Assembly: GCA_039944855.1 (NCBI GenBank)
Contig: JBDUXZ010000040.1
Location: 1-64,000 of the forward strand
Length of the DNA: 64,000 bases
Origin: Rhodothermales bacterium
GTDB taxonomy: Bacteria > Bacteroidota > Rhodothermia > Rhodothermales > JANQRZ01
Reading direction: 5' to 3'
A program made the position numbers and the translations under genes. Positions 1 through 64,000 of this stretch are shown one piece after another. Under the pieces are notes generated by a model that ran no database searches, was not told the DNA's origin, and worked only from the letters and a program-made list of their open reading frames with translations. Every line of letters starts with the position of its first letter. The first letter of the stretch is position 1.

Positions 1-742
1 CGCCGTCGCCGCCGAACCGGATCGTGCCCGAGAGCGCCTCGACGGTCCCGGCGTTGTCGAAGTCGAGGCTGCTCTGGCTCACCTGGCTGACGTCCGAGCC
101 GCCCGTCTTCTGGAAGAGGCCGTCGTTGTCGAAGGCGTTGCCGCCGTTGAAGATGATGAAGTCGGCGTCGCTCTGGAGGTCGAACGTCCCGCTCGCGGCG
201 TTGACGAAGAGGCTGTTGCCGCCGAGGAAGCGGAGGTTGCCGGTGCCGCTGAGGCTCGTGAGGTTCTGGTTGCGGATCGTCGTGTTGCCCGCGATGTCTT
301 TGATGTTGCTCCCCCCGATGGCGAGCAAGCCGTCATTCGTCAGCGTCGAGCCGCCGCCGATTTGGTTGCTCTGCCAGTCGAGCACGCCGTTGACGTTGAT
401 CGTGCTCGGGTTCCCCAGGGTGAGGTTGCGGTTCACCATCGAGAGGGTCTGGACGTTGAGGCCCGTCGAGCGCCCGAGCACGAGGCTCATGGCCGTGCCG
501 TTGACGTTGAGGTCAACGGTGTAGCTGGCGTCGAGGATGATGCAGGCGTTGAGCCCGGCGCTGGGGACACCGTTGGACCAGTTGGCGGCGTCGCCCCAGT
601 TGCCTCCGGCCGGGTTCGTCCACTCGGTGGCGGGGCTCGGGCACGTCTGGGCGAACGCGCTCGGCGCAAGCATGGTGAACGCTGTGAGGAGCGTGGCGGT
701 CAGGACGGCAACCCTCTGTGCTAGGCGTATGGCGTTGTTCAT
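1..742 (-). CDS. Secreted beta-strand-rich surface protein, N-terminal part
   Basis: The reading frame is open through the left edge, so only the first 247 codons are present. It starts at an ATG at 742 with a clear signal peptide of about 32 residues (hydrophobic core then APSAFAQ). The mature part begins with a W-x-NPAGGNWGDAANWSNGVP motif. This motif is typical of autotransporter-like or parallel beta-helix surface proteins. It is followed by short Asn/Gly/Ser-rich strands (TNDGLLAIGGSNIKD, LSGTGNLRFLGGNS) that look like solenoid rungs. The protein is probably exported and surface-anchored. By analogy with its neighbours it may end in a T9SS sorting domain, but that end is outside the window. 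Substrate and exact role are unknown. Confidence 0.75.
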   Translation of the reverse strand, partial: MNNAIRLAQRVAVLTATLLTAFTMLAPSAFAQTCPSPATEWTNPAGGNWGDAANWSNGVPSAGLNACIILDASYTVDLNVNGTAMSLVLGRSTGLNVQTLSMVNRNLTLGNPSTINVNGVLDWQSNQIGGGSTLTNDGLLAIGGSNIKDIAGNTTIRNQNLTSLSGTGNLRFLGGNSLFVNAASGTFDLQSDADFIIFNGGNAFDNDGLFQKTGGSDVSQVSQSSLDFDNAGTVEALSGTIRFGGDG

Positions 743-912
743 TGTTGCGCTCGAATGGGTACGGGGCTACGTAGTGGACGAGCGGCGCGAGAGTGGGCAG
801 CGATTTCACTCCTCTCTAGCCGTCAACAAACAGGAACGTGAATGCAAGGTGAACCGGCTCACGGGCGTACGAAAAAGCTCGTCACTTGCTCTGTTGAGAA
901 GCTCTCGTTCTT

Positions 913-1060
913 GTCATCCTGAGCTTGTCGAAGGATCTCTCCTGAGCTTGTCGAAGGATCTCTCCTGAGCTTGTCGAAGGATCTCTCCTGAGCTTGTCGA
1001 AGGATCTCTCCTGAGCACCGAGCAGCTCCTCAGAGATCCCTCGGCTGCGCTCGGGATGAC
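913..1060. repeat. 23-bp tandem repeat inside a large inverted repeat
   Basis: Four complete 23-bp units (CCTGAGCTTGTCGAAGGATC + TCT) begin at 918, 941, 964 and 987, with a partial fifth at 1010. The block opens with GTCATCCTGAGC (913) and closes with GCTCGGGATGAC (1060), which is nearly its reverse complement. The whole array can therefore fold as a hairpin with an expanded left arm. A related single-copy element lies at 51006-51126. The core resembles a palindromic intergenic repeat seen in many bacterial genomes. Here one arm has been amplified. Confidence 0.85.
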
Positions 1061-1206
1061 ACGAAGGGTCGCTGTGCTGAGCTTCTCAACAGAGCACTCG
1101 TCACTCAGCCCGCTACTGCCCTGTCGCCCACGACGGGGGAAGCGTGGCACCCGCGCTGGCGCGCTCTGGCTCGGGTCTCGGGTGTGGCCCCGTGCCGCCA
1201 TTACGC

Positions 1207-1246
1207 ACCGCGGCCCCGACCGGAAGAGTCCAGTCGGGGCCGCGGT
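1207..1246. terminator. Hairpin downstream of nuclease gene
   Basis: A perfect 14-bp GC-rich stem (1207-1220 with 1233-1246) encloses a 12-nt loop, 22 bases after the stop codon of the minus-strand nuclease gene. No T-run follows on the minus strand, so it may stabilise the 3' end as much as terminate. Comparable hairpins lie after several other long genes here. Confidence 0.7.
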
Positions 1247-1267
1247 TGAAGCGCAGAGCGCATCGAG

Positions 1268-4200
1268 CTAGCGGACGACCGTGAGCCGTTGCGTCGCGAC
1301 GAACCCGCCGTCCGTCGTCATCCGCACGACGTAGACCCCGCTCGCCAGTGCGGTGGCGTCGAGGACCGTCTCGTGGCGGCCCGCCTCCACCGCGCCGTCG
1401 AGGAGCACAGCCACCGAGCGGCCGAGCACGTCGTAGACCACAACGCGGACGGACGCCGCTTCCGGTACGTCGACGCCGAGCGTCGCCCGTGAAGAGAACG
1501 GGTTCGGATAGGCCGGGGCGAGGGCGAACGCGGTCGGCACCGCCGCCGCGCGTGCTGCCGCGTCTTCCTGTTCTGCCGCTGCGACCATCGCCGCGAAGTC
1601 GCGCGTGACCGAGCCGTCGTCGCCCGTCCCGCGCGCGGCTGCGCACTGGCTCTGGGCGAAGGGGTGGAGCCGCCCCGCGTAGAGCCCGCAGTACGTCTGC
1701 GCCTGCGCCGGGTCGACGTGGAAGAACCCGTAGACGACGCCGCCCGAGAGGTACACGAGCGACGTGATGATGTCCGGCTGGATCGCCGGGATCGGCGTCC
1801 CGTCGGCGAGGGCCTCGCGGTCGAGCACGGCGAGGCCAGAGTACCCGTCGCGGAGGGTGCCGTCGGCGAAGGCGATGTCGGCACCGGAGGCCGAGGCCCC
1901 GAACGTCAGCGTCTCGCCGGGGGCGAGCATGCCGGCGGCGGGGAGGCCGAGGTACGACGCCGAGCCGAACGCACCGACGACGCAATCCACCTCGGCGAAG
2001 TCGACCGCCGCGTCGCCGACGTTCTGGATCTCGATGAACTCCTGGTCGCTCGGAGCGGCACGGAAGTCCGAGACCACGAGCGCCGTCGGGCACGAGCGAT
2101 CCTGCTGCGGGCTCCCGAGATCCTCGGGGCCGCGCGGGAGGATCTGGTAGCCGCCGTCGAGCGGGAGCCCGTCGGTGTCGAACTGCGTGAAGATGCCGAC
2201 GAGGTCGAACGGAGCGGGCGGCGCGTCGGCCCCGGTGATGCCCGTCTCGTTGTCGATCCGCATGGTGAGCGGCTCGGGCGAGGAACCGTCCTCGATCGGG
2301 ACGTCGCCGCTGTCACCGGCCGGCGGGAAATCGCCCGGCGTGACGCCGTTGATCCGGATCAGCTCGTTCTCAAACGACTCGGGGTTCGCCTGAAGCTCGG
2401 CGATCGTCGCCACGAGCGGGTCGACCGCAGCCGGGCCTTCGTCCATGACGGCGACGGGCTGGAGCTGGGTCTTGCCGTTGAACTGCTCGACGACGCCGAG
2501 GACGGTGTAGCGCGTGCCCGCCGCGAACGGCGTGAACGTGTCGCCGCCGCGGAAGAGGCTGAGCCCGCCCGTCGCGTCCTGGATATAGACCTCCAGGTTG
2601 TTCGTCGAGAACGTGCCGGTGTCGGCCGTGCCGACGCCGTTGACGCGGGCACCGTAGCCGAGGTAGTTCAGCACGCCGTCGTCGTCGCGGTCGTTGAGCG
2701 TCGCGATCGGCGTGGTGCCGGCGAAGAAGCCCTGGGTCGGGCTCGTGTTGCTGGCCTCGCCGACGGCAGCGAAGAACGCGTACTCGACGCGGTCCCCGTC
2801 GCCGTACGCGGAGGCCGGGATCTGCGCGCTATAGGCGATGCCGCCCAAGCTCGTGGCGTCTACGGCGATCTCGGCGCCGCCGTTGACACGGTAGCGGAGC
2901 TGGACCGCCGTGGGCTCGCCCGGCGTGATGACGTCGGCCGTCACGGTCGCGGCTTCGTCGGCGGCCGGGACGAGGGGCACGCGCTGCACGTTCGCCACCG
3001 TCACGCCCGTCGCGAAGGCGCGCCGCGCGAGCGTCGGGTCGATGACGAAGGGGTTGACCTTCTCGTCCTGCAACTCCGCCACGGCGCACGTCCGCTCGTA
3101 CTCGGTCTGGTCCGTCGGATCGATGTCGTTCCAGTTCAGGATCGCGCCGAGTTGGGTGTTGAGGAACGCCTGCTCGCTGGGGTCGCTGACGAGGGCCTGG
3201 TAGATGGCCGCGACGTAGAACACGGCGCGGGCGGCGTTGCCCTCGTGCTCCTCACGCGGCTCGAAGCGGCGGTCCCCGAAGGGCAGGTCGATGCCCGGGC
3301 TCGCCTCGAAATTAGCCTCGGCGTAGCCGTCGATGTTGGACGTCGGCATCGTGCTCTGGCTGGTCGCGTTGATGTACCAGCGGTCGGTCTCGGCGTCGGG
3401 GATCTCGGCGAAGGGGTAGTTATTCCGGGCCGAGTTGACGTTCGAACGCGCGGGGAAGAGGTGGTGGAGGTCGGTCCGCGCGCCGGGCTCGTCGTTGGCG
3501 ATCCCGATCGACTGCGGCCAGGTGTGCTCGGCGTTGAAGCCGGCGTTCTGGGCGGCGTTGCGGGCCGTGTTCAGGTCCTGCGGAATGCCGGTCGCCGTAA
3601 AGCCGGAGTAGACCCCTTCGAGCGTGCCGTCCATGTTGTCGATGAAGGCGTACATGAAGTCGCGCGCGATGCCGTAGTTGGCCGGCATGTTCGCCGGGTT
3701 CGGCTTGTAGGCCGCGATGAGCGCGTCGATGAGTGCCTGCCCGGAGAGGCCCGGGAAGAGCGTCTGCGGCATGTACGTCGGCGACGTGCACTCGGCGATG
3801 TCGCTCGGCGGCGGCGGCGGCGCGTCGCAGCCTTCGAAGATGGAGCCATCGACGAGGGTGCCGGGCGAGAACGAGGCCCCGCCTGCGCCCAGCGCCGAGG
3901 CGTGCTGCACGAAGTTGCCGGTGATGTCGGGGTCGCGCGTGAGCGACTGGTCGTTGCCGCCTTCGCCGCCATACGTCACTTCGGCGATGACGGCCCCGAA
4001 GGCGTCCGCGAGCGTCACCGTGTCGCCGCCGTTGTTGAGGCCGAGCCCGCCGGCCGTCTGCACCGTCATCCCGCCGAAGATGCCCATCGGGCTACCCCCG
4101 CCGAAGACGACGGCGCCGCACTGCGCGGCGAGGACCGTCCCGTCTGGGAACGTGTGGCGCACGCCGACGGCGTCGCTGAGCGTCCAGCCAGAGATGTCGA

Positions 4201-5722
4201 CGGGAGCATCGGTCCGGTTGACGAGCTCGACGAACTCATCCTCCGTGCCGTCACGCGTGCCGTCGCCGTTGGCGTCGCCGGCGAGGTCACCCGCCGGATC
4301 GGCGAGGAACTCGTTGATGACGACCGCGGCCGGCGGTGGCGGCGCGGAGCACCCGGCGAAGGCGGTGCCATCGACCTGCGTGCCGGGCGAGAAGAGCGCG
4401 CCGCCGGACCCGGTCGCGGTGCTGTGCTGCACGAAGTCGCCCGTAACGTCGGGGTCGCGCGTGAGCGACTGGTCGCTGCCGCCCTCGGCGCCAAAGGCCA
4501 CCTCCGCCACCGTCATTCCGAAGGCATCGGCGAGCGTCACCGTGTCGCCGCCGTTGTTGAGACCGAGGAAGCCGGCGCTCGCCGTCTGCACGACGGTAAA
4601 GCCGAAGTCGCCGGACGGCGAGCCGCCGCCGAAGACGACGGCGCCGCACTGGGCTTCGACGACGGTGCCCGCCGCGAACGTGTGGCGCACACCGACGGCG
4701 TCGCTGAGCGTCCAGCCCGAGATGTCGATCGGCTCGTCGGTCGGGTTGAGGATCTCCACGAACTCGTCGGCCGATCCGTCGCGCACGCCGTCGCCGTTGG
4801 CGTCGCCGCTGAGGTCGCCCGCCGGGTCGGCGAGGAACTCGTTGATGACGAGGCCGGCCATCGGCATGTCGGGCTCGTCGCAGGCGTCACCGATGCCGTC
4901 GCCGTCGCCGTCGGCCTGGTCCGGGTTCGGGTCGTTGGGGCAGTTGTCCTCAACGTCGGGCACGCCGTCGCCGTCGCTGTCCGTGTCGCCGTCGCCCATG
5001 GTTCCCGTGACGGTCACGTCGTCGATCGCGATGTCCTCATCGCCGGAGTCGAGGCTGAACTCGATGCGGAGGTCGAGCGTCGAGCCCGCCCCGGCAATCG
5101 CCGCGGAGAACTCAGCGAAGGCGGACGTGATCTCCGCCCCCTCCCCGGTGCCGTCGAGATTGGTGTCGACGAACGGGGCCGAGTTGAAGGTGTTGCCGTT
5201 GTTCTCGATCCCGAACACCTGCACGAAGGTGCCGCCGTCGATGGAGGCGAACACGCGGACGTAATCGGGCTCGTCCCAATCCTCGTTCGTGCCGTCGTCG
5301 TCCTCGGCGAAGCGCGCGGAGAACGTGAGGTCCGTCAGCCCCGCAATGTCGATGCCGCTAAAGACGAGTGAGACCGGCAGCGTCGCGCCCTCGCCGTCGA
5401 TGTCCTGAGCGGCGAAATAGGAAGCGCCGTTGAAGCCTGTCACAACGTACGAGGTCGCGATGCCGGACCCATCGGTGCGCGTAAAGAAGTCGGTGCCGCC
5501 GTCGGAGAACTCAGCCGTGGAGGGCGTATACGTGACGTCGGCGTCCTCGAAGTCCTCGAAGAGGGCGGACGTCGTCAGCGCATTCGACGGAGGCGTCGGC
5601 GTGCCCGGCCAGAGTCCCTGCGCGCTCGCCCACGTCGGCAGCGCCCCGACGAGGAACAGGCTCAGAAGCAGCGCGCAAACGGTAAGGCGTGTAAGGGGAG
5701 CGGAGGCAGGGGTGCGGCGCAT
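1268..5722 (-). CDS. Secreted endonuclease I with lamin-tail domains, T9SS-sorted
   Basis: This 1484-residue multidomain exoprotein starts with a signal peptide (cleavage near TWASAQ, residue 35). In order it shows: a jelly-roll-like region; thrombospondin type 3-like Asp-rich calcium repeats (about 245-285); two lamin-tail domains (VINEFLADPAG at about 290 and 467); and an endonuclease I domain (about 655-880) with NAEHTWPQS and DLHHLFPARSNVNSARNN, the family's catalytic and metal-binding motif. Next come an OB-like or Ig-like segment, another lamin-tail-like segment, and a C-terminal T9SS sorting domain from AYPNPF (about 1402). The likely role is extracellular degradation of DNA, held at the cell surface. 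Calcium or magnesium dependence is expected from the family. It is transcribed alone and is followed by a hairpin at 1207-1246. Confidence 0.9.
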   Translation of the reverse strand: MRRTPASAPLTRLTVCALLLSLFLVGALPTWASAQGLWPGTPTPPSNALTTSALFEDFEDADVTYTPSTAEFSDGGTDFFTRTDGSGIATSYVVTGFNGASYFAAQDIDGEGATLPVSLVFSGIDIAGLTDLTFSARFAEDDDGTNEDWDEPDYVRVFASIDGGTFVQVFGIENNGNTFNSAPFVDTNLDGTGEGAEITSAFAEFSAAIAGAGSTLDLRIEFSLDSGDEDIAIDDVTVTGTMGDGDTDSDGDGVPDVEDNCPNDPNPDQADGDGDGIGDACDEPDMPMAGLVINEFLADPAGDLSGDANGDGVRDGSADEFVEILNPTDEPIDISGWTLSDAVGVRHTFAAGTVVEAQCGAVVFGGGSPSGDFGFTVVQTASAGFLGLNNGGDTVTLADAFGMTVAEVAFGAEGGSDQSLTRDPDVTGDFVQHSTATGSGGALFSPGTQVDGTAFAGCSAPPPPAAVVINEFLADPAGDLAGDANGDGTRDGTEDEFVELVNRTDAPVDISGWTLSDAVGVRHTFPDGTVLAAQCGAVVFGGGSPMGIFGGMTVQTAGGLGLNNGGDTVTLADAFGAVIAEVTYGGEGGNDQSLTRDPDITGNFVQHASALGAGGASFSPGTLVDGSIFEGCDAPPPPPSDIAECTSPTYMPQTLFPGLSGQALIDALIAAYKPNPANMPANYGIARDFMYAFIDNMDGTLEGVYSGFTATGIPQDLNTARNAAQNAGFNAEHTWPQSIGIANDEPGARTDLHHLFPARSNVNSARNNYPFAEIPDAETDRWYINATSQSTMPTSNIDGYAEANFEASPGIDLPFGDRRFEPREEHEGNAARAVFYVAAIYQALVSDPSEQAFLNTQLGAILNWNDIDPTDQTEYERTCAVAELQDEKVNPFVIDPTLARRAFATGVTVANVQRVPLVPAADEAATVTADVITPGEPTAVQLRYRVNGGAEIAVDATSLGGIAYSAQIPASAYGDGDRVEYAFFAAVGEASNTSPTQGFFAGTTPIATLNDRDDDGVLNYLGYGARVNGVGTADTGTFSTNNLEVYIQDATGGLSLFRGGDTFTPFAAGTRYTVLGVVEQFNGKTQLQPVAVMDEGPAAVDPLVATIAELQANPESFENELIRINGVTPGDFPPAGDSGDVPIEDGSSPEPLTMRIDNETGITGADAPPAPFDLVGIFTQFDTDGLPLDGGYQILPRGPEDLGSPQQDRSCPTALVVSDFRAAPSDQEFIEIQNVGDAAVDFAEVDCVVGAFGSASYLGLPAAGMLAPGETLTFGASASGADIAFADGTLRDGYSGLAVLDREALADGTPIPAIQPDIITSLVYLSGGVVYGFFHVDPAQAQTYCGLYAGRLHPFAQSQCAAARGTGDDGSVTRDFAAMVAAAEQEDAAARAAAVPTAFALAPAYPNPFSSRATLGVDVPEAASVRVVVYDVLGRSVAVLLDGAVEAGRHETVLDATALASGVYVVRMTTDGGFVATQRLTVVR

Positions 5723-5972
5723 AAGAGGGGTCGAATCGGGCCCCGCGAGTCCGTCGGATAGAGGGATGCGGGACGAGGTGGAACGGGGGTCGGAAGCCAG
5801 AAGCGGGCTGCAGCTTTAGCGAGCAGAGAGTCCGAAACCTAGCATCCTATCTCACCAAAGACAACCACCTTCCGCGCTCCACGTCCCGCCTTCCGGCCTC
5901 TACCCTACCGGGCCGACCGTAGCCCGTCGGCCGATAGCGGCTCCCGCTGATGGACTGCAGGCCGCTCCTCCG

Positions 5973-5990
5973 CTAAAACGGCCGTTTTAG
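5973..5990. repeat. Perfect 18-bp palindrome
   Basis: CTAAAACGGCCGTTTTAG is a perfect dyad in intergenic DNA, about 250 bp upstream of the nuclease gene start. It could be an operator for a dimeric regulator or a degenerate mobile palindrome. Its A/T flanks stand out against the GC-rich surroundings. No second copy was noticed. Confidence 0.5.
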
Positions 5991-6192
5991 AGAAGTAGGA
6001 CTATCCTCGCTGCGCTCCCGCCGTCGGAATGTGCACCCGTCGGCTCATCCAAAGCGCGCCGGACCTCGTCGGCCATACGCGCCGGACGCAAGCCTCCGGG
6101 CGCTCCATCGGCCCACTCTCCGGCAACCGAACCCGCCTCGACATAGGTCGGGCGTAGCTCACGCGGTAAGCTTCCCGTTCGTACCAAACGAA

Positions 6193-6230
6193 GCGGGCCC
6201 TCCCGCCTCCGAGGAGACGAGAGGGCCCGC
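6193..6230. terminator. Hairpin downstream of beta-helix gene
   Basis: A perfect 10-bp stem (GCGGGCCCTC at 6193-6202, GAGGGCCCGC at 6221-6230) with an 18-nt loop lies 22 bases after the stop of the minus-strand beta-helix gene. Confidence 0.65.
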
Positions 6231-6251
6231 GCTCTTCCCGCGTTGGGATGC

Positions 6252-9200
6252 TCAGCGCGTGACCGAGATGCGCTGCGTCGCCTGCACGCTCTCGCCAGCG
6301 AAGCGGACGAAGTAGAGCCCGCTCGCGAGGCCCGCCGCGTCGATGCGCACGTCCTGCACCTGGCCGCCGGCGGAGGTGCCGCTGTAGAGCACCCGCACCC
6401 GCTGGCCCATTACGTTGTAGAGCGTGACCTCGACGTGCTGCGCCTCCGCGACGCCGAAGCGCAGTGTGGCAGCGTCACGGAACGGGTTCGGATACGCCTG
6501 CTCCAGCACGAAGCCGCCGGGCATCGCGGCATCGCTCGGGTCGCCGTTCTCCCCGCCCGGCCCGTCCTCACTCGCGACGGGCGTAGCGTTCAGCTCGAAG
6601 GCGCCGATGTCCGCCGTGCCTGCCTCGCGCAGGAACCCACGCTGGTCGGTCGCGAGCGTGGCGAAGCCCGCGTCGATGGCGGGACTGCCGTCGAGCAGGG
6701 CGTGCGTCTCGGTGGAGCCGCCGTTGTCGGCAAGTGGCCCGAGTTGCGCGTCCTGCCCGGTGATGGTGTTGTCCGTCGCGCCCTCGATCGTACAGCTTGA
6801 CGCGTCCTCGACGAGGTTGAAATCACCGGAGTTCAGCGTGCCCACGCAGTCGGGGCCCGTCGGCGCGGCGTTGTCGGCGAGGATCGTGTTGAGGAACGCC
6901 AGGCTCCCCTCCTCTCCGTTCGCGGCCCCGCCGCCGGCACTCGTGGCCGTGTTCGACGCGACGGTGACGCTGTTGAGCGTCGTCGTGCCGCCCGTCGTCC
7001 AGACGCCGCCTCCGATGTCGCCGGTGTTGCCGGAAACCGTGCTGTTGATGACGTCGAGCGTGCCGCCCTCGGAGAAGAGGCCGCCGCCGCCGTCCGTGGA
7101 GGTGTTCGCCGAGACCGTGCTCCGCTCGACGATGATGGCTCCACCGATGCCGTCGTTGTGGATGCCGCCGGTCACGGGGGCGCTGTTGCCCGCGACGGTC
7201 GTGGCGCGGACGATCAGCGTGCCGGCCGCCGAGTTCCACAGCCCGCCGCCTTCGCCGCCGGCCACGTTGTCCATCACCATGCTGCTGTCGACGACCGCGG
7301 TGCCGGTCCCGCCGATGTGCAGGCCGCCGCCGTTGCCGGGCGCCGTGCCGACGGTGTTGCCGCTGAGCGTGACGCGGAAGAGCGTGAGCTGATTCCCGGC
7401 GTTGTCCTCGATCCCGCCGCCGGCGCGGTTCGCCGTGTTGCCGGTGACGACCGAGCCCGTGATATCCATCGTGCCGGTCTGGTTGTTGAAGATGCCGCCG
7501 CCGGAGCCGCTCGCGCCCGTCGCCGCGTTGCCGGTGAAGGTGGCGTCGGCGACGATGACTTTGCCGCCTTCGTTGTAGAGCCCGCCGCCGCCCTGGTCCG
7601 CCGCGGCGCCCGTCGCCGTGTTCGTGTCGAACGCGGTGCCGGTGACGAAGAGACCGCCCTGGTCGGCGTTCCAGAACCCGCCGCCTTCGACGGCCGTGTT
7701 GCCGCTGACGGTGCCGCCGGTTACGGTCGCCGTCCCGGTCCCGCCGATGTGGAGTCCGCCGCCGTTGCCGGGAGCCGTGCCCGCATCGTTGCCGTCGAAG
7801 TCGACGTCGTCGAGCGTGAGTTCGGCCGAGGCGACCTCGACCCCGCCGCCGGCGCGGTTCGACGTGTTGTCGGAGATCTCACCGCCGGATACGCTGAACG
7901 TGCCGCCGTTCGCGAGGATGCCGCCGCCGGAGCCGGCCGTGCCGGTCGCGGCGTTGCCGGTGATCGCGGCGTCGGTGACGGTGATGCTGCCGGCCTGGCT
8001 GTACAGGCCGCCGCCGCCCTGGTCGGCGTCGTTGCCAGTCGCCACGTTGTCGGCCACCTCGGTCCCATCGACGGAGAGCGAGCCGGACGCCCACAGCCCG
8101 CCGCCTTCGACGGCGGTGTTACTGGAGAACTCGCCGCCGCTGACGCTGACGGTGCCGCCCCCACTGTGGAGGCCGCCGCCGTTGCCGGGCGCGGTCCCCG
8201 CGTCGTTGCCGGAGACGGTCACGCCGGTCACGGTCACGTCGCCGCCAGCATCTTCGATCCCGCCGCCGGCGCGGTTCGACGTGTTGCCGGTGATCGAGCC
8301 GCCGGAGACGGTCAGCGTGCCGCCGTTGTTGAAGATGCCACCGCCGGAGCCGGCGGCGCCCGTCGCCACGTTGCCGCTGATGGTCGCGTCCGAGACCGTC
8401 AGCGTGCCGCCCTGGTTGAAGAGCGCCCCGCCGCCGTTGTCGGCTGCGTCGCCCGTCGCGATGTTGTCGGCGATGTCCGTTCCGCTCACGTCGAGCGAGC
8501 CGCTCGCCCACAGGCCGCCGCCTTCGACGGCCGTGTTGCCGGTGACCGTGCCGCCGCTGACCACGACCTCGCCGCCGCCGGAGTGGAATCCGCCGCCGTT
8601 GCCCGGAGCCGCCACGTCGATGGAGTTGCCGTTCAGCGTCACGTCCGTCAGCGTCACGTCAAGGTCATCGTCGTCGTCGCCGAAGTCCTCGATGCCGCCG
8701 CCGGCGCGGTTCGCCGTGTTGTTCGAGATCGTCGCGCCCGTGATGTCGAGCGTGCCGCCGAAGTTGAACACGCCGCCGCCGGAGCCGCTCGTGCCCGTCG
8801 CGCTGTTTCCGGTGATGAGGACGTTGCCGGTGATGACCGTCGAGCCCGCGCCCCAGACGCCGCCGCCGCCCATGCCGGCGTCGTTGCCCTGGGCTTCGTT
8901 GCCGCTGATGGTGGAGGTGCCTGCCGTCGACGTGGTGATGACGATGGCGGTGTTGCCGGCCCCGTGGATGCCGCCACCGTTGATCCCGGCGACGCTGTCG
9001 AGCACGTCGATGTCGGTGAACGTCGCGGCGCTGCCGGCCTTGAGGTCCACGGCACCGCCGGCGTCGGGAGCGGAGGAGCCGCCCTCGCCGGAATCGCCGT
9101 TCGCGAGCACGAGCGACGTGAAGGCGACATCGGTGTCCGCGCTGACGTCGAAGATGCGGCTGGTGCCCTCCGCATCGACCGTGATGCGGGTGACCGGCGA

Positions 9201-9533
9201 AGTGCCGCCGTCGATCGTCACGGCTTCGGTGAGGGTGAGCTCTCCCATCGCCAACGCGACCGTGCCGTCGAGCAAGAGGGCCGAGAACGTGATCGTGTCG
9301 CCCCCCGCTTCGCCGGCCGCGCAGCCGTCGACGGCGGCGTTCGTGTTCGCGGCCCGCACGGCCTCGCGGAGCGAGCAATCGCCGTCGGTGTTGTCCTCGT
9401 CGTCGAGGGTGTTGACGGTGATCGTCGCCGCGAGCGCCGCGGGAGTGAAGAGGAAGGCGAGGAGGAGGGCGAGGGATCTCAGGAGGCGCCTCGATGAGAA
9501 GCCGTGAGCGAGAAGAGCGGTAGCGGTAGCCAT
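6252..9533 (-). CDS. CSLREA-type parallel beta-helix surface protein, T9SS-sorted
   Basis: The protein has 1093 residues. I start it at the ATG at 9533, which gives a good signal peptide ([17 protein letters not shown]). The longer upstream frame adds a non-hydrophobic leader and is less likely. Residues about 35-60 carry [19 protein letters not shown], the CSLREA motif found at the N-terminus of secreted right-handed beta-helix proteins. Residues about 130-900 are pectate-lyase-like rungs rich in GGG and NTA, organised as a higher-order repeat of about 140 residues that begins each time with NRAGGG. A choice-of-anchor-like region ([21 protein letters not shown]) precedes a short linker and a T9SS sorting domain ([15 protein letters not shown] to the end). 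The expected location is the cell surface, in adhesion or polysaccharide binding. No catalytic residues can be assigned. Confidence 0.88.
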
Positions 9534-9839
9534 GATGGAGAGGAGTTGGACCCGTTCAGCCGGAGCCTCTGCGCTTCGGCCGACCTTTCGGAAGCGGGTG
9601 CGTTCGTAGAGAATTGCGGAGAGACGTGCCCTGCAAAAACAGCAGGATCGCCGTTGGAGAGGCTCTAAAATCAAGCTACTAGGACCGGGCTCCACCGCCC
9701 TACTCACTCGCTGTCCACCCTGTGCCCACTTCGCGTTCACCGGTCACACCCGCTCCTCTCGCGCAGGCCCTTGCGGAAACCGAACCGCTCGCCACTCCGT
9801 GGTAGCGGAGCCGCTCCCCTCCCGCCCCGCCCCGCTCCC

Positions 9840-10829
9840 ATGCAAGATTCCCTCGCTGCCTCGGCCCCCGCTGCCCCGACCGACCTCAACGCCGAGGTTT
9901 CGAACGCTTGGCGCACGGTGGACAACATGATCGACGGGTTCTTCGCGCTCCTGCCTAAGCTCATCCTCGCGATCGTCGTCTTCCTCGCGTTCTGGCTCAT
10001 CGCCAAAGGCGTGCGGAAGGCGATCCGCACGACGACAGAGGGGCGGAAGTCGTCCAATGTCGGGCAGGTGCTCGGGCGGCTCGCCTACTTCGGGCTCCTC
10101 GTGCTCGGCGTCCTCGTCGCCATCACCGTCGTCGCGCCAGGGATGGGGATCGGGGAGCTCGTGGGGCTCCTCGGGATCGGCGGCGTCGCGATCGGCTTCG
10201 CGTTCCAGGACATCTTCCAGAACCTCCTCGCGGGCGTGCTCATCCTCCTCCGCGAGCCGTTCCGCGAGGGCGACGAGATCACGTCCGGCGACTACACGGG
10301 CACCGTCGAGAAGATCGAGACGCGGGCCACGTTCATCCGCACCTACGACGGCAAGCGCGTCATCATCCCGAACTCCCAGATCTACACCGACCCCGTGACC
10401 GTCATCACGGCCTACGAGATGGTCCGCAGCCATTACGACATCGGGATCGGCTACGGCGACGACATCGCGGAGGCGAAGCGGATCGCGCTCGAGACGGTGA
10501 CGGGAATCGAGGGCGTGCTGAAGGACCCCGCCCCCGACGTGCTGACGTGGGAGCTCGCCGGCTCGTCGGTGAACATCCGCGTGCGGTGGTGGACCGACCC
10601 GACGCGCTCGAACGTGGTCAAGCTGTGGGATCAGGTGCTCCAACGGACCGCCGGGGCGCTCGCCGGAGCCGGGATCGACCTCCCGTTCCCGACGCAGCAG
10701 ATCCTCTTCCACGACCAGACCGAGGCCACCGACGGCGACCGGACGCGGCAGCGCGAGGGCTGGCCCGCCGGACCGAACCCGCCCGAGCCGGGCAACCTCC
10801 CTCGCGCCCTTGCACAGTCGAACGGGTAG
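9840..10829 (+). CDS. mscS: MscS-family small-conductance mechanosensitive channel
   Basis: The 329-residue inner-membrane protein has the standard small MscS size. Three transmembrane helices are visible (about 38-56, 81-98, 104-136). The third is the pore-lining Gly/Ala-rich helix, with GLLGIGGVAIGFAFQDIFQN running into LLREPFREGDEI, the MscS signature at the start of the beta domain. The C-terminal part (VRWWTDPTR, GIDLPFPTQQI) matches the alpha/beta domain. The ATG at 9840 is chosen because it directly precedes the conserved N-terminal helix; an in-frame start further upstream would add a Pro/Arg-rich leader. It acts as an osmotic-downshock release valve. It diverges from the beta-helix gene and converges on the lamin-tail/GEVED gene across a shared hairpin. 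Confidence 0.93.
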   Translation: MQDSLAASAPAAPTDLNAEVSNAWRTVDNMIDGFFALLPKLILAIVVFLAFWLIAKGVRKAIRTTTEGRKSSNVGQVLGRLAYFGLLVLGVLVAITVVAPGMGIGELVGLLGIGGVAIGFAFQDIFQNLLAGVLILLREPFREGDEITSGDYTGTVEKIETRATFIRTYDGKRVIIPNSQIYTDPVTVITAYEMVRSHYDIGIGYGDDIAEAKRIALETVTGIEGVLKDPAPDVLTWELAGSSVNIRVRWWTDPTRSNVVKLWDQVLQRTAGALAGAGIDLPFPTQQILFHDQTEATDGDRTRQREGWPAGPNPPEPGNLPRALAQSNG

Positions 10830-10867
10830 CCGCCGCGCTCCTCATGACGCAGTCGGCCGAATGTACT

Positions 10868-10899
10868 GCGGCCCCGCCCGAATGCTCGGGCGGGGCCGC
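10868..10899. terminator. Shared terminator between mscS and lamin-tail gene
   Basis: A perfect 14-bp GC stem (10868-10881 with 10886-10899) with a 4-nt loop lies between two convergent genes that stop at 10829 (plus) and 10924 (minus). Its position suggests a bidirectional terminator, although T-runs are absent. Confidence 0.75.
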
Positions 10900-10923
10900 G
10901 ACGTCATACCGTCTCAGCCGAGG

Positions 10924-13284
10924 CTAGCGCACGATGGTCACGCGCTGCGTCTGAGCGAAGGAGCTCGCCGTCATCCGCACGAGGTACGTCCCCGGCGCCA
11001 GCGGTGAGGCGTCGAGCGACACGGCGTAGCGCCCCGCCTCGACAGCCTCGTCGAGAACCACGGCCACCGCACGGCCGAGCACGTCGTAGACCACCACCCG
11101 CACGTTGGCCGCCTCCGGCACGTCCACCGTCAGCGTCCCCCGCTCCCGCATCGGGTTGGGGTACGCCGCCGAGACCCCGAACGCCGTCGGGAGCGCGTCA
11201 GTCTCGGCCGAGGTCGTCGCCCCGCGCTCGGTAGCGAGCATGGCCTCGGTGAGCTCGGCGTGGGTGAGGGCGACGGGGCCGTTCTGCCCGGAGCCGTCGC
11301 CGCGGCTCAGCGGAGCGCACTGCTCCACGGCGAAGGAACTGAGCCGGGCCCGGGCGTAGTCCGCGCATTGCGCCTGGAAGCTGTCGGGGTCGCGGTGGTA
11401 GAACCCGTAGACGACGTCGTGCCCGAGGTAGACAAGGGAGGCGACGATGTCAGGCTGGACATCCGCGATGGCCGTACCGGTGGCCGGGGCGTCGACGCGG
11501 TCGAGGAGAGCGAGGCCGCCGAAGACGTTGCGGAACTGGTCGCCCGGCGTGAAGCCGATGGCGCCGCCGGGGACAAGGGTACCTCCACCGAGGTCGAGCG
11601 AGACGTAGACGTCGTTGTAGGTGGCAACGAAGGAGCAGCCGGCGAGGCTCACGGTCTCGGCGCCGGTGTTGCGGAGCTCGAAGGCGTTGCTGTCGCTGAA
11701 GACGGCGAAGTCCGAGATGATCAACGACTCCGAGCACGCGGCCTCGATCACCTCGACGGCGTAGTCCTCGACCTCCCCATCTTCAGCTAGCCCGGCCGAC
11801 GTGTCGCAATCGCCCTCGGCCGAGCAAAACCGGAACCGCGCGAACGTCGTCCCGGTCACCGCCGAGGCCGGCACCGCGAGGGACAGCGTGTTCGGACCGG
11901 GCACGAGCGCCACGTCGTCGAAAGCCTGCTCTCCAGAGTCACTGAAGTCACCGTCGCCGTTCCAGTCGGCGAAGCCGCTGAGGAAGCCGGCCGCCGAGGC
12001 CACGACGGTGATGGGCTGCGTGGCACCGGCGACGAGGGAAGCCGGGAGCGCGACACCGTCCTCATCGTCGGTGCCGTCGGTGTCGTCGCCCGTGCCGTCG
12101 GCGCTGGGTTGGCCGTCGGCGTCGGCGTCGACGAGCGCGCCGAGGTGAACGCCGGACGTGATGGCATGGCGGGCCCCGCCGTCGGCGAGCAGTGTGGCGT
12201 AGCTCCCGGGCGCATCGCCAAAATCGAACTCCGAGGGCGGAGTCTCGACGACGATCTCGTACATGTCTTCCCCGACGGCCACGGTGCCCTCAGCGTCCTC
12301 GGCCGTCCACGTCGCCGTGCGGACGTCGGCGCCCGGCATCCCCGAGGCCATGCTGAAATTGTCGATGAAGACGCTTGCGCCCGGCATCAAGTCGAACGAG
12401 AAGTTGCTGAGCAGCACGCCCTCTTCGGAGTCGACGAGGTCGTGGGTCGTCAGCGTCACGTCGCCGGTGTTCTCGGCGGTGTAGCGGACGACGACCTTCT
12501 CCCCCGGCGCCGCCGTCACTGACGAAGACGAGGACGAGAGGTTGCAGGTGTTGACATCGTTGGGATCTGAGCAGACCGCATCGGCCCGGTCCACCACGGT
12601 CGTGAGCGTGAGGGCGGCGTTGGCCGCCCCGCCCCCGTTCGTCGCGGCAGGGTTCGGCGTGTCCACCACGAACGTCGTCGAGCCGTCGGGCCGGCGCTGG
12701 ATCGACTGCCCGTCCTCGTCGCTCCCGAACGCTTCGAACATCCCGTTCGGGGTTCCCGCAGGCGTGTTCGTCGGCGTGTCGCCGTTGTACGACGCCGCGA
12801 CAAACGTGTTGGTGCCGGGGTCGCGGAGGTAGACCGTCTCCGCGCCGTTGTTGAGCGAGAGCGACCCGCTCGATGCCTCGAAGAAATTCGCAGGGGGGGA
12901 ATCGTAGTTGCTCACGACAACGGCAAACCCGCCCGCAGCGAGCAAGGTTGTGCCTGAGTCCACGGTGCCGGGGAAGGTATGCTGGAGCCCCGTTTCGTCG
13001 TAGATCTCCCACCCGGAGATGTCGACCTCTAGCCCCGACGTGTTGAACAACTCGACGAACTCGTCATCGGCCTCAGCGGCCCCGCTGCCGTTGGTGTCGA
13101 AGCAGGGTGTGGTCGCCGTACTGCAGTCCTGGGATGATCCTGCGGAGTTCGGATCGGCGAGGATCTCGTTGATGAGCACCCCGGAGAGCGTGTTCTGCGC
13201 TTGGACGGGCCCGGTGAGCAGGAGGCCGAGCAGGAGCGCGGCGCACGAATAGAGGAAAGCGAGGCGTGCACGTGGGGCGATCAT
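10924..13284 (-). CDS. Lamin-tail/GEVED secreted protein, T9SS-sorted
   Basis: The protein has 786 residues from the ATG at 13284, chosen because it gives a signal peptide ending GPVQAQ. Visible order: a lamin-tail domain at about 35-150 (VLINEILADPN ... ADDEFVELFNTSG); a beta-rich CARDB/DUF11-like segment at about 210-320; a GEVED domain at about 330-480 (FDFGDAPGSYATLLADGGARH, DWNGDGDFSDSGEQ, ending DGEVEDYAVEV); a second lamin-tail-like segment; and a T9SS sorting domain (AYPNPMRERGTLTVDVPEAA to the end). No enzyme domain is seen. A structural or adhesive surface role is inferred. Its C-terminal domain is closely similar to that of the nuclease at 1268-5722. Confidence 0.88.
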   Translation of the reverse strand: MIAPRARLAFLYSCAALLLGLLLTGPVQAQNTLSGVLINEILADPNSAGSSQDCSTATTPCFDTNGSGAAEADDEFVELFNTSGLEVDISGWEIYDETGLQHTFPGTVDSGTTLLAAGGFAVVVSNYDSPPANFFEASSGSLSLNNGAETVYLRDPGTNTFVAASYNGDTPTNTPAGTPNGMFEAFGSDEDGQSIQRRPDGSTTFVVDTPNPAATNGGGAANAALTLTTVVDRADAVCSDPNDVNTCNLSSSSSSVTAAPGEKVVVRYTAENTGDVTLTTHDLVDSEEGVLLSNFSFDLMPGASVFIDNFSMASGMPGADVRTATWTAEDAEGTVAVGEDMYEIVVETPPSEFDFGDAPGSYATLLADGGARHAITSGVHLGALVDADADGQPSADGTGDDTDGTDDEDGVALPASLVAGATQPITVVASAAGFLSGFADWNGDGDFSDSGEQAFDDVALVPGPNTLSLAVPASAVTGTTFARFRFCSAEGDCDTSAGLAEDGEVEDYAVEVIEAACSESLIISDFAVFSDSNAFELRNTGAETVSLAGCSFVATYNDVYVSLDLGGGTLVPGGAIGFTPGDQFRNVFGGLALLDRVDAPATGTAIADVQPDIVASLVYLGHDVVYGFYHRDPDSFQAQCADYARARLSSFAVEQCAPLSRGDGSGQNGPVALTHAELTEAMLATERGATTSAETDALPTAFGVSAAYPNPMRERGTLTVDVPEAANVRVVVYDVLGRAVAVVLDEAVEAGRYAVSLDASPLAPGTYLVRMTASSFAQTQRVTIVR

Positions 13285-13590
13285 GGTTTCCAAGGCTCGG
13301 TGCGGAGCGTCTCGTGCTGAAGGAGGAGCGGAGACCCTCAAACGGTAAGAGGTAGAGGCACGGAACATACAAACTGGACCTTCCCCAAACCTTTCCGAAC
13401 CAAGCGGATCTCTCATTCGCTCCTGAGACGCATCTCCGGTGCGCCAGATGTCCCTGCCCACCGCGAGGCGCCCACGCAAGGCGGCTCCTCGCTGGCTAAT
13501 CCGGCAAGACCGCCGCTCCATTCGAGCAGCGCGCGTCCGTCCGTCACTGCGCAGATCCAGACCGCTTCGCCCCCGCCGCCGTGCCCAGGA
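13285..13590. other. Intergenic stretch, no gene seen
   Basis: About 305 bases separate the start of the lamin-tail/GEVED gene from the end of the ABC exporter gene. It should carry the promoter of the former. I see no hairpin with a T-run and no convincing reading frame. Confidence 0.5.
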
Positions 13591-15411
13591 CTATGCCGCC
13601 GTGCGCTCCTGATCGGCGTACTGCAGCTCGTAGAGCCGCCGGTAGAGCCCGTCGAGCGCGAGGAGCTCCTGGTGCGTGCCGCGCTCGCGGATGGCACCCT
13701 TGTGCATCACGAGGATCTGGTCGGCGTGCTGGATCGTCGAGAGCCGGTGGGCGACGACGAGCGCGCTCCGCCCCTCCATCAGCGTCTCGAGTGCCGTCTG
13801 CACGAGCTCTTCCGTCTCTGTGTCCACCGAACTCGTGGCCTCGTCGAGCACGATGATCTCGGGGTCGTAGACGAGCGCGCGGATGAACGAGACGAGCTGG
13901 CGCTGCCCGTGCGAGAGCGTCACGCCGCGCTCGCCGATCTGGTGCGCGAGTCCGTCCGGCAGCCGGTCAATGAACCGGTCGGCTCCGACGAGGTCAATCG
14001 CGCGCTCGACGTCCTGCACGTTCTTCGCCGGGTCGCCGAGCGTGATGTTCTCGGCGAGGGTGCCGGAGAAGAGGAACACGTCCTGCAGCACGAGGCCGAT
14101 GTGGCTGCGGAGGTCGGCGAGGCGGAGCCGCTGGATCGGGACGCCGTCGACGCGGATTTCGCCGCGCTGCACCTCGTAGAACCGGAGGAGCAGGTTGATG
14201 ATCGTCGTCTTGCCCGAACCCGTCGCGCCGACGAGGGCGACGGTGTCGCCGGGCTCGACGGTGAACGAGAGGTCGCGGAGCACCCAGTTCGGCTCGTCGC
14301 TGTCGGGCAGGTTCTCGTAGGCGAACCACACGTTTTCGAACTCGATCCGGCCGCGGCACGTCCCGAGATCGGCAGGCTCGGCGGCCTCGGCGAAGGCCTC
14401 GTCGTGGTCGAGCACATCGAAGATCCGCTCGCTGGCGGCCATCGCGCTCTGGAACGTGTTGTACTGATCGGAGAGGTTGCGGATGGGCTCGAAGAAGCGG
14501 CGGGCGTACTGGATGAACGCGATGAGCACGCCGGCCGTGAGCGTCGCCCGCATCGCCTCGGTCCCGCCGAACCAGATCACGAGGCCGAGCGCGAGCGCGG
14601 CGATGATGTCGACGGCGGGGAAGAAGAGGGCGTAGTAAAAGATGCCCTTCACCTGCGCCACGCGGTGCTCGTCGTTGATCTCCCGGAAGCGCTTGAGCTC
14701 TTCGTCCTCCCGGTTGAACATCTGCACGACGCGCATCCCGGTGATGTGCTCCTGCAGGAACGAGTTCAGCCGGCTGACCTGCTTCCGCGTCTCGCGGTAG
14801 ACGACGCGCACGCGGTCGCGGAACTTCATCGTCGCCCAGAACATCAGCGGCATCACGGCGAGCGTCACGAGCGCGAGCGTGACGTTCAGCGAGAACATGA
14901 AGTACGCGATGAAGACGAGTTGGGCGAGGCTCCCGAGGATCGCCACGACGCCGGCTGAGAGGAGGTCGGAGAGGGCTTCAATGTCCGACGTCGTACGCGT
15001 GATGAGCCGGCCAATCGGCGTGCGGTCGAAGTAGCCGAGCGGCTGGTTCTGGATGTGGCGGAAGACCTTCGTGCGGAGGTCGTAGAGCGCGTGCTGGCCA
15101 ACCCACTGCGTCGTGTAGTCGCCGACGAACGCCGTCAGCCCCTGCCCGATGAGGACGAGGACGAGGAGCCCGACGATCTCGAGGAGCCCGCCGACGTCGC
15201 CCTCGGTGATGTACCCGTCGATCGCGACCTGGACCAGCTTGGGCTGGTACGCGCCGAGGAAGGCCGTCGCGAGGACGAGCACGCTCGCGACGATCACCTG
15301 CCACTTGTACGGGAGGAGGAAGGCGAGAATGCGGCGGAAAAGCCTGCCGTCGTAGGCGGCTTCTTTCGCTTTGGCTTCGGCCTGTCCGTCGGTGCTCGTG
15401 TCGTCTGCCAC
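13591..15411 (-). CDS. ABC exporter half, canonical Walker B
   Basis: This is a fused ABC exporter half-transporter. The GTG at 15411 gives 606 residues; an upstream ATG would place the leader inside a palindromic repeat. An N-terminal six-helix membrane domain occupies about 1-330. The nucleotide-binding domain has Walker A GATGSGKTT, a signature written LSHGQ (about residue 500) instead of LSGGQ, Walker B IIVLDEATSSVD with the catalytic Glu, and H-loop AHRLS. It resembles MsbA/BmrD-type exporters. The paired gene at 16472-18274 has the complementary pattern, so the two probably form a heterodimer. Substrate is unknown; lipid or multidrug export is typical. The rnz gene lies between the two halves. 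Confidence 0.9.
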   Translation of the reverse strand: MADDTSTDGQAEAKAKEAAYDGRLFRRILAFLLPYKWQVIVASVLVLATAFLGAYQPKLVQVAIDGYITEGDVGGLLEIVGLLVLVLIGQGLTAFVGDYTTQWVGQHALYDLRTKVFRHIQNQPLGYFDRTPIGRLITRTTSDIEALSDLLSAGVVAILGSLAQLVFIAYFMFSLNVTLALVTLAVMPLMFWATMKFRDRVRVVYRETRKQVSRLNSFLQEHITGMRVVQMFNREDEELKRFREINDEHRVAQVKGIFYYALFFPAVDIIAALALGLVIWFGGTEAMRATLTAGVLIAFIQYARRFFEPIRNLSDQYNTFQSAMAASERIFDVLDHDEAFAEAAEPADLGTCRGRIEFENVWFAYENLPDSDEPNWVLRDLSFTVEPGDTVALVGATGSGKTTIINLLLRFYEVQRGEIRVDGVPIQRLRLADLRSHIGLVLQDVFLFSGTLAENITLGDPAKNVQDVERAIDLVGADRFIDRLPDGLAHQIGERGVTLSHGQRQLVSFIRALVYDPEIIVLDEATSSVDTETEELVQTALETLMEGRSALVVAHRLSTIQHADQILVMHKGAIRERGTHQELLALDGLYRRLYELQYADQERTAA

Positions 15412-15419
15412 ACTCGTCT

Positions 15420-15496
15420 CTGATGCGTGATGCGTGATGCGTGAATCCAGGCGCGGCGCTCGCACCCGAGTTCACGCATCACGTATCACGGGTCAC
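15420..15496. repeat. Imperfect palindromic repeat (GATGCGTGA family)
   Basis: The left arm (15420-15445) is three tandem copies of GATGCGTGA-like sequence. The right arm (15471-15496) is an imperfect inverse (TTCACGCATCACG...). The loop is 25 nt. The right arm overlaps the last codons and the TGA stop (15479-15481) of rnz. A perfect member of the same family is at 20363-20439. Confidence 0.8.
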
Positions 15497-16408
15497 GCAA
15501 AAAGCCTCTAATTCCCGAGCCGCTTCGGTGTTCTCGAAGACGGCGCGCGCCTCGGCGACGAGCGGCTCCGCCGTGTCGTAGCGCGCGGAGAAGTGGGTGA
15601 GCAGCAGCCGCTTCGCGCGTGCGTCGCGGGCCACCTCGGCGGCCTGCCGCGCCGTCGAGTGGCCCGTCTCTTCGGCCCGCTCGCGGAGGTCTTCGGTGAA
15701 CGTCGCCTCGTGGACGAGGAGGTCAACGCCGGCGGCGAGCGCCCGCGCGCCGTCGCACGGCATCGTGTCGAGGCAGTACGCGAACGACACGCCGGGGCGC
15801 GACGGCCCGACGACCTCCTCCGGCTGCACGACGCGGCCGTTCACGCGCACCGCCTCGCCGCGCACGAGCCGCCCGATGTCGGCCCCGACGATGCCGAGTG
15901 CCGCCGCCTTCGCAACGTCCACCCGACCCGGCCGTGCCTTCGCTTCGAACCGGAAGCCGGCGGCGAACACGCGGTGCGCGAGCGGCCGCGCCTCGACGGT
16001 GAACGCGTCGGTTTCGTACACGACGGCGTGTTCGAAGCCCTCCGCGAGTTCGACGTAGTCGACCTCAAACGGCAGCCAATCGTTCTTCAGTCCCGGCAAC
16101 GCCTGGACGATCTCGCGCAGCCCCGCCGGCCCGACGACGGTGAGCGGGGCGGTCCGGTTCAGGAGGGCCATCGTCGTCAGCACGCCCGGCAGGCCGTAGA
16201 GGTGGTCGCCGTGGAAGTGGGTGATGAAGATGGCCTCGATGCGCGAGCGCTTGACGCCCGCGCGGAGGAGCTGGAGCTGCGTGCCCTCGCCGCAGTCGAA
16301 GAGGAGGACGCGGCCCGCTCGCCGGAGCGCGCACCCCGAGAGGTGGCGGCCCCGCGTCGGGATCGCACTGCCGGTCCCGAGCGGGATGATGTCGGTGACG
16401 ATGGACAT
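15479..16408 (-). CDS. rnz: Ribonuclease Z
   Basis: The 309-residue protein has normal length for bacterial RNase Z. It shows the metallo-beta-lactamase motif THFHGDHLYG (His64, His66, Asp68, His69), the N-terminal LGTGSAIPTRGRHLSG motif, the downstream HEATF metal ligand and a late LTHFSARY motif. The expected function is endonucleolytic 3'-end maturation of tRNA precursors lacking an encoded CCA, as a zinc-dependent cytoplasmic dimer. It lies between two ABC exporter halves on the same strand and may be co-transcribed with them. Its final codons lie inside a palindromic repeat, so the C-terminus (VTRDT) is probably shaped by repeat insertion and not conserved. Confidence 0.93.
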   Translation of the reverse strand: MSIVTDIIPLGTGSAIPTRGRHLSGCALRRAGRVLLFDCGEGTQLQLLRAGVKRSRIEAIFITHFHGDHLYGLPGVLTTMALLNRTAPLTVVGPAGLREIVQALPGLKNDWLPFEVDYVELAEGFEHAVVYETDAFTVEARPLAHRVFAAGFRFEAKARPGRVDVAKAAALGIVGADIGRLVRGEAVRVNGRVVQPEEVVGPSRPGVSFAYCLDTMPCDGARALAAGVDLLVHEATFTEDLRERAEETGHSTARQAAEVARDARAKRLLLTHFSARYDTAEPLVAEARAVFENTEAARELEAFCVTRDT

Positions 16409-16421
16409 GAGAGGAGACGAC

Positions 16422-16449
16422 GTAGGGGCGACCGGCCGGTCGCCCCTAC
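16422..16449. repeat. Perfect 28-bp palindrome (GTAGGGGC family)
   Basis: A perfect dyad (arms 16422-16435 and 16436-16449, left arm GTAGGGGCGACCGG) fills the gap between the exporter gene ending at 16472 and the rnz start at 16408. Related elements are at 37753-37781 and 42913-42938. It could also act as a transcript-stabilising hairpin within the exporter-rnz unit. Confidence 0.85.
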
Positions 16450-16471
16450 CGCGATGGAGAAAGGCGCAAAA

Positions 16472-18274
16472 TCAGAGCGCTTCTTCGAGCTCGGCTTCGA
16501 GGAGCTGCTTGCGGTAGAGCTCGGCGTACTGCCCGCCGGCCTCGACGAGCGTGTCGTGGTCGCCGCGCTCGGCGATCACGCCGTCGTCGAGCACGAGGAT
16601 CTGGTCGGCGTCCTGCACGGCCGAGATGCGGTGGCTCACGACGACGATCGTGCGGCGGCCGTAGTGGCGGCGGAGGTGGCCGAGGATCGTCGCCTCGGTC
16701 CGCGTGTCGACGGCCGAGAGCGCGTCGTCGAAGAGGAGGATGCGGGGCTCGCGGATGAGCGCGCGCGCGATCGCCGTCCGCTGCTTCTGCCCGCCCGAGA
16801 GCGTGATCCCCCGCTCGCCGACGCGTGTCTCGAAGCCCGACGGGAAGTCCTCGACGTTCGCGAGCAGGTCGGCCTCCGTCGCCGCCTGCCGGATCGCATC
16901 GCCGGGGGCATCGAGCTCGCCGAAGGCAATGTTGTTGCCGACGGTGTCGGAGAAGAGGAAAACCTCCTGCGGCACGACGCCGATGCTCTGGCGGAGCGTC
17001 TGGAGCGGGATCGTCTGCACGTCGCGGCCGTCCACCTTCACGGTGCCGCCGGTCGGCTCGATGAGGCGGGGGATGAGTTCGATGAGCGTCGACTTGCCCG
17101 AGCCCGTCCGCCCGACAATCCCGAGCGTCGTCCCGGCGGGCACGTCGAACGAAAGGCCGTGCAGCACATCCGGCCCTTCGGAGAGGTAGCGGAAGCGGAC
17201 GTCTTCGAACGTGACGCGGCCCTCGACCGCGCGCACGGCGTGGTCGGTCCGCTCCGTGTCGAGCACGGCCGGCTCGGTGTCGAGGATTTCGAAGAGGCGG
17301 CTCGCACTCGCCGAGGCCTGCTGGATCATCGAGATGACGTAGCCGAACGACGCCACCGGCCACGTCATGATCGCGACGTAGATGATGTACTCGGCGATGT
17401 TGCCGAGCGTGATCGCGCCCTCGATCACGAGCCGCCCGCCGATCCACACGACGAGGATCGTCGACGCGCCGATAAGGATCTGCATGATCGGGCGGAAGGC
17501 GGCGTCGACGCGGGCGAGGTCGAGCGCGCGCTCCTGATAGGCGTGGCTCTCCGTCTCGAACCGCTGCTCCTCGAAGCGCTCACGCGTGTATGCCTTCACG
17601 ACGCGGACGCCGGCGAGCGCCTCCTGCACCCGGCTCGTGAGCGTCGAGTACTGGCTCTGCATCGCGTCGGTGCGGTCGTGGACGAGTTTGGAGACGAAGA
17701 AGATGGCGACGGCCAGGAACGGCATCGGCGCGAGCGCCCACAGCGTGAGCGTCGGCGAGATCAGCAGCATCACCACGAGGACGGTCGCGACCGTCGTGAG
17801 GGCGCGGACGGCGTACATGATGGCCGGGCCGATGTAGCGGCGGACCCGCTCGATGTCGCTCGTGGCGCGCGTGATGACGTCGCCCGTCGGGAAGCGGTGG
17901 TAGAACCCGGCCGAGAGCGTCTGCAGGTGCCCGTAGAGCCGGTTCCGCAGGTCGTACTCGATGTGCCGGCTCGCGACGACGACCGTCCGACGCATCACGA
18001 ACGAGAAGAGCCCGCTGACGAGCGAGAGCGCCATGATCGCCGCCGCCACAAGGATGAGCGCGTAGCTGAAGTACGCGAAGAGGAACCCGTCGGCCGCCGT
18101 GCCCTCGTAGAGCTTGTAGACCGTCACCATCCGCGGGATCGCATCGACGGCCACACGGACGACGACGGGCACGACGATCGCGAAGCCCGCCGAGGCGAGG
18201 GCCGCGATCAGGCCGGGGATCATCAGCCCACGGTAGGTCCAGAGGTACGGGTTGAGGCGGCGGAGCGGGCTCAT
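16472..18274 (-). CDS. ABC exporter half, degenerate Walker B
   Basis: The 600-residue ABC exporter half-transporter has a six-helix membrane domain (about 1-320). Its nucleotide-binding domain has Walker A GRTGSGKST, the canonical signature LSGGQ and H-loop SHRIS. Walker B reads ILLFDDALSAVD, so the catalytic Glu is replaced by Asp (codon at 16724-16726). In heterodimeric exporters such as BmrC/BmrD and TM287/TM288 this marks the subunit that carries the non-hydrolysing site. The partner here (13591-15411) has Glu but a deviant LSHGQ signature, which completes the predicted degenerate site. It is the first gene of the exporter-rnz-exporter group. Substrate unknown. Confidence 0.9.
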   Translation of the reverse strand: MSPLRRLNPYLWTYRGLMIPGLIAALASAGFAIVVPVVVRVAVDAIPRMVTVYKLYEGTAADGFLFAYFSYALILVAAAIMALSLVSGLFSFVMRRTVVVASRHIEYDLRNRLYGHLQTLSAGFYHRFPTGDVITRATSDIERVRRYIGPAIMYAVRALTTVATVLVVMLLISPTLTLWALAPMPFLAVAIFFVSKLVHDRTDAMQSQYSTLTSRVQEALAGVRVVKAYTRERFEEQRFETESHAYQERALDLARVDAAFRPIMQILIGASTILVVWIGGRLVIEGAITLGNIAEYIIYVAIMTWPVASFGYVISMIQQASASASRLFEILDTEPAVLDTERTDHAVRAVEGRVTFEDVRFRYLSEGPDVLHGLSFDVPAGTTLGIVGRTGSGKSTLIELIPRLIEPTGGTVKVDGRDVQTIPLQTLRQSIGVVPQEVFLFSDTVGNNIAFGELDAPGDAIRQAATEADLLANVEDFPSGFETRVGERGITLSGGQKQRTAIARALIREPRILLFDDALSAVDTRTEATILGHLRRHYGRRTIVVVSHRISAVQDADQILVLDDGVIAERGDHDTLVEAGGQYAELYRKQLLEAELEEAL

Positions 18275-18333
18275 GGCGGGGCGGTGGGCGTGCTCCTCCC
18301 AACGCCCCGCCGAGGGTTGTGATCCGGTGGGTG

Positions 18334-18391
18334 AGGTGTGGAAGTGTGGGTGTGTGGAGGTCTAGACGTGTTCCATGCTTCCACGCCTAGC
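18334..18391. repeat. TGTGGA-rich intergenic repeat
   Basis: This purine/TG-rich stretch of short variants of GTGTGGAGGT, with an inverse end (CTTCCAC), lies upstream of the ABC exporter half. Similar sequence occurs inverted at 18929-18959 and again at about 55418-55455. It looks like a degenerate dispersed repeat. Confidence 0.55.
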
Positions 18392-18434
18392 AAATCAGAG
18401 GCGTCAACCTGCGAGCGCACTTTCTACTACGACT

Positions 18435-18893
18435 TTAGGGCACTGAGCGTGGGACGAGAACGGGATTCCCAATGACGAAGCCGCCTCGGGGGGAATCAAC
18501 CCTGCGAACGCTAAACTGAGCAGCGGATCGCGTGCGACACGGCTCCTCTAACTCTGCGAAGTCACCCGGGTCGCTGGGGTGATCGAAGGCGGCGACAACG
18601 GTATTGCCGTTCAGGAAAACGAGATAATTTGTGCCCTCATTGGACTTCTCACCACTCCAGAGATAAGGCCAGTCGAAGCCAAGGTCGGCTTCAGCCATCT
18701 CCACTGTGGTATATGGATGAAAGACGCAGAACCGCGTCCACTCGAAAGGCGCAAGCTCGGCGAAGTCGATGGTATCGCCACGACTCTCGCGGACACGTTC
18801 AGCGAGTCTTTCTGAGAGGTCACCGCCGTCGGGCGGTCCAGCTAGTCCGCAAGCACTGAGCATGAGCAAGAGGGAAAGCAGCTTGACTTGCAC
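18435..18893 (-). CDS. Small predicted lipoprotein of unknown function
   Basis: The protein has about 152 residues from the GTG at 18893; a TTG at 18896 is an alternative. The longer ATG frame would begin inside repeat sequence. The N-terminus (KLLSLLLMLSACG) is a lipoprotein signal with Cys at the lipobox. The mature part is acidic and Trp/Tyr-containing (FEWTRFCVFHPYTT, LGFDWPYLWSG) and matches no family I recognise. Base composition and codon use are clearly less GC-biased than in the neighbours. This suggests recent acquisition or relaxed selection. It lies between two repeat-bearing gaps. Confidence 0.6.
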   Translation of the reverse strand: MQVKLLSLLLMLSACGLAGPPDGGDLSERLAERVRESRGDTIDFAELAPFEWTRFCVFHPYTTVEMAEADLGFDWPYLWSGEKSNEGTNYLVFLNGNTVVAAFDHPSDPGDFAELEEPCRTRSAAQFSVRRVDSPRGGFVIGNPVLVPRSVP

Positions 18894-18928
18894 CAACTCA
18901 GCAGTTGCAGGACACCTCCCATTCATAC

Positions 18929-18959
18929 GTCCACACCTCCAAACGTCCACACGTAATCA
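18929..18959. repeat. TGTGGA-type repeat at the AtuA-family gene stop
   Basis: On the minus strand this reads as GTGTGGA/GTTTGGAGG-type repeats and includes the TGA stop codon (18957-18959) of the AtuA-family gene. Related stretches are at 18334-18391 and 55418-55455. Confidence 0.5.
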
Positions 18960-20324
18960 CGTCTCGGTGACCGACACCTCGGGGTGGACGCGGTTCTTGG
19001 GAATCAGCGCGGGCCAGTACGCGATCACCTCGCTCGGCTTCGGGCGGCCCCCGGCGAAACCGGTCACGGCGCTCGGGCCGGTGAGAATCAGCGGCGCGAT
19101 CTCGCGGCCGAACTGCTCCACGGCCTCGCGGCTCTGGGAACGGACGGAGACGCGGAGCATCACCTCGTCGAGGTCGTCCGTGCCCGTCGCCTCGCGGTCG
19201 TCGCGCTCGGAGAGAGCGTTGAGGCCGATCAGTTCGCTGCGATATTCGTCGAAGGTGAGGTCGAGCGCGTCGAGCCGATCTTTGAGAATCTGGGCGGCGG
19301 CGCGGGCTTTCTTCGCCGCGTCGGGCCAGGCGTAGACGAGCGTCGACGACGCCTTCCAGCCGTCCGAATACGCGGCGCTGACTTTGTAAAACTCGGTGTC
19401 CGGCTCGCCCGCGATGCCGTGAACGCGGACGCGGTTCTGGCCATCGGCGTCGAGGTGGATCGAGGTGAAGTCGGCGATGCAATCCGGCGTGATGTAGTCC
19501 TTCGGGTCGCCGATCTCGTAGAGCAACTGCTCGGCGACGGTCGCCGTCGAGACGAGGCCGCCGGTGCCGTCGTGCTTCGTCACCGCGAACGTCCCGTCGG
19601 GGTGCGCCTCCACGATTGGGAAACCGATGCGTGCCATGTCCGGCACGGTGTCCCAGTCCGTAAAGTTGCCGCCCGACGACTGCGCGCCGCATTCGAGGAT
19701 GTGCCCGGCGACCGTCCCGGCGGCCATCTTGTCCCAGTCCTCGCGGTCCCAGCCGAACTCGTGGATCATCGGGGCGAGCGTGAGGCCGGTGTCGGTCGTG
19801 CGCCCGGTGATGACCACGTCGGCTCCTTGCTTCAGCGCCTCCACGATCGGCCCGGCGCCGAGATACGCATTCGCGCTCACCATCTGGTCGCGGACGGGCG
19901 CGAGCAATTCACCCGTCTCCATGTGCTTCAGCTCGACGCCATCGGCGAGGAGGGCGTCGAGGTCGTCGAGGAGGTCGTCGCCGGTGACGACGGCGATCTT
20001 GACACCGGTGATGCCATGCTCCTTCGCGTACGCCACGATCGCGTCGCGGCAGGCGAGGGGGTTCACGCCGCCCGCGTTCGAGATGATCGTGAACCCGCGC
20101 TCTTTGATGTCCGGCAGCAGCTCGGTCACGACCTCGACGAAGTCGCGCGCGTAGCCGAGGTCGGGGTTGCGGAGCTTCTGCTTCTGGAGGATGGACATGG
20201 TCACCTCGGCGAGGTAGTCCATCACGAGGTAGTCGATGGGGCCGCCGCGGGCCTGGTCGATGGGGGCGCGCTGGAGGTCGCCCCAGAAGCCCTGGCCGGA
20301 AGCGATGCGGATGGTGTCTTTCAT
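18957..20324 (-). CDS. AtuA-like (DUF1446) acyclic terpene utilisation family protein
   Basis: The 455-residue protein starts at the ATG at 20324 (MKDTIRIASGQGFWGD). The N-terminal pattern GQGFWGD...P..QAR.GPIDYLVMDYLAEVTMSIL and the blocks SNAGGVNPLACRD and ITGRTTDTGLTLAPM are characteristic of the DUF1446/AtuA family. AtuA is encoded in the Pseudomonas citronellol/geraniol degradation cluster, but its reaction is not established. Homologues often accompany acyl-CoA carboxylase or enoyl-CoA hydratase genes; none is adjacent here, so substrate cannot be inferred. Soluble, cytoplasmic. The short C-terminal end lies in repeat sequence. Confidence 0.85.
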   Translation of the reverse strand: MKDTIRIASGQGFWGDLQRAPIDQARGGPIDYLVMDYLAEVTMSILQKQKLRNPDLGYARDFVEVVTELLPDIKERGFTIISNAGGVNPLACRDAIVAYAKEHGITGVKIAVVTGDDLLDDLDALLADGVELKHMETGELLAPVRDQMVSANAYLGAGPIVEALKQGADVVITGRTTDTGLTLAPMIHEFGWDREDWDKMAAGTVAGHILECGAQSSGGNFTDWDTVPDMARIGFPIVEAHPDGTFAVTKHDGTGGLVSTATVAEQLLYEIGDPKDYITPDCIADFTSIHLDADGQNRVRVHGIAGEPDTEFYKVSAAYSDGWKASSTLVYAWPDAAKKARAAAQILKDRLDALDLTFDEYRSELIGLNALSERDDREATGTDDLDEVMLRVSVRSQSREAVEQFGREIAPLILTGPSAVTGFAGGRPKPSEVIAYWPALIPKNRVHPEVSVTET

Positions 20325-20362
20325 TAGAACGAATTGGGTGAGCGGGAGGCGGCGGAAGTTAC

Positions 20363-20439
20363 GTGATGCGTGAGACGTGATGCGTGAGGCCAAGCACCAC
20401 CGTCGAGCCTCCTCTCACGCATCACGTCTCACGCATCAC
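20363..20439. repeat. Perfect 26-bp inverted repeat (GATGCGTGA family)
   Basis: Two perfect 26-nt arms (20363-20388 and 20414-20439), each holding two GTGATGCGTGA units, enclose a 25-nt loop between the ackA stop and the AtuA-family gene start. The right arm contains the ackA TGA (20436-20438). The geometry (26-nt arms, 25-nt loop) is the same as at 15420-15496. Confidence 0.9.
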
Positions 20440-21647
20440 ACGTACGGGCTCTGCACGCGGGCCTGCGCGATCTTCTGCGTGTCGATGGCGATGACGAGCT
20501 CTTCGTTCGTCGGGATCGTCCAGACCTGCACGGGGCTGTCGTCCGTCGAGATCTTCGCGGCGGTGCCGACGGCGGCGGCGTTCCGCTCGGGGTCGATCAC
20601 GATGCCGAGGCGGTCGAGGTCGGCGCAGATCTGGGCGCGGATGCGGGGGCTGTTCTGCCCGATGCCGGCGGTGAAGACGAGGGCGTCGGCCCCGTTGAGG
20701 CTGGCGAGGTACTGCCCGATGTACGCCTTCGCACGGAAGCAGAACACGTCGACGGCCTGGCGGCAGCGGACGTCGCCGTCGTCGGCCTCGGCCAGCAAGT
20801 CGCGCATGTCGGCGGCGTAGCCGCTGAGCCCGAGCAGCCCGCTGTAGCGGTTCAGCATCGAGTGGACCTCGGCGAGCGTCAGCTCCTCTTTCTCGACGAG
20901 GTCGAACACAATACTCGGGTCGATCGTGCCGCAGCGCGTGCCCATCACGAGCCCGGCGAGCGGCGTCATCCCCATCGACGTGTCGACGCTCCGGCCGTCT
21001 CGGATCGCCGCCATCGAGCAGCCGTTGCCGAGGTGGGCCGTGATGACCCGGCTGTCGAGCTTGTCGATGCCGGCGAGCTCGTAGAGTTGGCGACTGACGT
21101 AGTAGTGGCTGGTGCCGTGGAAGCCGTAGCGACGAATCTTGTGGCGGCGGTAGAGCCGGTTCGGGATCGCGTAGAGGAAGGCGTGCTCGGGGAGCGTCTG
21201 GTGGAACGCCGTGTCGAAGACGGCGACGTGCGGCACGTCGGGGAGCGCGGCCTGCGCCGCTTTGATGCCCCGGAGGTTCGCCGGGTTGTGGAGCGGGGCG
21301 AGGTCGAACGCGTCACGGATCGCGTCGATCACCTCGTCGTCGATCAGCACGCTCTCGGCGAAGCGCTCGCCGCCGTGGACGACGCGGTGCCCGACGGCGT
21401 CGATCGTCGCGTCGAGCCGGTCGTCGCCCTCGAAGAGCGCCTTCATCACGAACTGGAGCGCCTCGGTGTGGTCGGACGCCTGCAGGCTCTGGCGCGTCTT
21501 CTTCCCGTCCCCGACGCGGACGGACACGAGCGACGAGACGGCGCCGATCCGCTCGACGTGCCCCTCGGCAAGCGTGTCGCGCGTGTCGACGTCGAGCACA
21601 TCGAACTTGAGGGAGGAGGAGCCGCAGTTGATGACGAGGACGTTCAT
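20436..21647 (-). CDS. ackA: Acetate kinase
   Basis: The 403-residue protein has the expected length. It has NCGSSSLKF at the N-terminus (acetate and sugar kinase fold phosphate-binding loop), HRVVHGG, the YGFHGTSH motif, GTRCGTIDPS and the C-terminal TNEELVIA. All are hallmarks of acetate kinase, which interconverts acetyl phosphate + ADP and acetate + ATP. The start at 21647 overlaps the stop of the upstream Nudix gene by 4 bp (ATGA), implying translational coupling. No phosphotransacetylase gene is in the window. The last codon and stop fall in the inverted repeat at 20363-20439. Confidence 0.96.
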   Translation of the reverse strand: MNVLVINCGSSSLKFDVLDVDTRDTLAEGHVERIGAVSSLVSVRVGDGKKTRQSLQASDHTEALQFVMKALFEGDDRLDATIDAVGHRVVHGGERFAESVLIDDEVIDAIRDAFDLAPLHNPANLRGIKAAQAALPDVPHVAVFDTAFHQTLPEHAFLYAIPNRLYRRHKIRRYGFHGTSHYYVSRQLYELAGIDKLDSRVITAHLGNGCSMAAIRDGRSVDTSMGMTPLAGLVMGTRCGTIDPSIVFDLVEKEELTLAEVHSMLNRYSGLLGLSGYAADMRDLLAEADDGDVRCRQAVDVFCFRAKAYIGQYLASLNGADALVFTAGIGQNSPRIRAQICADLDRLGIVIDPERNAAAVGTAAKISTDDSPVQVWTIPTNEELVIAIDTQKIAQARVQSPYV

Positions 21648-22114
21648 GGGTCGGAGGGGAGGGTGAGTTCGGGGGGAAGGGCGTCGCGGGAGAGGAGGTC
21701 GGCGACGAGCCGGAGGAGACGCTGCTGCTCGGGCCACGCGAGCCGGGCCGCCGCCGCATCGGGCGGGAGCCACGCGAAGGCGTCGTGCTCGTCGTCCAGC
21801 ACCGGGTCGCCGTCGAGTTCGGCGGCGAAGGCGGGGATCAGGTTGAGCCGGTCCGTCTGCCATTCGTAGAACGCGTTCACGCTCGGGACGGTCCACGCGC
21901 GGACCGGTCGCCGTCCGGTCTCCTCCGTGACTTCGCGGAGCGCGGCTTCCCACGCCGCCTCGCCCCCTTCCATCTTCCCGCCCACGACGCGCCACGTCCC
22001 GGCGTAGACGCGCCCCGACGCACGGCGGAGCAGCAGGAACTCGACGCCGTCGGCGCCGCGTCGGTACGGGTACACGTCGGCCACGCGGACGGCGGCGCGG
22101 GGGAGATCGGACAT
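21644..22114 (-). CDS. Nudix hydrolase
   Basis: The protein has 156 residues from the ATG at 22114. The complete Nudix box G-x5-E-x7-REVTEETG is visible (GGKMEGGEAAWEAALREVTE..., about residues 46-68), so Mg-dependent hydrolysis of a nucleoside-diphosphate-linked compound is expected. The early VADVYPYRR and the NAFYEW segment resemble dATP/dihydroneopterin-triphosphate pyrophosphohydrolase-like members, but substrate cannot be read from sequence. It is coupled by a 4-bp overlap to ackA downstream. Confidence 0.88.
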   Translation of the reverse strand: MSDLPRAAVRVADVYPYRRGADGVEFLLLRRASGRVYAGTWRVVGGKMEGGEAAWEAALREVTEETGRRPVRAWTVPSVNAFYEWQTDRLNLIPAFAAELDGDPVLDDEHDAFAWLPPDAAAARLAWPEQQRLLRLVADLLSRDALPPELTLPSDP

Positions 22115-22232
22115 TGGAAGCGGAATGGGTGAGCCCACAAGCTACCGCCGCCGAACGCACCGCCACCTCGCCGCGTCGAACCTCCGAGGGGTCGGCGCGT
22201 GTCAGCACCGATTCCACCCGCCACCCCGCCCC

Positions 22233-22475
22233 ATGAATCCCAGCGATGTCGAAAACGCGTACTGGGTGATCACCGGCTCCGTCGTCGGCTTCCTCGTCCT
22301 CGCGTTCATCCTGCTCTACCCCGTCCACCGGTTCCTGAACCGGGAGGAGCACACGAGCCGTTCGTGGACGCAGGACGAGATCGCCCGCCGTCAGCAGCGC
22401 TTCGGCGACGGCAGCCCGAGCGGGGAGCCGGAGCCGCCCGGCGAGCGCCCCCGGCCCGACAGCGACGCCACGTAG
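22233..22475 (+). CDS. Small single-pass membrane protein
   Basis: This 80-residue product starts at the ATG at 22233. One hydrophobic helix (about 10-31, ITGSVVGFLVLAFILLYPV) is followed by a charged, Pro-rich cytoplasmic or periplasmic tail (RSWTQDEIARRQQRFGDG). No family is recognised. It diverges from the Nudix gene and converges on comEA, whose stop is 5 bases away. The size and helix-plus-tail design resemble small accessory membrane proteins, but function is unknown. Confidence 0.6.
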   Translation: MNPSDVENAYWVITGSVVGFLVLAFILLYPVHRFLNREEHTSRSWTQDEIARRQQRFGDGSPSGEPEPPGERPRPDSDAT

Positions 22476-22479
22476 CGCG

Positions 22480-23016
22480 CTACAGCCCGTCCGCGCCGAC
22501 GGCTATGGCTAGCTGATCGGTTTCCACGAAGAGGTACGGCGCGAGCTTCTCGAACGTCTTCGGCCCGATCCCCTTGACGCGGATCACGTCGCGAGGCCGC
22601 GCGAAGTCGCCGTGGGCCGCCCGGTACTCGACGATGCGCTCGGCCATCTTCGGCCCGATGCCGGGGAGCCGCTGGAGCAACTGCTCCGAGGCCGTGTTGA
22701 CGTTCATCCGCACCGGGCCCTGCTTCATCGGCCGACGCGGCGTGCGAGGCTCGGCCGACGCGAGACGTGCTTCGTCTCCTGCGGGAGCGGCCTTGGCCTC
22801 CGTGCCCTCGACCGGAAGCTCGGGCTGGAGCGATGCCGTGCGAACAGCGAACGTGCTGTCGAGCGCCGCGTAGGCCGCCTCTCCCTGCGGTACCGACCGG
22901 CCCTGCTCGTAGCGGACGCCGAGCCCGACGAGGAGGAGCACGACGACGAAGACGAGCGCGGAGGACTCCGACGAGGTGATGGCGAGGCGTTGCTGGAGGG
23001 CGTAGAAGCGGTGCAT
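22480..23016 (-). CDS. comEA: ComEA-like helix-hairpin-helix DNA-binding protein
   Basis: The protein has about 178 residues from the ATG at 23016; an ATG at 23049 would add 11. One N-terminal transmembrane helix (SALVFVVVLLLVGLGV) is followed by a low-complexity linker. A C-terminal double helix-hairpin-helix has VNVNTASEQLLQRLPGIG and IRVKGIGPKTFEKLAPYL, the ComEA signature. Membrane-anchored ComEA binds incoming double-stranded DNA during natural transformation. Many bacteria also have ComEA-like proteins without proven competence. No comEC is nearby. It diverges from recO. Confidence 0.85.
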   Translation of the reverse strand: MHRFYALQQRLAITSSESSALVFVVVLLLVGLGVRYEQGRSVPQGEAAYAALDSTFAVRTASLQPELPVEGTEAKAAPAGDEARLASAEPRTPRRPMKQGPVRMNVNTASEQLLQRLPGIGPKMAERIVEYRAAHGDFARPRDVIRVKGIGPKTFEKLAPYLFVETDQLAIAVGADGL

Positions 23017-23193
23017 CACGGAGCGGGTTGGATGGACGACATCAGACACTTGTTTTTATTAGACACTCCGCCTTCCCCTCCGTAACTCTCCCCCTGATAT
23101 TCAGGCCCACATCCGCGCCCGCGCCTCGCCACCGACGCAGCGTTGACACCGCGCCGTCGTACGTTGGCGGCTCCCCGCCCGCCTCCCCCCGCC

Positions 23194-23952
23194 ATGATCG
23201 TTCGCACCGACGCCGTCGTCCTCCGCGCCATCGAATACGGCGAGACGAGCCAGATCGTCACGCTCTTCACGCGGCAGCACGGGCAGCTCACGGTGATGGC
23301 GAAGGGCGCGCGTCGCCCCAAGAGCCGGTTCGGGTCGTCGCTCCAGCCGATGGCCTACGTGCAGGTCGTCTACTACTACAAGCCCGGCCGGGGCATGCAG
23401 ACGCTGAAGGAGGCGACGCACGTCCGCGTCCTCCACGGGACGGCGGCCGACATGGGCCGGATCACGGTCGGGCTGCGGATGGTCGAGCTCGCGCGCGTGC
23501 TCTCACAGGACCAGGAGCAGAACGTCCTCCTCTTCACGCTCCTCGTCCAGTCGCTGCTTCGGCTCAACGACGCGCCCGAGCGAGCCGCGAACGTGCTGCC
23601 CTACTTCCAGCTCCGCCTCGCCGCCCTCCTCGGCTTCTCTCCCGACATCGACCGCGACGCTGTGCTCGCCCTCGACGACGGCGGCGGCGTGCTCGCGCTC
23701 GACACCGGGGCCGTCCTCCCGACGGCCGCCGTGCCGAAGGCGGGGCTCCGCGCGAGCCGCGCCGCGCTCCGCTCCTTCGCCGTCTTCGCCCGCGCCGACC
23801 TCGACACCGTCATGCGGATGGCGCTCGACGACGACCTCCGCGCGGAGGTGAACCGCCTCGTCGACGCTTTCCTGCGGCACCACGTCGAGGACGCGTATCC
23901 GCACCGCGTCAGCAAAGTTATCGACCAGCTCACCGCGCGGACGGGGCGCTGA
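23194..23952 (+). CDS. recO: DNA repair protein RecO
   Basis: The 252-residue protein starts at the ATG at 23194, matching the conserved RecO start MIVRTDAVVLRAIEYGETS. The N-terminal OB fold (VTLFTRQHGQLTVMAKGARRPKS...) and the helical C-terminal part fit RecO. The role is loading RecA onto SSB-coated single-stranded DNA with RecR (RecFOR pathway) and strand annealing. The zinc-finger cysteines found in some RecO proteins are absent, which is common in the family. Stand-alone gene; the upstream ATG at 23143 would add only a Pro/Arg-rich leader. Confidence 0.92.
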   Translation: MIVRTDAVVLRAIEYGETSQIVTLFTRQHGQLTVMAKGARRPKSRFGSSLQPMAYVQVVYYYKPGRGMQTLKEATHVRVLHGTAADMGRITVGLRMVELARVLSQDQEQNVLLFTLLVQSLLRLNDAPERAANVLPYFQLRLAALLGFSPDIDRDAVLALDDGGGVLALDTGAVLPTAAVPKAGLRASRAALRSFAVFARADLDTVMRMALDDDLRAEVNRLVDAFLRHHVEDAYPHRVSKVIDQLTARTGR

Positions 23953-24033
23953 GCAGGCAGGCGTCATCCGCAGGCTCCGCTGGGCAGCTATAAATGGGGC
24001 GCTAGATCACGAGTAAGCCCGGGCCGGGAACAT

Positions 24034-24049
24034 ACTTGTCGAAACAAGT
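24034..24049. promoter_or_regulatory. Palindromic operator candidate upstream of yceI
   Basis: ACTTGTCGAAACAAGT has perfect 6-bp arms with a 4-nt centre and lies 43 bp upstream of the YceI lipoprotein start. The pattern ACTTGT-n4-ACAAGT has the look of a site for a MarR/HxlR-type dimer. The regulator is not in the immediate neighbourhood. Confidence 0.5.
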
Positions 24050-24091
24050 GTTTGGCGCGGTCCCTGCTCCCCCTAACCCTCAGCATTCGCC

Positions 24092-24793
24092 ATGAACACG
24101 ACCACCCACTTCCTCTCCGCCCTCTTTTTCCTCGGCGTGCTCGGCGGCCTCACCGCCTGCGCCGACGTCGGCGACGCCCCGCAGGCTACCGTCGAAGACG
24201 TGTCGCCGATGGCGAACGCGGCCGAGCCGTTCACCGGCACGCCCGTCGCCATCGACACCGCGCAGAGCGCCATCCGCTGGCGCGCGGCGAAGGTGACCGG
24301 CGCGCACGATGGCGGCTTCCGCACCTTCGACGGCGTCGTGTACCGCGACGGCGGCGTCCTCACCGGCGTGGACCTCACGATCGACGCGGCCTCCATCTGG
24401 AGCGATAACGAGAAGCTCACCGGCCACCTCAAGAGCGCCGACTTCTTCGACGTCGAGCAGTTCTCCGAGGCCACCTTCCGCGCCGACTCCTTCGAGCTCA
24501 TTGCCGTCGAAGACTCCGTTGAGTGGGCCGAGGCCACGCACCGCATCGGCGGCGTCCTCACGATGCACGGGCAGGCGCAGCGCATCACGTTCCCCGCGAA
24601 AGTCACCGTCACCGACGACGCCATCACGGCCACCGCCGACTTCCTGATCGAGCGCAGCCGCTGGGATCTCACCTACCCCGGCAAGCCCGACGACCTCATC
24701 CAAGAAGAGGTCCGGCTCATGTTCGACGTCGTGGCACCGGGCACGATGGAGCCCGCTGCCTCCCAAGGCGAAACGGCGTCGGTTTCGGGCTGA
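24092..24793 (+). CDS. YceI-family lipoprotein
   Basis: The 233-residue protein has a lipoprotein signal (LGVLGGLTAC, Cys about 23) followed by an acidic linker and a YceI domain (about 50-225): IDTAQSAIRWRAAKV, DLTIDAASI, LKSADFFDVEQFSEATF, and the late ITFPAKVTV and FLIERSRWDLTYPGKPDD. YceI proteins are lipocalin-like barrels that bind polyisoprenoids or similar lipophiles in the periplasm. Here the domain is expected to be tethered to the membrane. A palindromic operator candidate lies at 24034-24049. The gene is probably monocistronic, followed by the lexA-like promoter region. Confidence 0.92.
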   Translation: MNTTTHFLSALFFLGVLGGLTACADVGDAPQATVEDVSPMANAAEPFTGTPVAIDTAQSAIRWRAAKVTGAHDGGFRTFDGVVYRDGGVLTGVDLTIDAASIWSDNEKLTGHLKSADFFDVEQFSEATFRADSFELIAVEDSVEWAEATHRIGGVLTMHGQAQRITFPAKVTVTDDAITATADFLIERSRWDLTYPGKPDDLIQEEVRLMFDVVAPGTMEPAASQGETASVSG

Positions 24794-24825
24794 GGAGGAC
24801 ACCGCATGTCGTATCGGGTATCTCC

Positions 24826-24890
24826 CTATGTGTGAAAAGTGGGGTTTTTAGTCTCCCCATTTGACACACTATGTGTGAGTAACGTATGTT
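24826..24890 (+). promoter_or_regulatory. Promoter and operator candidate of the lexA-like gene
   Basis: CTATGTGTGA occurs twice (24826-24835 and 24869-24878). The second copy is part of the dyad CACAC-TAT-GTGTG (24865-24877). A TTGACA (24861-24866) and TATGTT (24885-24890) 18 bp apart look like a sigma-70-type promoter, with the dyad overlapping the -35 box and spacer. This arrangement fits autorepression by the downstream LexA-like protein. The start site and binding have not been shown. Confidence 0.5.
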
Positions 24891-24941
24891 GCCGCCGCCA
24901 TAAATTGCTCATTTGACGCCCTTTACGACCCGCCTCACGCC

Positions 24942-25604
24942 ATGAGCCGCAAGCAGCTTACGTCTAAACAGCACTCCTTCCTGCAGTTCCTCGCCGAGCA
25001 TGTGCGGAAGCAGAAGGTCTGGCCGACCTACCGCGAAGTGGTCGACCACTTCGGCTACCGCTCGCCGAACTCCGTGACGCAGAACCTCCAGGCGCTCGCG
25101 AAGAAGGGCTACCTCACACGGGACCAGAACGGCTACCGGCTCGTCGGGCAGCGCTCCGGGCTCCAGGCCACCGGCTTCCCGGTGCAGGGCACGGTCGAGG
25201 ACGGCTCGTTCGAGATCAGCCTCAGCGTCGACGAGATTACGCTGAAGGACCTGTTCCCGGAGCTCGACAAGACCTTCGCCGTGCGGCTCTCGGATCAGGA
25301 AGCCCGCGGGATCAACGTGGACGGCGGCGGCTACCTCCTGCTCCAAGAGGCGGAGGTCGGCAACGGCGAGATGGCAGCGGTGCTCTACGGCGGTGCCCTC
25401 GACGTGTGCCGGGTCTACCGCGACGAGGACGAGTTCCGCCTCCTGCACGACGACGGGACGGAAACGTCGGTGAGCGCGGGGCAGAAAGGCTTCAAGCTGC
25501 TCGGCCGCTACGCCGGGCACATCAACCAGCGTGGCCTCTTTCGCTCGCCTGCGGCGTCCTACGTCGAATACGGCATGGACGACAGCGTCGTGACGACGGC
25601 ATAG
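24942..25604 (+). CDS. LexA-like repressor lacking the self-cleavage residues
   Basis: The 220-residue protein matches LexA in length. The N-terminal 68 residues form the LexA winged helix-turn-helix (LTSKQHSFLQFLAEH, PTYREVVDHFGYRSPNSV). The C-terminal part aligns to the S24 latch domain without gaps around the catalytic sites, but the key residues differ. The Ala-Gly cleavage site of E. coli LexA (VAAG) reads VEDG at 85-88. The nucleophile Ser119 position is Glu120 (RLSDQEARG). The general-base Lys156 position is Cys156 (LDVCRV). It should dimerise and bind DNA but not autocleave. Control by another signal is therefore inferred, as for the non-cleavable LexA of Synechocystis. No recA or other SOS gene is adjacent. 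Confidence 0.85.
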   Translation: MSRKQLTSKQHSFLQFLAEHVRKQKVWPTYREVVDHFGYRSPNSVTQNLQALAKKGYLTRDQNGYRLVGQRSGLQATGFPVQGTVEDGSFEISLSVDEITLKDLFPELDKTFAVRLSDQEARGINVDGGGYLLLQEAEVGNGEMAAVLYGGALDVCRVYRDEDEFRLLHDDGTETSVSAGQKGFKLLGRYAGHINQRGLFRSPAASYVEYGMDDSVVTTA

Positions 25605-25713
25605 CCCGTCGCGCTCGTTTGCGAGGCGCCGGATCCTCTCGAGGGTCCGGCGCTTTCCATTTCCGTCCACCGCGCCAGCGCGCGGACGCCCTTCCGCTCT
25701 CGCCCCTCGAACC

Positions 25714-26385
25714 ATGCAGGAGTACGCCGTCCCCGTCTATCGCACCGCTCGCTACGCTCTCCTCGGTGAACCGACGGGGCCGGTCGAAGAGGTGTGGATG
25801 GTGTGCCACGGCTATGGGCAGCTCGCCTCCTACTTCCTCCGGCCCTTCCGCGAGATAGAAGCCCCGCACCGGCTCATCGTCGCGCCCGAGGGGCTGTCGC
25901 GGTTCTACCTCGACGACGGCTCGGGGACGCACCACCGCGTCGGCGCATCGTGGATGACGCGCGAGGGGCGCGAGGCCGAGATCGACGACTACGTCCGCTT
26001 CCTCGATGCCGTGTACACCGACGTGCTGACGCGGGCCGGGCGCGTCCACGTCCGGCTCACCGCGCTCGGGTTCTCGCAGGGCGGCGCGACCGTCACGCGC
26101 TGGCTCGCCCGCAGCCCTGCGCTTGCCCGTCCGCCCGCCGACCGCCTCATCCTGTGGGGCTCGCTCCTCCCCCACGACCTCGACCTCGCAGCGCACCGGA
26201 CCTGGCTGAACGATACGGCGCTCACGCTCGTCGTCGGGACCGAAGACGAGTACGCGACGCCGGAACGCGTGGCCGAGGAGGAGGCCCGGCTACGCGCGGC
26301 AGGCGTCGACCATCGCACCGTCCGCTTCGACGGCGGGCACCGGATCGACGCGGACGAACTCCGCCGGCTCGCGGCGGGCGGGTGA
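25714..26385 (+). CDS. Phospholipase/carboxylesterase-type alpha/beta hydrolase
   Basis: The 223-residue cytoplasmic protein has the fold and motifs of the LysoPLA2/carboxylesterase family. These are an oxyanion-region CHGYGQ, the nucleophile elbow GFSQGG (Ser121), an acid candidate in GTEDEYATP (about 176-184) and a catalytic His in GGHRID (about 207). APEGLSRFYLD resembles family members acting on small acyl esters. It is followed after about 135 bp by the DUF4398 lipoprotein gene. Substrate is unknown. Confidence 0.85.
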   Translation: MQEYAVPVYRTARYALLGEPTGPVEEVWMVCHGYGQLASYFLRPFREIEAPHRLIVAPEGLSRFYLDDGSGTHHRVGASWMTREGREAEIDDYVRFLDAVYTDVLTRAGRVHVRLTALGFSQGGATVTRWLARSPALARPPADRLILWGSLLPHDLDLAAHRTWLNDTALTLVVGTEDEYATPERVAEEEARLRAAGVDHRTVRFDGGHRIDADELRRLAAGG

Positions 26386-26519
26386 CCCCACACAAGGCCC
26401 TTCACGCGACGGATCGGCGGCGGCGTGCTGCATCCCACCTCGGTCATCGATATTATCAGAAGACACCTACTGACTGGCCCCCACTGCACGCTCCCTTCCC
26501 CACCACCCGACCCCTTCCC

Positions 26520-26912
26520 ATGACTCCGCTCCGATTCGCCTCCGCCGCCCCCGTTTTGTTCGCGGCGCTCGCGCTCCTCATCGCAGGTTGCGCGGGCTCC
26601 AAGCTCCCCCCGCCGGACCTCTCGGCATCGCGCTCCGCGATCGCTCAGGCCGACCAGGCCGGCGCGTCGGAAGCCGCGCCGCTCGCGCTCCGCAACGCCC
26701 GCCAGAAAGTGCAGCAGGCCGAGGAAGCCTCGAACCGCGGCGACTACCGCCGGGCGCAGATGCTCTCCGAGCAGGCCGAGATCGACGCCAAGCTCGCCGA
26801 GGCCACGGCGCGCTCTGCGAAAGCGCAGGCCGCCGTCGACGAACTCCGCGAGAGCATCCGTGTCCTCCGCGATGAGATCAACCGGAACCGTCCGGCGAGC
26901 GGCGGACAGTAG
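26520..26912 (+). CDS. DUF4398-type lipoprotein
   Basis: The 130-residue product starts at the ATG at 26520, giving a lipoprotein signal (ALALLIAGCAGS, Cys about 24). The mature part is a helical, Ala/Glu/Arg-rich hairpin (SRSAIAQADQAGASEAAPL, NARQKVQQAEEA, QMLSEQAEIDAKLAEA), typical of DUF4398. DUF4398 proteins are envelope lipoproteins that often pair with an OmpA-domain partner. That is the case here, as the next gene (54 bp on) encodes DUF4398 fused to OmpA. A structural role linking outer membrane and cell wall is inferred. Confidence 0.85.
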   Translation: MTPLRFASAAPVLFAALALLIAGCAGSKLPPPDLSASRSAIAQADQAGASEAAPLALRNARQKVQQAEEASNRGDYRRAQMLSEQAEIDAKLAEATARSAKAQAAVDELRESIRVLRDEINRNRPASGGQ

Positions 26913-26966
26913 CCACTTTCCGCATCGCCCCTTTCTAGATCCCCACTGTCTATCCCGCCTCCCGCT

Positions 26967-27836
26967 ATGAAACGTCTCCTGTTCTCCCTCGTCCTCGTCC
27001 CTCTGCTCGTCGCAGGGTGCGGCGGCCCGCCGCGTGCGAACGTCGCACTCACCGAGGCCCGCGAGGCCTACAACCGCGCCTCGAACGACCCCGTCATCGT
27101 TGCGAACGCGCCCGTCGCCCTGCAAGAAGCGCAGGAATCCCTCCGCCGAGCCATCTCGGTGTGGGAGCAGAAAGAGGATGTAGATGAAGTGGAGCACCAC
27201 GCCTACCTCGCCCACCAGCGCGTCCGCATCGCCGAAGAGACGGCCAAGCTGAACGCCGCGCAGAAGGAGGTCGAGGAGGTCCGCAACGAGCGGCAGCAGG
27301 TCGTGCTCGAAGCCCGCGCCACGGAGGCCGAGCGGGCCCAGCGCGAAGCCGAGGCCGAGCGTGCCCGCGCCATCGCCGCCCAGGCCGAGGCCGAGGCCGC
27401 GCTCGCCCGCGCCCGCGAACTCGCCGAGCAGGTGAACGAGCTCGAGGCCGAGCTGACGCGGCGGGGCCTCGTCCTCACGCTGGGCGACGTGCTCTTCGAC
27501 ACGGGCCAGGCCACGCTCAAGCCCGGCGCCGAGCGCACGACGGCTGCCCTCGTCACCTTCCTCAACGAGAACCCCGAGCGGAACGTGCTCATCGAGGGGT
27601 TCACCGACAGCGTCGGCTCGGACCAGTCGAACCTCAGCCTCTCCCAGCGCCGCGCCGACGCCGTGCGGACGTCGCTCACCGGGCAGGGCATCGCCGGCAC
27701 GCGGATCCGCACGCGCGGCTACGGCGAGGCCTACCCCGTTGCATCGAACGACACCCCCGCCGGCCGCCAGCAGAACCGCCGCGTTGAGATCGTCATCTCC
27801 GACCCGCAGGGCGCCATCCCGGATCGGACGCCGTAG
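26967..27836 (+). CDS. DUF4398-OmpA peptidoglycan-binding lipoprotein
   Basis: The 289-residue protein has a lipoprotein signal (LVPLLVAGCGG, Cys about 18). A helical DUF4398-like segment and a long coiled coil rich in EAERAQREAEAERAR cover about 95-155. The C-terminal OmpA domain (about 160-285) has LTLGDVLFDTGQATLKPGAE, EGFTDSVGSDQSNLSLSQRR and RTRGYGEAYPVASNDTPAGR. The OmpA domain binds diaminopimelate in peptidoglycan, so the protein probably tethers the outer membrane to the wall. It is the second gene of a probable operon with 26520-26912 and ends at a strong intrinsic terminator. Confidence 0.92.
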   Translation: MKRLLFSLVLVPLLVAGCGGPPRANVALTEAREAYNRASNDPVIVANAPVALQEAQESLRRAISVWEQKEDVDEVEHHAYLAHQRVRIAEETAKLNAAQKEVEEVRNERQQVVLEARATEAERAQREAEAERARAIAAQAEAEAALARARELAEQVNELEAELTRRGLVLTLGDVLFDTGQATLKPGAERTTAALVTFLNENPERNVLIEGFTDSVGSDQSNLSLSQRRADAVRTSLTGQGIAGTRIRTRGYGEAYPVASNDTPAGRQQNRRVEIVISDPQGAIPDRTP

Positions 27837-27856
27837 CGGCGATACGCCCTCGCTCT

Positions 27857-27898
27857 AGGCCGCGTCCCACCGCAGGGACGCGGCCTTTTCCTTTTTTG
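27857..27898 (+). terminator. Intrinsic terminator after the OmpA lipoprotein
   Basis: A 12-bp stem (AGGCCGCGTCCC at 27857-27868, GGGACGCGGCCT at 27875-27886) with a 6-nt loop is followed by a T-rich run (TTTTCCTTTTTT). It is the clearest rho-independent terminator in the window. Confidence 0.9.
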
Positions 27899-28029
27899 CC
27901 AAACTATTTCGCCCCCTGCTACGGCACCGGGAACCGACCGCTCGCTTCGCTACTCTCACGGGTGTCTAACGGCGACGCACAGCGTTCGCACCTATCCACT
28001 CCATCTACCTCATTGCGAGGTCAACTCCG

Positions 28030-28128
28030 ATGGCAGACCCCAAGAAGCCCCAGGGCAACAAGCCGGCCGGCGGAACCAAAGCTGGCGACAAAGGCGGCAG
28101 CAAGGGCGGCACGAAGAAATCCAAGTAA
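28030..28128 (+). CDS. Very small basic Lys/Gly-rich protein (hypothetical)
   Basis: An ATG at 28030 opens a 32-codon frame ending in TAA. The product begins MADPKKPQGNKPAGG and is almost entirely Lys, Gly, Pro, Ala, Asp, Thr and Ser (nine Lys). It sits between two terminators (27857-27898 upstream, 28149-28182 just after its stop) and would be an isolated unit. It has a purine-rich GCGAGG 10-15 bases before the ATG. The composition suggests an intrinsically disordered, nucleic-acid-binding peptide. No family is recognised and a chance frame cannot be excluded. Confidence 0.4.
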   Translation: MADPKKPQGNKPAGGTKAGDKGGSKGGTKKSK

Positions 28129-28148
28129 CCCCGCTGCGCCCCTAGCAA

Positions 28149-28182
28149 AAAGGCCGCGCCTTCTAAGGAGGGCGCGGCCTTT
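28149..28182. terminator. Bidirectional terminator before aconitase
   Basis: A 12-bp stem (AAAGGCCGCGCC at 28149-28160, GGCGCGGCCTTT at 28171-28182) has A/T runs on both sides. It can serve the small plus-strand gene and the minus-strand aconitase gene, which stops at 28205. Confidence 0.85.
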
Positions 28183-28204
28183 CTTGGAAGATCCAGCAGA
28201 CGAT

Positions 28205-30928
<2,724 letters not shown>

Positions 30929-31065
30929 CGGGGAGTAGGCTGGGTCACAGATCGGAGAAGGTGTACACGCGCGGGAGGCGGGGTTTGTTTGCCAAAACCC
31001 CACGGAGAGCCGAGCCACACACGCCCTCGCAAGATAACTCCGCGCACACTCACCGTCCCGAACGA

Positions 31066-31110
31066 GCATCGCCCCGGAGCCGCCTCACCGACGACGCCCC
31101 GGGGCGATGC
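31066..31110. terminator. Hairpin between aconitase promoter region and delta-60 gene end
   Basis: A perfect 12-bp stem (GCATCGCCCCGG at 31066-31077, CCGGGGCGATGC at 31099-31110) with a 21-nt loop lies 27 bases after the stop of the minus-strand T9SS gene that ends at 31137. Confidence 0.65.
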
Positions 31111-31136
31111 CCCCGGACTCTACTGGACCGCTCGGA

Positions 31137-33599
31137 TCAGCGGATCACCGTAAACCGGCGCGTGGTGCGCGCCTCGCCCACGGTCGCGTGCAGCACGTAG
31201 ACGCCCTGCGCGAGGCCTGACGGCACCGAGAACTCGTGCTCGCCCGCTCTGAGCGCGCCGACCGCGAGGCGGGCGACTTCACGCCCGAGCACGTCGTAGA
31301 CCACCACGCGGCCCGACGCCGGAGCGTCGAGGGTCAGGCGCACCGTGACAGCACCGGCCGAGGGGTTGGGCCACACGGCGAGGCGCGCATCCTGCGGATG
31401 CGTCAGGGTGGGCGCGTCCTCGTCGTCGGTGCCCACGTTCGAGAAGGCGCGGAGCACGAACGCGCGGTCGTTCTGCTGGCTGGACCCCACGTCCGACTGG
31501 CCGGCGGCGAGGATGCGCCCCTCGGCGTCGAAGGCGAGGTCATAGACGAGGTCGGCCCCGCCGCCGAGGTCGACCCGGAACGTCCCGCCGTTCCCGAAGC
31601 CGGCATCGAGCTGGCCGCCCGAGGTGAGGCGCACGAGGTAGGCAGCCTGCGCGCCGAGCACGCCGCCGTTGACTGGCCGCGAGAAGCTGATCGTGCCCCC
31701 GACGACGACCGCTCCGTCGTCGGCCACGCGAAGGATGAGGGGCGAGGCGGAATTCGCCGTCTCGTCGAGCGGGACCACCGTCAGGCCGTCCTCTCCGAAC
31801 GAGACGTCCACGGCGCCCGCCGCTGTGAGCCGCGCCACGGCGACGGCGAGAGGGCCGCCACCAAGCGCGTACCCGGCCAGAACCGGACGACCATCGTCGT
31901 CCACGGTCACGCCTTTCTGCTGCGCCGCGAGCGTCGAGAGCGTCGCGACGCCACTCGCGCCGAAGCCGGCGTCGAGCGTGCCGCCCGGCAGCAGCCGGTA
32001 GACGAACGTCGGATCTATAGAACCGTCCTTGAACGCCGCTACGACACGCCCCTGGCCGTCCACATCGAGGCCGCCGAACGTCGTCCCGTCGGCGGGGAAG
32101 AAGTAGCCGTCCGTCCCGAAGGCCGCGTCCACGGCGCCATCCGGCGTCAGCTTCACGAGGCCCGGGGTCAAGGCACCGCCACCGGGCGCGAAGAACCCCT
32201 GCACCACGGCACCGCCGTCCGCCGCAGGCACCGCCACGGATCCGCCCACGCCCACGATCCCGTCTGTGCCGTAGCCCGTATCGAGCGATCCGTCGGCGTT
32301 GACGCGCCACGTTTCGGAGAGCCCCACGATGAGCACATCGCCGTCGGCCACGCGGAAGGCGTTGAGCGTGCCGTTGAAGTGCGGGCTCGCCACGCCGTCC
32401 GTGCCGAAGTCCGGGTCGAGCGAGCCGTCGGGGAGGAGGCGGACGAGCGATCCGTAGGACCCCACGACGAGTGTGCTCTCGTCACCGCCGAAGCCGGAGG
32501 CCGAGGGCGGAAGCACGCCCACGCCGTATTCGATGCCGCTGAACAGAGGAAAAACTGTGCGGCCGTTCACCCCGAAGCCGGGGTCGAGCGGCCCGGTGGC
32601 GACCGTCTCGCCGAAGACGTAGCGGAAGACGCCGTTGCGCTCGGGCTCGGCGAACGAGCACGCCCACGCATTCCCGATCACGGCGTTGGGCGAGATGGCA
32701 TAGTTCGAGGTGCAGAGCACGCCGTTGTCGTCGAGCGGGTAGCCGTCGCCAATCGAGGCGAGCGTAGCGCCCTGATCGCTGGAGAGGAACAGGTCCTGGG
32801 CGAATACAGCGTTGTAGAGAAACCACGGGCGCGCATCGTCCGGGGTGTAGTGCACGCGGCCCCACGCGGTGGGCTCCGCCGTCGGCTGCCCGCTCCACGC
32901 CGTGCCGTCGGCCGAGGCGAACAGCGAGCCGGCCGAGGCTTTCACCCAGAGCATGTCGCCTTCGACCCACAGGTTCGTGGCGAACTGCGCCGATCCGTCG
33001 AAGGGGACCGCCGTCCACGCGTCTCCATCGAGCCGGAAGAGCTGGCCGATGCTGTTGAGCGCGAAGAACGCCCCGCCGAACCGGACCACGCCGGCCATCG
33101 CCCGCTGCTCCAGCGGAATCCACGTCGCGCCGCCATCGGTGGAGCGGTACGAGGTGTTGCCGCCCGTCACGACGTAGGTGTCACCGTCGCGGGCCACGCT
33201 CGCGCCTTGGCCGGCGGGCAGACGGGAGGGCGTCTCGGCCCAGGTCGTGCCCTGATCGTTGGACAGGAGCAGGCCCGTCACGCCGCCGCCCTGGATGAGT
33301 ACAGCGAGCCGGCCGTCGAGATCGCCGAAGAACGAGCCGCGCGCACTACCGTTGTAGCCGGTGAACACCACCTCCCACGAGGCCCCGTCGTCGGCCGAGC
33401 GGACGATGTCGAACCGGTTGGGGACGGGCTGACCGGCGAGGACGGAGGCGTACACGTAGTCCGCGTCGGCGGCGACGAGGTTCACCGCGTAGAGGTCGTT
33501 GGTGGCGATGAACGGGTCCACGCGTTGCCACTGCGCCTGGGCGGGGACGGCCGCGAAGAGCACGAGGAGGAGGGGGACGAGCGGGAGTCGGAAGGCCAT
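31137..33599 (-). CDS. Delta-60-repeat secreted protein, T9SS-sorted
   Basis: The 820-residue protein starts at the ATG at 33599, chosen for its signal peptide (LPLVPLLLVLFAAVPAQAQ). The first half looks like a BNR/Ycf48-type beta-propeller (SADDGASWEVVFTG, SNDQGTTWAET, STDGGATWIPL). The second half contains about seven delta-60 repeats, each with a core like LLPDGSLDPDFGTDGV, VNADGSLDTGYGTDGI or LTPDGAVDAAFGTDGY. A linker (DDEDAPTLTHPQ) precedes the T9SS sorting domain (LAVWPNPSAGAVTVRLT ... VYDVLGREV). It is a secreted or cell-surface protein of unknown ligand. A 12-base C-run lies upstream at 33683-33694. Confidence 0.88.
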   Translation of the reverse strand: MAFRLPLVPLLLVLFAAVPAQAQWQRVDPFIATNDLYAVNLVAADADYVYASVLAGQPVPNRFDIVRSADDGASWEVVFTGYNGSARGSFFGDLDGRLAVLIQGGGVTGLLLSNDQGTTWAETPSRLPAGQGASVARDGDTYVVTGGNTSYRSTDGGATWIPLEQRAMAGVVRFGGAFFALNSIGQLFRLDGDAWTAVPFDGSAQFATNLWVEGDMLWVKASAGSLFASADGTAWSGQPTAEPTAWGRVHYTPDDARPWFLYNAVFAQDLFLSSDQGATLASIGDGYPLDDNGVLCTSNYAISPNAVIGNAWACSFAEPERNGVFRYVFGETVATGPLDPGFGVNGRTVFPLFSGIEYGVGVLPPSASGFGGDESTLVVGSYGSLVRLLPDGSLDPDFGTDGVASPHFNGTLNAFRVADGDVLIVGLSETWRVNADGSLDTGYGTDGIVGVGGSVAVPAADGGAVVQGFFAPGGGALTPGLVKLTPDGAVDAAFGTDGYFFPADGTTFGGLDVDGQGRVVAAFKDGSIDPTFVYRLLPGGTLDAGFGASGVATLSTLAAQQKGVTVDDDGRPVLAGYALGGGPLAVAVARLTAAGAVDVSFGEDGLTVVPLDETANSASPLILRVADDGAVVVGGTISFSRPVNGGVLGAQAAYLVRLTSGGQLDAGFGNGGTFRVDLGGGADLVYDLAFDAEGRILAAGQSDVGSSQQNDRAFVLRAFSNVGTDDEDAPTLTHPQDARLAVWPNPSAGAVTVRLTLDAPASGRVVVYDVLGREVARLAVGALRAGEHEFSVPSGLAQGVYVLHATVGEARTTRRFTVIR

Positions 33600-33682
33600 G
33601 GGGATGCGGGGAGGTGAGAGGGACATCCCAGGTTAGCCTGCCTCCCGACCGCAGCGCCATCCCCGGTGCCGGGTATATTGCG

Positions 33683-33694
33683 CCCCCCCCCCCC
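33683..33694. repeat. Poly-C/poly-G homopolymer tract
   Basis: Twelve consecutive C (G12 on the minus strand) lie 84-95 bp upstream of the delta-60 gene start. An AATATA sequence follows 4 bp downstream on the minus strand. Tracts of this length slip during replication. Confidence 0.85.
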
Positions 33695-33772
33695 TCGGTA
33701 GCCCTCTCCAGAAGCGGGGATACCCCGCCTGCGAATCCGCTGCCACCTCTCGGACGCCCCCGTCTCCACCCT

Positions 33773-34162
33773 TCAGCCGCTCTCGACATGCTGCGCGAAG
33801 AGGCGGTCGAGCACGGCGGCCGGATCGGTCGTGCGGCCGGTGTGGACGGGCGAGGTCTGGAGCGCGGCGCTGCGCGGGGCCGTCAGCCAGTGGAACCGCT
33901 CGCTCGGCGGCAGCAGCCCGACGGGCCCGCCCTCGGCCCCACCCGCAGCGACACGCTCGTAGGCGTCGAGGAAGCGGTCGAGCAAGTCCACGTCGAGGTC
34001 GGGACAGCGGGCGGTGAGCCACGCAGCGTCGCGGCGGAGTCGGGCTTCGAGGAAGCGCGCGGTCCGCGCATGGAGCACGACGCCCACCGTCACGAAGTCC
34101 TCGCGGGCGACGCACGGCACGACGCGGACCGTCGCGTAGTCGTAGTCGTGGATCACACTCAT
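33773..34162 (-). CDS. DUF3037 protein
   Basis: The 129-residue protein starts at the ATG at 34162, giving MSVIHDYDYATVRVVPCVAREDF. The early YDYATVRVVP..ERE.FV.VGVVL pattern and ARLRRDAAWL correspond to DUF3037, a small domain of unknown biochemistry. It is commonly found next to a HipA-like kinase. Here its start overlaps the kinase stop by 4 bp (ATGA), so the two are translationally coupled. DUF3037 may act as partner, substrate or regulator of the kinase; this is inference from coupling only. Confidence 0.8.
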   Translation of the reverse strand: MSVIHDYDYATVRVVPCVAREDFVTVGVVLHARTARFLEARLRRDAAWLTARCPDLDVDLLDRFLDAYERVAAGGAEGGPVGLLPPSERFHWLTAPRSAALQTSPVHTGRTTDPAAVLDRLFAQHVESG

Positions 34163-35004
34163 CGGCGGTAGGACAGCGTTTCGGGCATCGCCGACTGCAC
34201 GGCCTGCCGGGCCCGTTCGGCCTCGGCGGCAAACACTCGGGGGCCGCCCAGCCGGGTGCGGAAGTAGTCGAGGTAGGCCTGCCGGTTCGCCTCGGGCGTC
34301 GCGAACGGCGGCGTCCTCCCCTCCGGCGCGTCCATCAGCAGAGCGTCCGGGACGGCATCGAGCACGGCGCGGAGCGCTTCGTCGGTGAGGCGCGGCGCGA
34401 GGCGGGCGTCGGCGTCGGCGAGGGACGAAGCGCGGGGGAGGAGGACGTGGTCTTTGATCGGGGCGAACGGCGAGCGCGCCCGCGTCTCGTCCACGCTCGG
34501 CCAGTCGTGGTGGAAGTAGAGCGCGGCGCCGTGGTCGATCAGCCACACGGCGTCCTCCCAGACGAGGAGGTTCGGGTTGCGCGGCGTCCGGTCGATGTTC
34601 GTCGTGAGCGCGTCGAGCCAAACGACGTCGGCGGCGCGCTCCGGCGTGACGAGGTCGGCGACGGCGACGGGGTCGTACGTGAATGCCCCGTCGAGGTAGC
34701 GCAGCCCAACGTTCGGGCCCCGGCTGCCGCGGAGGATGTCCTGAATCTCCGGGTCTGGCTCCGTCCGCCCGAACCCTTCGTCGAGGTGGACCGCCGCGAG
34801 GTCGGGCACGGGCAGCCCGAGGCGCTGCGCGACGAGACCGACGATCAGTTCGGCGACGAGCGCCCGCGCCCCCTGCCCCGCGCCCCGGAATTTGACCACG
34901 AAGAGATCGCCGTCGTCGGTCTCGACAAGCGCCGGAAGCGAGCCACCCTCGCGGAGCGGGAGGGCGTAGCGGACGGCAGACGGGGCGGGAAGCGGAGCGG
35001 GCAT
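34159..35004 (-). CDS. HipA-family kinase without HipB
   Basis: The 281-residue protein starts at the ATG at 35004. Kinase-like features: the ATP-binding Lys in DLFVVKFRGAGQG, the catalytic loop LTTNIDRTPRNPN (Asp and Asn of the HipA/PI3-kinase-like fold), and the metal-binding LIDHGAALYF in the DFG position. It is shorter than E. coli HipA (440 residues) and lacks the N-terminal subdomain. No HipB-like helix-turn-helix antitoxin is adjacent. The partner is instead DUF3037, overlapping by 4 bp. Protein phosphorylation is expected; the target is unknown. An intrinsic terminator (35091-35128) isolates it from the upstream LysM gene. Confidence 0.8.
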   Translation of the reverse strand: MPAPLPAPSAVRYALPLREGGSLPALVETDDGDLFVVKFRGAGQGARALVAELIVGLVAQRLGLPVPDLAAVHLDEGFGRTEPDPEIQDILRGSRGPNVGLRYLDGAFTYDPVAVADLVTPERAADVVWLDALTTNIDRTPRNPNLLVWEDAVWLIDHGAALYFHHDWPSVDETRARSPFAPIKDHVLLPRASSLADADARLAPRLTDEALRAVLDAVPDALLMDAPEGRTPPFATPEANRQAYLDYFRTRLGGPRVFAAEAERARQAVQSAMPETLSYRR

Positions 35005-35083
35005 AGCGGCAGGAATTGATTGCCCCCTTGTAGCACCCGCCGCGCTGCACGTTCCTTCGCGCGCGACCACACGACGATGGCCC

Positions 35084-35128
35084 AAAAAAAGGCCGGCCCC
35101 GGAGCTATCCCTTCTCCGAGGCCGGGCC
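35084..35128 (-). terminator. Intrinsic terminator after the LysM/RlpA-like gene
   Basis: The near-perfect GC hairpin pairs 35091-35104 with 35114-35128. On the minus strand it is followed by a T7 run (the A-run at 35084-35090 on plus). It terminates minus-strand transcription from the gene that stops at 35286. Confidence 0.85.
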
Positions 35129-35285
35129 GATCTCAACACCGCACGTCGCGGGAGGAGGTGCGACGATTGGTTACCTCCACTACGGGAAACCCGCCGCCGA
35201 GTTACCGATGGGGCGCGGCGTGCCCCGGCGTGTTGTGAACGGCCCGTTTCTGCACACGAAGCGCAGGGCGCTACGGCCCACGCCG

Positions 35286-36542
35286 CTACTGCGCGATGCG
35301 GACTTCGACTTTCTCCGCCGCGCCCGCGTTCTGCCCGATCGCCGCCGCCGCCGCCTCCGACAGCTCGATCAGGAAGCCTTCGCTGACGGGGCCGCGGTCG
35401 TTGACGCGGACGAGCGTGCTGCGGCCCGTCGCGGGCATCGTGACGAGGAGGACGGTGCCGAACGGGAGCGTCCGGTGGCTCGCCGTGAGCGCGGCCGGGT
35501 CGTAAGGCTCGCCGCTGATCGTCTCGCGGCCTCGGTACGAGTCGGGGTAGACGAGGGCGAGGCCGGTCTCGTCGGCGGTCGGCGGCGGCGCGGGCTGGCG
35601 GTAGTGCTTGGCACCCACGGAATCGGGGAGGACGACGAGCGTGCCGGCCGGCAGCGGTGCCGTCGTGAGCGTGTTGACGGCGAGGAGGCGGCCGACGGTC
35701 GTGCCGTAGCGCGCGGCGATGGTGAAGAGGGTCTCGCCCCGCACGACGGTGTGGACCTGATCGTCGCCGACCGTGCTCTGCGTCACGTCGTAGGGCTGTC
35801 CGGCCCCGGGTAGCACGACGGGAGCGGCGGGCCGGGCTGCGCCCGAAACCGCCAGCTGCTGCCCGACGGCGAGATTATCGCCTCTCAAGCTGTTCCGCTG
35901 GCGGAGCGCGTCGACGGTCGTGCCGTAGAGGCGCGCAATCGCGAAGAGCGTCTCCCCCGCCTGCACGACGTGGACCTGCGCCGCCTCGTCGCCGGCCACC
36001 GGCCGGGCCGACAGGATGACCTGCCCACTCGTACCCGCACCGATGCGGACGCGCGAGATCGTCGCGGGCGGCGGCGGCGGCGGCGGCGGCCCCGTCGGGA
36101 TCGGGTCGGGCGGGTCGAGCACGATCTCACGCCCCCCGGCCGCGACGATCACCGACGGCCCGACGTCGGCCGGTTCGTCGGCGTACTCATCTTCCAGCGG
36201 CGCGGGTGCTGGCGTAGGCGTCGATGCGGGGGCCGGTTGCTCTGCCGGTCCGGGCGGCTGTGCGGCGGGCAAGCCGGGGAGGGCCGCCCCTTGAATCGGG
36301 CGCGGCGTGGCGCCCTCCAGCGGCGCGATCGCGAGCTGCTGCCCGACGCTGATGACATCCGTCGTCAACCCGTTAAGTGCCTTGAGCTGCGCGACGGTCA
36401 GCCCGTTCGCGCGCGCGATCTTGAACAGCGTGTCGCCGCGCTGCACGACGTGGATCGCGGTCGTCTGCGCCCACACGGCCGACGCCGGTACGGCGAGGGC
36501 GAGCGTGACGGCGAGCGCCGCGCGGTAGAGCCATCGTCTCAT
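35286..36542 (-). CDS. LysM-repeat septal-ring/RlpA-like protein
   Basis: The protein has 418 residues from the ATG at 36542, which gives the best signal peptide (RRWLYRAALAVTLALAVPASAVWAQ region). ATGs at 36554, 36557 and 36578 are alternatives, and the last would overlap the TPR gene. Three LysM domains follow (HVVQRGDTLFKIARANG, HVVQAGETLFAIARLYG, HTVVRGETLFTIAARYG), separated by Pro-rich linkers. Then comes a C-terminal RlpA/double-psi beta-barrel domain (GEPYDPAALTASHRTLPFGT, VRVNDRGP). RlpA domains cleave naked glycan strands at the septum in some bacteria. The fusion predicts a periplasmic peptidoglycan-bound protein. Confidence 0.9.
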   Translation of the reverse strand: MRRWLYRAALAVTLALAVPASAVWAQTTAIHVVQRGDTLFKIARANGLTVAQLKALNGLTTDVISVGQQLAIAPLEGATPRPIQGAALPGLPAAQPPGPAEQPAPASTPTPAPAPLEDEYADEPADVGPSVIVAAGGREIVLDPPDPIPTGPPPPPPPPATISRVRIGAGTSGQVILSARPVAGDEAAQVHVVQAGETLFAIARLYGTTVDALRQRNSLRGDNLAVGQQLAVSGAARPAAPVVLPGAGQPYDVTQSTVGDDQVHTVVRGETLFTIAARYGTTVGRLLAVNTLTTAPLPAGTLVVLPDSVGAKHYRQPAPPPTADETGLALVYPDSYRGRETISGEPYDPAALTASHRTLPFGTVLLVTMPATGRSTLVRVNDRGPVSEGFLIELSEAAAAAIGQNAGAAEKVEVRIAQ

Positions 36543-36567
36543 CGTCTCTCGCATCATCAACTGATTG

Positions 36568-36897
36568 CTATTCGTCATCGAACCCGATGCCCTGCGCTTC
36601 GAGCAGGGCGCCCTGCAACTCCGAGCGGGCATGGAGATCAGAGGCCTGTCCGGCCCGGTCCACGCCGGTCCGGTACGTGCGGATCGCTTCGTCCGGCCGA
36701 CCGAGCGTTTCGTAGAGCTTGCCGAGGTGGTAGTACGTGCCGACGTAGTCGGGGTGCTCGTCGGCCAGCCGTTCGAAACACGCCAGCGCCTCGTTTGTTT
36801 CGCCGCGCTTGAGGTGCTCCTGCGCAATGGCGTAGCGGACGAACGGGTCGTCCGGGTCCTCGCGGTGGTAGTCGAGGAGGGTGTCGAGGCGGTCCAT
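36568..36897 (-). CDS. Small TPR protein
   Basis: The 109-residue cytoplasmic protein comprises about two to three tetratricopeptide repeats (VRYAIAQEHLKRGETNEALA, GTYYHLGKLYETLGRPDEAI). It has no signal peptide. It is 25 bp from the LysM gene on the same strand, so the two are probably co-transcribed. A protein-protein interaction scaffold is expected; partner unknown. The region immediately upstream of its ATG is a 14-bp tandem repeat, and I see no ribosome-binding sequence there. Confidence 0.85.
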   Translation of the reverse strand: MDRLDTLLDYHREDPDDPFVRYAIAQEHLKRGETNEALACFERLADEHPDYVGTYYHLGKLYETLGRPDEAIRTYRTGVDRAGQASDLHARSELQGALLEAQGIGFDDE

Positions 36898-36902
36898 CGG
36901 AG

Positions 36903-36938
36903 GCGGGAATCGTTGGGCGGGAATCGTTGGGCGGGAAA
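36903..36938. repeat. 14-bp tandem repeat upstream of TPR gene
   Basis: GCGGGAATCGTTGG occurs twice in tandem (36903-36916, 36917-36930), with a partial third copy. The array ends 5 bp upstream of the TPR gene start codon on the minus strand and therefore occupies its translation-initiation region. Confidence 0.85.
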
Positions 36939-36952
36939 GCTAAAAGTACGCC

Positions 36953-37738
36953 TCACCAGCCGCCGCCCGCACCGCCGCCGCCGAAGCCGCCGCCGCCGAA
37001 GCCGCCAAAACCGCCCCCACCACCGAAGCCACCGCCGCCGAACCCGCCGCCGCCGCGATGCCCGCCGCCCCATCCGCCGGGGAAGACGATCACGGGCGGC
37101 ATCCCCGAGCCCCGACGCACTTTCCTGCCTCCGTTGCCGCGCCCGCCGTCGCGCCCGGAGGACACGAGCGCGATCACGATGACGAGGACGATCACGATCA
37201 GCGCGAGCGGTACGCCGTCGCCCGGCCCCTCCGGCCCGCCGTCGGCGACGCTGTACTCGCCGGCGGCGGCGTCCATCAGAGCGGAGACGGCTTCGGAGAT
37301 GCCGCCGTAGAACTGCCCCTGCCGGAAGCTCGGCACGATGATGCGGCGGACGATCTGCCCGGCGACGGCATCGGGGATCGCTCCTTCGAGCCCGAAGCCC
37401 GTCGCGATGAACACCTGCCGGTCCTCGGTCGAGACGAGGAGGACGACGCCGTTGTCGGTGGCGCCCTGCCCCACGCCCCACGCCTGTCCGAGCTCCGTCG
37501 CGAACTGCCCCGCATCCGCGCCGTCGAGCGTCGGCAGGATCACGACGACGATCTGGTTCGAGGTCGTGTCGTCGAAGGCGATGAGCTTCTGGTTGAGCGC
37601 CTGCCGCTCTGCGCTTGAGAGCAGCCCGGCGCGGTCGATCACGAGGCCTTCCGAGGGCGACGGGCGCGGCGGGATGTCCTGCGCCACGGCCGCTGGCACG
37701 GCGAGGACGAGGAGAAGCAACGAGAGGCAGAAACGCAT
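36953..37738 (-). CDS. TPM-domain (YgcG-like) membrane protein
   Basis: The 261-residue protein has a signal peptide (LSLLLLVLAVPAAVAQ). A TPM domain (about 30-150) is marked by VIDRAGLLSSAERQALNQKL, QIVVVILPTLDG, GATDNGVVLLVSTEDRQVFI and GFGLEGAIPDAVAGQIV. A transmembrane helix (LALIVIVLVIVIALVS) and a long Gly-rich tail follow. TPM proteins are typically envelope-located with the domain outside the cytoplasm. They often neighbour LemA, as here (LemA ends 72 bp upstream). Phosphatase activity was reported for a plant homologue; function in bacteria is unsettled. Confidence 0.9.
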   Translation of the reverse strand: MRFCLSLLLLVLAVPAAVAQDIPPRPSPSEGLVIDRAGLLSSAERQALNQKLIAFDDTTSNQIVVVILPTLDGADAGQFATELGQAWGVGQGATDNGVVLLVSTEDRQVFIATGFGLEGAIPDAVAGQIVRRIIVPSFRQGQFYGGISEAVSALMDAAAGEYSVADGGPEGPGDGVPLALIVIVLVIVIALVSSGRDGGRGNGGRKVRRGSGMPPVIVFPGGWGGGHRGGGGFGGGGFGGGGGFGGFGGGGFGGGGAGGGW

Positions 37739-37752
37739 ACTTGGAAGCGGCG

Positions 37753-37781
37753 GTAGGGGGCTTGATTCATCAAGCCCCTAC
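37753..37781. repeat. GTAGGGG-type palindrome between TPM and LemA genes
   Basis: An imperfect dyad, GTAGGGGGCTTGA-TTCA-TCAAGCCCCTAC (one extra G in the left arm), is of the same type as 16422-16449 and 42913-42938. Confidence 0.7.
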
Positions 37782-37809
37782 GGACTCAGCGACCCCGGCG
37801 GGGCACGGG

Positions 37810-38412
37810 CTAATCGAACTCGACGGTCGGCGCCTGCTCGGCCCCGGCCTCGGCCTCGAACGGGACCCGGCGGTCGAACCCGAAGATGCCGGCCATGACG
37901 TTCGCCGGGAAGCTGCGGACCGACGTGTTGTAGTCGCGCACGACTTCGTTGTAGCGCGTCCGCGCCACGTTGATGCGGTTTTCCGTGCCTTCGAGCTGGA
38001 CCTGGAGATCGCGGAACGCCTCCGTGGCACCGAGTTCGGGGTAGTCCTCGCGGACGGCGTTGATGAGGGCGCCGGTGGCGTTTCCGAGCGCGCCCTGCGC
38101 CTGCAAGAACTCCTGCACGCGGGCTGGATTGTTCAGGTCCTCGTCGGAGAGCGTGATGTTGACGGCGCGCGTGCGGGCTTCGGTGACGGCCGTGAGCGTG
38201 TTCTGCTCGAAGTCGGCGGCGCCCTGCACCGTCGAGACGAGGTTCGGGATGAGGTCGGCGCGGCGCTGGTACGTCGTCTCGACGTTGGCCCACGCTTCCT
38301 CGACGGCTGTGTCCTCTTGGACGAGGGAGTTGTACGTGCCGCAGCCCGCGCAGCCGATAAAGCCGACGACGAGCACGACGAAGAGGATGACGATGGCCCC
38401 GGTGCTTCGCAT
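37810..38412 (-). CDS. lemA: LemA family protein
   Basis: The 200-residue protein starts at the ATG at 38412. A single N-terminal transmembrane segment (AIVILFVVLVVGFIGCAGCG) is followed by the LemA four-helix domain: YNSLVQEDTAVEEAWANVET, QRRADLIPNLVSTVQG, NRINVARTRYNEVVRDYNTS and the terminal SFPANVMAGIFGF. All are diagnostic. LemA proteins are coiled-coil membrane-anchored proteins of unresolved function. They frequently pair with TPM/YgcG proteins, as here. GCAGCG after the helix could also be read as a lipobox, so lipidation is an alternative anchor. Confidence 0.93.
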   Translation of the reverse strand: MRSTGAIVILFVVLVVGFIGCAGCGTYNSLVQEDTAVEEAWANVETTYQRRADLIPNLVSTVQGAADFEQNTLTAVTEARTRAVNITLSDEDLNNPARVQEFLQAQGALGNATGALINAVREDYPELGATEAFRDLQVQLEGTENRINVARTRYNEVVRDYNTSVRSFPANVMAGIFGFDRRVPFEAEAGAEQAPTVEFD

Positions 38413-38662
38413 GACGCTGGAGGTGGAGTGGAAAGGCGTGTGGGTGGGGCGGCCGGATCGGCGCGCCGCCCCAACATACTCCGAACCGTCCCGCAGGTGC
38501 CCGGCCTTCTCCGCGCCCGCGCCGCGTGCCACCGCCGACTATCCACACGCTGTGTTCCGCCTCCGTAACGTTCGCTCCAAACGGTTGATAGAGAGCTGCA
38601 CCCGGCCGATCTTCTGCCCTTCCTCGCTGGCTCGCCAGCACCTACTCATCAACGTATCTCTC

Positions 38663-39256
38663 ATGCATCGTGCCTTCTTCGCCCTCGTCGTCCTCTTGCT
38701 CGCGCCGGGTGTCCTCGCCCAAGATAGTGCCCCTCATAAAGGGAGTTTACTTCTGGAAGGCTCTGTTGGCTATGCGAGCCTAGGGGGAACGTTGTACGCT
38801 ACTTTGGCTCAGGACCGATACGGCGTTTGGGAGGTCACGCCTGAAGTCAAATACTTTGTCACTCCTCACATCGCCCTTGGAGCCCTTATACAATTCAACC
38901 GGGTCTCCTACGATGACAGAGCTTCCACTGAAGCCCTGACTATCGGCCCGACAGCGTCGTATTACTTCGACCGCGTTGGAGGGCGGACACTCCCCTTCGT
39001 CTCTGGGGGGATAGCGTTTAGCACAATGGAGTACGTCTTTCCGCACATAGGCAACCCGGACATCGCTCAACCCACCGTAAGTGGTTCCGGATTCTCGGGC
39101 CATCTCTCCGGCGGAGTCGCGTACGCCATGACTAACGCTGTGCTACTGGCAGGAACGGTACTCTATGAACGCTTCTGGTACACGCTGGACAATGAAGCAG
39201 GCGACTTGAGTGCAAACAAGCTGGGTGTGCGTCTCGGCATCGCCTATTCGCTCTGA
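38663..39256 (+). CDS. Predicted outer-membrane beta-barrel protein
   Basis: The 197-residue protein has a signal peptide (FFALVVLLLAPGVLAQ). About eight alternating hydrophobic strands end in a C-terminal aromatic/hydrophobic strand (LGVRLGIAYSL), as expected of a small barrel. FVTPHIALGALIQFNRV and TIGPTASYYFDR are typical strand pairs of the 'outer membrane beta-barrel' group. Codon use is visibly less GC-biased than in neighbouring genes. It converges on and overlaps the 3' end of the FAD/Fe-S dehydrogenase by 13 bp. Function is unknown. Confidence 0.75.
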   Translation: MHRAFFALVVLLLAPGVLAQDSAPHKGSLLLEGSVGYASLGGTLYATLAQDRYGVWEVTPEVKYFVTPHIALGALIQFNRVSYDDRASTEALTIGPTASYYFDRVGGRTLPFVSGGIAFSTMEYVFPHIGNPDIAQPTVSGSGFSGHLSGGVAYAMTNAVLLAGTVLYERFWYTLDNEAGDLSANKLGVRLGIAYSL

Positions 39257-42231
39257 TACACCAACCCGAGCGCGGCGGCCATCAACTCTGCAGGGTGCCG
39301 GGCTTCGCGGTCCGTGGTGTCGGCGATCTGCGCGCGGCAGGACGTTCCGGCGGCGATGACGTGCGTCTCCGGCGCGGCGGCGCGGACGGCGGGCGCGAGC
39401 ACGCGCTCGGCCATCGCCTTCGACACAGCGACGTGCTCGGCCTCGTAGCCGAACGCCCCCGCCATCCCGCAGCACCCCGAGTCGACGGGCTCGACCTCGA
39501 ACCCGGCCGTCTTCAGGCACGCCACGCTCGGGGCGATCCCGCTGAGTGCTTTCTGGTGGCAGTGTCCGTGGAGGAGGACGCGACCCGCCTGCTTCCACGG
39601 CAGCGCCTCGAATGTATCGGCGTGCGCGGCCACGAACTCCTCGAACGTCTGCGCTTGCACCGCGACGGCCTTTGCCCGCGCATCGCCCGGCAGGAGGGCG
39701 AGGAACTCGTCGCGGAGGGTCAGGATGCAACTCGGCTCCAGCCCGACGATCGGCAGCCCGGCCTCGGCGTATGGCGCGAGCGTGTCGATGGCGTCGCGCG
39801 CCAGCTCCTTCGCCCGCCCGAGCACACCTTTTGAGAGGTACGTCCGCCCGCAGCAGCGGTACGGCGGGACGACGACGGCGAAGCCCGCCGCTTCGAGCAC
39901 GGCGTGGGCTGCGCGCGCCACGTCGGGTTCGAGGTAGCGGTTGAACGTGTCGGCGTAGAGCACGACCCCCTGCCGCGCTCGCGGTCGCTGCGGGACACGT
40001 CCCTCCGCTCCCAGCTTCACGCGGCTGTCCCCCTCGTCGAGGGGGACAGCTTCCCGAGTGTGCCCGGAGACGAAGTCGGAGGGCGCGAGGGAAGCGGGGG
40101 GTCCGAACGGGTGCCGCGCGAAGGCCGGGAGCGCGCGCTCCGTCGTAATACCGAGCTTGCGGAGCGCCAGCTGCGCGGGCTTCGACGTCGCCATTCGGTT
40201 GGCGAGCGGGGCGAGCGGGCCGGCGAGTCGTTGCGCTCGCTTCGGGAGGTCGGCGAGAAGTTTGGCGCGGAGCGGCATCTGCCCCGCCTCCCACAGCTTC
40301 GCCTGCCACGCCGACTTCAGCGCCGCCATGTCGACCGACGCCGGGCACTCGGACTTGCACGCCTTGCACGAGATGCAGAGGTCCATCACGTCCTTCATCT
40401 CCGGCCCCGTGAGCGACGCCGGCGGGAGCGCGCCGGAGAGCGCGAGGCGGAGCGCGTTCGCCCGCCCGCGCGTCGAGTCCTTCTCCTCGCCCGTCACCAT
40501 GAAACTCGGGCACATCGTCCCCGCGTCGCGCTTGCGGCAGACGGCAGAGCCGTTGCACTGCTCGACGGCGGCGGCGAACCCGCCCGACCCGAAGTCGAGG
40601 TCGCTCATCAGCGGGATCGCGTCGTAATCGGGTCCGTACCGGAGATTCTCTGTCATCGGCGGCGCTTCGACGACGCGGTTCGGGTTGAACCGGCGCTCCG
40701 GGTCGAAGGCGTCTTTGACGCCGCGGTAGGCTTCGTAGAGGTCGGGGCCGTAGAAACTCGGGGCGAGCCAGCTCCGCGCGAGGCCGTCGCCGTGCTCGGA
40801 CGCGAGGATGCCGCCATACTCTTTGACGAGGTCGGCCGAGGCGGCGGCGATCCGCTCCATCGCGGCGATGTCGGCGGCCCGTTTGATGTCGAGGAAGGGG
40901 CGGACGTGGAGGCAGCCGGCGCTCGCGTGGGCGTAGACGACGGCCTCGGTCCCGGCCTCGCGCATCACGCCTTCGAGCCGGGTGATGTAGTCCGGCAGGT
41001 GCTCGACGGGCACGGCGGCGTCCTCGATGAACGCCTGCGCTTGCACCGGGAGGCGCGCGCTCATCGCGAGTCCCAGCCCGACTTTGCGGATCGACCACAC
41101 GTCGCGGATCTGCGCGCCGACGAGGCACCGTGTCATCACCCCGCTCGGCCCGATCGCACGTTGCAACTCGTCGAGCTTGGCCGCGAGTTCGGCGTCGCTC
41201 TCGCCGTAGTACTCGACGATGAGGAGCGCGGCCGGGTCGCCCTGCACGAAGTGGAGCTTGGGGCGGTATTCCTCGACGGCGCGGGCGCGGTGGAGCGCGA
41301 TCCGGTCGAAGAGCTCGACGGCGGCGGGGTCGGTGTCGAGGAGCGAAGGGACGGCTTCGAGCGCGGCGCGGCGGGTCTCGTAGTGGACGACGCCGAGCGC
41401 CGTCTGCCGGGGCTTCTCGACGAGGCCGAGCGTGATCGACGTGGCGAACGCGAGCGTGCCTTCGCTGCCGCAGAGGAGCGAAGCGAGGTTCCGGCTCGCC
41501 GCCCCGTCGCCGCCGTCGGCGAGAAGCCGTTCGAGCCGATAGCCGCCCGCGCGCCGCCACCACGCGGGCGTGTCACGGCGGACGACCTCGGCCCGCTCGG
41601 CGATCAGCCGGTCGAGGCTCCGGTACACGTCGCCCTCCGCGCCGCCGGCTTTCAGCTTGTGCTGCCAGCCCGCATCGTCGAGCGCGCCGAACGTGACGGG
41701 CGTGCCGTCGGGCAGCAGCGCGTCGACGCTGCGGACGTGGTCGACGACGGAGCCGTAGCGAATCGAGTGCGTGCCCGTCGCGTTCGTCCCGAGCATGCCG
41801 CCGAGCGTGGCGCGGTTCGAGCTCGCCGGGTCCGGCCCGAACTCCAGCCCGTAGGGCGCGAGGTGCGCGTTGAGCGTGTCGAGCACGACGCCGGGCTGCA
41901 CCGTCACCGTGCGCGCCTCGGCGTCGACCGGGCCGATCCCGTCGAGGTGCAGCGACGTGTCGATCACGAGCGCCGCGCCGACGGCCGAGCCCGCGAGGCT
42001 CGACCCGCTGCCGCGCGGGAGCACGGGGATCCCGAACCGCGCCGCCTCCTCGACCGCCGCCTGAATGTCATCCACGTGGCGCGGGAGGAGCACGCCGACG
42101 GGCTCGATCTGATACATCGAAGCGTCGGTGGCGTAGAGCGCCCGCGACATGGCGTCGAGGCGGAGGTCGCCTGCGATCCGGGGGCGGAGGGCGGCGGCGA
42201 AGTCGGCGAGGGGCAGGGCGGCGTTCGGCAT
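39244..42231 (-). CDS. FAD-linked and Fe-S dehydrogenase (GlcD-GlpC fusion)
   Basis: The 995-residue single-chain enzyme has an FAD_binding_4 domain at the N-terminus (VLPRGSGSSLAGSAVG, GMLGTNATGTHSIRYG) and an FAD-oxidase C domain to about 530. A ferredoxin-like segment has CISCKACKSECPASVD, preceded by CRKRDAGTMCPS. Two CCG domains follow (EPSCILTLRD, VDSGCCGMAGAFGYE). This architecture is shared by D-lactate or 2-hydroxyglutarate dehydrogenases that donate electrons to the membrane chain; substrate specificity is not predictable. It starts 7 bp after the DUF3267 gene stop and is probably co-transcribed with it. Confidence 0.9.
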   Translation of the reverse strand: MPNAALPLADFAAALRPRIAGDLRLDAMSRALYATDASMYQIEPVGVLLPRHVDDIQAAVEEAARFGIPVLPRGSGSSLAGSAVGAALVIDTSLHLDGIGPVDAEARTVTVQPGVVLDTLNAHLAPYGLEFGPDPASSNRATLGGMLGTNATGTHSIRYGSVVDHVRSVDALLPDGTPVTFGALDDAGWQHKLKAGGAEGDVYRSLDRLIAERAEVVRRDTPAWWRRAGGYRLERLLADGGDGAASRNLASLLCGSEGTLAFATSITLGLVEKPRQTALGVVHYETRRAALEAVPSLLDTDPAAVELFDRIALHRARAVEEYRPKLHFVQGDPAALLIVEYYGESDAELAAKLDELQRAIGPSGVMTRCLVGAQIRDVWSIRKVGLGLAMSARLPVQAQAFIEDAAVPVEHLPDYITRLEGVMREAGTEAVVYAHASAGCLHVRPFLDIKRAADIAAMERIAAASADLVKEYGGILASEHGDGLARSWLAPSFYGPDLYEAYRGVKDAFDPERRFNPNRVVEAPPMTENLRYGPDYDAIPLMSDLDFGSGGFAAAVEQCNGSAVCRKRDAGTMCPSFMVTGEEKDSTRGRANALRLALSGALPPASLTGPEMKDVMDLCISCKACKSECPASVDMAALKSAWQAKLWEAGQMPLRAKLLADLPKRAQRLAGPLAPLANRMATSKPAQLALRKLGITTERALPAFARHPFGPPASLAPSDFVSGHTREAVPLDEGDSRVKLGAEGRVPQRPRARQGVVLYADTFNRYLEPDVARAAHAVLEAAGFAVVVPPYRCCGRTYLSKGVLGRAKELARDAIDTLAPYAEAGLPIVGLEPSCILTLRDEFLALLPGDARAKAVAVQAQTFEEFVAAHADTFEALPWKQAGRVLLHGHCHQKALSGIAPSVACLKTAGFEVEPVDSGCCGMAGAFGYEAEHVAVSKAMAERVLAPAVRAAAPETHVIAAGTSCRAQIADTTDREARHPAELMAAALGLVYQSE

Positions 42232-42238
42232 GGGCCGA

Positions 42239-42835
42239 TTATACCACGTCTGTCTCCGCGCGTTCGAGCACGCTGTCAGATTTAGGTACGACGAGGCAGC
42301 CCGGCTTCGACGGGTGATCTTTCACGAGTCGGTCGCCCGGCACGCCGCGCAGCAGCCACAGGATGAGCGCGTCGCCGCCCGCCGCAAGCGTGAACAGGAG
42401 CCCGAACCAGAACGTCGCCCCTGCCCCGACAGCGAGCCCGACGAGCGCGGGGACGAGCCCGAGTACGAGCCCCGGCGTGACCGCACCGATGCGGTACGCC
42501 CGCGCCGACATCGCCTCGGTGCTGTGGGCGTACGGCGTCAGCGTCTTCCACTGAAACCCGAAGCGGACCGAGCCGGGCGCAGCCCCCGCAAGCCGCCACG
42601 CGATCCCGTGCAGCGCCTCGTGTACGACGACGCCTCCGATGAAGAGCAGCAGGAACTCCCACACCGGCTCGAAGAGGTCGTTGAACCCACCGCCGAGCGC
42701 GCCCCATCCCCACGCGAGCCCGTACCCGACGGCGAGCACCGCGAGCGGCGGCAGCACGCCGACGATCGCCGCGACGTTCGCCTGCGTCATCGACGCCGTG
42801 CGCTCCTCGTATCCGTCGTCGTGTTCAGATTCCAT
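42239..42835 (-). CDS. DUF3267 putative membrane metalloprotease
   Basis: The 198-residue protein starts at the ATG at 42835. The longer frame would translate through the palindromic repeat. Multiple hydrophobic helices are present. An HEALH motif lies inside GGVVVHEALHGIAWRLAG, a zinc-protease-like HExxH, and DALILWLLRG follows near the C-terminus. The DUF3267 family is a set of multi-pass zincin-like proteins of unknown substrate. It precedes the dehydrogenase by 7 bp on the same strand. Confidence 0.8.
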   Translation of the reverse strand: MESEHDDGYEERTASMTQANVAAIVGVLPPLAVLAVGYGLAWGWGALGGGFNDLFEPVWEFLLLFIGGVVVHEALHGIAWRLAGAAPGSVRFGFQWKTLTPYAHSTEAMSARAYRIGAVTPGLVLGLVPALVGLAVGAGATFWFGLLFTLAAGGDALILWLLRGVPGDRLVKDHPSKPGCLVVPKSDSVLERAETDVV

Positions 42836-42850
42836 TGGTTTCCTGTCGCG

Positions 42851-42963
42851 TAGGCAGACCTGTGTGTCTGCTCTGTCTGAGCCCGGTCTGAGCGCAGCGG
42901 CAAACCCGAACAGGGCGGACACGTGGGTCCGCCCCTACGGGCCATCGTGCCGGGCCGTGGCCC
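42851..42963. repeat. Cluster of palindromes upstream of the DUF3267 gene
   Basis: Two or three dyads lie in tandem: GCAGACCTGTGTGTCTGC (about 42854-42871), GGGCGGAC-n6-GTCCGCCC followed by CTAC (42913-42938), and a GGGCCA/TGGCCC pair (42939-42963). The middle one belongs to the GTAGGGGC-GGAC class related to 16422-16449. The block separates the DUF3267 start from the beta-CASP gene stop. Confidence 0.65.
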
Positions 42964-42967
42964 GCAA

Positions 42968-44365
42968 TCACACCTCGATCTCGACGCCCTGCTCGGGGAG
43001 GACGACCTCTGTGCCGGGGTAGAACCGCTGGAGCGTCTCGCGCATCCACTGCTTCGCCTCGGTCTCGCCGTGGACGAGCACGACCTTCTTCGGCCGCAGC
43101 CGGTCGACGAGTTGGATGAGGTCCTGCCGGTGGGAATGGCCGCTGAAGCGGAAGCGCGCGACCTCGGCGTGCACCTCCTGCTCGCCGCTCTCCTCGTTGA
43201 GCACGACGACGGTGCCCTTGCCCTCGGCCGCCGCCTTCAGCAGCCGGTCGCCGGGCGAGTCCTCTTTGGAGAAGCCGACGAAGAAGATGCCGTGCTTGTC
43301 GTCCTCGACGAGCCACTGCGCGAGCGTGTTCGAGAGCGTCCGCTCGAAGAGCATCCCGCTGGAGACGACGTGGATGCTGGGCTCGCCGACGGCGCGGCGC
43401 CCGGCCTCGTCGTTGCGCGGGAAGCGCTGTTGGTCGACGCCGAAGACCTCGAACTCGGGGTTCAGCCGGGGCGTCGCGAGCCGCGTTTTGTCGTAGAGGT
43501 CGGCGACGGCGCGCATCTGGCCGTTCGTGTAGATCGGCGTGTCCTGCGGGATGATGCCGCGCCGCTTGTAGCGGTCGAGGAGGGCCAGCGTTTCCTGCGC
43601 GCGGCCGAGGGCGAAGACGGGGACGAGCACGGTCCCGCCGCGCTCGAGTGTCCGAGCGATCGCCTCGCCGAAGAGCTTCTCTTGCTCGCGCCGCGTCGTC
43701 TGCTCGGCCTCTTCGTCGGCGCCCATCGTGGATTCGAGCAGGAGCACGTCGATGGGGCCGTCGGGGTACTCGCCGCCGGGGATGATCGTCTGCGCGCGGA
43801 GGTGGGTGTCGCTCGTGTAAAAGATGCGCCGGGATTCGCCGTTCTCCTCGGTCTCGATCAAAATCCCGGCCGCGCCGAGGATGTGGCCCGCGTGGTAGAA
43901 CTGCGCGCGGACGGGCGCCTTCGCCTTCCGCCCCGTGAGGTCGATGTTCGCGCCGAGCTCGTGCGACTCGTAGAGGTAGCTCAGCGCCTCGACGGCGTCG
44001 GCGTCGAAGAGCGGCTTCGCCGTCGTCGAGCCCTCGAGCAGCCGCCGTCGCTGGAGCCGGGCCGACGAAGGCAGCAGCACCTCGGCGAGCAGGTGCGTCG
44101 GCTTCGTCATGTGAACGCCGATGTGCGGGAAGAGCTGGACGATCACCGGCAGCGCGCCGAGGTGGTCGTGGTGGGCGTGCGAGACGAGGACGTGGTCCAC
44201 GGGCCGCTCCATCCGGTCGCGGATGAGCGAGAAGTCGGGGAGGCTCTCGACGCCGTCCTCCTCCGGGTCCACGCCGGCGTCGAGGACGAGGCCGGTGCCG
44301 GCCACATTGAGGTAGTGGCAGCTGGCTCCGATCTCACGGGTGCTCCCGAGCGCGAGGTATCGCAT
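42968..44365 (-). CDS. Beta-CASP metallo-beta-lactamase RNA-processing nuclease
   Basis: The 465-residue protein starts at the ATG at 44365; a TTG one codon earlier is possible. Metallo-beta-lactamase motif 2 is SHAHHDHLG. The beta-CASP insert has ESTMG (motif A) and PVFALGRAQE; the RMMBL end has FSGHSHRQDL and VLVHGE. Proteins of this type (CPSF73/RNase J relatives) are zinc-dependent RNA endonucleases. The length and C-terminus fit the archaeal/bacterial CPSF-like group better than RNase J. It acts in the cytoplasm, with unknown RNA targets. It is transcribed away from the cell-wall hydrolase. Confidence 0.88.
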   Translation of the reverse strand: MRYLALGSTREIGASCHYLNVAGTGLVLDAGVDPEEDGVESLPDFSLIRDRMERPVDHVLVSHAHHDHLGALPVIVQLFPHIGVHMTKPTHLLAEVLLPSSARLQRRRLLEGSTTAKPLFDADAVEALSYLYESHELGANIDLTGRKAKAPVRAQFYHAGHILGAAGILIETEENGESRRIFYTSDTHLRAQTIIPGGEYPDGPIDVLLLESTMGADEEAEQTTRREQEKLFGEAIARTLERGGTVLVPVFALGRAQETLALLDRYKRRGIIPQDTPIYTNGQMRAVADLYDKTRLATPRLNPEFEVFGVDQQRFPRNDEAGRRAVGEPSIHVVSSGMLFERTLSNTLAQWLVEDDKHGIFFVGFSKEDSPGDRLLKAAAEGKGTVVVLNEESGEQEVHAEVARFRFSGHSHRQDLIQLVDRLRPKKVVLVHGETEAKQWMRETLQRFYPGTEVVLPEQGVEIEV

Positions 44366-44871
44366 CAAGTGGTCTTCAGGTTTGTTGGGATATCAATCCG
44401 GTCGAAGTGTACAAACAACGCCGGGGTTCTCGCGAGGGCACGCTGCCGTCGCCTATCCCCCCACTATTCACACCCGCTGCGTCCTCGCGCCCGATCCGTG
44501 ACCACTCCAGCCTTTTCGATGACCCTTCACATTCCGGGCCCGCAGGTTGGCACGATCGCCCCCCAACGCGGTGTCCTCTCTCGGTGACCCGTTGCACGGC
44601 CTGTCTACGGCGGTGCACGCAGCAATGAAGTGGGCTGCAGCCGGCCGAAAGCAGTACCCGTGCTCTCCCCTTCTCTGAACACTCCTCTTTGGCTCCAAAC
44701 GGACATAACCGAGGGTCTTCACATTTGTTAAACACATCCTTCACACACCTGCTCGAAGATGGCAAGGTCTTGGGACTATATCTCGTGCATCCGAATGAGG
44801 AAGGCTCCGCCCTTCAACCGGACCCCTCCTCATTCGGCCCCTCATGCCCCACAGAGATAAACCCGAATCCT
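44366..44871. other. Divergent intergenic region, about 500 bp
   Basis: This lies between the beta-CASP gene and the cell-wall hydrolase, which point away from each other. I see a perfect 11-bp inverted repeat at 44791-44837 but no convincing gene, tRNA or known RNA motif. The length leaves room for a non-coding RNA or long leader. Confidence 0.5.
44791..44837 (+). promoter_or_regulatory. Leader hairpin upstream of the cell-wall hydrolase
   Basis: Perfect arms CCGAATGAGGA (44791-44801) and TCCTCATTCGG (44827-44837) with a 25-nt loop lie 35 bp upstream of the hydrolase start, within its likely 5' leader. It could be an attenuator, an RNA stability element or an operator. No T-run follows. Confidence 0.5.
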
Positions 44872-45492
44872 ATGCGCAACATGACTCAGCGCCCCTTTGT
44901 CGCCGCGGTCTCCGCCGTCCTCGCGATGCTGCTGCTGGCGCTCTCCTTCGTCTTCATCTCCGTCGACCGCAAGACGCTCGCGGCCAACGACCTCCCGGTG
45001 TTCAACATGCCGGCCGTCGAAGTGAAGTCGACGCCGGAGTTCACCACGGCCGACGTGGCGGACGACGTGCTGTGGCTGGCCCGCGTGATCTACTCCGAGA
45101 CGAAGCGGAACGACGAGCAGGAGCTCGTCGCGTGGACCGTCCGCAACCGCGTCGAGACCGGCTACCGCGGCAAGAAGACGTTTAAGAGCGTCGTGCTCGA
45201 CCCGTGGCAGTACAGCGCGTTCAACAGCAACAGCCCGAAGCGCAGCCACTACAGCACGCTCGCGCCGGCCTCCACCGCGACGGGCTTCCAGAGCGCCCTC
45301 CGCGTCGCCCACGAGGTCTACTACGCCGACGCCAGCGAGCGGCCCTTCGCCGAGACCACGCGCCACTTCTACAGCGAGCGCTCGATGGTCGGCGGCAAGG
45401 CTCCGAACTGGGCCGTGGGCCAGCGCCCCGTCCAGCTCGCGGACCACGACATCGACCCGCGCCGCTTCCGGTTTTACGCCGCGATAGCGTAA
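44872..45492 (+). CDS. SleB-type cell-wall hydrolase
   Basis: The protein has 206 residues from the ATG at 44872; an ATG at 44881 is also possible. One N-terminal hydrophobic segment (AVSAVLAMLLLALSFVFISV) acts as an uncleaved anchor or signal. The Hydrolase_2/SleB-like domain follows: LARVIYSETKRNDEQELVAW (the Glu in YSE is the expected catalytic acid), NRVETGYRG, VVLDPWQYSAFN and the late TRHFYSE. Family members are peptidoglycan amidases or lytic transglycosylases. The gene is monocistronic with a terminator at 45514-45545. Confidence 0.88.
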   Translation: MRNMTQRPFVAAVSAVLAMLLLALSFVFISVDRKTLAANDLPVFNMPAVEVKSTPEFTTADVADDVLWLARVIYSETKRNDEQELVAWTVRNRVETGYRGKKTFKSVVLDPWQYSAFNSNSPKRSHYSTLAPASTATGFQSALRVAHEVYYADASERPFAETTRHFYSERSMVGGKAPNWAVGQRPVQLADHDIDPRRFRFYAAIA

Positions 45493-45513
45493 ACCCCGGC
45501 CGCTCCGAACGAA

Positions 45514-45545
45514 CGAGGGCGCCTTCCCCACGGGAGGCGCCCTCG
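45514..45545. terminator. Terminator after the SleB-like hydrolase
   Basis: An 11-bp stem (CGAGGGCGCCT at 45514-45524, AGGCGCCCTCG at 45535-45545) is followed by CTACGTTTTA on plus. It lies between convergent genes that stop at 45492 (plus) and 45582 (minus) and probably serves both. Confidence 0.8.
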
Positions 45546-45581
45546 CTACGTTTTATGCTGGCATCGTCTGTGCCAGCCTCG

Positions 45582-46544
45582 TCAGCTTGCGACGCCGCGT
45601 TGCCGGAGGTAATCGAGTACGGCGCCGGTGAATGCCTCGGGCCGCTCGATCATCAGCAGGTGCCCGGCGTCGGGGATCTCGACGAGGTCGGCGTAGGGGA
45701 TGGCCTCGGCGCCGGGACCGAAGACGCCGCGCGGCGTGCCGGGGTGGAGGTACGGGTTCGGGATGAGCCCGTCGTACTGCCCGTAGACCACGAGCGTCGG
45801 GACGGCGATCTCGCCCAGCCGGTCCGACGTCGGCTCGTCGATCATGCCGTGGACGGAGCGGAGGACGGCGTACGCGAAGGCGTCCATCTCGTCGGACTTC
45901 GCCATGCGCGCGCGCTCCTCCACCAGCCATTCCCACTTCGGATTCCAGTGGTGGACGTTGAGCGCGAGGTTGCGACGGATCGCCTCCTCGCTCGCGTTCG
46001 CGATCCCTTCCTCGGTGAGCACGTTCGCCAGCCACGCGCCCTCGCCCTCGTCGAACGCCTCGACGCCGGCGGGCGCCGCGAGCACGAGCCGGTCGATGAG
46101 GTCGGGCCGCTCCAGCGCGAGCGTAATCCCGACCTGCCCGCCCATCGAGTGGCCGACGTAGACGAGCGGATCGAGGTCGAGCGCCTGGATGAAGCGGGCG
46201 AGCGTCTCGGCGTAGAACGTCATGTCGTACGGGTACGCCCCCTTCGCCGACTTCCCGAAGCCCGGCAGGTCGACGGCGACGACGCGGTAGCCGGCGTCGG
46301 CGAGGTCCTGGATGGTGTAGCGCCAGAAGCCGGCGTTCGAGGCGAGACCGTGGACGAGCAGGATCGTCTCATCGCCCTCGCCCACGTCGATGTACGCGAG
46401 GCGGGGGTCGTCGAGGGCGTAGCTCACGTCGAAGCCGTAGTCGATCGCTTCGAAGGCGAGGGGCGGGGCGTCGGCGTAGCGGGTGCCGGAGCAGCCGGCG
46501 AGCGTGGCGAGGAGCACGGCGAGAGAAAGAGAGCGAAAGCGCAT
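45582..46544 (-). CDS. Alpha/beta hydrolase lipoprotein
   Basis: The 320-residue protein has a lipoprotein signal (LAVLLATLAGCSG, Cys about 18). An alpha/beta hydrolase fold follows: oxyanion loop LLVHGLASNAGFWRY, nucleophile elbow YVGHSMGGQVG, acid YGQYDGLIP and His in DAGHLLMIERPE. The triad is complete. Sequence style is that of haloalkane dehalogenase/epoxide-hydrolase/esterase relatives; substrate unassigned. It is exported and membrane-tethered. It follows the outer-membrane barrel gene by 13 bp on the same strand and is likely co-transcribed. Confidence 0.9.
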   Translation of the reverse strand: MRFRSLSLAVLLATLAGCSGTRYADAPPLAFEAIDYGFDVSYALDDPRLAYIDVGEGDETILLVHGLASNAGFWRYTIQDLADAGYRVVAVDLPGFGKSAKGAYPYDMTFYAETLARFIQALDLDPLVYVGHSMGGQVGITLALERPDLIDRLVLAAPAGVEAFDEGEGAWLANVLTEEGIANASEEAIRRNLALNVHHWNPKWEWLVEERARMAKSDEMDAFAYAVLRSVHGMIDEPTSDRLGEIAVPTLVVYGQYDGLIPNPYLHPGTPRGVFGPGAEAIPYADLVEIPDAGHLLMIERPEAFTGAVLDYLRQRGVAS

Positions 46545-46557
46545 CGCGGGATCGGGG

Positions 46558-48147
46558 TTAAAACATGAGCCAGGAGAGCGTCACGAACACGGCCCACGGG
46601 TCGTCGGGCTTCACGTCGAACGGCTCGGAGCCGGGGGCTTCGTAGACGGCCGAGGGCGCGTCGTAGAAGTCGCCGAGCCCGACGTAGGCCGCATGGAGAC
46701 CGAGCGTGAGGAACACCTTGAGGTCGTACGTCAGTTCGGCGTTGACCTCGGTGCCCATGTAGCGCCCGCCGCCGGCCGGGGCCTCGCCCGCGAACGCCGT
46801 CGCCGCGCCGAGCTTCGCCGTGAGCTTGTTCGGGACGAGGTCGCGCGAGACGTTCGCGAAGAGCCCCGTCACGCCGAGCCCCTGGTTCGCGATGTCGTGG
46901 ACGAGCGAGTAGTAGCGGTTGACGACCTGCGCGTCGGGGAAGAGCAGGAGCGAGCGGCCCGAGACGTAGACCCCGACGGGCGAGCCGTACGTGTTGCCCG
47001 TGATCACGCTGTTCACCGTGCCGTCGGCCGCGCCGTCGGCGTCGCCCGTCGTGTAGAGCGCTTCGACGGCGACGTGGTCGCCACCGGTGCGGCCGTACTG
47101 GTAGGCGACACGCGCGTTCGCCGCGACGCCGAAGACGCTTACGGCGTCCTGCTCCGGCCGCTCGATCGAGCCGAAGTTCGTCATCACGAAGGCGTCGGCC
47201 CACCACGGGCCGACGGCGAACTCGCGGTTGTAGCTCGCGCGGGCGCCAGCCCAGCCCAGGGCGGCGGTGTAGTCTTGCGGGAGGACGAGCCGCGTCGTCC
47301 CGTTGTAGGCGGCGAGCAGGCTGTTCAGCCCCTGCCCGAGGATCGAGATGCCGCCGCGGCCCTTCGCGCGGTCGCTCACCCCCCACACGTCGATGCCGAC
47401 TTCGAGGCCGGGCGCGAGCAGGTGCTCCACATCGATCATCCCGAGGATCACGTCGTCATCGCCGGCGACGAGGTTCTCCCACAATTGGAAGACGCCGACG
47501 CGGGCGCGGGTCGCGGGCGTCACGTTCGCATACGCCGAGATGCCGACCGCCTGCGTGCCCCAGTACGCGAGCTTGTAGCCGCTCTGCTGGAAGCTCTGGA
47601 GCGTGTTCACGTTCGGGTCGCGCGCGCCGTCGAACATCCGCTGGAGCCCGACGACGACGTTGTAACGCGCGCTCGGCCGGATGTCCACGTTCGCCATCAG
47701 CGTCTGCAGGTTGATCTGCCCCGCGTTGATGGCGCCGCCGCGGTTGTTGCCCACGCCGTAGGCGACGTCGCCCCACGTGTAGTCGATCTTAAAGAGGCCT
47801 CGGAAGGTGGCGTAGCCGTCGAGGATTTTGGGGCGATAGACGAAGTACGGGACGAACCGCTGCTCCGTGTAGTTCGCGATCTGGTCCACGGTCCGCGTCG
47901 AGTTCGGGCCGAAGAGGCGGCCGATGACCTGGCCTTGCAGGAGGTCGTTCGACGGGGTCACGTTCGACGCCGTCGTGCGGGTAAAGCTGTACCCGATGAA
48001 GGTGAGTTCCTTCGGGATCGGCTCGTCCACGCGCTCGCCTTCGCCCGGGCCGCGCCAGAGCGAGTCGGGCGGCATGACGGGGTCCGGCACCTGCGCGAGC
48101 GCCGGCACGGCGACGGCGACGAGGAGGACGGAGAGGAGGAAGCGCAT
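46558..48147 (-). CDS. Large outer-membrane beta-barrel (porin-like) protein
   Basis: The 529-residue protein has a signal peptide (FLLSVLLVAVAVPALAQ). Many amphipathic strands end with VFVTLSWLMF, a Phe-terminated last strand as in outer-membrane barrels. Strand-rich blocks (RYNVVVGLQRMFDG, FAVGPWWADAFVMTNFG, HVAVEALYTTGDADGAADG) resemble alginate-export/porin-type barrels of 16-18 strands. The role is passive or facilitated transport across the outer membrane; the solute is unknown. It is the first gene of a probable two-gene unit with the hydrolase lipoprotein. Confidence 0.82.
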   Translation of the reverse strand: MRFLLSVLLVAVAVPALAQVPDPVMPPDSLWRGPGEGERVDEPIPKELTFIGYSFTRTTASNVTPSNDLLQGQVIGRLFGPNSTRTVDQIANYTEQRFVPYFVYRPKILDGYATFRGLFKIDYTWGDVAYGVGNNRGGAINAGQINLQTLMANVDIRPSARYNVVVGLQRMFDGARDPNVNTLQSFQQSGYKLAYWGTQAVGISAYANVTPATRARVGVFQLWENLVAGDDDVILGMIDVEHLLAPGLEVGIDVWGVSDRAKGRGGISILGQGLNSLLAAYNGTTRLVLPQDYTAALGWAGARASYNREFAVGPWWADAFVMTNFGSIERPEQDAVSVFGVAANARVAYQYGRTGGDHVAVEALYTTGDADGAADGTVNSVITGNTYGSPVGVYVSGRSLLLFPDAQVVNRYYSLVHDIANQGLGVTGLFANVSRDLVPNKLTAKLGAATAFAGEAPAGGGRYMGTEVNAELTYDLKVFLTLGLHAAYVGLGDFYDAPSAVYEAPGSEPFDVKPDDPWAVFVTLSWLMF

Positions 48148-48176
48148 AGCGAGACGGGCTGGAGCGAAAAAGGAGA

Positions 48177-48204
48177 GGGCGGGCGCCCGATCGGACGCCC
48201 GCCC
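48177..48204. terminator. Hairpin after the Ig-like lipoprotein gene
   Basis: A 9-bp GC stem (GGGCGGGCG at 48177-48185, CGCCCGCCC at 48196-48204) lies 14 bp beyond the stop of the minus-strand gene ending at 48219 and 30 bp upstream of the next start. Confidence 0.6.
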
Positions 48205-48218
48205 CCGTCATGCAGCGG

Positions 48219-49004
48219 TCAGATGCCGACGCGGACGAACTGCTGGATCCACGTCCCGGCCAGCGGCGTGCCGTTGAAAGCCGTGCTGCCGAAACCGGCC
48301 TCGGCCGTCGCGGGCGTGAAGCCCTGGATCTCCGGCTGCGTCTGGATCACCTCGTAGCGGAGGAAGTCTTGGGCCGCGTTGACTCCGTAGATCCCGCGCG
48401 ACGTGACGGTCGACGGCGTGTCCTGCTCGAGCACGATCTCGTAAATCGGGTCGCCGTTCGCGTCCTCGGAGTCCGTCGCGGTCACGGCGTAGCTGCCCGT
48501 GAACGTCACCGCCACATTGTCCGTGCTCGTCGCGACGACGTTGTAGGTGCCGTTGCCGGAGAACTCCGCGTCGATGCGGGCGGTCGGGAAGGCCGGGTTG
48601 CCGGCGAGGCCGGGAGCCACGTTCGCGCCCTCGGAGAGCCACGTGCCGACGAGTTGGAGCACGACGTCGACGGTGACGGTCCCGGTGGCGGTGTTGTCGC
48701 CATCGCTCACGGTGTAGGTAAACGAGTCCTGCCCGCTGAAGCCGAGGTCGGACGTGTAGACGACGGCGCCATCGACAATCTCGACCGTGCCGTTGCTGGC
48801 CGTGCCGACGGCGGTGACCGTGAGGTCGTCCCCGTCCGGGTCGGTGTCATTCGCGAGCACGTCGACCGTCTCGGCGGTGGCTTCGAGGGCGGTGGCGGTG
48901 TCGGCCGTAGCCGTCGGCGCGCCGTTGTCGTCGCCGTCCGAGTCGCAGCCGACGAAGGTCAGCGCGACGAACAGGACGAGCGCAAAGTGAAGTAGGTTTT
49001 TCAT
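48219..49004 (-). CDS. Ig-like/cadherin-fold lipoprotein
   Basis: The 261-residue protein has a lipoprotein signal (LVLFVALTFVGCDSDGDD, Cys about 20). A cadherin/VCBS-like Ig domain follows (about 28-112: VDVLANDTDPDGDDLTVTAV, DSFTYTVSDGDNTATG), a Ca-binding type common in bacterial surface proteins. The C-terminal half (about 113-261) starts QLVGTWLSEG and contains TFTGSYAVTAT and FLRYEVIQTQPEIQGF. It looks lipocalin- or beta-sandwich-like and is of unknown family. It is expected on the outer membrane. Confidence 0.85.
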   Translation of the reverse strand: MKNLLHFALVLFVALTFVGCDSDGDDNGAPTATADTATALEATAETVDVLANDTDPDGDDLTVTAVGTASNGTVEIVDGAVVYTSDLGFSGQDSFTYTVSDGDNTATGTVTVDVVLQLVGTWLSEGANVAPGLAGNPAFPTARIDAEFSGNGTYNVVATSTDNVAVTFTGSYAVTATDSEDANGDPIYEIVLEQDTPSTVTSRGIYGVNAAQDFLRYEVIQTQPEIQGFTPATAEAGFGSTAFNGTPLAGTWIQQFVRVGI

Positions 49005-49060
49005 CGTGGTGTAGGGTTGGGTTGCGTGCTGTGGTGGCGGGGCCGTCGCAGGGACGACCG

Positions 49061-49486
49061 CTACGCCGTGGGTTTTTTCGGGAGGAGGACGGACTCGCCT
49101 TCGGCGACGACCTCCCCGTCTTGGTCGAGGCAGCGCGTCGCGAAACGGACGCGGTTCTTCTCGTCCATCTTCTCGACGACCTCGGCCTCCGCCGTGATCG
49201 TGTCGCCGATGAAGACGGGCTTTTTGAAGGCGAGGCTCTGCGAGACGTAGAGCGCGCCGGGGCCGGGGAGCTGCATCCCGACGACCGTCGAGACGAACCC
49301 GACGAGGAGCGCGCCGTGGACGACGGGCTGCCCGAACCGCGTCTTCTTCGCGTGCTCGTGGTCGATGTGCAGCGGGTTGAAGTCGCCGGTGATCCCGGCG
49401 AAAAGGGTCACGTCGGCTTGCGTGATCGTCTTCGTGAAGCGGGCCGTGTCGCCCACTTTGATGTCGTTGATCGTCTTGCCGTTCAT
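49061..49486 (-). CDS. MaoC-like (R)-specific enoyl-CoA hydratase
   Basis: The 141-residue single hot-dog domain has normal size for PhaJ-like hydratases. The catalytic Asp/His motif is in FAGITGDFNPLHIDHEHAKKT. VVHGALLVGFVSTVVG and PVFIGDTITAEAEVVEK complete the family pattern. The reaction is reversible hydration of trans-2-enoyl-CoA to (R)-3-hydroxyacyl-CoA. Its start overlaps the acyl-CoA synthetase stop by 4 bp. This coupling suggests acyl-CoAs made by that enzyme as substrates. Confidence 0.92.
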   Translation of the reverse strand: MNGKTINDIKVGDTARFTKTITQADVTLFAGITGDFNPLHIDHEHAKKTRFGQPVVHGALLVGFVSTVVGMQLPGPGALYVSQSLAFKKPVFIGDTITAEAEVVEKMDEKNRVRFATRCLDQDGEVVAEGESVLLPKKPTA

Positions 49487-50994
49487 GCGGGGAGTTCGGA
49501 TTCGCGGAGCGCGCGCTTGAGCACTTTGCCGCTGTCGCTGGTGGGGAGGGCGTCGAGGAACGCGACGTGCTTGGGGACCTTGTATTTCGCGAGGCCGGTC
49601 CGGGCGAACGCGAGGAGCGCGTCGGCGTCGAGCGCCGCGCCGTCGTGGAGCACGACGAACGCCTTGCCGACCTCGCCCCACCGCTCGTCCGGCACGCCGA
49701 CGACGGCGACGGCCTTTACGGCGGGATGCGTCTGCAAGTAGCCCTCGACCTCGGCGGGATAGACGTTCTCGGCCCCGCTGATGAACATCTCCTTCTTCCG
49801 CCCGACGACGTAGAAGTAGCCCTCGGCGTCGCGGCGGACGAGGTCGCCGGTGTGGAGCCAGCCGTCGCGGAGCGTCTCGGCCGTGGCCTCGGGGTTGCGC
49901 CAGTAGCCCGCCATCACGGCCGGGCCGCGCAGCACGAGCTCGCCGATTTCGTCGGCTGCGAGTTCGCGCCCGCCGTCGTCCACGACGCGGGCGTCGATGT
50001 AGAAGTTGGGGAAGCCGATCGAGCCCGCCTTCCGCTCGGCGTCGCGCTCGGGGAGCGAGAACACGTTCGGGCCGAACTCGGTGAGGCCGTAGCCCTGCCG
50101 GATCGGGACGCCCTTCGCGTGCCACGCGCGGATCAGCCCCTTCGGCATCGGCTCGCCGCCGACAATCGCGTAGCGGACGGAGCCGAGCGAGACCTCGGCG
50201 AAGGCGGGCGTGTCGTGCATCATCGCCAGCATCGTCGGCACGCCGAAGAGGATCGTCAAGCCGCGCTCGTCGCAGAGCCGAAGCACGCGGTCCGGGTCGA
50301 AGCCGGTGAGGAGAAGCGTGCCGCCGTGGTGGATGACGGGCGTCGTGAGGACGTGCCAGCCGCCGGTGTGGAAGAGCGGCGCGAAGATCGCCGTGCGGTC
50401 GGCCTCGGTGAGGTTCAGCCGGAGCCCGGTGTTGACCGAGTTCCAGAAGATCCCCCGGTTCGTGAGGACGGCGCCCTTCGGCGCGCCCGTCGTGCCGCTC
50501 GTGTAGAGGATCATGCACGCCGCGTCGAAGTCCGGCTCGGGCACGTCGAGATCACTCGGCAGCGAATCGTCGTGCATCCGCGCCTGCAACTCGGCGAAAT
50601 CGACAGTAGACACGTCTGCGCCGTCGAGCTTGTCTGCAAACGACGCGTCCACGACGACGAGCGCGGGCGCGGCATCGGTCACGACGTGGGCGACTTCGCG
50701 CGGGGCGAGCCGCCAGTTCACAGGCACGAGGACGGCCCCAAGCCGCTGCACGGCGAAGAAGAGGAGCACATACTCCAGCGCGTTCGGCGCGAGCACGGCG
50801 ACGCGCTCGCCCGCCGCGATCCCGTGCTCGTCGCGGAACCACCGCGCCGTGCGGTGGACGATGCGCGCGGCCTCAGCGTACGTCACGCTCCGCCCCGCGT
50901 CGAGGTCGTCGATGGCGATGCGGTCGGGGGCGTAGAGCGCCCAGCGTTCGAGCCAGTCGGTGCGGATCGGGACGTCCGGTTGCGTCATAGTCAT
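49483..50994 (-). CDS. AMP-dependent acyl-CoA synthetase
   Basis: The 503-residue ANL-superfamily enzyme has the P-loop YTSGTTGAPKGAV (A3), YGLTEFGPNV (A5), HTGDLVRRDAEGYFYVVGRK (A7-A8) and the C-terminal catalytic Lys in SGKVLKRAL. It activates a carboxylic acid to acyl-AMP and then acyl-CoA. Length and the A5 motif fit medium/long-chain or aromatic acyl-CoA ligases, so chain length is not predicted. It is coupled to MaoC by a 4-bp overlap. An ATG two codons into the frame (50988) is an alternative start. Confidence 0.93.
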   Translation of the reverse strand: MTMTQPDVPIRTDWLERWALYAPDRIAIDDLDAGRSVTYAEAARIVHRTARWFRDEHGIAAGERVAVLAPNALEYVLLFFAVQRLGAVLVPVNWRLAPREVAHVVTDAAPALVVVDASFADKLDGADVSTVDFAELQARMHDDSLPSDLDVPEPDFDAACMILYTSGTTGAPKGAVLTNRGIFWNSVNTGLRLNLTEADRTAIFAPLFHTGGWHVLTTPVIHHGGTLLLTGFDPDRVLRLCDERGLTILFGVPTMLAMMHDTPAFAEVSLGSVRYAIVGGEPMPKGLIRAWHAKGVPIRQGYGLTEFGPNVFSLPERDAERKAGSIGFPNFYIDARVVDDGGRELAADEIGELVLRGPAVMAGYWRNPEATAETLRDGWLHTGDLVRRDAEGYFYVVGRKKEMFISGAENVYPAEVEGYLQTHPAVKAVAVVGVPDERWGEVGKAFVVLHDGAALDADALLAFARTGLAKYKVPKHVAFLDALPTSDSGKVLKRALRESELPA

Positions 50995-51005
50995 ATCCCC
51001 TCCCG

Positions 51006-51126
51006 TGTCATCCTGAGCGAAGCGAGCGCCAGCGAGCGTAGTCGAAGGATCCCGTCAGGTCGGCGGCACCATGCGGGAGATCCTTCGGCTACGTCCCGAC
51101 ACGTCGGGACTTCGCTCAGGATGCCA
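51006..51126. repeat. Palindromic intergenic repeat (TCATCCTGAGC family)
   Basis: The left half TGTCATCCTGAGCGAAGCGAG (from 51006) and TCGAAGGATC (51042-51051) are mirrored by GATCCTTCGGCTACG and ACTTCGCTCAGGATG (to 51123). The large imperfect hairpin fills the gap between the acyl-CoA synthetase start and the symporter stop. It is the same family as 913-1060. Confidence 0.8.
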
Positions 51127-51148
51127 CGATGAATGGAGGAGGCAGTCA

Positions 51149-52639
51149 TCAGAGGGTCGGCGCTTTCTGCGCAGGTTTGGAGCGGGCGAAGCGCGGCCGG
51201 CCAGGCGCAGCGACGCCAGCGGCCATCACCAAGAGCGACGCGACGAGCGCGTACGTCGCCGGCACGGCGGGGTTATTCCAGTACGGGCCGAGCTCGAAGT
51301 AGTACGTCCCGAAGTGGACGAGGAGCGCGACGACCGACGCCGCCGCCACCCAGTGCCGCGTCACGCGCTTGACGAAAATGCCCGCGAGGACCGGGACGAA
51401 CGTGGCCGCGAACAGGCCGTAGACGCCGTTCTGCGCGAAGATCGCCACCGACAGCGACGGGTCGATGAGCTGCTGCCACGAGAAGTACAGCGTGACCGGG
51501 ATGAGCGCGACCAGGAACCACCGCGCGTAGCGGACGCCGCGGTCCTTCCAGTCCGGCGCGGCCGTGATGCGCGCGGGCAGGACCGTTTTGAGGAAGTCAT
51601 TCGCGAAGATCGACGAGAGCGCGACGAGGATGCCCTCCATCGTCGAGAACCCGGCGGCGAGCACGCCGAGCACGACGATCGCGCGCGGCAGCGGCGCGAA
51701 CGCCTCGATGAGGTACGTCGCGATCACGGTGTCCGGCGCGAGCCCGTCGCCCAGGCTCAGCCGCGCGAAGAGACCGACGGCGAGGACGGCGAAGAACAGG
51801 CTCGCCACGACGACGGCCGTCACGAGGTACTTGTTCACGTCGGCCTCGCTCCGGAGGTAGAGTGCCTTCGACATGATGTGCGGCTGCAGGATCACCGCCA
51901 CACCGACGAAGAAGTTGGCGACGAATACCTCGAACACGCTGCGGAAGAGCAGGCTGCCGGGGTTGACCACGTCGGCGTACGACGGGCCGACCGCCGCCAA
52001 CCGGTCGAAGAACCCGGCCCCGAGGAACTCCCACCCCGAGCCGAGCAAGAGGAGCGCGACGAGGATCATGATGCCGGCCTGGATCGCGTTCGTGCGGATG
52101 TGGCCCGCCGCGCCGCCGAGCAGGATGTACCCGAACGTGATCCCCACCGTCGTCAGGAGGGCCGCGACCTGCGGCAGCCCGAGCGCCTGTTGCAACACCA
52201 CCGTCACGCCGACGACGATGAGCACGAGGAACGTGATCTGCAGCAGGCTCAGCACGGCGAAGTACAGCTTGAGCGAGCGGCTCCCGTAGCGATCCCCGAT
52301 CCACTGCGGGATCGTGAGCACGGTGAACTCGTCGCCGACTTTGCGGAACCGCTTGCTGAAGACGACGAGCGCGAGGAAGATGCCGAGCGGCGTCGCCACC
52401 GCGTAGCCGAGCACGCCGGCCCAGCCGTAGAGGTAGATCAGGCCGGGGTTGATGACGAAGGTCGCCGCGCTCGTCATGTTCGCCGCGAGCGAGAGGCCGA
52501 CCCAGAACGGGCTCACCGTCCGCGTCCCCACCGCGAACGACTCCATCGACCCGGCCTTCCGCCGCGCCGCGAGGCTCACGCCCACGACGGCACCGACATA
52601 GGCGAGGAAAAAGACCCAACTCAGCAGCGTTTCGCTCAT
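51149..52639 (-). CDS. Sodium:solute symporter (SSS family)
   Basis: The 496-residue protein is predicted to be multi-pass (about 13 helices). The early GAVVGVSLAARRKAG, SMESFAVGTRTVSPFWVGLSLAANMTSAATF and the FSTMEGILVALSSIFANDF block are typical of sodium:solute symporters. It couples Na+ influx to uptake of an organic solute; proline, pantothenate and short carboxylates are the usual substrates. It starts 4 bp from the KAS III-like gene stop, within a regulator-KAS-symporter operon, so a carboxylate is a reasonable inference. Confidence 0.9.
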   Translation of the reverse strand: MSETLLSWVFFLAYVGAVVGVSLAARRKAGSMESFAVGTRTVSPFWVGLSLAANMTSAATFVINPGLIYLYGWAGVLGYAVATPLGIFLALVVFSKRFRKVGDEFTVLTIPQWIGDRYGSRSLKLYFAVLSLLQITFLVLIVVGVTVVLQQALGLPQVAALLTTVGITFGYILLGGAAGHIRTNAIQAGIMILVALLLLGSGWEFLGAGFFDRLAAVGPSYADVVNPGSLLFRSVFEVFVANFFVGVAVILQPHIMSKALYLRSEADVNKYLVTAVVVASLFFAVLAVGLFARLSLGDGLAPDTVIATYLIEAFAPLPRAIVVLGVLAAGFSTMEGILVALSSIFANDFLKTVLPARITAAPDWKDRGVRYARWFLVALIPVTLYFSWQQLIDPSLSVAIFAQNGVYGLFAATFVPVLAGIFVKRVTRHWVAAASVVALLVHFGTYYFELGPYWNNPAVPATYALVASLLVMAAGVAAPGRPRFARSKPAQKAPTL

Positions 52640-52643
52640 GGGC

Positions 52644-53672
52644 TCAGGTGTCGTAGCTCCAGATCGCCGTGACGGCTGCCATCGACATCCCGCCGCCGGA
52701 GCCGACGAAGCAGACGAGGTCGCCGTCGTTCAGCACGTGCGTGCGGGCGGCGTCGCCGAGCGCCATCGGGATGCAGGCGCTGCCGGTGTAGCCGAAGCGG
52801 TCCATCACGTTGTGGCTCTTCACGTGCGGCACGCCGAGCGCGTCGAGCGTGGCGTTGATGGAGCCGATGTTGATCTGGGTGAAGAAGTAGTGGTCGACGT
52901 CGTTCGGGTCGGCACCGAGCGGGTCGAGGACTTCGCGGACGAGGCGGGGCCAGTGGACGATGTTCGTCTCGGGCGGAATCCGCTTGGCGAAGCGGAGCTT
53001 CGTGTCGCCGCGCTCGATCGCCTCGGCCGTTGCGGGCATCGCCGTGCCGCCGGCGTAGATCCCCATGTAGTCGTGGTAGGCACCCTCGGCGTAGAGCGTG
53101 CTCGTGAGGATGCCACGGTCGGCGCGGTCGGTCGGCTGGACGATCACGGCGCCGGCGCCGTCGGCGAAGAGCGTCGCGCGCTTGTAGTCGTCCCAGTCCA
53201 TGAACTTGCTCATACCGTAGGCGCCGACGACGAGGATGGCGCCGTAGCGCGCGTCGGCGGCGACGTACTTCCCGGCCATGTCGAGCGCCGTCACGAAGCC
53301 GGAGCACGCCGTGTTCACGTCGAACACGCCCGCGTTCTTGGCACCGAGCTTGTGCTGGACGACGGCCGCCGTGCTCGGCGAGACGTAGTCCGGCGTGTCG
53401 GTCGAGACGATGATGAGGTCGAGGTCCTCGGGCGTCAGCCCGGCGTTCTCGAGTGCCTCCTCGGCGGCGGGGACAACGAGATCGCTCGTCGCCTGATCGT
53501 CGGCCATGAAGTGCCGCGTTTCGATGTTGCGGCTCTCGCGGAGGAAGGCGTCGATGTCCATGCCGTACTTCTCGTCGAAGACGGCGTTCGGGACGGGCTC
53601 GCCAGGGGCATGGAGCCCGGTGCCGGTGATGGTCGCTCGGCGCGGCGCGGCGTTCGGGGCGGGGATCTGCAT
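52644..53672 (-). CDS. KAS III-like thiolase-fold protein lacking His and Asn
   Basis: The 342-residue protein starts at the ATG at 53672, overlapping the regulator stop by one base (TGATG). It has the FabH fold: FDVNTACSGFVTAL with catalytic Cys123, RATLFADGAGAVIVQP and GGGMSMAAVTAIW. The positions of the FabH His and Asn are altered. PHQAN reads FTQIN (Thr265) and HGNTSAAS reads FGYTGSAC (Tyr295). Decarboxylating condensation as in FabH is therefore doubtful. Acyl transfer by a Cys-only mechanism, or a distinct subfamily reaction, is inferred. It is flanked by a GbsR-type regulator and a symporter in one operon. Confidence 0.85.
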   Translation of the reverse strand: MQIPAPNAAPRRATITGTGLHAPGEPVPNAVFDEKYGMDIDAFLRESRNIETRHFMADDQATSDLVVPAAEEALENAGLTPEDLDLIIVSTDTPDYVSPSTAAVVQHKLGAKNAGVFDVNTACSGFVTALDMAGKYVAADARYGAILVVGAYGMSKFMDWDDYKRATLFADGAGAVIVQPTDRADRGILTSTLYAEGAYHDYMGIYAGGTAMPATAEAIERGDTKLRFAKRIPPETNIVHWPRLVREVLDPLGADPNDVDHYFFTQINIGSINATLDALGVPHVKSHNVMDRFGYTGSACIPMALGDAARTHVLNDGDLVCFVGSGGGMSMAAVTAIWSYDT

Positions 53673-54154
53673 CAGCGAGTCGTCGGCTTGGCCTGGTCCC
53701 ACTCCTGCTCGAAGCGGGCGTAGAAGTCTTCCATCAGGGCGTAGAAAGCGCGCATGTGCTCCAGATTCGCACGAAGCCCGTCGGCGCCGTCGCCGATCCG
53801 GTCGAGCTCGCCGAGGAAGAACTCGGCCGTCGTTCGGTTCTTGACGACGGTGCGCATGTTGCGGCGGAAGTTGTTGTAGAAGAGGTCGGGGTCGGCCTCG
53901 TAGTAGTCGCGGCGGGCGGACTCCCCGTTCGTCTTGCGGACGAGCCCGCCGAGGGCGAGCTCGCGGATGGTCTGCGAGATCGGGCCCTTGCTGCGGCCGA
54001 GCTTCTCGGCGATGTCGTCGAGCGACTGCGGCTCGTCGTAGGCGAGGAGGAGGCCGACGATGAGCCCCTTCAGCCGGGCGAGGCCGTAGTTCTCATAGAC
54101 GTTGCCGAACTCCTCGACGAGGCTGCGGCGGAGCTGCTCCGGGGTGTCGCCCAC
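53672..54154 (-). CDS. GbsR/MarR-family transcriptional regulator
   Basis: The 160-residue protein starts at a GTG (54154). The winged helix-turn-helix is in the N-terminal half (GLIVGLLLAYDEPQSLDDIAEKLGRSKGPISQTIRELALGG segment), and the C-terminal half is a helical dimerisation arm. It matches the GbsR group of MarR-like regulators, named for Bacillus choline-responsive GbsR. It is the first gene of the operon with the KAS III-like protein and the symporter and very likely controls them. A palindromic site AACGTT-n3-AACGTT lies 25-39 bp upstream of its start. Confidence 0.88.
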   Translation of the reverse strand: MGDTPEQLRRSLVEEFGNVYENYGLARLKGLIVGLLLAYDEPQSLDDIAEKLGRSKGPISQTIRELALGGLVRKTNGESARRDYYEADPDLFYNNFRRNMRTVVKNRTTAEFFLGELDRIGDGADGLRANLEHMRAFYALMEDFYARFEQEWDQAKPTTR

Positions 54155-54178
54155 GTTCTTTTCGTTTGAAATGTTACA

Positions 54179-54193
54179 AACGTTGAGAACGTT
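54179..54193. promoter_or_regulatory. AACGTT-n3-AACGTT operator candidate
   Basis: Two AACGTT palindromes (54179-54184 and 54188-54193), 3 bp apart, form a symmetric 15-bp site directly upstream of the GbsR/MarR gene in an A/T-rich stretch. The position suits autoregulation. Confidence 0.55.
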
Positions 54194-54255
54194 AAGAAAT
54201 CATCAACGCCCTGTCAAGCCTTTTCCGGCCGCGTCCCCCGATTGCAGGAATTCCC

Positions 54256-54744
54256 TCACATCCGCCGTGGGGACTCCGCGCCCGCCCCGAGGTCACAGAC
54301 CATCCGGTAGCGCTCGAACGTCGCCCCGCGCCGCTCGACGACTTCGACGGCGTCGAGCCGGAACGCGTGGCGCGCGAAGACTGGGCGGCTGAACGCGCTG
54401 GCCTCGGTGTATAGCCGGGCGATCCCCCGCGCTCCGGCCCGCTCGACCACGGCACACAGCAACGCCGAGCCGATCCCCTGCCGCATCCGATCGGGGCGGA
54501 CGTAGAGCGCCGTCACGTGGCCGTCGTCGGCGAGCCCGGCGAAGCCGGTGATCCCGCTCGCGTCTTCGGCGACGACCGTGTGGGGGTCGAGCACGAAGGA
54601 GCGGAAGCGCGGCTCCTCGGCGAAGGCGGCCCACGCCTCGACCTGCGCCGCATCGTAGTGCGCAGGGCCGACGATGCGGACGGCGGCGGCATAGAGCGCC
54701 GCGAGGTCGGGTACGTCGGCGGCAGTGGCGGCGCGGATCGGCAC
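54256..54744 (-). CDS. GNAT-family N-acetyltransferase
   Basis: The 162-residue GNAT enzyme starts with the typical PIRAATAADVPDLAALY. The acetyl-CoA-binding motif is in VTALYVRPDRMRQGIGSALL (R-x-x-G-x-G/A variant: RQGIGS). A late ARHAFRLDAVEVVERRG block follows. Substrate is not predictable. It starts 4 bp from the carbonic anhydrase stop and is the last gene of the probable SbtA-SbtB-CA operon, though a functional link is not obvious. Confidence 0.88.
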   Translation of the reverse strand: MPIRAATAADVPDLAALYAAAVRIVGPAHYDAAQVEAWAAFAEEPRFRSFVLDPHTVVAEDASGITGFAGLADDGHVTALYVRPDRMRQGIGSALLCAVVERAGARGIARLYTEASAFSRPVFARHAFRLDAVEVVERRGATFERYRMVCDLGAGAESPRRM

Positions 54745-54748
54745 GGGG

Positions 54749-55405
54749 TCAGCCTAGCCCCTCGGTCAACGTCGTGAGCGCGGCGTCGTACTGCTCGGCG
54801 AGGTCGGCGGCACGCCCCACGCTGAAGCCGAGGTCGCGGAGGAGGCCGTCTTCGATCCCGTAGATCCACCCGTGCACGTCCAGCTTCTGCCCCCGCGCCC
54901 ACGCCCCGCGTACGACTGTCGTCCGGCAGACGTTGACGACCTGCTCGACCACGTTGAGCTCGCAGAGCCGCCGCAGCCGGTCGTGCGCGTCGGTGAGGCG
55001 GTCGATCGCGGCGGCGTGTTTGTGCTTCACGTTCTGCACGTGGCGGAGCCAGTTATCGATCAGCCCGAACTCGCGGTCGGTGAGCGCGGCGAGCACGCCG
55101 CCGCAGCCGTAGTGCCCGCACACGATGACGTCCTCGACGCCGAGCACTTCGATGGCGTACTGGAGCACGGAGAGGCAGTTGAGGTCCGTGTGGACGACGA
55201 CGTTCGCGACGTTGCGGTGGACGAACAGCTCGCCCGGCCGGAGCCCGACGATGTCATTGGCCGGGACGCGGCTGTCGGCGCAGCCGATCCAGAGGTAGCG
55301 CGGGGCCTGCTGGCTCGCGAGGTGCTCGAAGAACTCGGGGTCGCGCTCGTGGATGCCGGCCGCCCAGGCCCGGTTGTTCTCGAAGAGGTGGTCCAGCGTG
55401 CGCAT
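54749..55405 (-). CDS. can: Beta-class carbonic anhydrase
   Basis: The 218-residue protein has the same active-site numbering as E. coli Can: Cys42, Asp44 and Arg46 in GCADSRVPAND, then His98 and Cys101 in CGHYGCGG. It catalyses CO2 + H2O to bicarbonate + H+ with one zinc per monomer. It is the third gene of a cluster with the SbtA bicarbonate transporter and its PII-like partner, 120 bp after the latter. It probably converts imported bicarbonate to CO2 for carboxylases, or the reverse. Confidence 0.95.
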   Translation of the reverse strand: MRTLDHLFENNRAWAAGIHERDPEFFEHLASQQAPRYLWIGCADSRVPANDIVGLRPGELFVHRNVANVVVHTDLNCLSVLQYAIEVLGVEDVIVCGHYGCGGVLAALTDREFGLIDNWLRHVQNVKHKHAAAIDRLTDAHDRLRRLCELNVVEQVVNVCRTTVVRGAWARGQKLDVHGWIYGIEDGLLRDLGFSVGRAADLAEQYDAALTTLTEGLG

Positions 55406-55417
55406 CGGTCGGAGGGG

Positions 55418-55455
55418 CTAGAGCGTGTGGGAGTTTAGATGTGTGGGATTTGGGA
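55418..55455. repeat. TGTGGGA-rich intergenic repeat
   Basis: AGAGCGTGTGGGAGTTTAGA followed by TGTGTGGGATT lies in the gap between the SbtB-like and carbonic anhydrase genes. It resembles the TG/GGA-rich stretches at 18334-18391 and 18929-18959. Confidence 0.45.
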
Positions 55456-55525
55456 CGCGGAGGGGCGAATCCGAGCAGGGGAGTACCTCGTCCCGTCCCC
55501 ACCTCCCTCCCCATACCACAGGGCC

Positions 55526-55828
55526 CTACATGTACTTCTCGCCGCGGACGACCTCGACGGCCTGCACCCACACGATCACGGCGTGGTGCTCGAAGTACTG
55601 CTCGGCGACGTGCTCCACGATGCGGTCGGCGACGTCGGGCGCGACGATGGCCTCGACACGGACGTTCCGCCCCTCCCAATCGCTGGCGCGGACGCCGCGC
55701 GAGCCCTCCCCCGTCGCGTCGGTGAGGGTGAAGCCGCGCGCGCCGAGCGCGGCGAGCTCTTTCAGCAGCCGGTCCCGCAGGAGCCGCTCGGCGACGACGG
55801 TGACAAGCTTCATCGGTACGGTAGCCAT
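55526..55828 (-). CDS. sbtB: SbtB-like PII signalling protein
   Basis: The 100-residue PII-like ferredoxin-fold protein has a beta-alpha-beta start MKLVTVVAERLLRDRLLKEL and GARGFTLTDATGEGSRGVRA before the T-loop. A second strand (NVRVEAIVAPDVADRIVEHV) is followed by a short end (VIVWVQAVEVVRGEKYM). It lies 36 bp after sbtA on the same strand. Cyanobacterial SbtB binds adenine nucleotides including cAMP and gates SbtA. The C-terminal Cys-containing loop of many cyanobacterial SbtB proteins (CGPxGC) is absent. The start may be the ATG at 55828 or five codons later. Confidence 0.85.
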   Translation of the reverse strand: MATVPMKLVTVVAERLLRDRLLKELAALGARGFTLTDATGEGSRGVRASDWEGRNVRVEAIVAPDVADRIVEHVAEQYFEHHAVIVWVQAVEVVRGEKYM

Positions 55829-55864
55829 GAGCGGAGGGGATGCGTGATCGGAGGGGAACGAAGC

Positions 55865-56827
55865 TTACGCCAGCCACTCGGCCAGGGCGAAGTAGAGCGG
55901 GATGCCGAGCGTGAGGTTGAACGGGAACGTGATGCCGAGGGCGGCGGTGAGGTAGAACGTCGGGTTCGCCTCGGGGAGCGCGATGCGGACGGCGGCGGGC
56001 GCGGCGATGTAGCTCGCGCTCGACACCATCGCCCCGAGCACGGCGGCGCCGCCGACGGAGAGCCCGGCCCAGCCCCCGGCCCACACCCCGAGCGCGCCGT
56101 GGAGGATCGGCACGACGACGCCGAAGCCGACGAGGAAGAGCCCGACCTCCTTGAGATCGCGGAGCCGCCGCGCCGTGACGAGCCCCATTTCGAGGAGGAA
56201 CAGCGTCAGCGCCCCTTTGAACCCGCCGACGAAGAACGGAGCCACGCCTTCCATCCCCTCGCGCCCCGCCGCCAGCCCGATGAGCAGGCCGCCGACGAGG
56301 AGGATCACGCTCCGCCCCGTCGTCACCTCGTGCAGCGCCGCCTGCCACGAGCCCGCCCGCTTCGAGCGCGTGTACGCGATCATGAGGGCGACGACGATCG
56401 CCGGGACTTCGAGGATCGCCACGAGCGCCGGCATGAACCCCTCAGCCTCGTACCCGGCGAGCGTTCCGAACGCGATCGCGACGATGAACGTGACGGCGGA
56501 GACGCTGCCGTAGTGGGCCGCGAGCGCGGCGCTGTTGACGCGGTCGAGCCGGCCGAGGCGGCGGAGCACGTTGTACGCCGTGATGGGCGTGAGCACGCCG
56601 AGCACGAGTGTCACGAGGGCGGGTCCGGCGAACTCCGCGAGCGGCGTCACGCTCAGCTCGACGCCGCCTTTGAGCCCGATCGCGAGGAGGAGGTAGATCG
56701 AGAGCGCGTCGTAGAGCGGGCGGGGGAACTCGAGGTCGCTCTTGACGAGCGACGCGACGATGCCCAGCACGAACGCGAGGATGATCGGCGAAAGGAGATT
56801 CGCGAGGATGATGTCGAGCGAGGGCAT
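55865..56827 (-). CDS. sbtA: SbtA sodium-dependent bicarbonate transporter
   Basis: The 320-residue protein has about ten transmembrane helices. The SbtA family pattern is clear: NLLSPIILAFVLGIVASLVKSDLEFP, YLLLAIGLKGGVELS, AAHYGSVSAVTFIVA, and the repeat-related GAMVSSASYIAAPAAVRIALPEANP near the C-terminus. The cytoplasmic loop between the two halves is short. It imports bicarbonate with Na+. It is first in the sbtA-sbtB-carbonic anhydrase-GNAT cluster. In a non-photosynthetic genome the likely role is supplying bicarbonate for carboxylation or pH control; this is inference. Confidence 0.92.
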   Translation of the reverse strand: MPSLDIILANLLSPIILAFVLGIVASLVKSDLEFPRPLYDALSIYLLLAIGLKGGVELSVTPLAEFAGPALVTLVLGVLTPITAYNVLRRLGRLDRVNSAALAAHYGSVSAVTFIVAIAFGTLAGYEAEGFMPALVAILEVPAIVVALMIAYTRSKRAGSWQAALHEVTTGRSVILLVGGLLIGLAAGREGMEGVAPFFVGGFKGALTLFLLEMGLVTARRLRDLKEVGLFLVGFGVVVPILHGALGVWAGGWAGLSVGGAAVLGAMVSSASYIAAPAAVRIALPEANPTFYLTAALGITFPFNLTLGIPLYFALAEWLA

Positions 56828-56986
56828 GCGGAGCCGGGAGACGAGAGGGCCCCTAAGCTACGGTGCCGCCCGCGACCGGCGCGCCTCGAACCCGGGCTCC
56901 CCCGTGACGAGGCACCGCGCCGGGAGCTATGTTCTGTCCCGCCGCGCCGCGTGCGTCCCGACGCTCCCCTCCTCCACCCCCTTTTC

Positions 56987-59065
56987 ATGGCTGACCTCCC
57001 CACCTTCGACCGCGAACTGAGCTGGCTGGCCTTCAACGGCCGCGTGCTCCAAGAGGCCGCCGACCCCCGCGTCCCGCTCGCCGAGCGGCTCGGCTTCCTC
57101 GCCATCTTCTCGTCCAACCTCGACGAGTTCTTCCGCGTCCGCGTGGCCGCGCTTCGGGCGCTCCTCCGGCTGAAGAAGAAGCACAAGAAGGGGCTCGACG
57201 TCAGCCCGGCCAAGCTCCTCCACGAGATCCACGCCATCGTCGCCGCGCAGCAGGAGGCGTTCGGGGAGACGTTCCGCGCCCTCCTCCCCTCGCTCGAAGA
57301 GCACGGCATCGCGCTCCGCGACGAGCGCCGCCTCACGGATGAGCAGCGCGCCTATCTCCTCGACTACTTCGCCCGCGCCGTCCGGCCTCAGCTTCGCCCG
57401 ATCCTCCTCGGCGACGCCGTCCCCTTCCTCGAAAACGGCCGGCTCTACCTCGCCGCCGAGCTGTGGCCCCGCGACCTCAGCCTCCGCACCGTCACCCCCG
57501 ATGTCGCCCTCGTCGAGGTCCCGTCCGGCCTCGACCGCTTCGTGGAGGTCCCGGACACCGACCCCCGCGTCGTCCTCTTCCTCGACGACGTGATCCGCCT
57601 CGGGCTGCCCGGCCTCTTCCCGGCCTACGACGTCGGCGAGGCGTTCGCGGTCAAGCTCACGCGCGACGCCGACCTCAACGTCGAGGACGAGTTCAGCGGC
57701 GACCTCGTCGCCAAGATCCGCAAGGCGCTCGACCGCCGCGACCTCGGCCCGCCGAGCCGGTTCCTCTACGACCCGCGCATGCCCTACGGCCTCCTCACCG
57801 CGCTCAAGGACCGGCTCGGGCTGGAGGACGAGGACCTCGTCGGCGGCGGGCGCTACCACAACTTCGGCGACCTGTGGGACTTCCCGCGCCCCGCCGACCC
57901 CGCCGCCTCGTTCCCACCCCTGCCTCCCCTCCCGCACCCCGAGTTGGAAACCGCGCCGAGCCTGCTCGCGGCTGTGGCCGAGCGCGACCGGATGCTCCAC
58001 CTCCCGTACCAGCGCTACGACTACGTCGTCCGCCTGCTCGAAGAGGCCGCCGAGGCCGAGGATGTCGAGGAGCTGTGGATGTCGCTCTACCGCGTCGCCA
58101 CCGACTCGGCGCTCGCGCGGGCGCTCATCGCGGCGGCCGAGCGCGGCAAGCGCGTGACGGCGTTCGTCGAGGTCAAGGCCCGGTTCGATGAGGAGAACAA
58201 CCTCGACTGGGCGGAGCGGATGGAGGCGGCCGGCGTCCGCGTGCTCTACAGCATGCCGGGGGTGAAGGTCCACGCCAAGCTCGCCCTCATCGGACAGCGC
58301 ACCGGCAAGAAAAAGAGCGATGCCCTCCGCTACACGGGCCTGTTCTCGACGGGCAACTTCAACGAGAAGACCGCCCGCGTCTACGCCGACCACGTCCTCT
58401 TCACCGCCGACCCGCGCCTGACCGACGAGGCCCGCCGCGTCTTCGCCTTCCTCGCCGGCGAGGACGACGCGCCCACGTTCGAGCACCTCCTCGTCGCCCC
58501 GTTCACCCTCCACAAAGGCGTCACGAAGCGGATCAAGCGCGAGGTCAAGCACGCCGCCGCAGGCCGTTCGGCTCGCATGACACTCAAGATGAACGCGCTC
58601 GAAGAGGACGCCGTCATCGCCCGGCTCTACGAGGCGAGCGCGGCCGGCGTCGACGTCCGCCTCATCGTCCGCGGCTTCTGCCGACTGACGCCCGGCGTGC
58701 CCGGCCTCAGCGAGCGCATCGAGGCGCGAAGCATCGTCGACCGCTTCCTCGAACACGCCCGCGTCTACCGCTTCGACAACGACGGCGACGAGGAGCTCTT
58801 CCTCGCCTCGGCCGACTGGATGCACCGCAACTTCCACCGCCGCGTCGAGGTCGCCTTCCCGATCTACGACGACGCCCTCCGCGCCGAGATCGAGCACGTC
58901 CTCGCCCTCCAGCTCGCCGACGACACGAAGGCGCGCGTGCTCGACGCCGAGCAGCGGAACGACTACTACCGCCCGGCCCAGCGCACCGGCGTCCGCGCCC
59001 AGACCGACACCTACGCGTGGCTCCAAGCGCGCGTCATCGAACCCGCCGACGCAGCGCCAGGCTGA
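56987..59065 (+). CDS. ppk1: Polyphosphate kinase 1
   Basis: The 692-residue protein starts at the ATG at 56987 (MADLPTFDRELSWLAFNGRV), matching the conserved PPK1 N-terminus. The long in-frame extension upstream is non-coding. The phospholipase-D-like C domains show the active His in VKVHAKLALIG and the second His in RFLEHARVY, with SADWMHRNFHRRVEVAFPI. It makes polyphosphate reversibly from ATP. The region 58881-59044, coding the C-terminus, is repeated downstream at 59698-59861 after a toxin-antitoxin pair. It diverges from sbtA. Confidence 0.95.
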   Translation: MADLPTFDRELSWLAFNGRVLQEAADPRVPLAERLGFLAIFSSNLDEFFRVRVAALRALLRLKKKHKKGLDVSPAKLLHEIHAIVAAQQEAFGETFRALLPSLEEHGIALRDERRLTDEQRAYLLDYFARAVRPQLRPILLGDAVPFLENGRLYLAAELWPRDLSLRTVTPDVALVEVPSGLDRFVEVPDTDPRVVLFLDDVIRLGLPGLFPAYDVGEAFAVKLTRDADLNVEDEFSGDLVAKIRKALDRRDLGPPSRFLYDPRMPYGLLTALKDRLGLEDEDLVGGGRYHNFGDLWDFPRPADPAASFPPLPPLPHPELETAPSLLAAVAERDRMLHLPYQRYDYVVRLLEEAAEAEDVEELWMSLYRVATDSALARALIAAAERGKRVTAFVEVKARFDEENNLDWAERMEAAGVRVLYSMPGVKVHAKLALIGQRTGKKKSDALRYTGLFSTGNFNEKTARVYADHVLFTADPRLTDEARRVFAFLAGEDDAPTFEHLLVAPFTLHKGVTKRIKREVKHAAAGRSARMTLKMNALEEDAVIARLYEASAAGVDVRLIVRGFCRLTPGVPGLSERIEARSIVDRFLEHARVYRFDNDGDEELFLASADWMHRNFHRRVEVAFPIYDDALRAEIEHVLALQLADDTKARVLDAEQRNDYYRPAQRTGVRAQTDTYAWLQARVIEPADAAPG
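58881..59044 (+). repeat. Direct repeat A (3' end of ppk1)
   Basis: This 164-bp segment encodes the PPK1 C-terminus. An equally long copy lies at 59698-59861 with four mismatches, all in the first third. The last 100 or so bases are identical. The two copies enclose the DUF433/DUF5615 pair. Confidence 0.9.
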
Positions 59066-59081
59066 CGGCGCGCTTGCGATC

Positions 59082-59411
59082 TCAGCCCCGTCCCTTCACG
59101 CGAGTGACGACGCCCGGAGCCACCGCATCGAGCACGGCCTTCAGCTTCGGCACTAACGGAGCCAGATCCTCGGCGCGGTTGCTCCGCGCTTCGAGCAACA
59201 CGATCCCGACGGCGTACCGGCTCAGGTTCTGCTGATGCGGGATGCCCCGATCCGTCGTGATGAAGACGTCGAACGACGCTGCCGCCACCGAGAGCAGGTC
59301 GCCGTTCCTCCGACCGCTCCATCCCTCCTGCTGCACCGTCCGCGCCTCGATCTCCGGGGCGAGCAGCCGGACGAGCGTCTTCGGCATGTTCTCGTCGAGC
59401 AGCGCTCTCAC
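59082..59411 (-). CDS. DUF5615 PIN-like toxin
   Basis: The 109-residue protein starts at a GTG (59411), overlapping the DUF433 stop by 4 bp. It begins RALLDENMPKTLVRLL, with acidic residues (Asp, Glu) as in PIN-like nucleases. It continues SFDVFITTDRGIPHQQNLSRY, a DUF5615 signature with the second acidic site. Members are predicted ribonuclease toxins of type II toxin-antitoxin pairs, usually next to DUF433 as here. Activity is inferred from family and context. Confidence 0.85.
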   Translation of the reverse strand: MRALLDENMPKTLVRLLAPEIEARTVQQEGWSGRRNGDLLSVAAASFDVFITTDRGIPHQQNLSRYAVGIVLLEARSNRAEDLAPLVPKLKAVLDAVAPGVVTRVKGRG

Positions 59412-59620
59412 GCCGCTGTCTCCGCTGCGTGCAGCGTCATCTCGAGGTAGGCCACGACTTGCTCCCGGCGTACGCTGGGGAAGTCGTCGAGGAACGTGTC
59501 GAGGGAGTCGCCCGCCGCGAGGTGCTGGATGAGGATCTCGATGGGGACGCGGGTGCCGGCGAAGACGAGCGCGCCGTTCATCACGTCCGGGTCGCGCGAG
59601 ACGATCTGGTTCCGTTCCAT
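59408..59620 (-). CDS. DUF433 antitoxin-like protein
   Basis: The 70-residue protein starts at the ATG at 59620 (MERNQIVSRDPDVMNGAL). VFAGTRVPIEILIQHLAAGDSLDTFL and VVAYLEMTL are the DUF433 helix-turn-helix-like pattern. The antitoxin precedes the toxin, as in typical pairs. It probably neutralises DUF5615 and represses the operon. The pair is carried on the strand opposite to ppk1. Confidence 0.87.
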   Translation of the reverse strand: MERNQIVSRDPDVMNGALVFAGTRVPIEILIQHLAAGDSLDTFLDDFPSVRREQVVAYLEMTLHAAETAA

Positions 59621-59687
59621 AGCATTCGGCCTCGTAGAGTCGGGGGAGCAGGGTGAACGCGATCGCCTCTCGTCCGATCCCATCCCG

Positions 59688-59882
59688 ATGGAGCTTCGCG
59701 CCGAGATCGACCACGTCCTCGCCCTCCATCTCGCCGACGACACGAAGGCGCGCATGCTCAACGCCGAGCAGCGGAACGACTACTACCGCCCGGCCCAGCG
59801 CACCGGCGTCCGCGCCCAGACCGACACCTACGCGTGGCTCCAAGCGCGCGTCATCGAACCCACTGACGGCGCGGTGGGCTGA
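59688..59882 (+). pseudogene. Second copy of the PPK1 C-terminus (fragment)
   Basis: The 64-codon frame from the ATG at 59688 encodes ELRAEIDHVLALHLADDTKA and so on, ending ARVIEPTDGAVG. It aligns end to end with the last 63 residues of PPK1 (ALRAEIEHVLALQLADDTKA...). It cannot be an active kinase, since all catalytic segments are missing. It begins inside sequence unrelated to ppk1. It is best read as the displaced original end of ppk1, or a partial duplication, left by acquisition of the toxin-antitoxin module. Confidence 0.8.
59698..59861 (+). repeat. Direct repeat B (copy of ppk1 3' end)
   Basis: 164 bp, 817 bp downstream of repeat A and in the same orientation; see 58881-59044. Confidence 0.9.
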
Positions 59883-59883
59883 C

Positions 59884-60675
59884 TCAGGACCGAGTGCGGC
59901 GCGGCGCCGAAACCGGTGCCGCGGCGGCGGGCTCCTCCAGCGCGTCGAGGTCGAGCGCAGAGACGGGCGCATCGAGTGGGACGGCGGGCGCGGGCGCCTC
60001 GCCCTGCCGCTCGACCGTGCGGGCGATGATCGCTTCCATCTGCCGCTCGCGCTCCTCCACCCAGCGCGGGAGTTGGAAAGCCGTGCGCCCGATGCCCCCC
60101 AGCCCGAAAGCCACGAACAGGGCCATGATGATCATCATCTTGGGCTCCGCCCCCGGGTTCGCCGCGAAGAGCGCGAGGAACACCAGCCCCATCGCGAGAG
60201 AAGCGAAGCCAAGCGTGAGCGACTGTTGCGCGCTGCCTTTGCACGTGCTGATCCGCAGGCGGTGCCCGGACGCCGTCGGCTCGACGAGCGCGTGGAGGTT
60301 GCCATTCCGCCACTCCCGGAGCGACCCGTCGCGGCGCATCGTTCCCGTCGCCCGAAACGTCTCGCGCAGGTCGACGACGAGCCGGTCCCACGCCGCGTCT
60401 GTGAGCGGCCCGGGCAGCTCGACGGTGCGCGTGGCGCTGATCGGCAGCCCGAGGTACCGCGCGGGCGGCGGGGGCGGGCCGGAGCGGTCCATCGAGGCGG
60501 CAGCGCGGGCGACGAACTCCGGCGTGATCCCGGCCTCGCGCCCGATCTGCTGGAGTTCGGCGAGCGTCAGCCCGTCGCCGTGCCCGAGGCCTCGGTGTGC
60601 GGCCTCCTGCGCCTGCGCCGCCTGCTCGAAGATCGCCGCGATCTCCTCCTCACTGTATCGTCGTTCATCGCTCAT
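59884..60675 (-). CDS. Two-helix membrane protein of unknown function
   Basis: The 263-residue protein begins with a charged helical segment (RRYSEEEIAAIFEQAAQAQE), then GLTLAELQQIGREAGITPEF, an N-terminal pattern seen in uncharacterised proteins of several phyla. A mixed middle domain and two adjacent transmembrane helices (SLTLGFASLAMGLVFLALFA, MMIIMALFVAFGLGGIG) follow. A Pro/Ala-rich tail ends the protein. No enzyme motif is seen. Its stop lies 2 bp from the stop of the ppk fragment on the other strand. Confidence 0.7.
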   Translation of the reverse strand: MSDERRYSEEEIAAIFEQAAQAQEAAHRGLGHGDGLTLAELQQIGREAGITPEFVARAAASMDRSGPPPPPARYLGLPISATRTVELPGPLTDAAWDRLVVDLRETFRATGTMRRDGSLREWRNGNLHALVEPTASGHRLRISTCKGSAQQSLTLGFASLAMGLVFLALFAANPGAEPKMMIIMALFVAFGLGGIGRTAFQLPRWVEERERQMEAIIARTVERQGEAPAPAVPLDAPVSALDLDALEEPAAAAPVSAPRRTRS

Positions 60676-60871
60676 TTCGCTCTGGGTGCATTATGGAAGT
60701 GCCTTCGCCGAGGCTGGGCCAGCGAGACGGGCAAGCGATTTCGCTGACGGAAGAACAAGTTGGTGGCTCACTTGCGAAACGCGGCGAGCCGATAGAACGA
60801 GGCTGGCAAGATCAGTGACTAGGTGCGGACGAGGCAAGGCAGTCGAGCATTTCGTCGGTGTGCACCACGGG

Positions 60872-61315
60872 TTATGCATCCACAAACACGTACGTCCACA
60901 GCGCCTCGATAGCTTGGCAGCCTCGTAGCAGGACAACGCCCCGCGCCCCCCAGCCGTCGGAGTCAACTGAGTCGAAGAGGTAGAAGCGGCCCCCGAGCTC
61001 CTGCAAGGCAAGGAGGTGCTGCCAGTGCCGCCCTGAGAACTCCCACTTGGCGCTATCAGCCTGTAGAGCCGCCATGTCCCGAACCCGGAACTCGTCGTAC
61101 ACGAATGACTCCGCCTGCGCCCGAGTCAGGCTCTGCCTCAAGTAACGCACTTCGGGAGGTGAGTCAGGGTTGAGCGCGTGAGGCCCACTTTCGTGCTCCG
61201 CAACACTGAGGCTCGGGCACCCGCTCGCGTTGAGGAAAGAGAGGCATCCGCCGAGAGAGAGCGCCATGAAGGCTATGACCAAAACGAGCGCTCTTCGGGA
61301 AGGATGAATAACCAT
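60872..61315 (-). CDS. Small predicted lipoprotein, atypical codon use
   Basis: The 147-residue protein has a lipoprotein signal (VLVIAFMALSLGGCLSF, Cys about 24). The mature part has no recognised family (SLTRAQAESFVYDEFRVRD, WEFSGRHWQHLLALQELGG). Like the lipoprotein at 18435 and the barrel at 38663, it is less GC-rich than the core genes around it. It is transcribed alone, with a strong hairpin (61330-61370) just upstream on the minus strand. Confidence 0.65.
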   Translation of the reverse strand: MVIHPSRRALVLVIAFMALSLGGCLSFLNASGCPSLSVAEHESGPHALNPDSPPEVRYLRQSLTRAQAESFVYDEFRVRDMAALQADSAKWEFSGRHWQHLLALQELGGRFYLFDSVDSDGWGARGVVLLRGCQAIEALWTYVFVDA

Positions 61316-61329
61316 TAATTAGGCAGAAC

Positions 61330-61380
61330 GGGTCGGCATAACATACCGTACGCGCATGTTATGCCGACCCTTTCCTGTTT
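61330..61380. terminator. Strong hairpin terminator after transaldolase
   Basis: A perfect 15-bp stem (61330-61344 with 61356-61370) and an 11-nt loop lie 40 bp beyond the stop of the minus-strand transaldolase gene. A T-rich run (TTTCCTGTTTT) follows on the plus strand only. It may insulate the lipoprotein gene that starts at 61315. Confidence 0.75.
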
Positions 61381-61409
61381 TCGTGCAGCGAATCAGGCAA
61401 GCGCTGTCC

Positions 61410-62060
61410 CTACCCGTTCTGCAGGTCTTCCCAGTCCGACAAGAACTTGGCGAGGCCACTGTCGGTGAGCGGGTGCTTGATCAGCTTCTTGATCACGTCG
61501 AGCGGCATCGTCGCCACGTCGGCCCCGTACTCGGCGCACTCGACGACGTGCATCGGGTGGCGGATCGACGCCGCGAGCACCTCGGTTGCGTAGCCATACA
61601 TCCGGTACATGTCCACGATCTGCCCGATCAGCTGCATCCCGTTCGTCGAGATGTCGTCGAGGCGGCCGATGAACGGGCTGATGTACGTCGCGCCAGCCTT
61701 CGCCGCGACGAGGGCCTGCGTCGGCGAGAAGCAGAGCGTGCAGTTGGTCTTGATGCCCTCCTTCGTGAACGTCTTGATCGCCTTGATCCCATCGAGGATC
61801 AGCGGCACCTTCACGACCACGTTGGGGGCGATCTTCGCCACCTCCCGGCCCTCCGACAGAATCCCATCGTAGTCCGTCGCCGTGACCTCGGCCGAGACCG
61901 GCCCATCGACGATGTCGCAGATCTTGGCGATGTGGCCGTGGAAGTCCTGCACGCCCACCTTCTTCATGAGCGACGGGTTCGTGGTGACGCCGTCGAGGAC
62001 GCCCATGTCGGCGGCCTCTTGGATTTCGTCGAGGACGGCGGTATCGATGAAGAACTTCAT
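61410..62060 (-). CDS. tal: Transaldolase (TalC/fructose-6-phosphate aldolase type)
   Basis: The 216-residue protein belongs to the short FSA/TalC subgroup. It shows MKFFIDTA at the start, GVTTNPSL, the Schiff-base Lys84 in [29 protein letters not shown] and [10 protein letters not shown]. It transfers dihydroxyacetone units in the non-oxidative pentose phosphate pathway; members can also act as fructose-6-phosphate aldolases. Short length plus TNCTLCFS fits the transaldolase-active members found in many bacteria. It is transcribed alone. Confidence 0.94.
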
Positions 62061-62133
62061 AGCAGGGAGGGCTTAGGTGAAAGGCAGAAGTCGCTTGGTC
62101 GAAATATAGGTGTTAGCAACGAAGCGCGAAGGG

Positions 62134-63159
62134 CTATCGACCGGCGGCTACGTCGAGCACGACGCGGAAGCGGGCGTCGTTGGCGAGCATGCGGTCGTAG
62201 GCCTTCCCCGCCTCTTCGAGCGGGAACGTCTCGACCATCGGGCGGACGCCGGCGAGCGCCGAGAAGGCGAGCGTCTCCTCGGAGTCCTTCGCCGTCCCGC
62301 TCGGCCAGCCCTGCACGCGCGCCCGTCCGCCGATGAGGGCCAGGGCCGGCACTGCGATCGGCTTCTCGTCTACGGCGACGAGGAGGAGCACGCCGTTGCG
62401 TCCAAGCCCGCCGATCACCGACTCGATGGCCTTCGCCGAGGGGGCCGTCGCGAGGATGACGCGGGCGCCGCCGAGCCGCTGCAATGCCTCGGCCGGATTC
62501 TCGGCGTCGGTGTCGATGTAGTGGTCCGCGCCGAGTTCGAGCGCGAGGTCGCGCTTGTCGTCGCCCCGCGAGAGCGCGGCCACGCGGAAGCCGAGTTGCT
62601 TGGCGTACTGCACGCCGAGGTGGCCGAGCCCACCGATGCCCTGTACCGCGACGAGGTCGCCCGCGAGCGCGCCCGTGTGGCGCAGCGCGTTGAACGTAGT
62701 GATCCCCGCGCAGAGCAGCGGCGCAGCCTCGACGGCGCTCAGCTCGTCCGGGATGGCGGCGACGGCCTCGTGTGGGACCACGACGTAGTCGGCGTAGCCG
62801 CCGTCGTGCGTGATGCCGGTGATCTTCTCGTTCCGGCACGTTACGAAGTCGCCAGAGCGGCACGGGTCGCAGACGAAGCAGTGCCCGCCGTGCCAGCCGA
62901 CGCCCACGCGCTGCCCCTCCGTCCACTCCGCCACGCCCTCGCCGAGCGCGTCGATGACGCCGGCGATCTCGTGCCCGGGCACGCGCGGGTACTCGATGCC
63001 GGGGAACGCACCGACTTTGACGAAGAGGTCGCTGTGGCAGATGCCGCACGCATCGACGCGGATGCGGACCTCACCGGGGCCGGGGTCGGGAATCTCGCGC
63101 TCGACGAGTTCGAAGTCGGCGCCGGGCTGGGGGACCTGGACGGCTCGCATCGTGGCCAT
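62134..63159 (-). CDS. Zinc-dependent alcohol dehydrogenase
   Basis: The 341-residue medium-chain dehydrogenase has the catalytic zinc ligands in DACGICHSD and GHEIAGV. The structural-zinc cysteine group is CFVCDPCRSGDFVTC. The nucleotide fold GIGGLGHLGVQYAKQLG is NAD(P)-binding. It matches the AdhA-type bacterial alcohol dehydrogenases of broad specificity, so direction and substrate are not predictable. An ATG three codons into the frame (63150) is also possible. It is transcribed alone, 73 bp upstream of the transaldolase. Confidence 0.94.
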   Translation of the reverse strand: MATMRAVQVPQPGADFELVEREIPDPGPGEVRIRVDACGICHSDLFVKVGAFPGIEYPRVPGHEIAGVIDALGEGVAEWTEGQRVGVGWHGGHCFVCDPCRSGDFVTCRNEKITGITHDGGYADYVVVPHEAVAAIPDELSAVEAAPLLCAGITTFNALRHTGALAGDLVAVQGIGGLGHLGVQYAKQLGFRVAALSRGDDKRDLALELGADHYIDTDAENPAEALQRLGGARVILATAPSAKAIESVIGGLGRNGVLLLVAVDEKPIAVPALALIGGRARVQGWPSGTAKDSEETLAFSALAGVRPMVETFPLEEAGKAYDRMLANDARFRVVLDVAAGR

Positions 63160-63302
63160 AACAACGGGGGTCTACGAAGGAAAAAGGAAAGAGGAGAGGG
63201 AAGCACCAAGATGCGAGCAAGACCTCGCAAATGAAAGCCTTGCGCCAAACATAACACGACTACGCGATGCCCCTGCGGCAGCACCCGGCGAGCGCGAGCG
63301 CG

Positions 63303-63791
63303 CTACCCGTCGGCGTCGTTGCGGATCGTGTTGAGCGAGGCGAGCGCGTCGAGTCCGAGGTGGACGAAGAGCGCGTCGCCCTCGGCGTGGACCGTGCCGT
63401 CCGCACCGAGCAGCCGGCCCCGGACGTGGACCTTCCGTCCCTCTGCCATCTCCACCTCCGTTTCGACCGTGCAGACGGTCCCGAGCGGGAGCATCCGGCG
63501 GAAGTCCGTCGTCAGCCGGGCGGCGACGACGGGGTGGCCGGCGAGCCACGCCGCGAAGCCCATCGCCTCGTCGAGCACGGCGGCCATCGCGCCGCCGTGG
63601 GCGTGGCCGGGCGGCCCCTCGGCCTCGGCGCCGAACCACACCTTCGTCAGCAGCTCGGTCCCGCGGCAGTAGTAGCGGACGCGGAGGCGGTCGCCGTCGG
63701 GGTCGCCGGAGACGAAGGACCGCTGCGGGACGGGGTCGAGGAGGGTCCAGCCAGGCGGCGGCGAGAGGTCGGGGAGGGGCTGGCTTTCCAT
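63303..63791 (-). CDS. PaaI-type hot-dog thioesterase
   Basis: The protein has 162 residues from the ATG at 63791. The hot-dog signature HGGAMAAVLDEAMGFAAWL carries the Gly-Gly and Asp used by PaaI/4-hydroxybenzoyl-CoA thioesterases. LTTDFRRMLPLGTVCTVET and the KVHVRGRLLGADGTVHAEGDALFV strands complete the fold. It probably hydrolyses acyl-CoA thioesters in the cytoplasm; substrate unknown. It diverges from the gene that starts at 63960. Confidence 0.88.
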   Translation of the reverse strand: MESQPLPDLSPPPGWTLLDPVPQRSFVSGDPDGDRLRVRYYCRGTELLTKVWFGAEAEGPPGHAHGGAMAAVLDEAMGFAAWLAGHPVVAARLTTDFRRMLPLGTVCTVETEVEMAEGRKVHVRGRLLGADGTVHAEGDALFVHLGLDALASLNTIRNDADG

Positions 63792-63959
63792 CGAAAGAAG
63801 AGTTAACAGTGTTATCTCCTCGAACCGCGTCCGCCCCCCGCTGTTTCGCCGCGCTGCGATTCGCTCCACCGTCCGACCCCGGCCGCCCTCGCTGCGGATC
63901 AGCGCGGGCGCTGCGCCGTAGCTTCCGGGATTGCCCCTCCCCTCCCGCCTCTCGCCCCG

Positions 63960-64000
63960 ATGCCGCACCTCTGCCTCTTCGAAGACGCCACCGTCCGCCA
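63960..64000 (+). CDS. Start of a possible sugar nucleotidyltransferase (partial)
   Basis: An ATG at 63960 opens a frame that runs off the right edge. Only about 13 residues are visible (PHLCLFEDATVR). This resembles the start of putative GlmU-like nucleotidyltransferases (LCLFED-type), but the evidence is one short motif. It diverges from the thioesterase gene. Confidence 0.4.
   Translation, partial: MPHLCLFEDATVR

Follow-up and report, generated by a model that had tools for sequence, protein, structure and literature searches.

Naturally uncleavable LexA proteins are best documented in Synechocystis, where the path of origin is not clear. LexA of Synechocystis sp. PCC 6803 retains the helix-turn-helix but carries Gly-Gly instead of Ala-Gly at the cleavage bond and Asp at the position of Ser119 (PMC3091678). 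It is reported not to control SOS genes and regulates carbon, motility, and salt genes instead; binding to the sbtA promoter and a tie to inorganic carbon are cited in PMC4759255, and a modification of the protein may modulate its activity (PMC7567884). A first-pass annotation of the DNA studied here had named this protein as the precedent, and rightly so (PMC3091678, PMC7567884, PMC4759255). These positions, or ones adjacent to them, are also altered in the laboratory-made variants G85D, S119A, and K156A of Escherichia coli LexA (PDB 1jhf, 1jhh, and 1jhe). LexA of Balneolaeota (Balneola vulgaris) belongs to the same helix-turn-helix family and is described as a conventional SOS repressor; its operator, ACACAT...ACAT with an 11-bp period, corresponds to a motif, TTACACATATTTTWTACATA, that was tested by EMSA (PMC7739468). 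The non-canonical LexA proteins of Bacteroidetes, a neighboring phylum, are S24 regulators that have kept Ala-Gly and the Ser-Lys pair but use a phage-type helix-turn-helix (PMC8565304). Literature on the SOS response of Rhodothermaeota was not found, searches on uncleavable LexA returned nothing, and those on Salinibacter and Rhodothermus yielded no paper relevant by its title.

The lexA-A gene and its former cleavage site

The gene lexA-A is located at 24942..25604 on the plus strand of the window, which means the whole analyzed stretch of 64,000 nucleotides. The host genome (G000) belongs to family f1 of the order Rhodothermales and is available as an assembly of 4.6 Mb in 41 contigs with 97.9% completeness. 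Reading frame and coordinates were confirmed, and profile matches and alignments identified the 220-residue product as a LexA homologue. Upstream of lexA-A are recO (23143..23952, plus strand; PF11967/PF02565), which is the syntenic anchor of lexA-A throughout the order, and, between both genes in this genome, a gene of the YceI family (24092..24793, plus strand; PF04264). Position behind recO and best matches together established LexA-A as the orthologue of the cleavable LexA proteins of the same order.

The winged helix-turn-helix domain, residues 4 to 63 (24951..25130, plus strand), matched the LexA-type profile PF01726 with 54.2 bits at a cut-off of 23.7, and the recognition stretch SPNSVTQNLQAL was retained. 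Scores involving the C-terminal domain were lower: 11.6 bits for the S24 profile PF00717, which is under the Pfam cut-off, and 71.9 bits for the lexA model TIGR00498, below the NCBIfam equivalog cut-off of 110.95. A phmmer search against solved structures returned E. coli LexA. The S24/LexA fold of the C-terminal domain, missed by the sequence profile, was found in the predicted structure. The AlphaFold2 model had a mean pLDDT of 71.6, with values below 50 in the region of the cleavage loop (residues 71 to 99). All top Foldseek matches were LexA, with the E. coli variants mentioned above among the top structural matches. VIA-align gave a Z score of 10.6 over 158 residues against LexA chains, with a high rmsd for the whole protein because the two domains move, and a Z score of 8.6 for the C-terminal domain alone against the LexA fragment 1jhc. 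A C-terminal tail, residues 204 to 220 (25551..25601, plus strand; pLDDT below 50), is absent from E. coli LexA in the alignment and ends with VVTTA in the host genome and with TVTTT in the two other genomes of family f1 (G001 and G002).

The first-pass annotation had claimed that the fold and the helix-turn-helix were kept while the cleavage determinants were lost, and profiles, predicted model, and alignments all agreed. In phmmer and two MAFFT alignments to E. coli LexA, Ala84-Gly85 corresponded to Asp87-Gly88 (25200..25205), Ser119 to Glu120 (25299..25301), and Lys156 to Cys156 (25407..25409), all on the plus strand. The alignment was free of gaps at these sites, as had been stated, with small indels elsewhere in the C-terminal domain. 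LexA-A thus possesses neither an Ala-Gly or Cys-Gly bond nor the Ser-Lys dyad. In the E. coli variants these sites were changed in the laboratory, whereas in LexA-A all of them are changed together and fixed in a clade. Compared to Synechocystis LexA, which comes from another lineage and for which only the loss of the dyad serine is reported, LexA-A of the host genome has lost both serine and lysine. In contrast to the non-canonical proteins of Bacteroidetes, it combines a true LexA helix-turn-helix with a lost catalytic site.

Loss of the cleavage residues within the order

The first-pass annotation had not been able to show intact orthologues elsewhere. An orthologue search in 60 genomes of the order revealed that the loss is clade-specific. 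All 45 LexA-A orthologues from 42 genomes and 12 families other than f1 and f12 contained Ala-Gly, Ser, and Lys, a count that leaves out one further protein (G035), which was not recovered. In the three species of f1 and the five examined genomes of f12 (G013, G032, G039, G046, and G053), Ala-Gly and Ser were both gone in 8 of 8 cases and Lys in 6 of 8. The f1 proteins displayed Asp-Gly or Asp-Glu at the bond, Glu, Ala, or Leu in the Ser column, and Cys in the Lys column of all three; Cys156 is the sole cysteine of LexA-A in the host genome. In f12, Thr or Val occupied the Ser column and Asp-Gly, Asn-Gly, or Gly-Gly the bond, never Ala-Gly, and an aligned Lys was present in two of the five genomes. 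Genomes of a third family, f3, gave no LexA-A match in this search. The losses in eight genomes together with the dN/dS values below 1 ruled out a sequencing error, a frameshift, or a pseudogene. A clade-wide loss of the residues for LexA autoproteolysis is true and well supported.

In a RecA tree, f12, represented by one genome (G013), and f1 were sister groups with a support of 87/94. A single old loss in the common ancestor of f1 and f12, before their split, is thus the simplest reading; independent losses in the two families would be compatible with this tree support, too.

The two domains of LexA-A have evolved differently. Among the f1 proteins, identity was 0.90 to 0.93 in the N-terminal but 0.53 to 0.69 in the C-terminal domain, while the intact orthologues showed the reverse pattern with mean identities of 0.64 and 0.79, respectively. 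Within f1, dN/dS was 0.025 to 0.06 for the N-terminal and 0.21 to 0.60 for the C-terminal domain; these are pairwise NG86 values, which are rough because synonymous sites were near saturation in some pairs. Judged from this constraint on the N-terminal domain, LexA-A is most likely functional in DNA binding. The C-terminal domain is under relaxed but not free constraint, and its dN/dS below 1 indicates that it still does something beyond plain decay.

Operators, a second LexA paralogue, and the carbon operon

The lexA-A promoters of intact relatives shared a direct repeat, approximately MTGTGT-N4-YATGTGT or ATGT-N7-ATGT, with an 11-bp period. The half-site YATGTGT occurred there with 2.2 versus 0.04 copies per kb. 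Exact matches to the repeat in 40 genomes were located at lexA-A (three), recA (two), umuD/umuC, mraZ, and a candidate rmuC, the latter being the reading of a fragment that the Pfam scan did not name; several matches were elsewhere. Read as its reverse complement, the Balneolaeota motif has this design, too. Given this match and the presence of the repeat at SOS genes, LexA-A very probably acts as SOS repressor in Rhodothermales. One exact SOS-type repeat was about 150 bp upstream of mraZ (L158 of genome G017), which suggests a possible control of the division cluster by LexA in intact relatives.

With the ancestral motif, the lexA-A promoter scored 14.3 bits in the host genome, 6.5 to 6.8 bits in G001 and G002, and 12 to 26 bits in intact relatives. 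At recA of the f1 genomes, the best score was 0.3 to 2.7 bits, so that an SOS-type box was undetectable with this motif, which separates the host genome from the conventional Balneolaeota system, as does the loss of Ala-Gly and Ser in the f1 and f12 proteins. The repeat is missing at recA in many intact families as well; therefore, its absence in f1 is not diagnostic of the clade that lost cleavage. Many recA promoters of the order (L061 to L089; in L089 near position -74 relative to the start) share another box, similar to TGACA-N6-TGTCA/TGACA, which is distinct from the LexA-A direct repeat.

The regulon in the host genome was probed by pattern searches only. The full direct repeat was not in excess genome-wide, with 29 matches compared to 51 in the reversed control, and TATGTGTGA was present in six copies versus about 2.5 expected in 4.6 Mb. 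Three of the six were at positions of interest, two at lexA-A and one in the intergenic region of mraZ and lexA-B. The first copy at lexA-A, a half-site of the LexA-A type, is at 24827..24835 and the second at 24870..24878, both on the plus strand; the latter is in the spacer of a putative promoter, TTGACA-N18-TATGTT (24861..24890, plus strand), as read from the sequence, of which TTGAC is kept in G001 and G002. The window contains no YATGTGT half-site other than these two. They were conserved neither within f1 nor in f12, and a shared operator was not found among the three f1 lexA promoters, which had only the TTGAC of the -35 region in common. Autoregulation is thus indicated for the host genome only. 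The top score in the window belonged to another site, three LexA-A-like half-sites with an 11-bp period upstream of a putative cell-wall hydrolase gene (44720-44749); this array was rejected since the orthologous genes of G001 and G002 do not share it.

A search for a second, canonical lexA had been proposed. A second gene of this type was found, lexA-B, divergent from mraZ (L037:4450-5097, on contig C20 of the host genome at about 81449-82096), but its product is also without the dyad, with Gly for Ser119 and Ala for Lys156. PF00717 gave three matches only in the host genome, UmuD, LexA-B, and LexA-A, and UmuD, with Ala-Gly, Ser, and Lys intact, was the only S24 protein of the cleavable type found there. 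A cleavable LexA was not found, and the assembly of 41 contigs with 97.9% completeness leaves some room for one. LexA-B was present across the order, including f3, where it is the only one of the two. Of 17 aligned LexA-B proteins, 16 showed a DGM/AGM pattern, with Gly for Ser119 and Ala, Val, or Ile for Lys156; the 17th (G038) is divergent and has kept a serine in the Ser119 column. Most genomes contained a palindrome pair near GGTGAAAATNATTTTCACC upstream of lexA-B. G002 and some f12 genomes encode additional S24 proteins of cleavable appearance, either UmuD-like or accessory, which limits the statement that no cleavable repressor is present to the host genome. Two of those in G002 (L182 and L184) are near-twin LexA-like regulators in which the cleavage residues are intact; downstream of each are an open reading frame resembling an ECF-type sigma factor and another resembling a Ser/Thr kinase, as judged by eye.

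A link to inorganic carbon had been raised as a speculation because of an SbtA-SbtB operon in the same window. This operon was confirmed at 55526-56827 on the minus strand, and a gene for a beta-carbonic anhydrase (54749-55405, minus strand) is part of it, so that a Rhodothermales genome contains an SbtA-SbtB-carbonic anhydrase operon (54749-56827, minus strand). The link itself found no support: a site of the LexA-A type was absent upstream of sbtA, with a best score of -0.04 bits for the ancestral motif, the only one used there. A 12.7-bit site at 55439, in the gap between sbtB and the carbonic anhydrase gene, was within chance for the window size and was discarded. The adjacency of lexA-A and sbtA at a distance of about 30 kb is not evidence of a link, and there is no evidence that LexA-A has targets like those of Synechocystis LexA.

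Possible fates of an uncleavable SOS repressor

With a probability of roughly 0.6, LexA-A is an SOS repressor that turned into an autoregulated repressor blind to DNA damage when self-cleavage was lost in the ancestor of f1 and f12. Without the self-cutting switch, DNA damage would no longer turn LexA-A off in the textbook way. A vertically inherited Rhodothermales LexA would have lost its RecA-stimulated self-cleavage in this ancestor and, as far as the sequence indicates, may still bind half-sites of the TATGTGTG type. It would repress its own promoter by means of the element between -35 and -10, and perhaps also the divergent promoter of mraZ and lexA-B. RecA or DNA damage would not release the protein, the level of which may be set mainly by autorepression and turnover, and the SOS regulon proper, with recA, umuDC, and others, would have left the control of LexA-A. 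More tentatively, an old clade may have dismantled the LexA-controlled SOS response, kept LexA as a damage-blind repressor, and formed with the dyad-less LexA-B a LexA circuit that is coupled to the division cluster and works without autoproteolysis; this wider scenario is possible but doubtful.

The first-pass annotation had concluded that such a repressor must respond to another signal. This is not required since an autoregulated constitutive repressor fits equally well. The main alternative, which appears rather unlikely, is nevertheless a C-terminal domain re-purposed as a sensor for a ligand, phosphorylation, or a thiol reaction of Cys156, so that a signal other than DNA damage releases the repressor. 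The persisting purifying selection on this domain, the conservation of Cys156 and of the stretch SLSxDEITLKDLFPxLD in all f1 genomes, and the salt-linked modification, possibly a dephosphorylation, of Synechocystis LexA (PMC7567884) are in agreement with a sensor. On the other hand, f12 has Gly or Lys instead of Cys156 and a C-terminal domain that shrinks further, no partner gene or ligand domain was recognized, and there was no operator at sbtA. Release by a general protease of the ClpXP or Lon type, for instance via the tail ending with TVTTT or VVTTA, seems improbable: this tail occurs in all f1 genomes with similar ends, and Clp is known to assist in removing fragments of the S24 repressor HdiR (cited in PMC8565304), but the tail is only weakly constrained (dN/dS of 0.28 to 1.1 over 14 codons), is missing in three of the five f12 proteins, and is not a recognized degron.

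Just as improbable is a decaying remnant that does nothing but regulate itself and is heading for loss as in f3. The f3 genomes with LexA-B only, the shortened and diverged C-terminal domain in f12, and the failure of the pattern searches to find a wider operator set in the host genome would agree with decay; the retention of the gene in eight genomes of two families and the N-terminal dN/dS of 0.025 to 0.06 argue against it. Least of all is it to be expected that cleavage persists through another catalytic dyad at a different place in the C-terminal domain. Ser93, Ser95, Lys102, and Lys185 are common to the three f1 proteins as read from the alignment, but these candidates are outside the fold positions of Ser119 and Lys156, f12 has only a part of them, and a bond similar to Ala-Gly is missing at the site.

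As outlined above, Synechocystis provides a published example of such a loss from a remote lineage; the lineage, the depth, and the comparative setting of the loss in Rhodothermales are new. A single order contains intact relatives, two sister families with a dead cleavage site, and one family without the gene, which makes the order of events readable and testable: catalytic Ser and bond were lost, Lys was sometimes kept, and the C-terminal domain is eroding while the DNA-binding domain is held tight. This is also a warning that a LexA helix-turn-helix in a genome is no proof of an SOS response, because genes such as lexA-A are easily annotated as LexA. In family f4 (G005, G019, and G029; L108, L198, and L199), an intact lexA-A is present as a tandem duplicate, and both copies contain Ala-Gly, Ser, and Lys.
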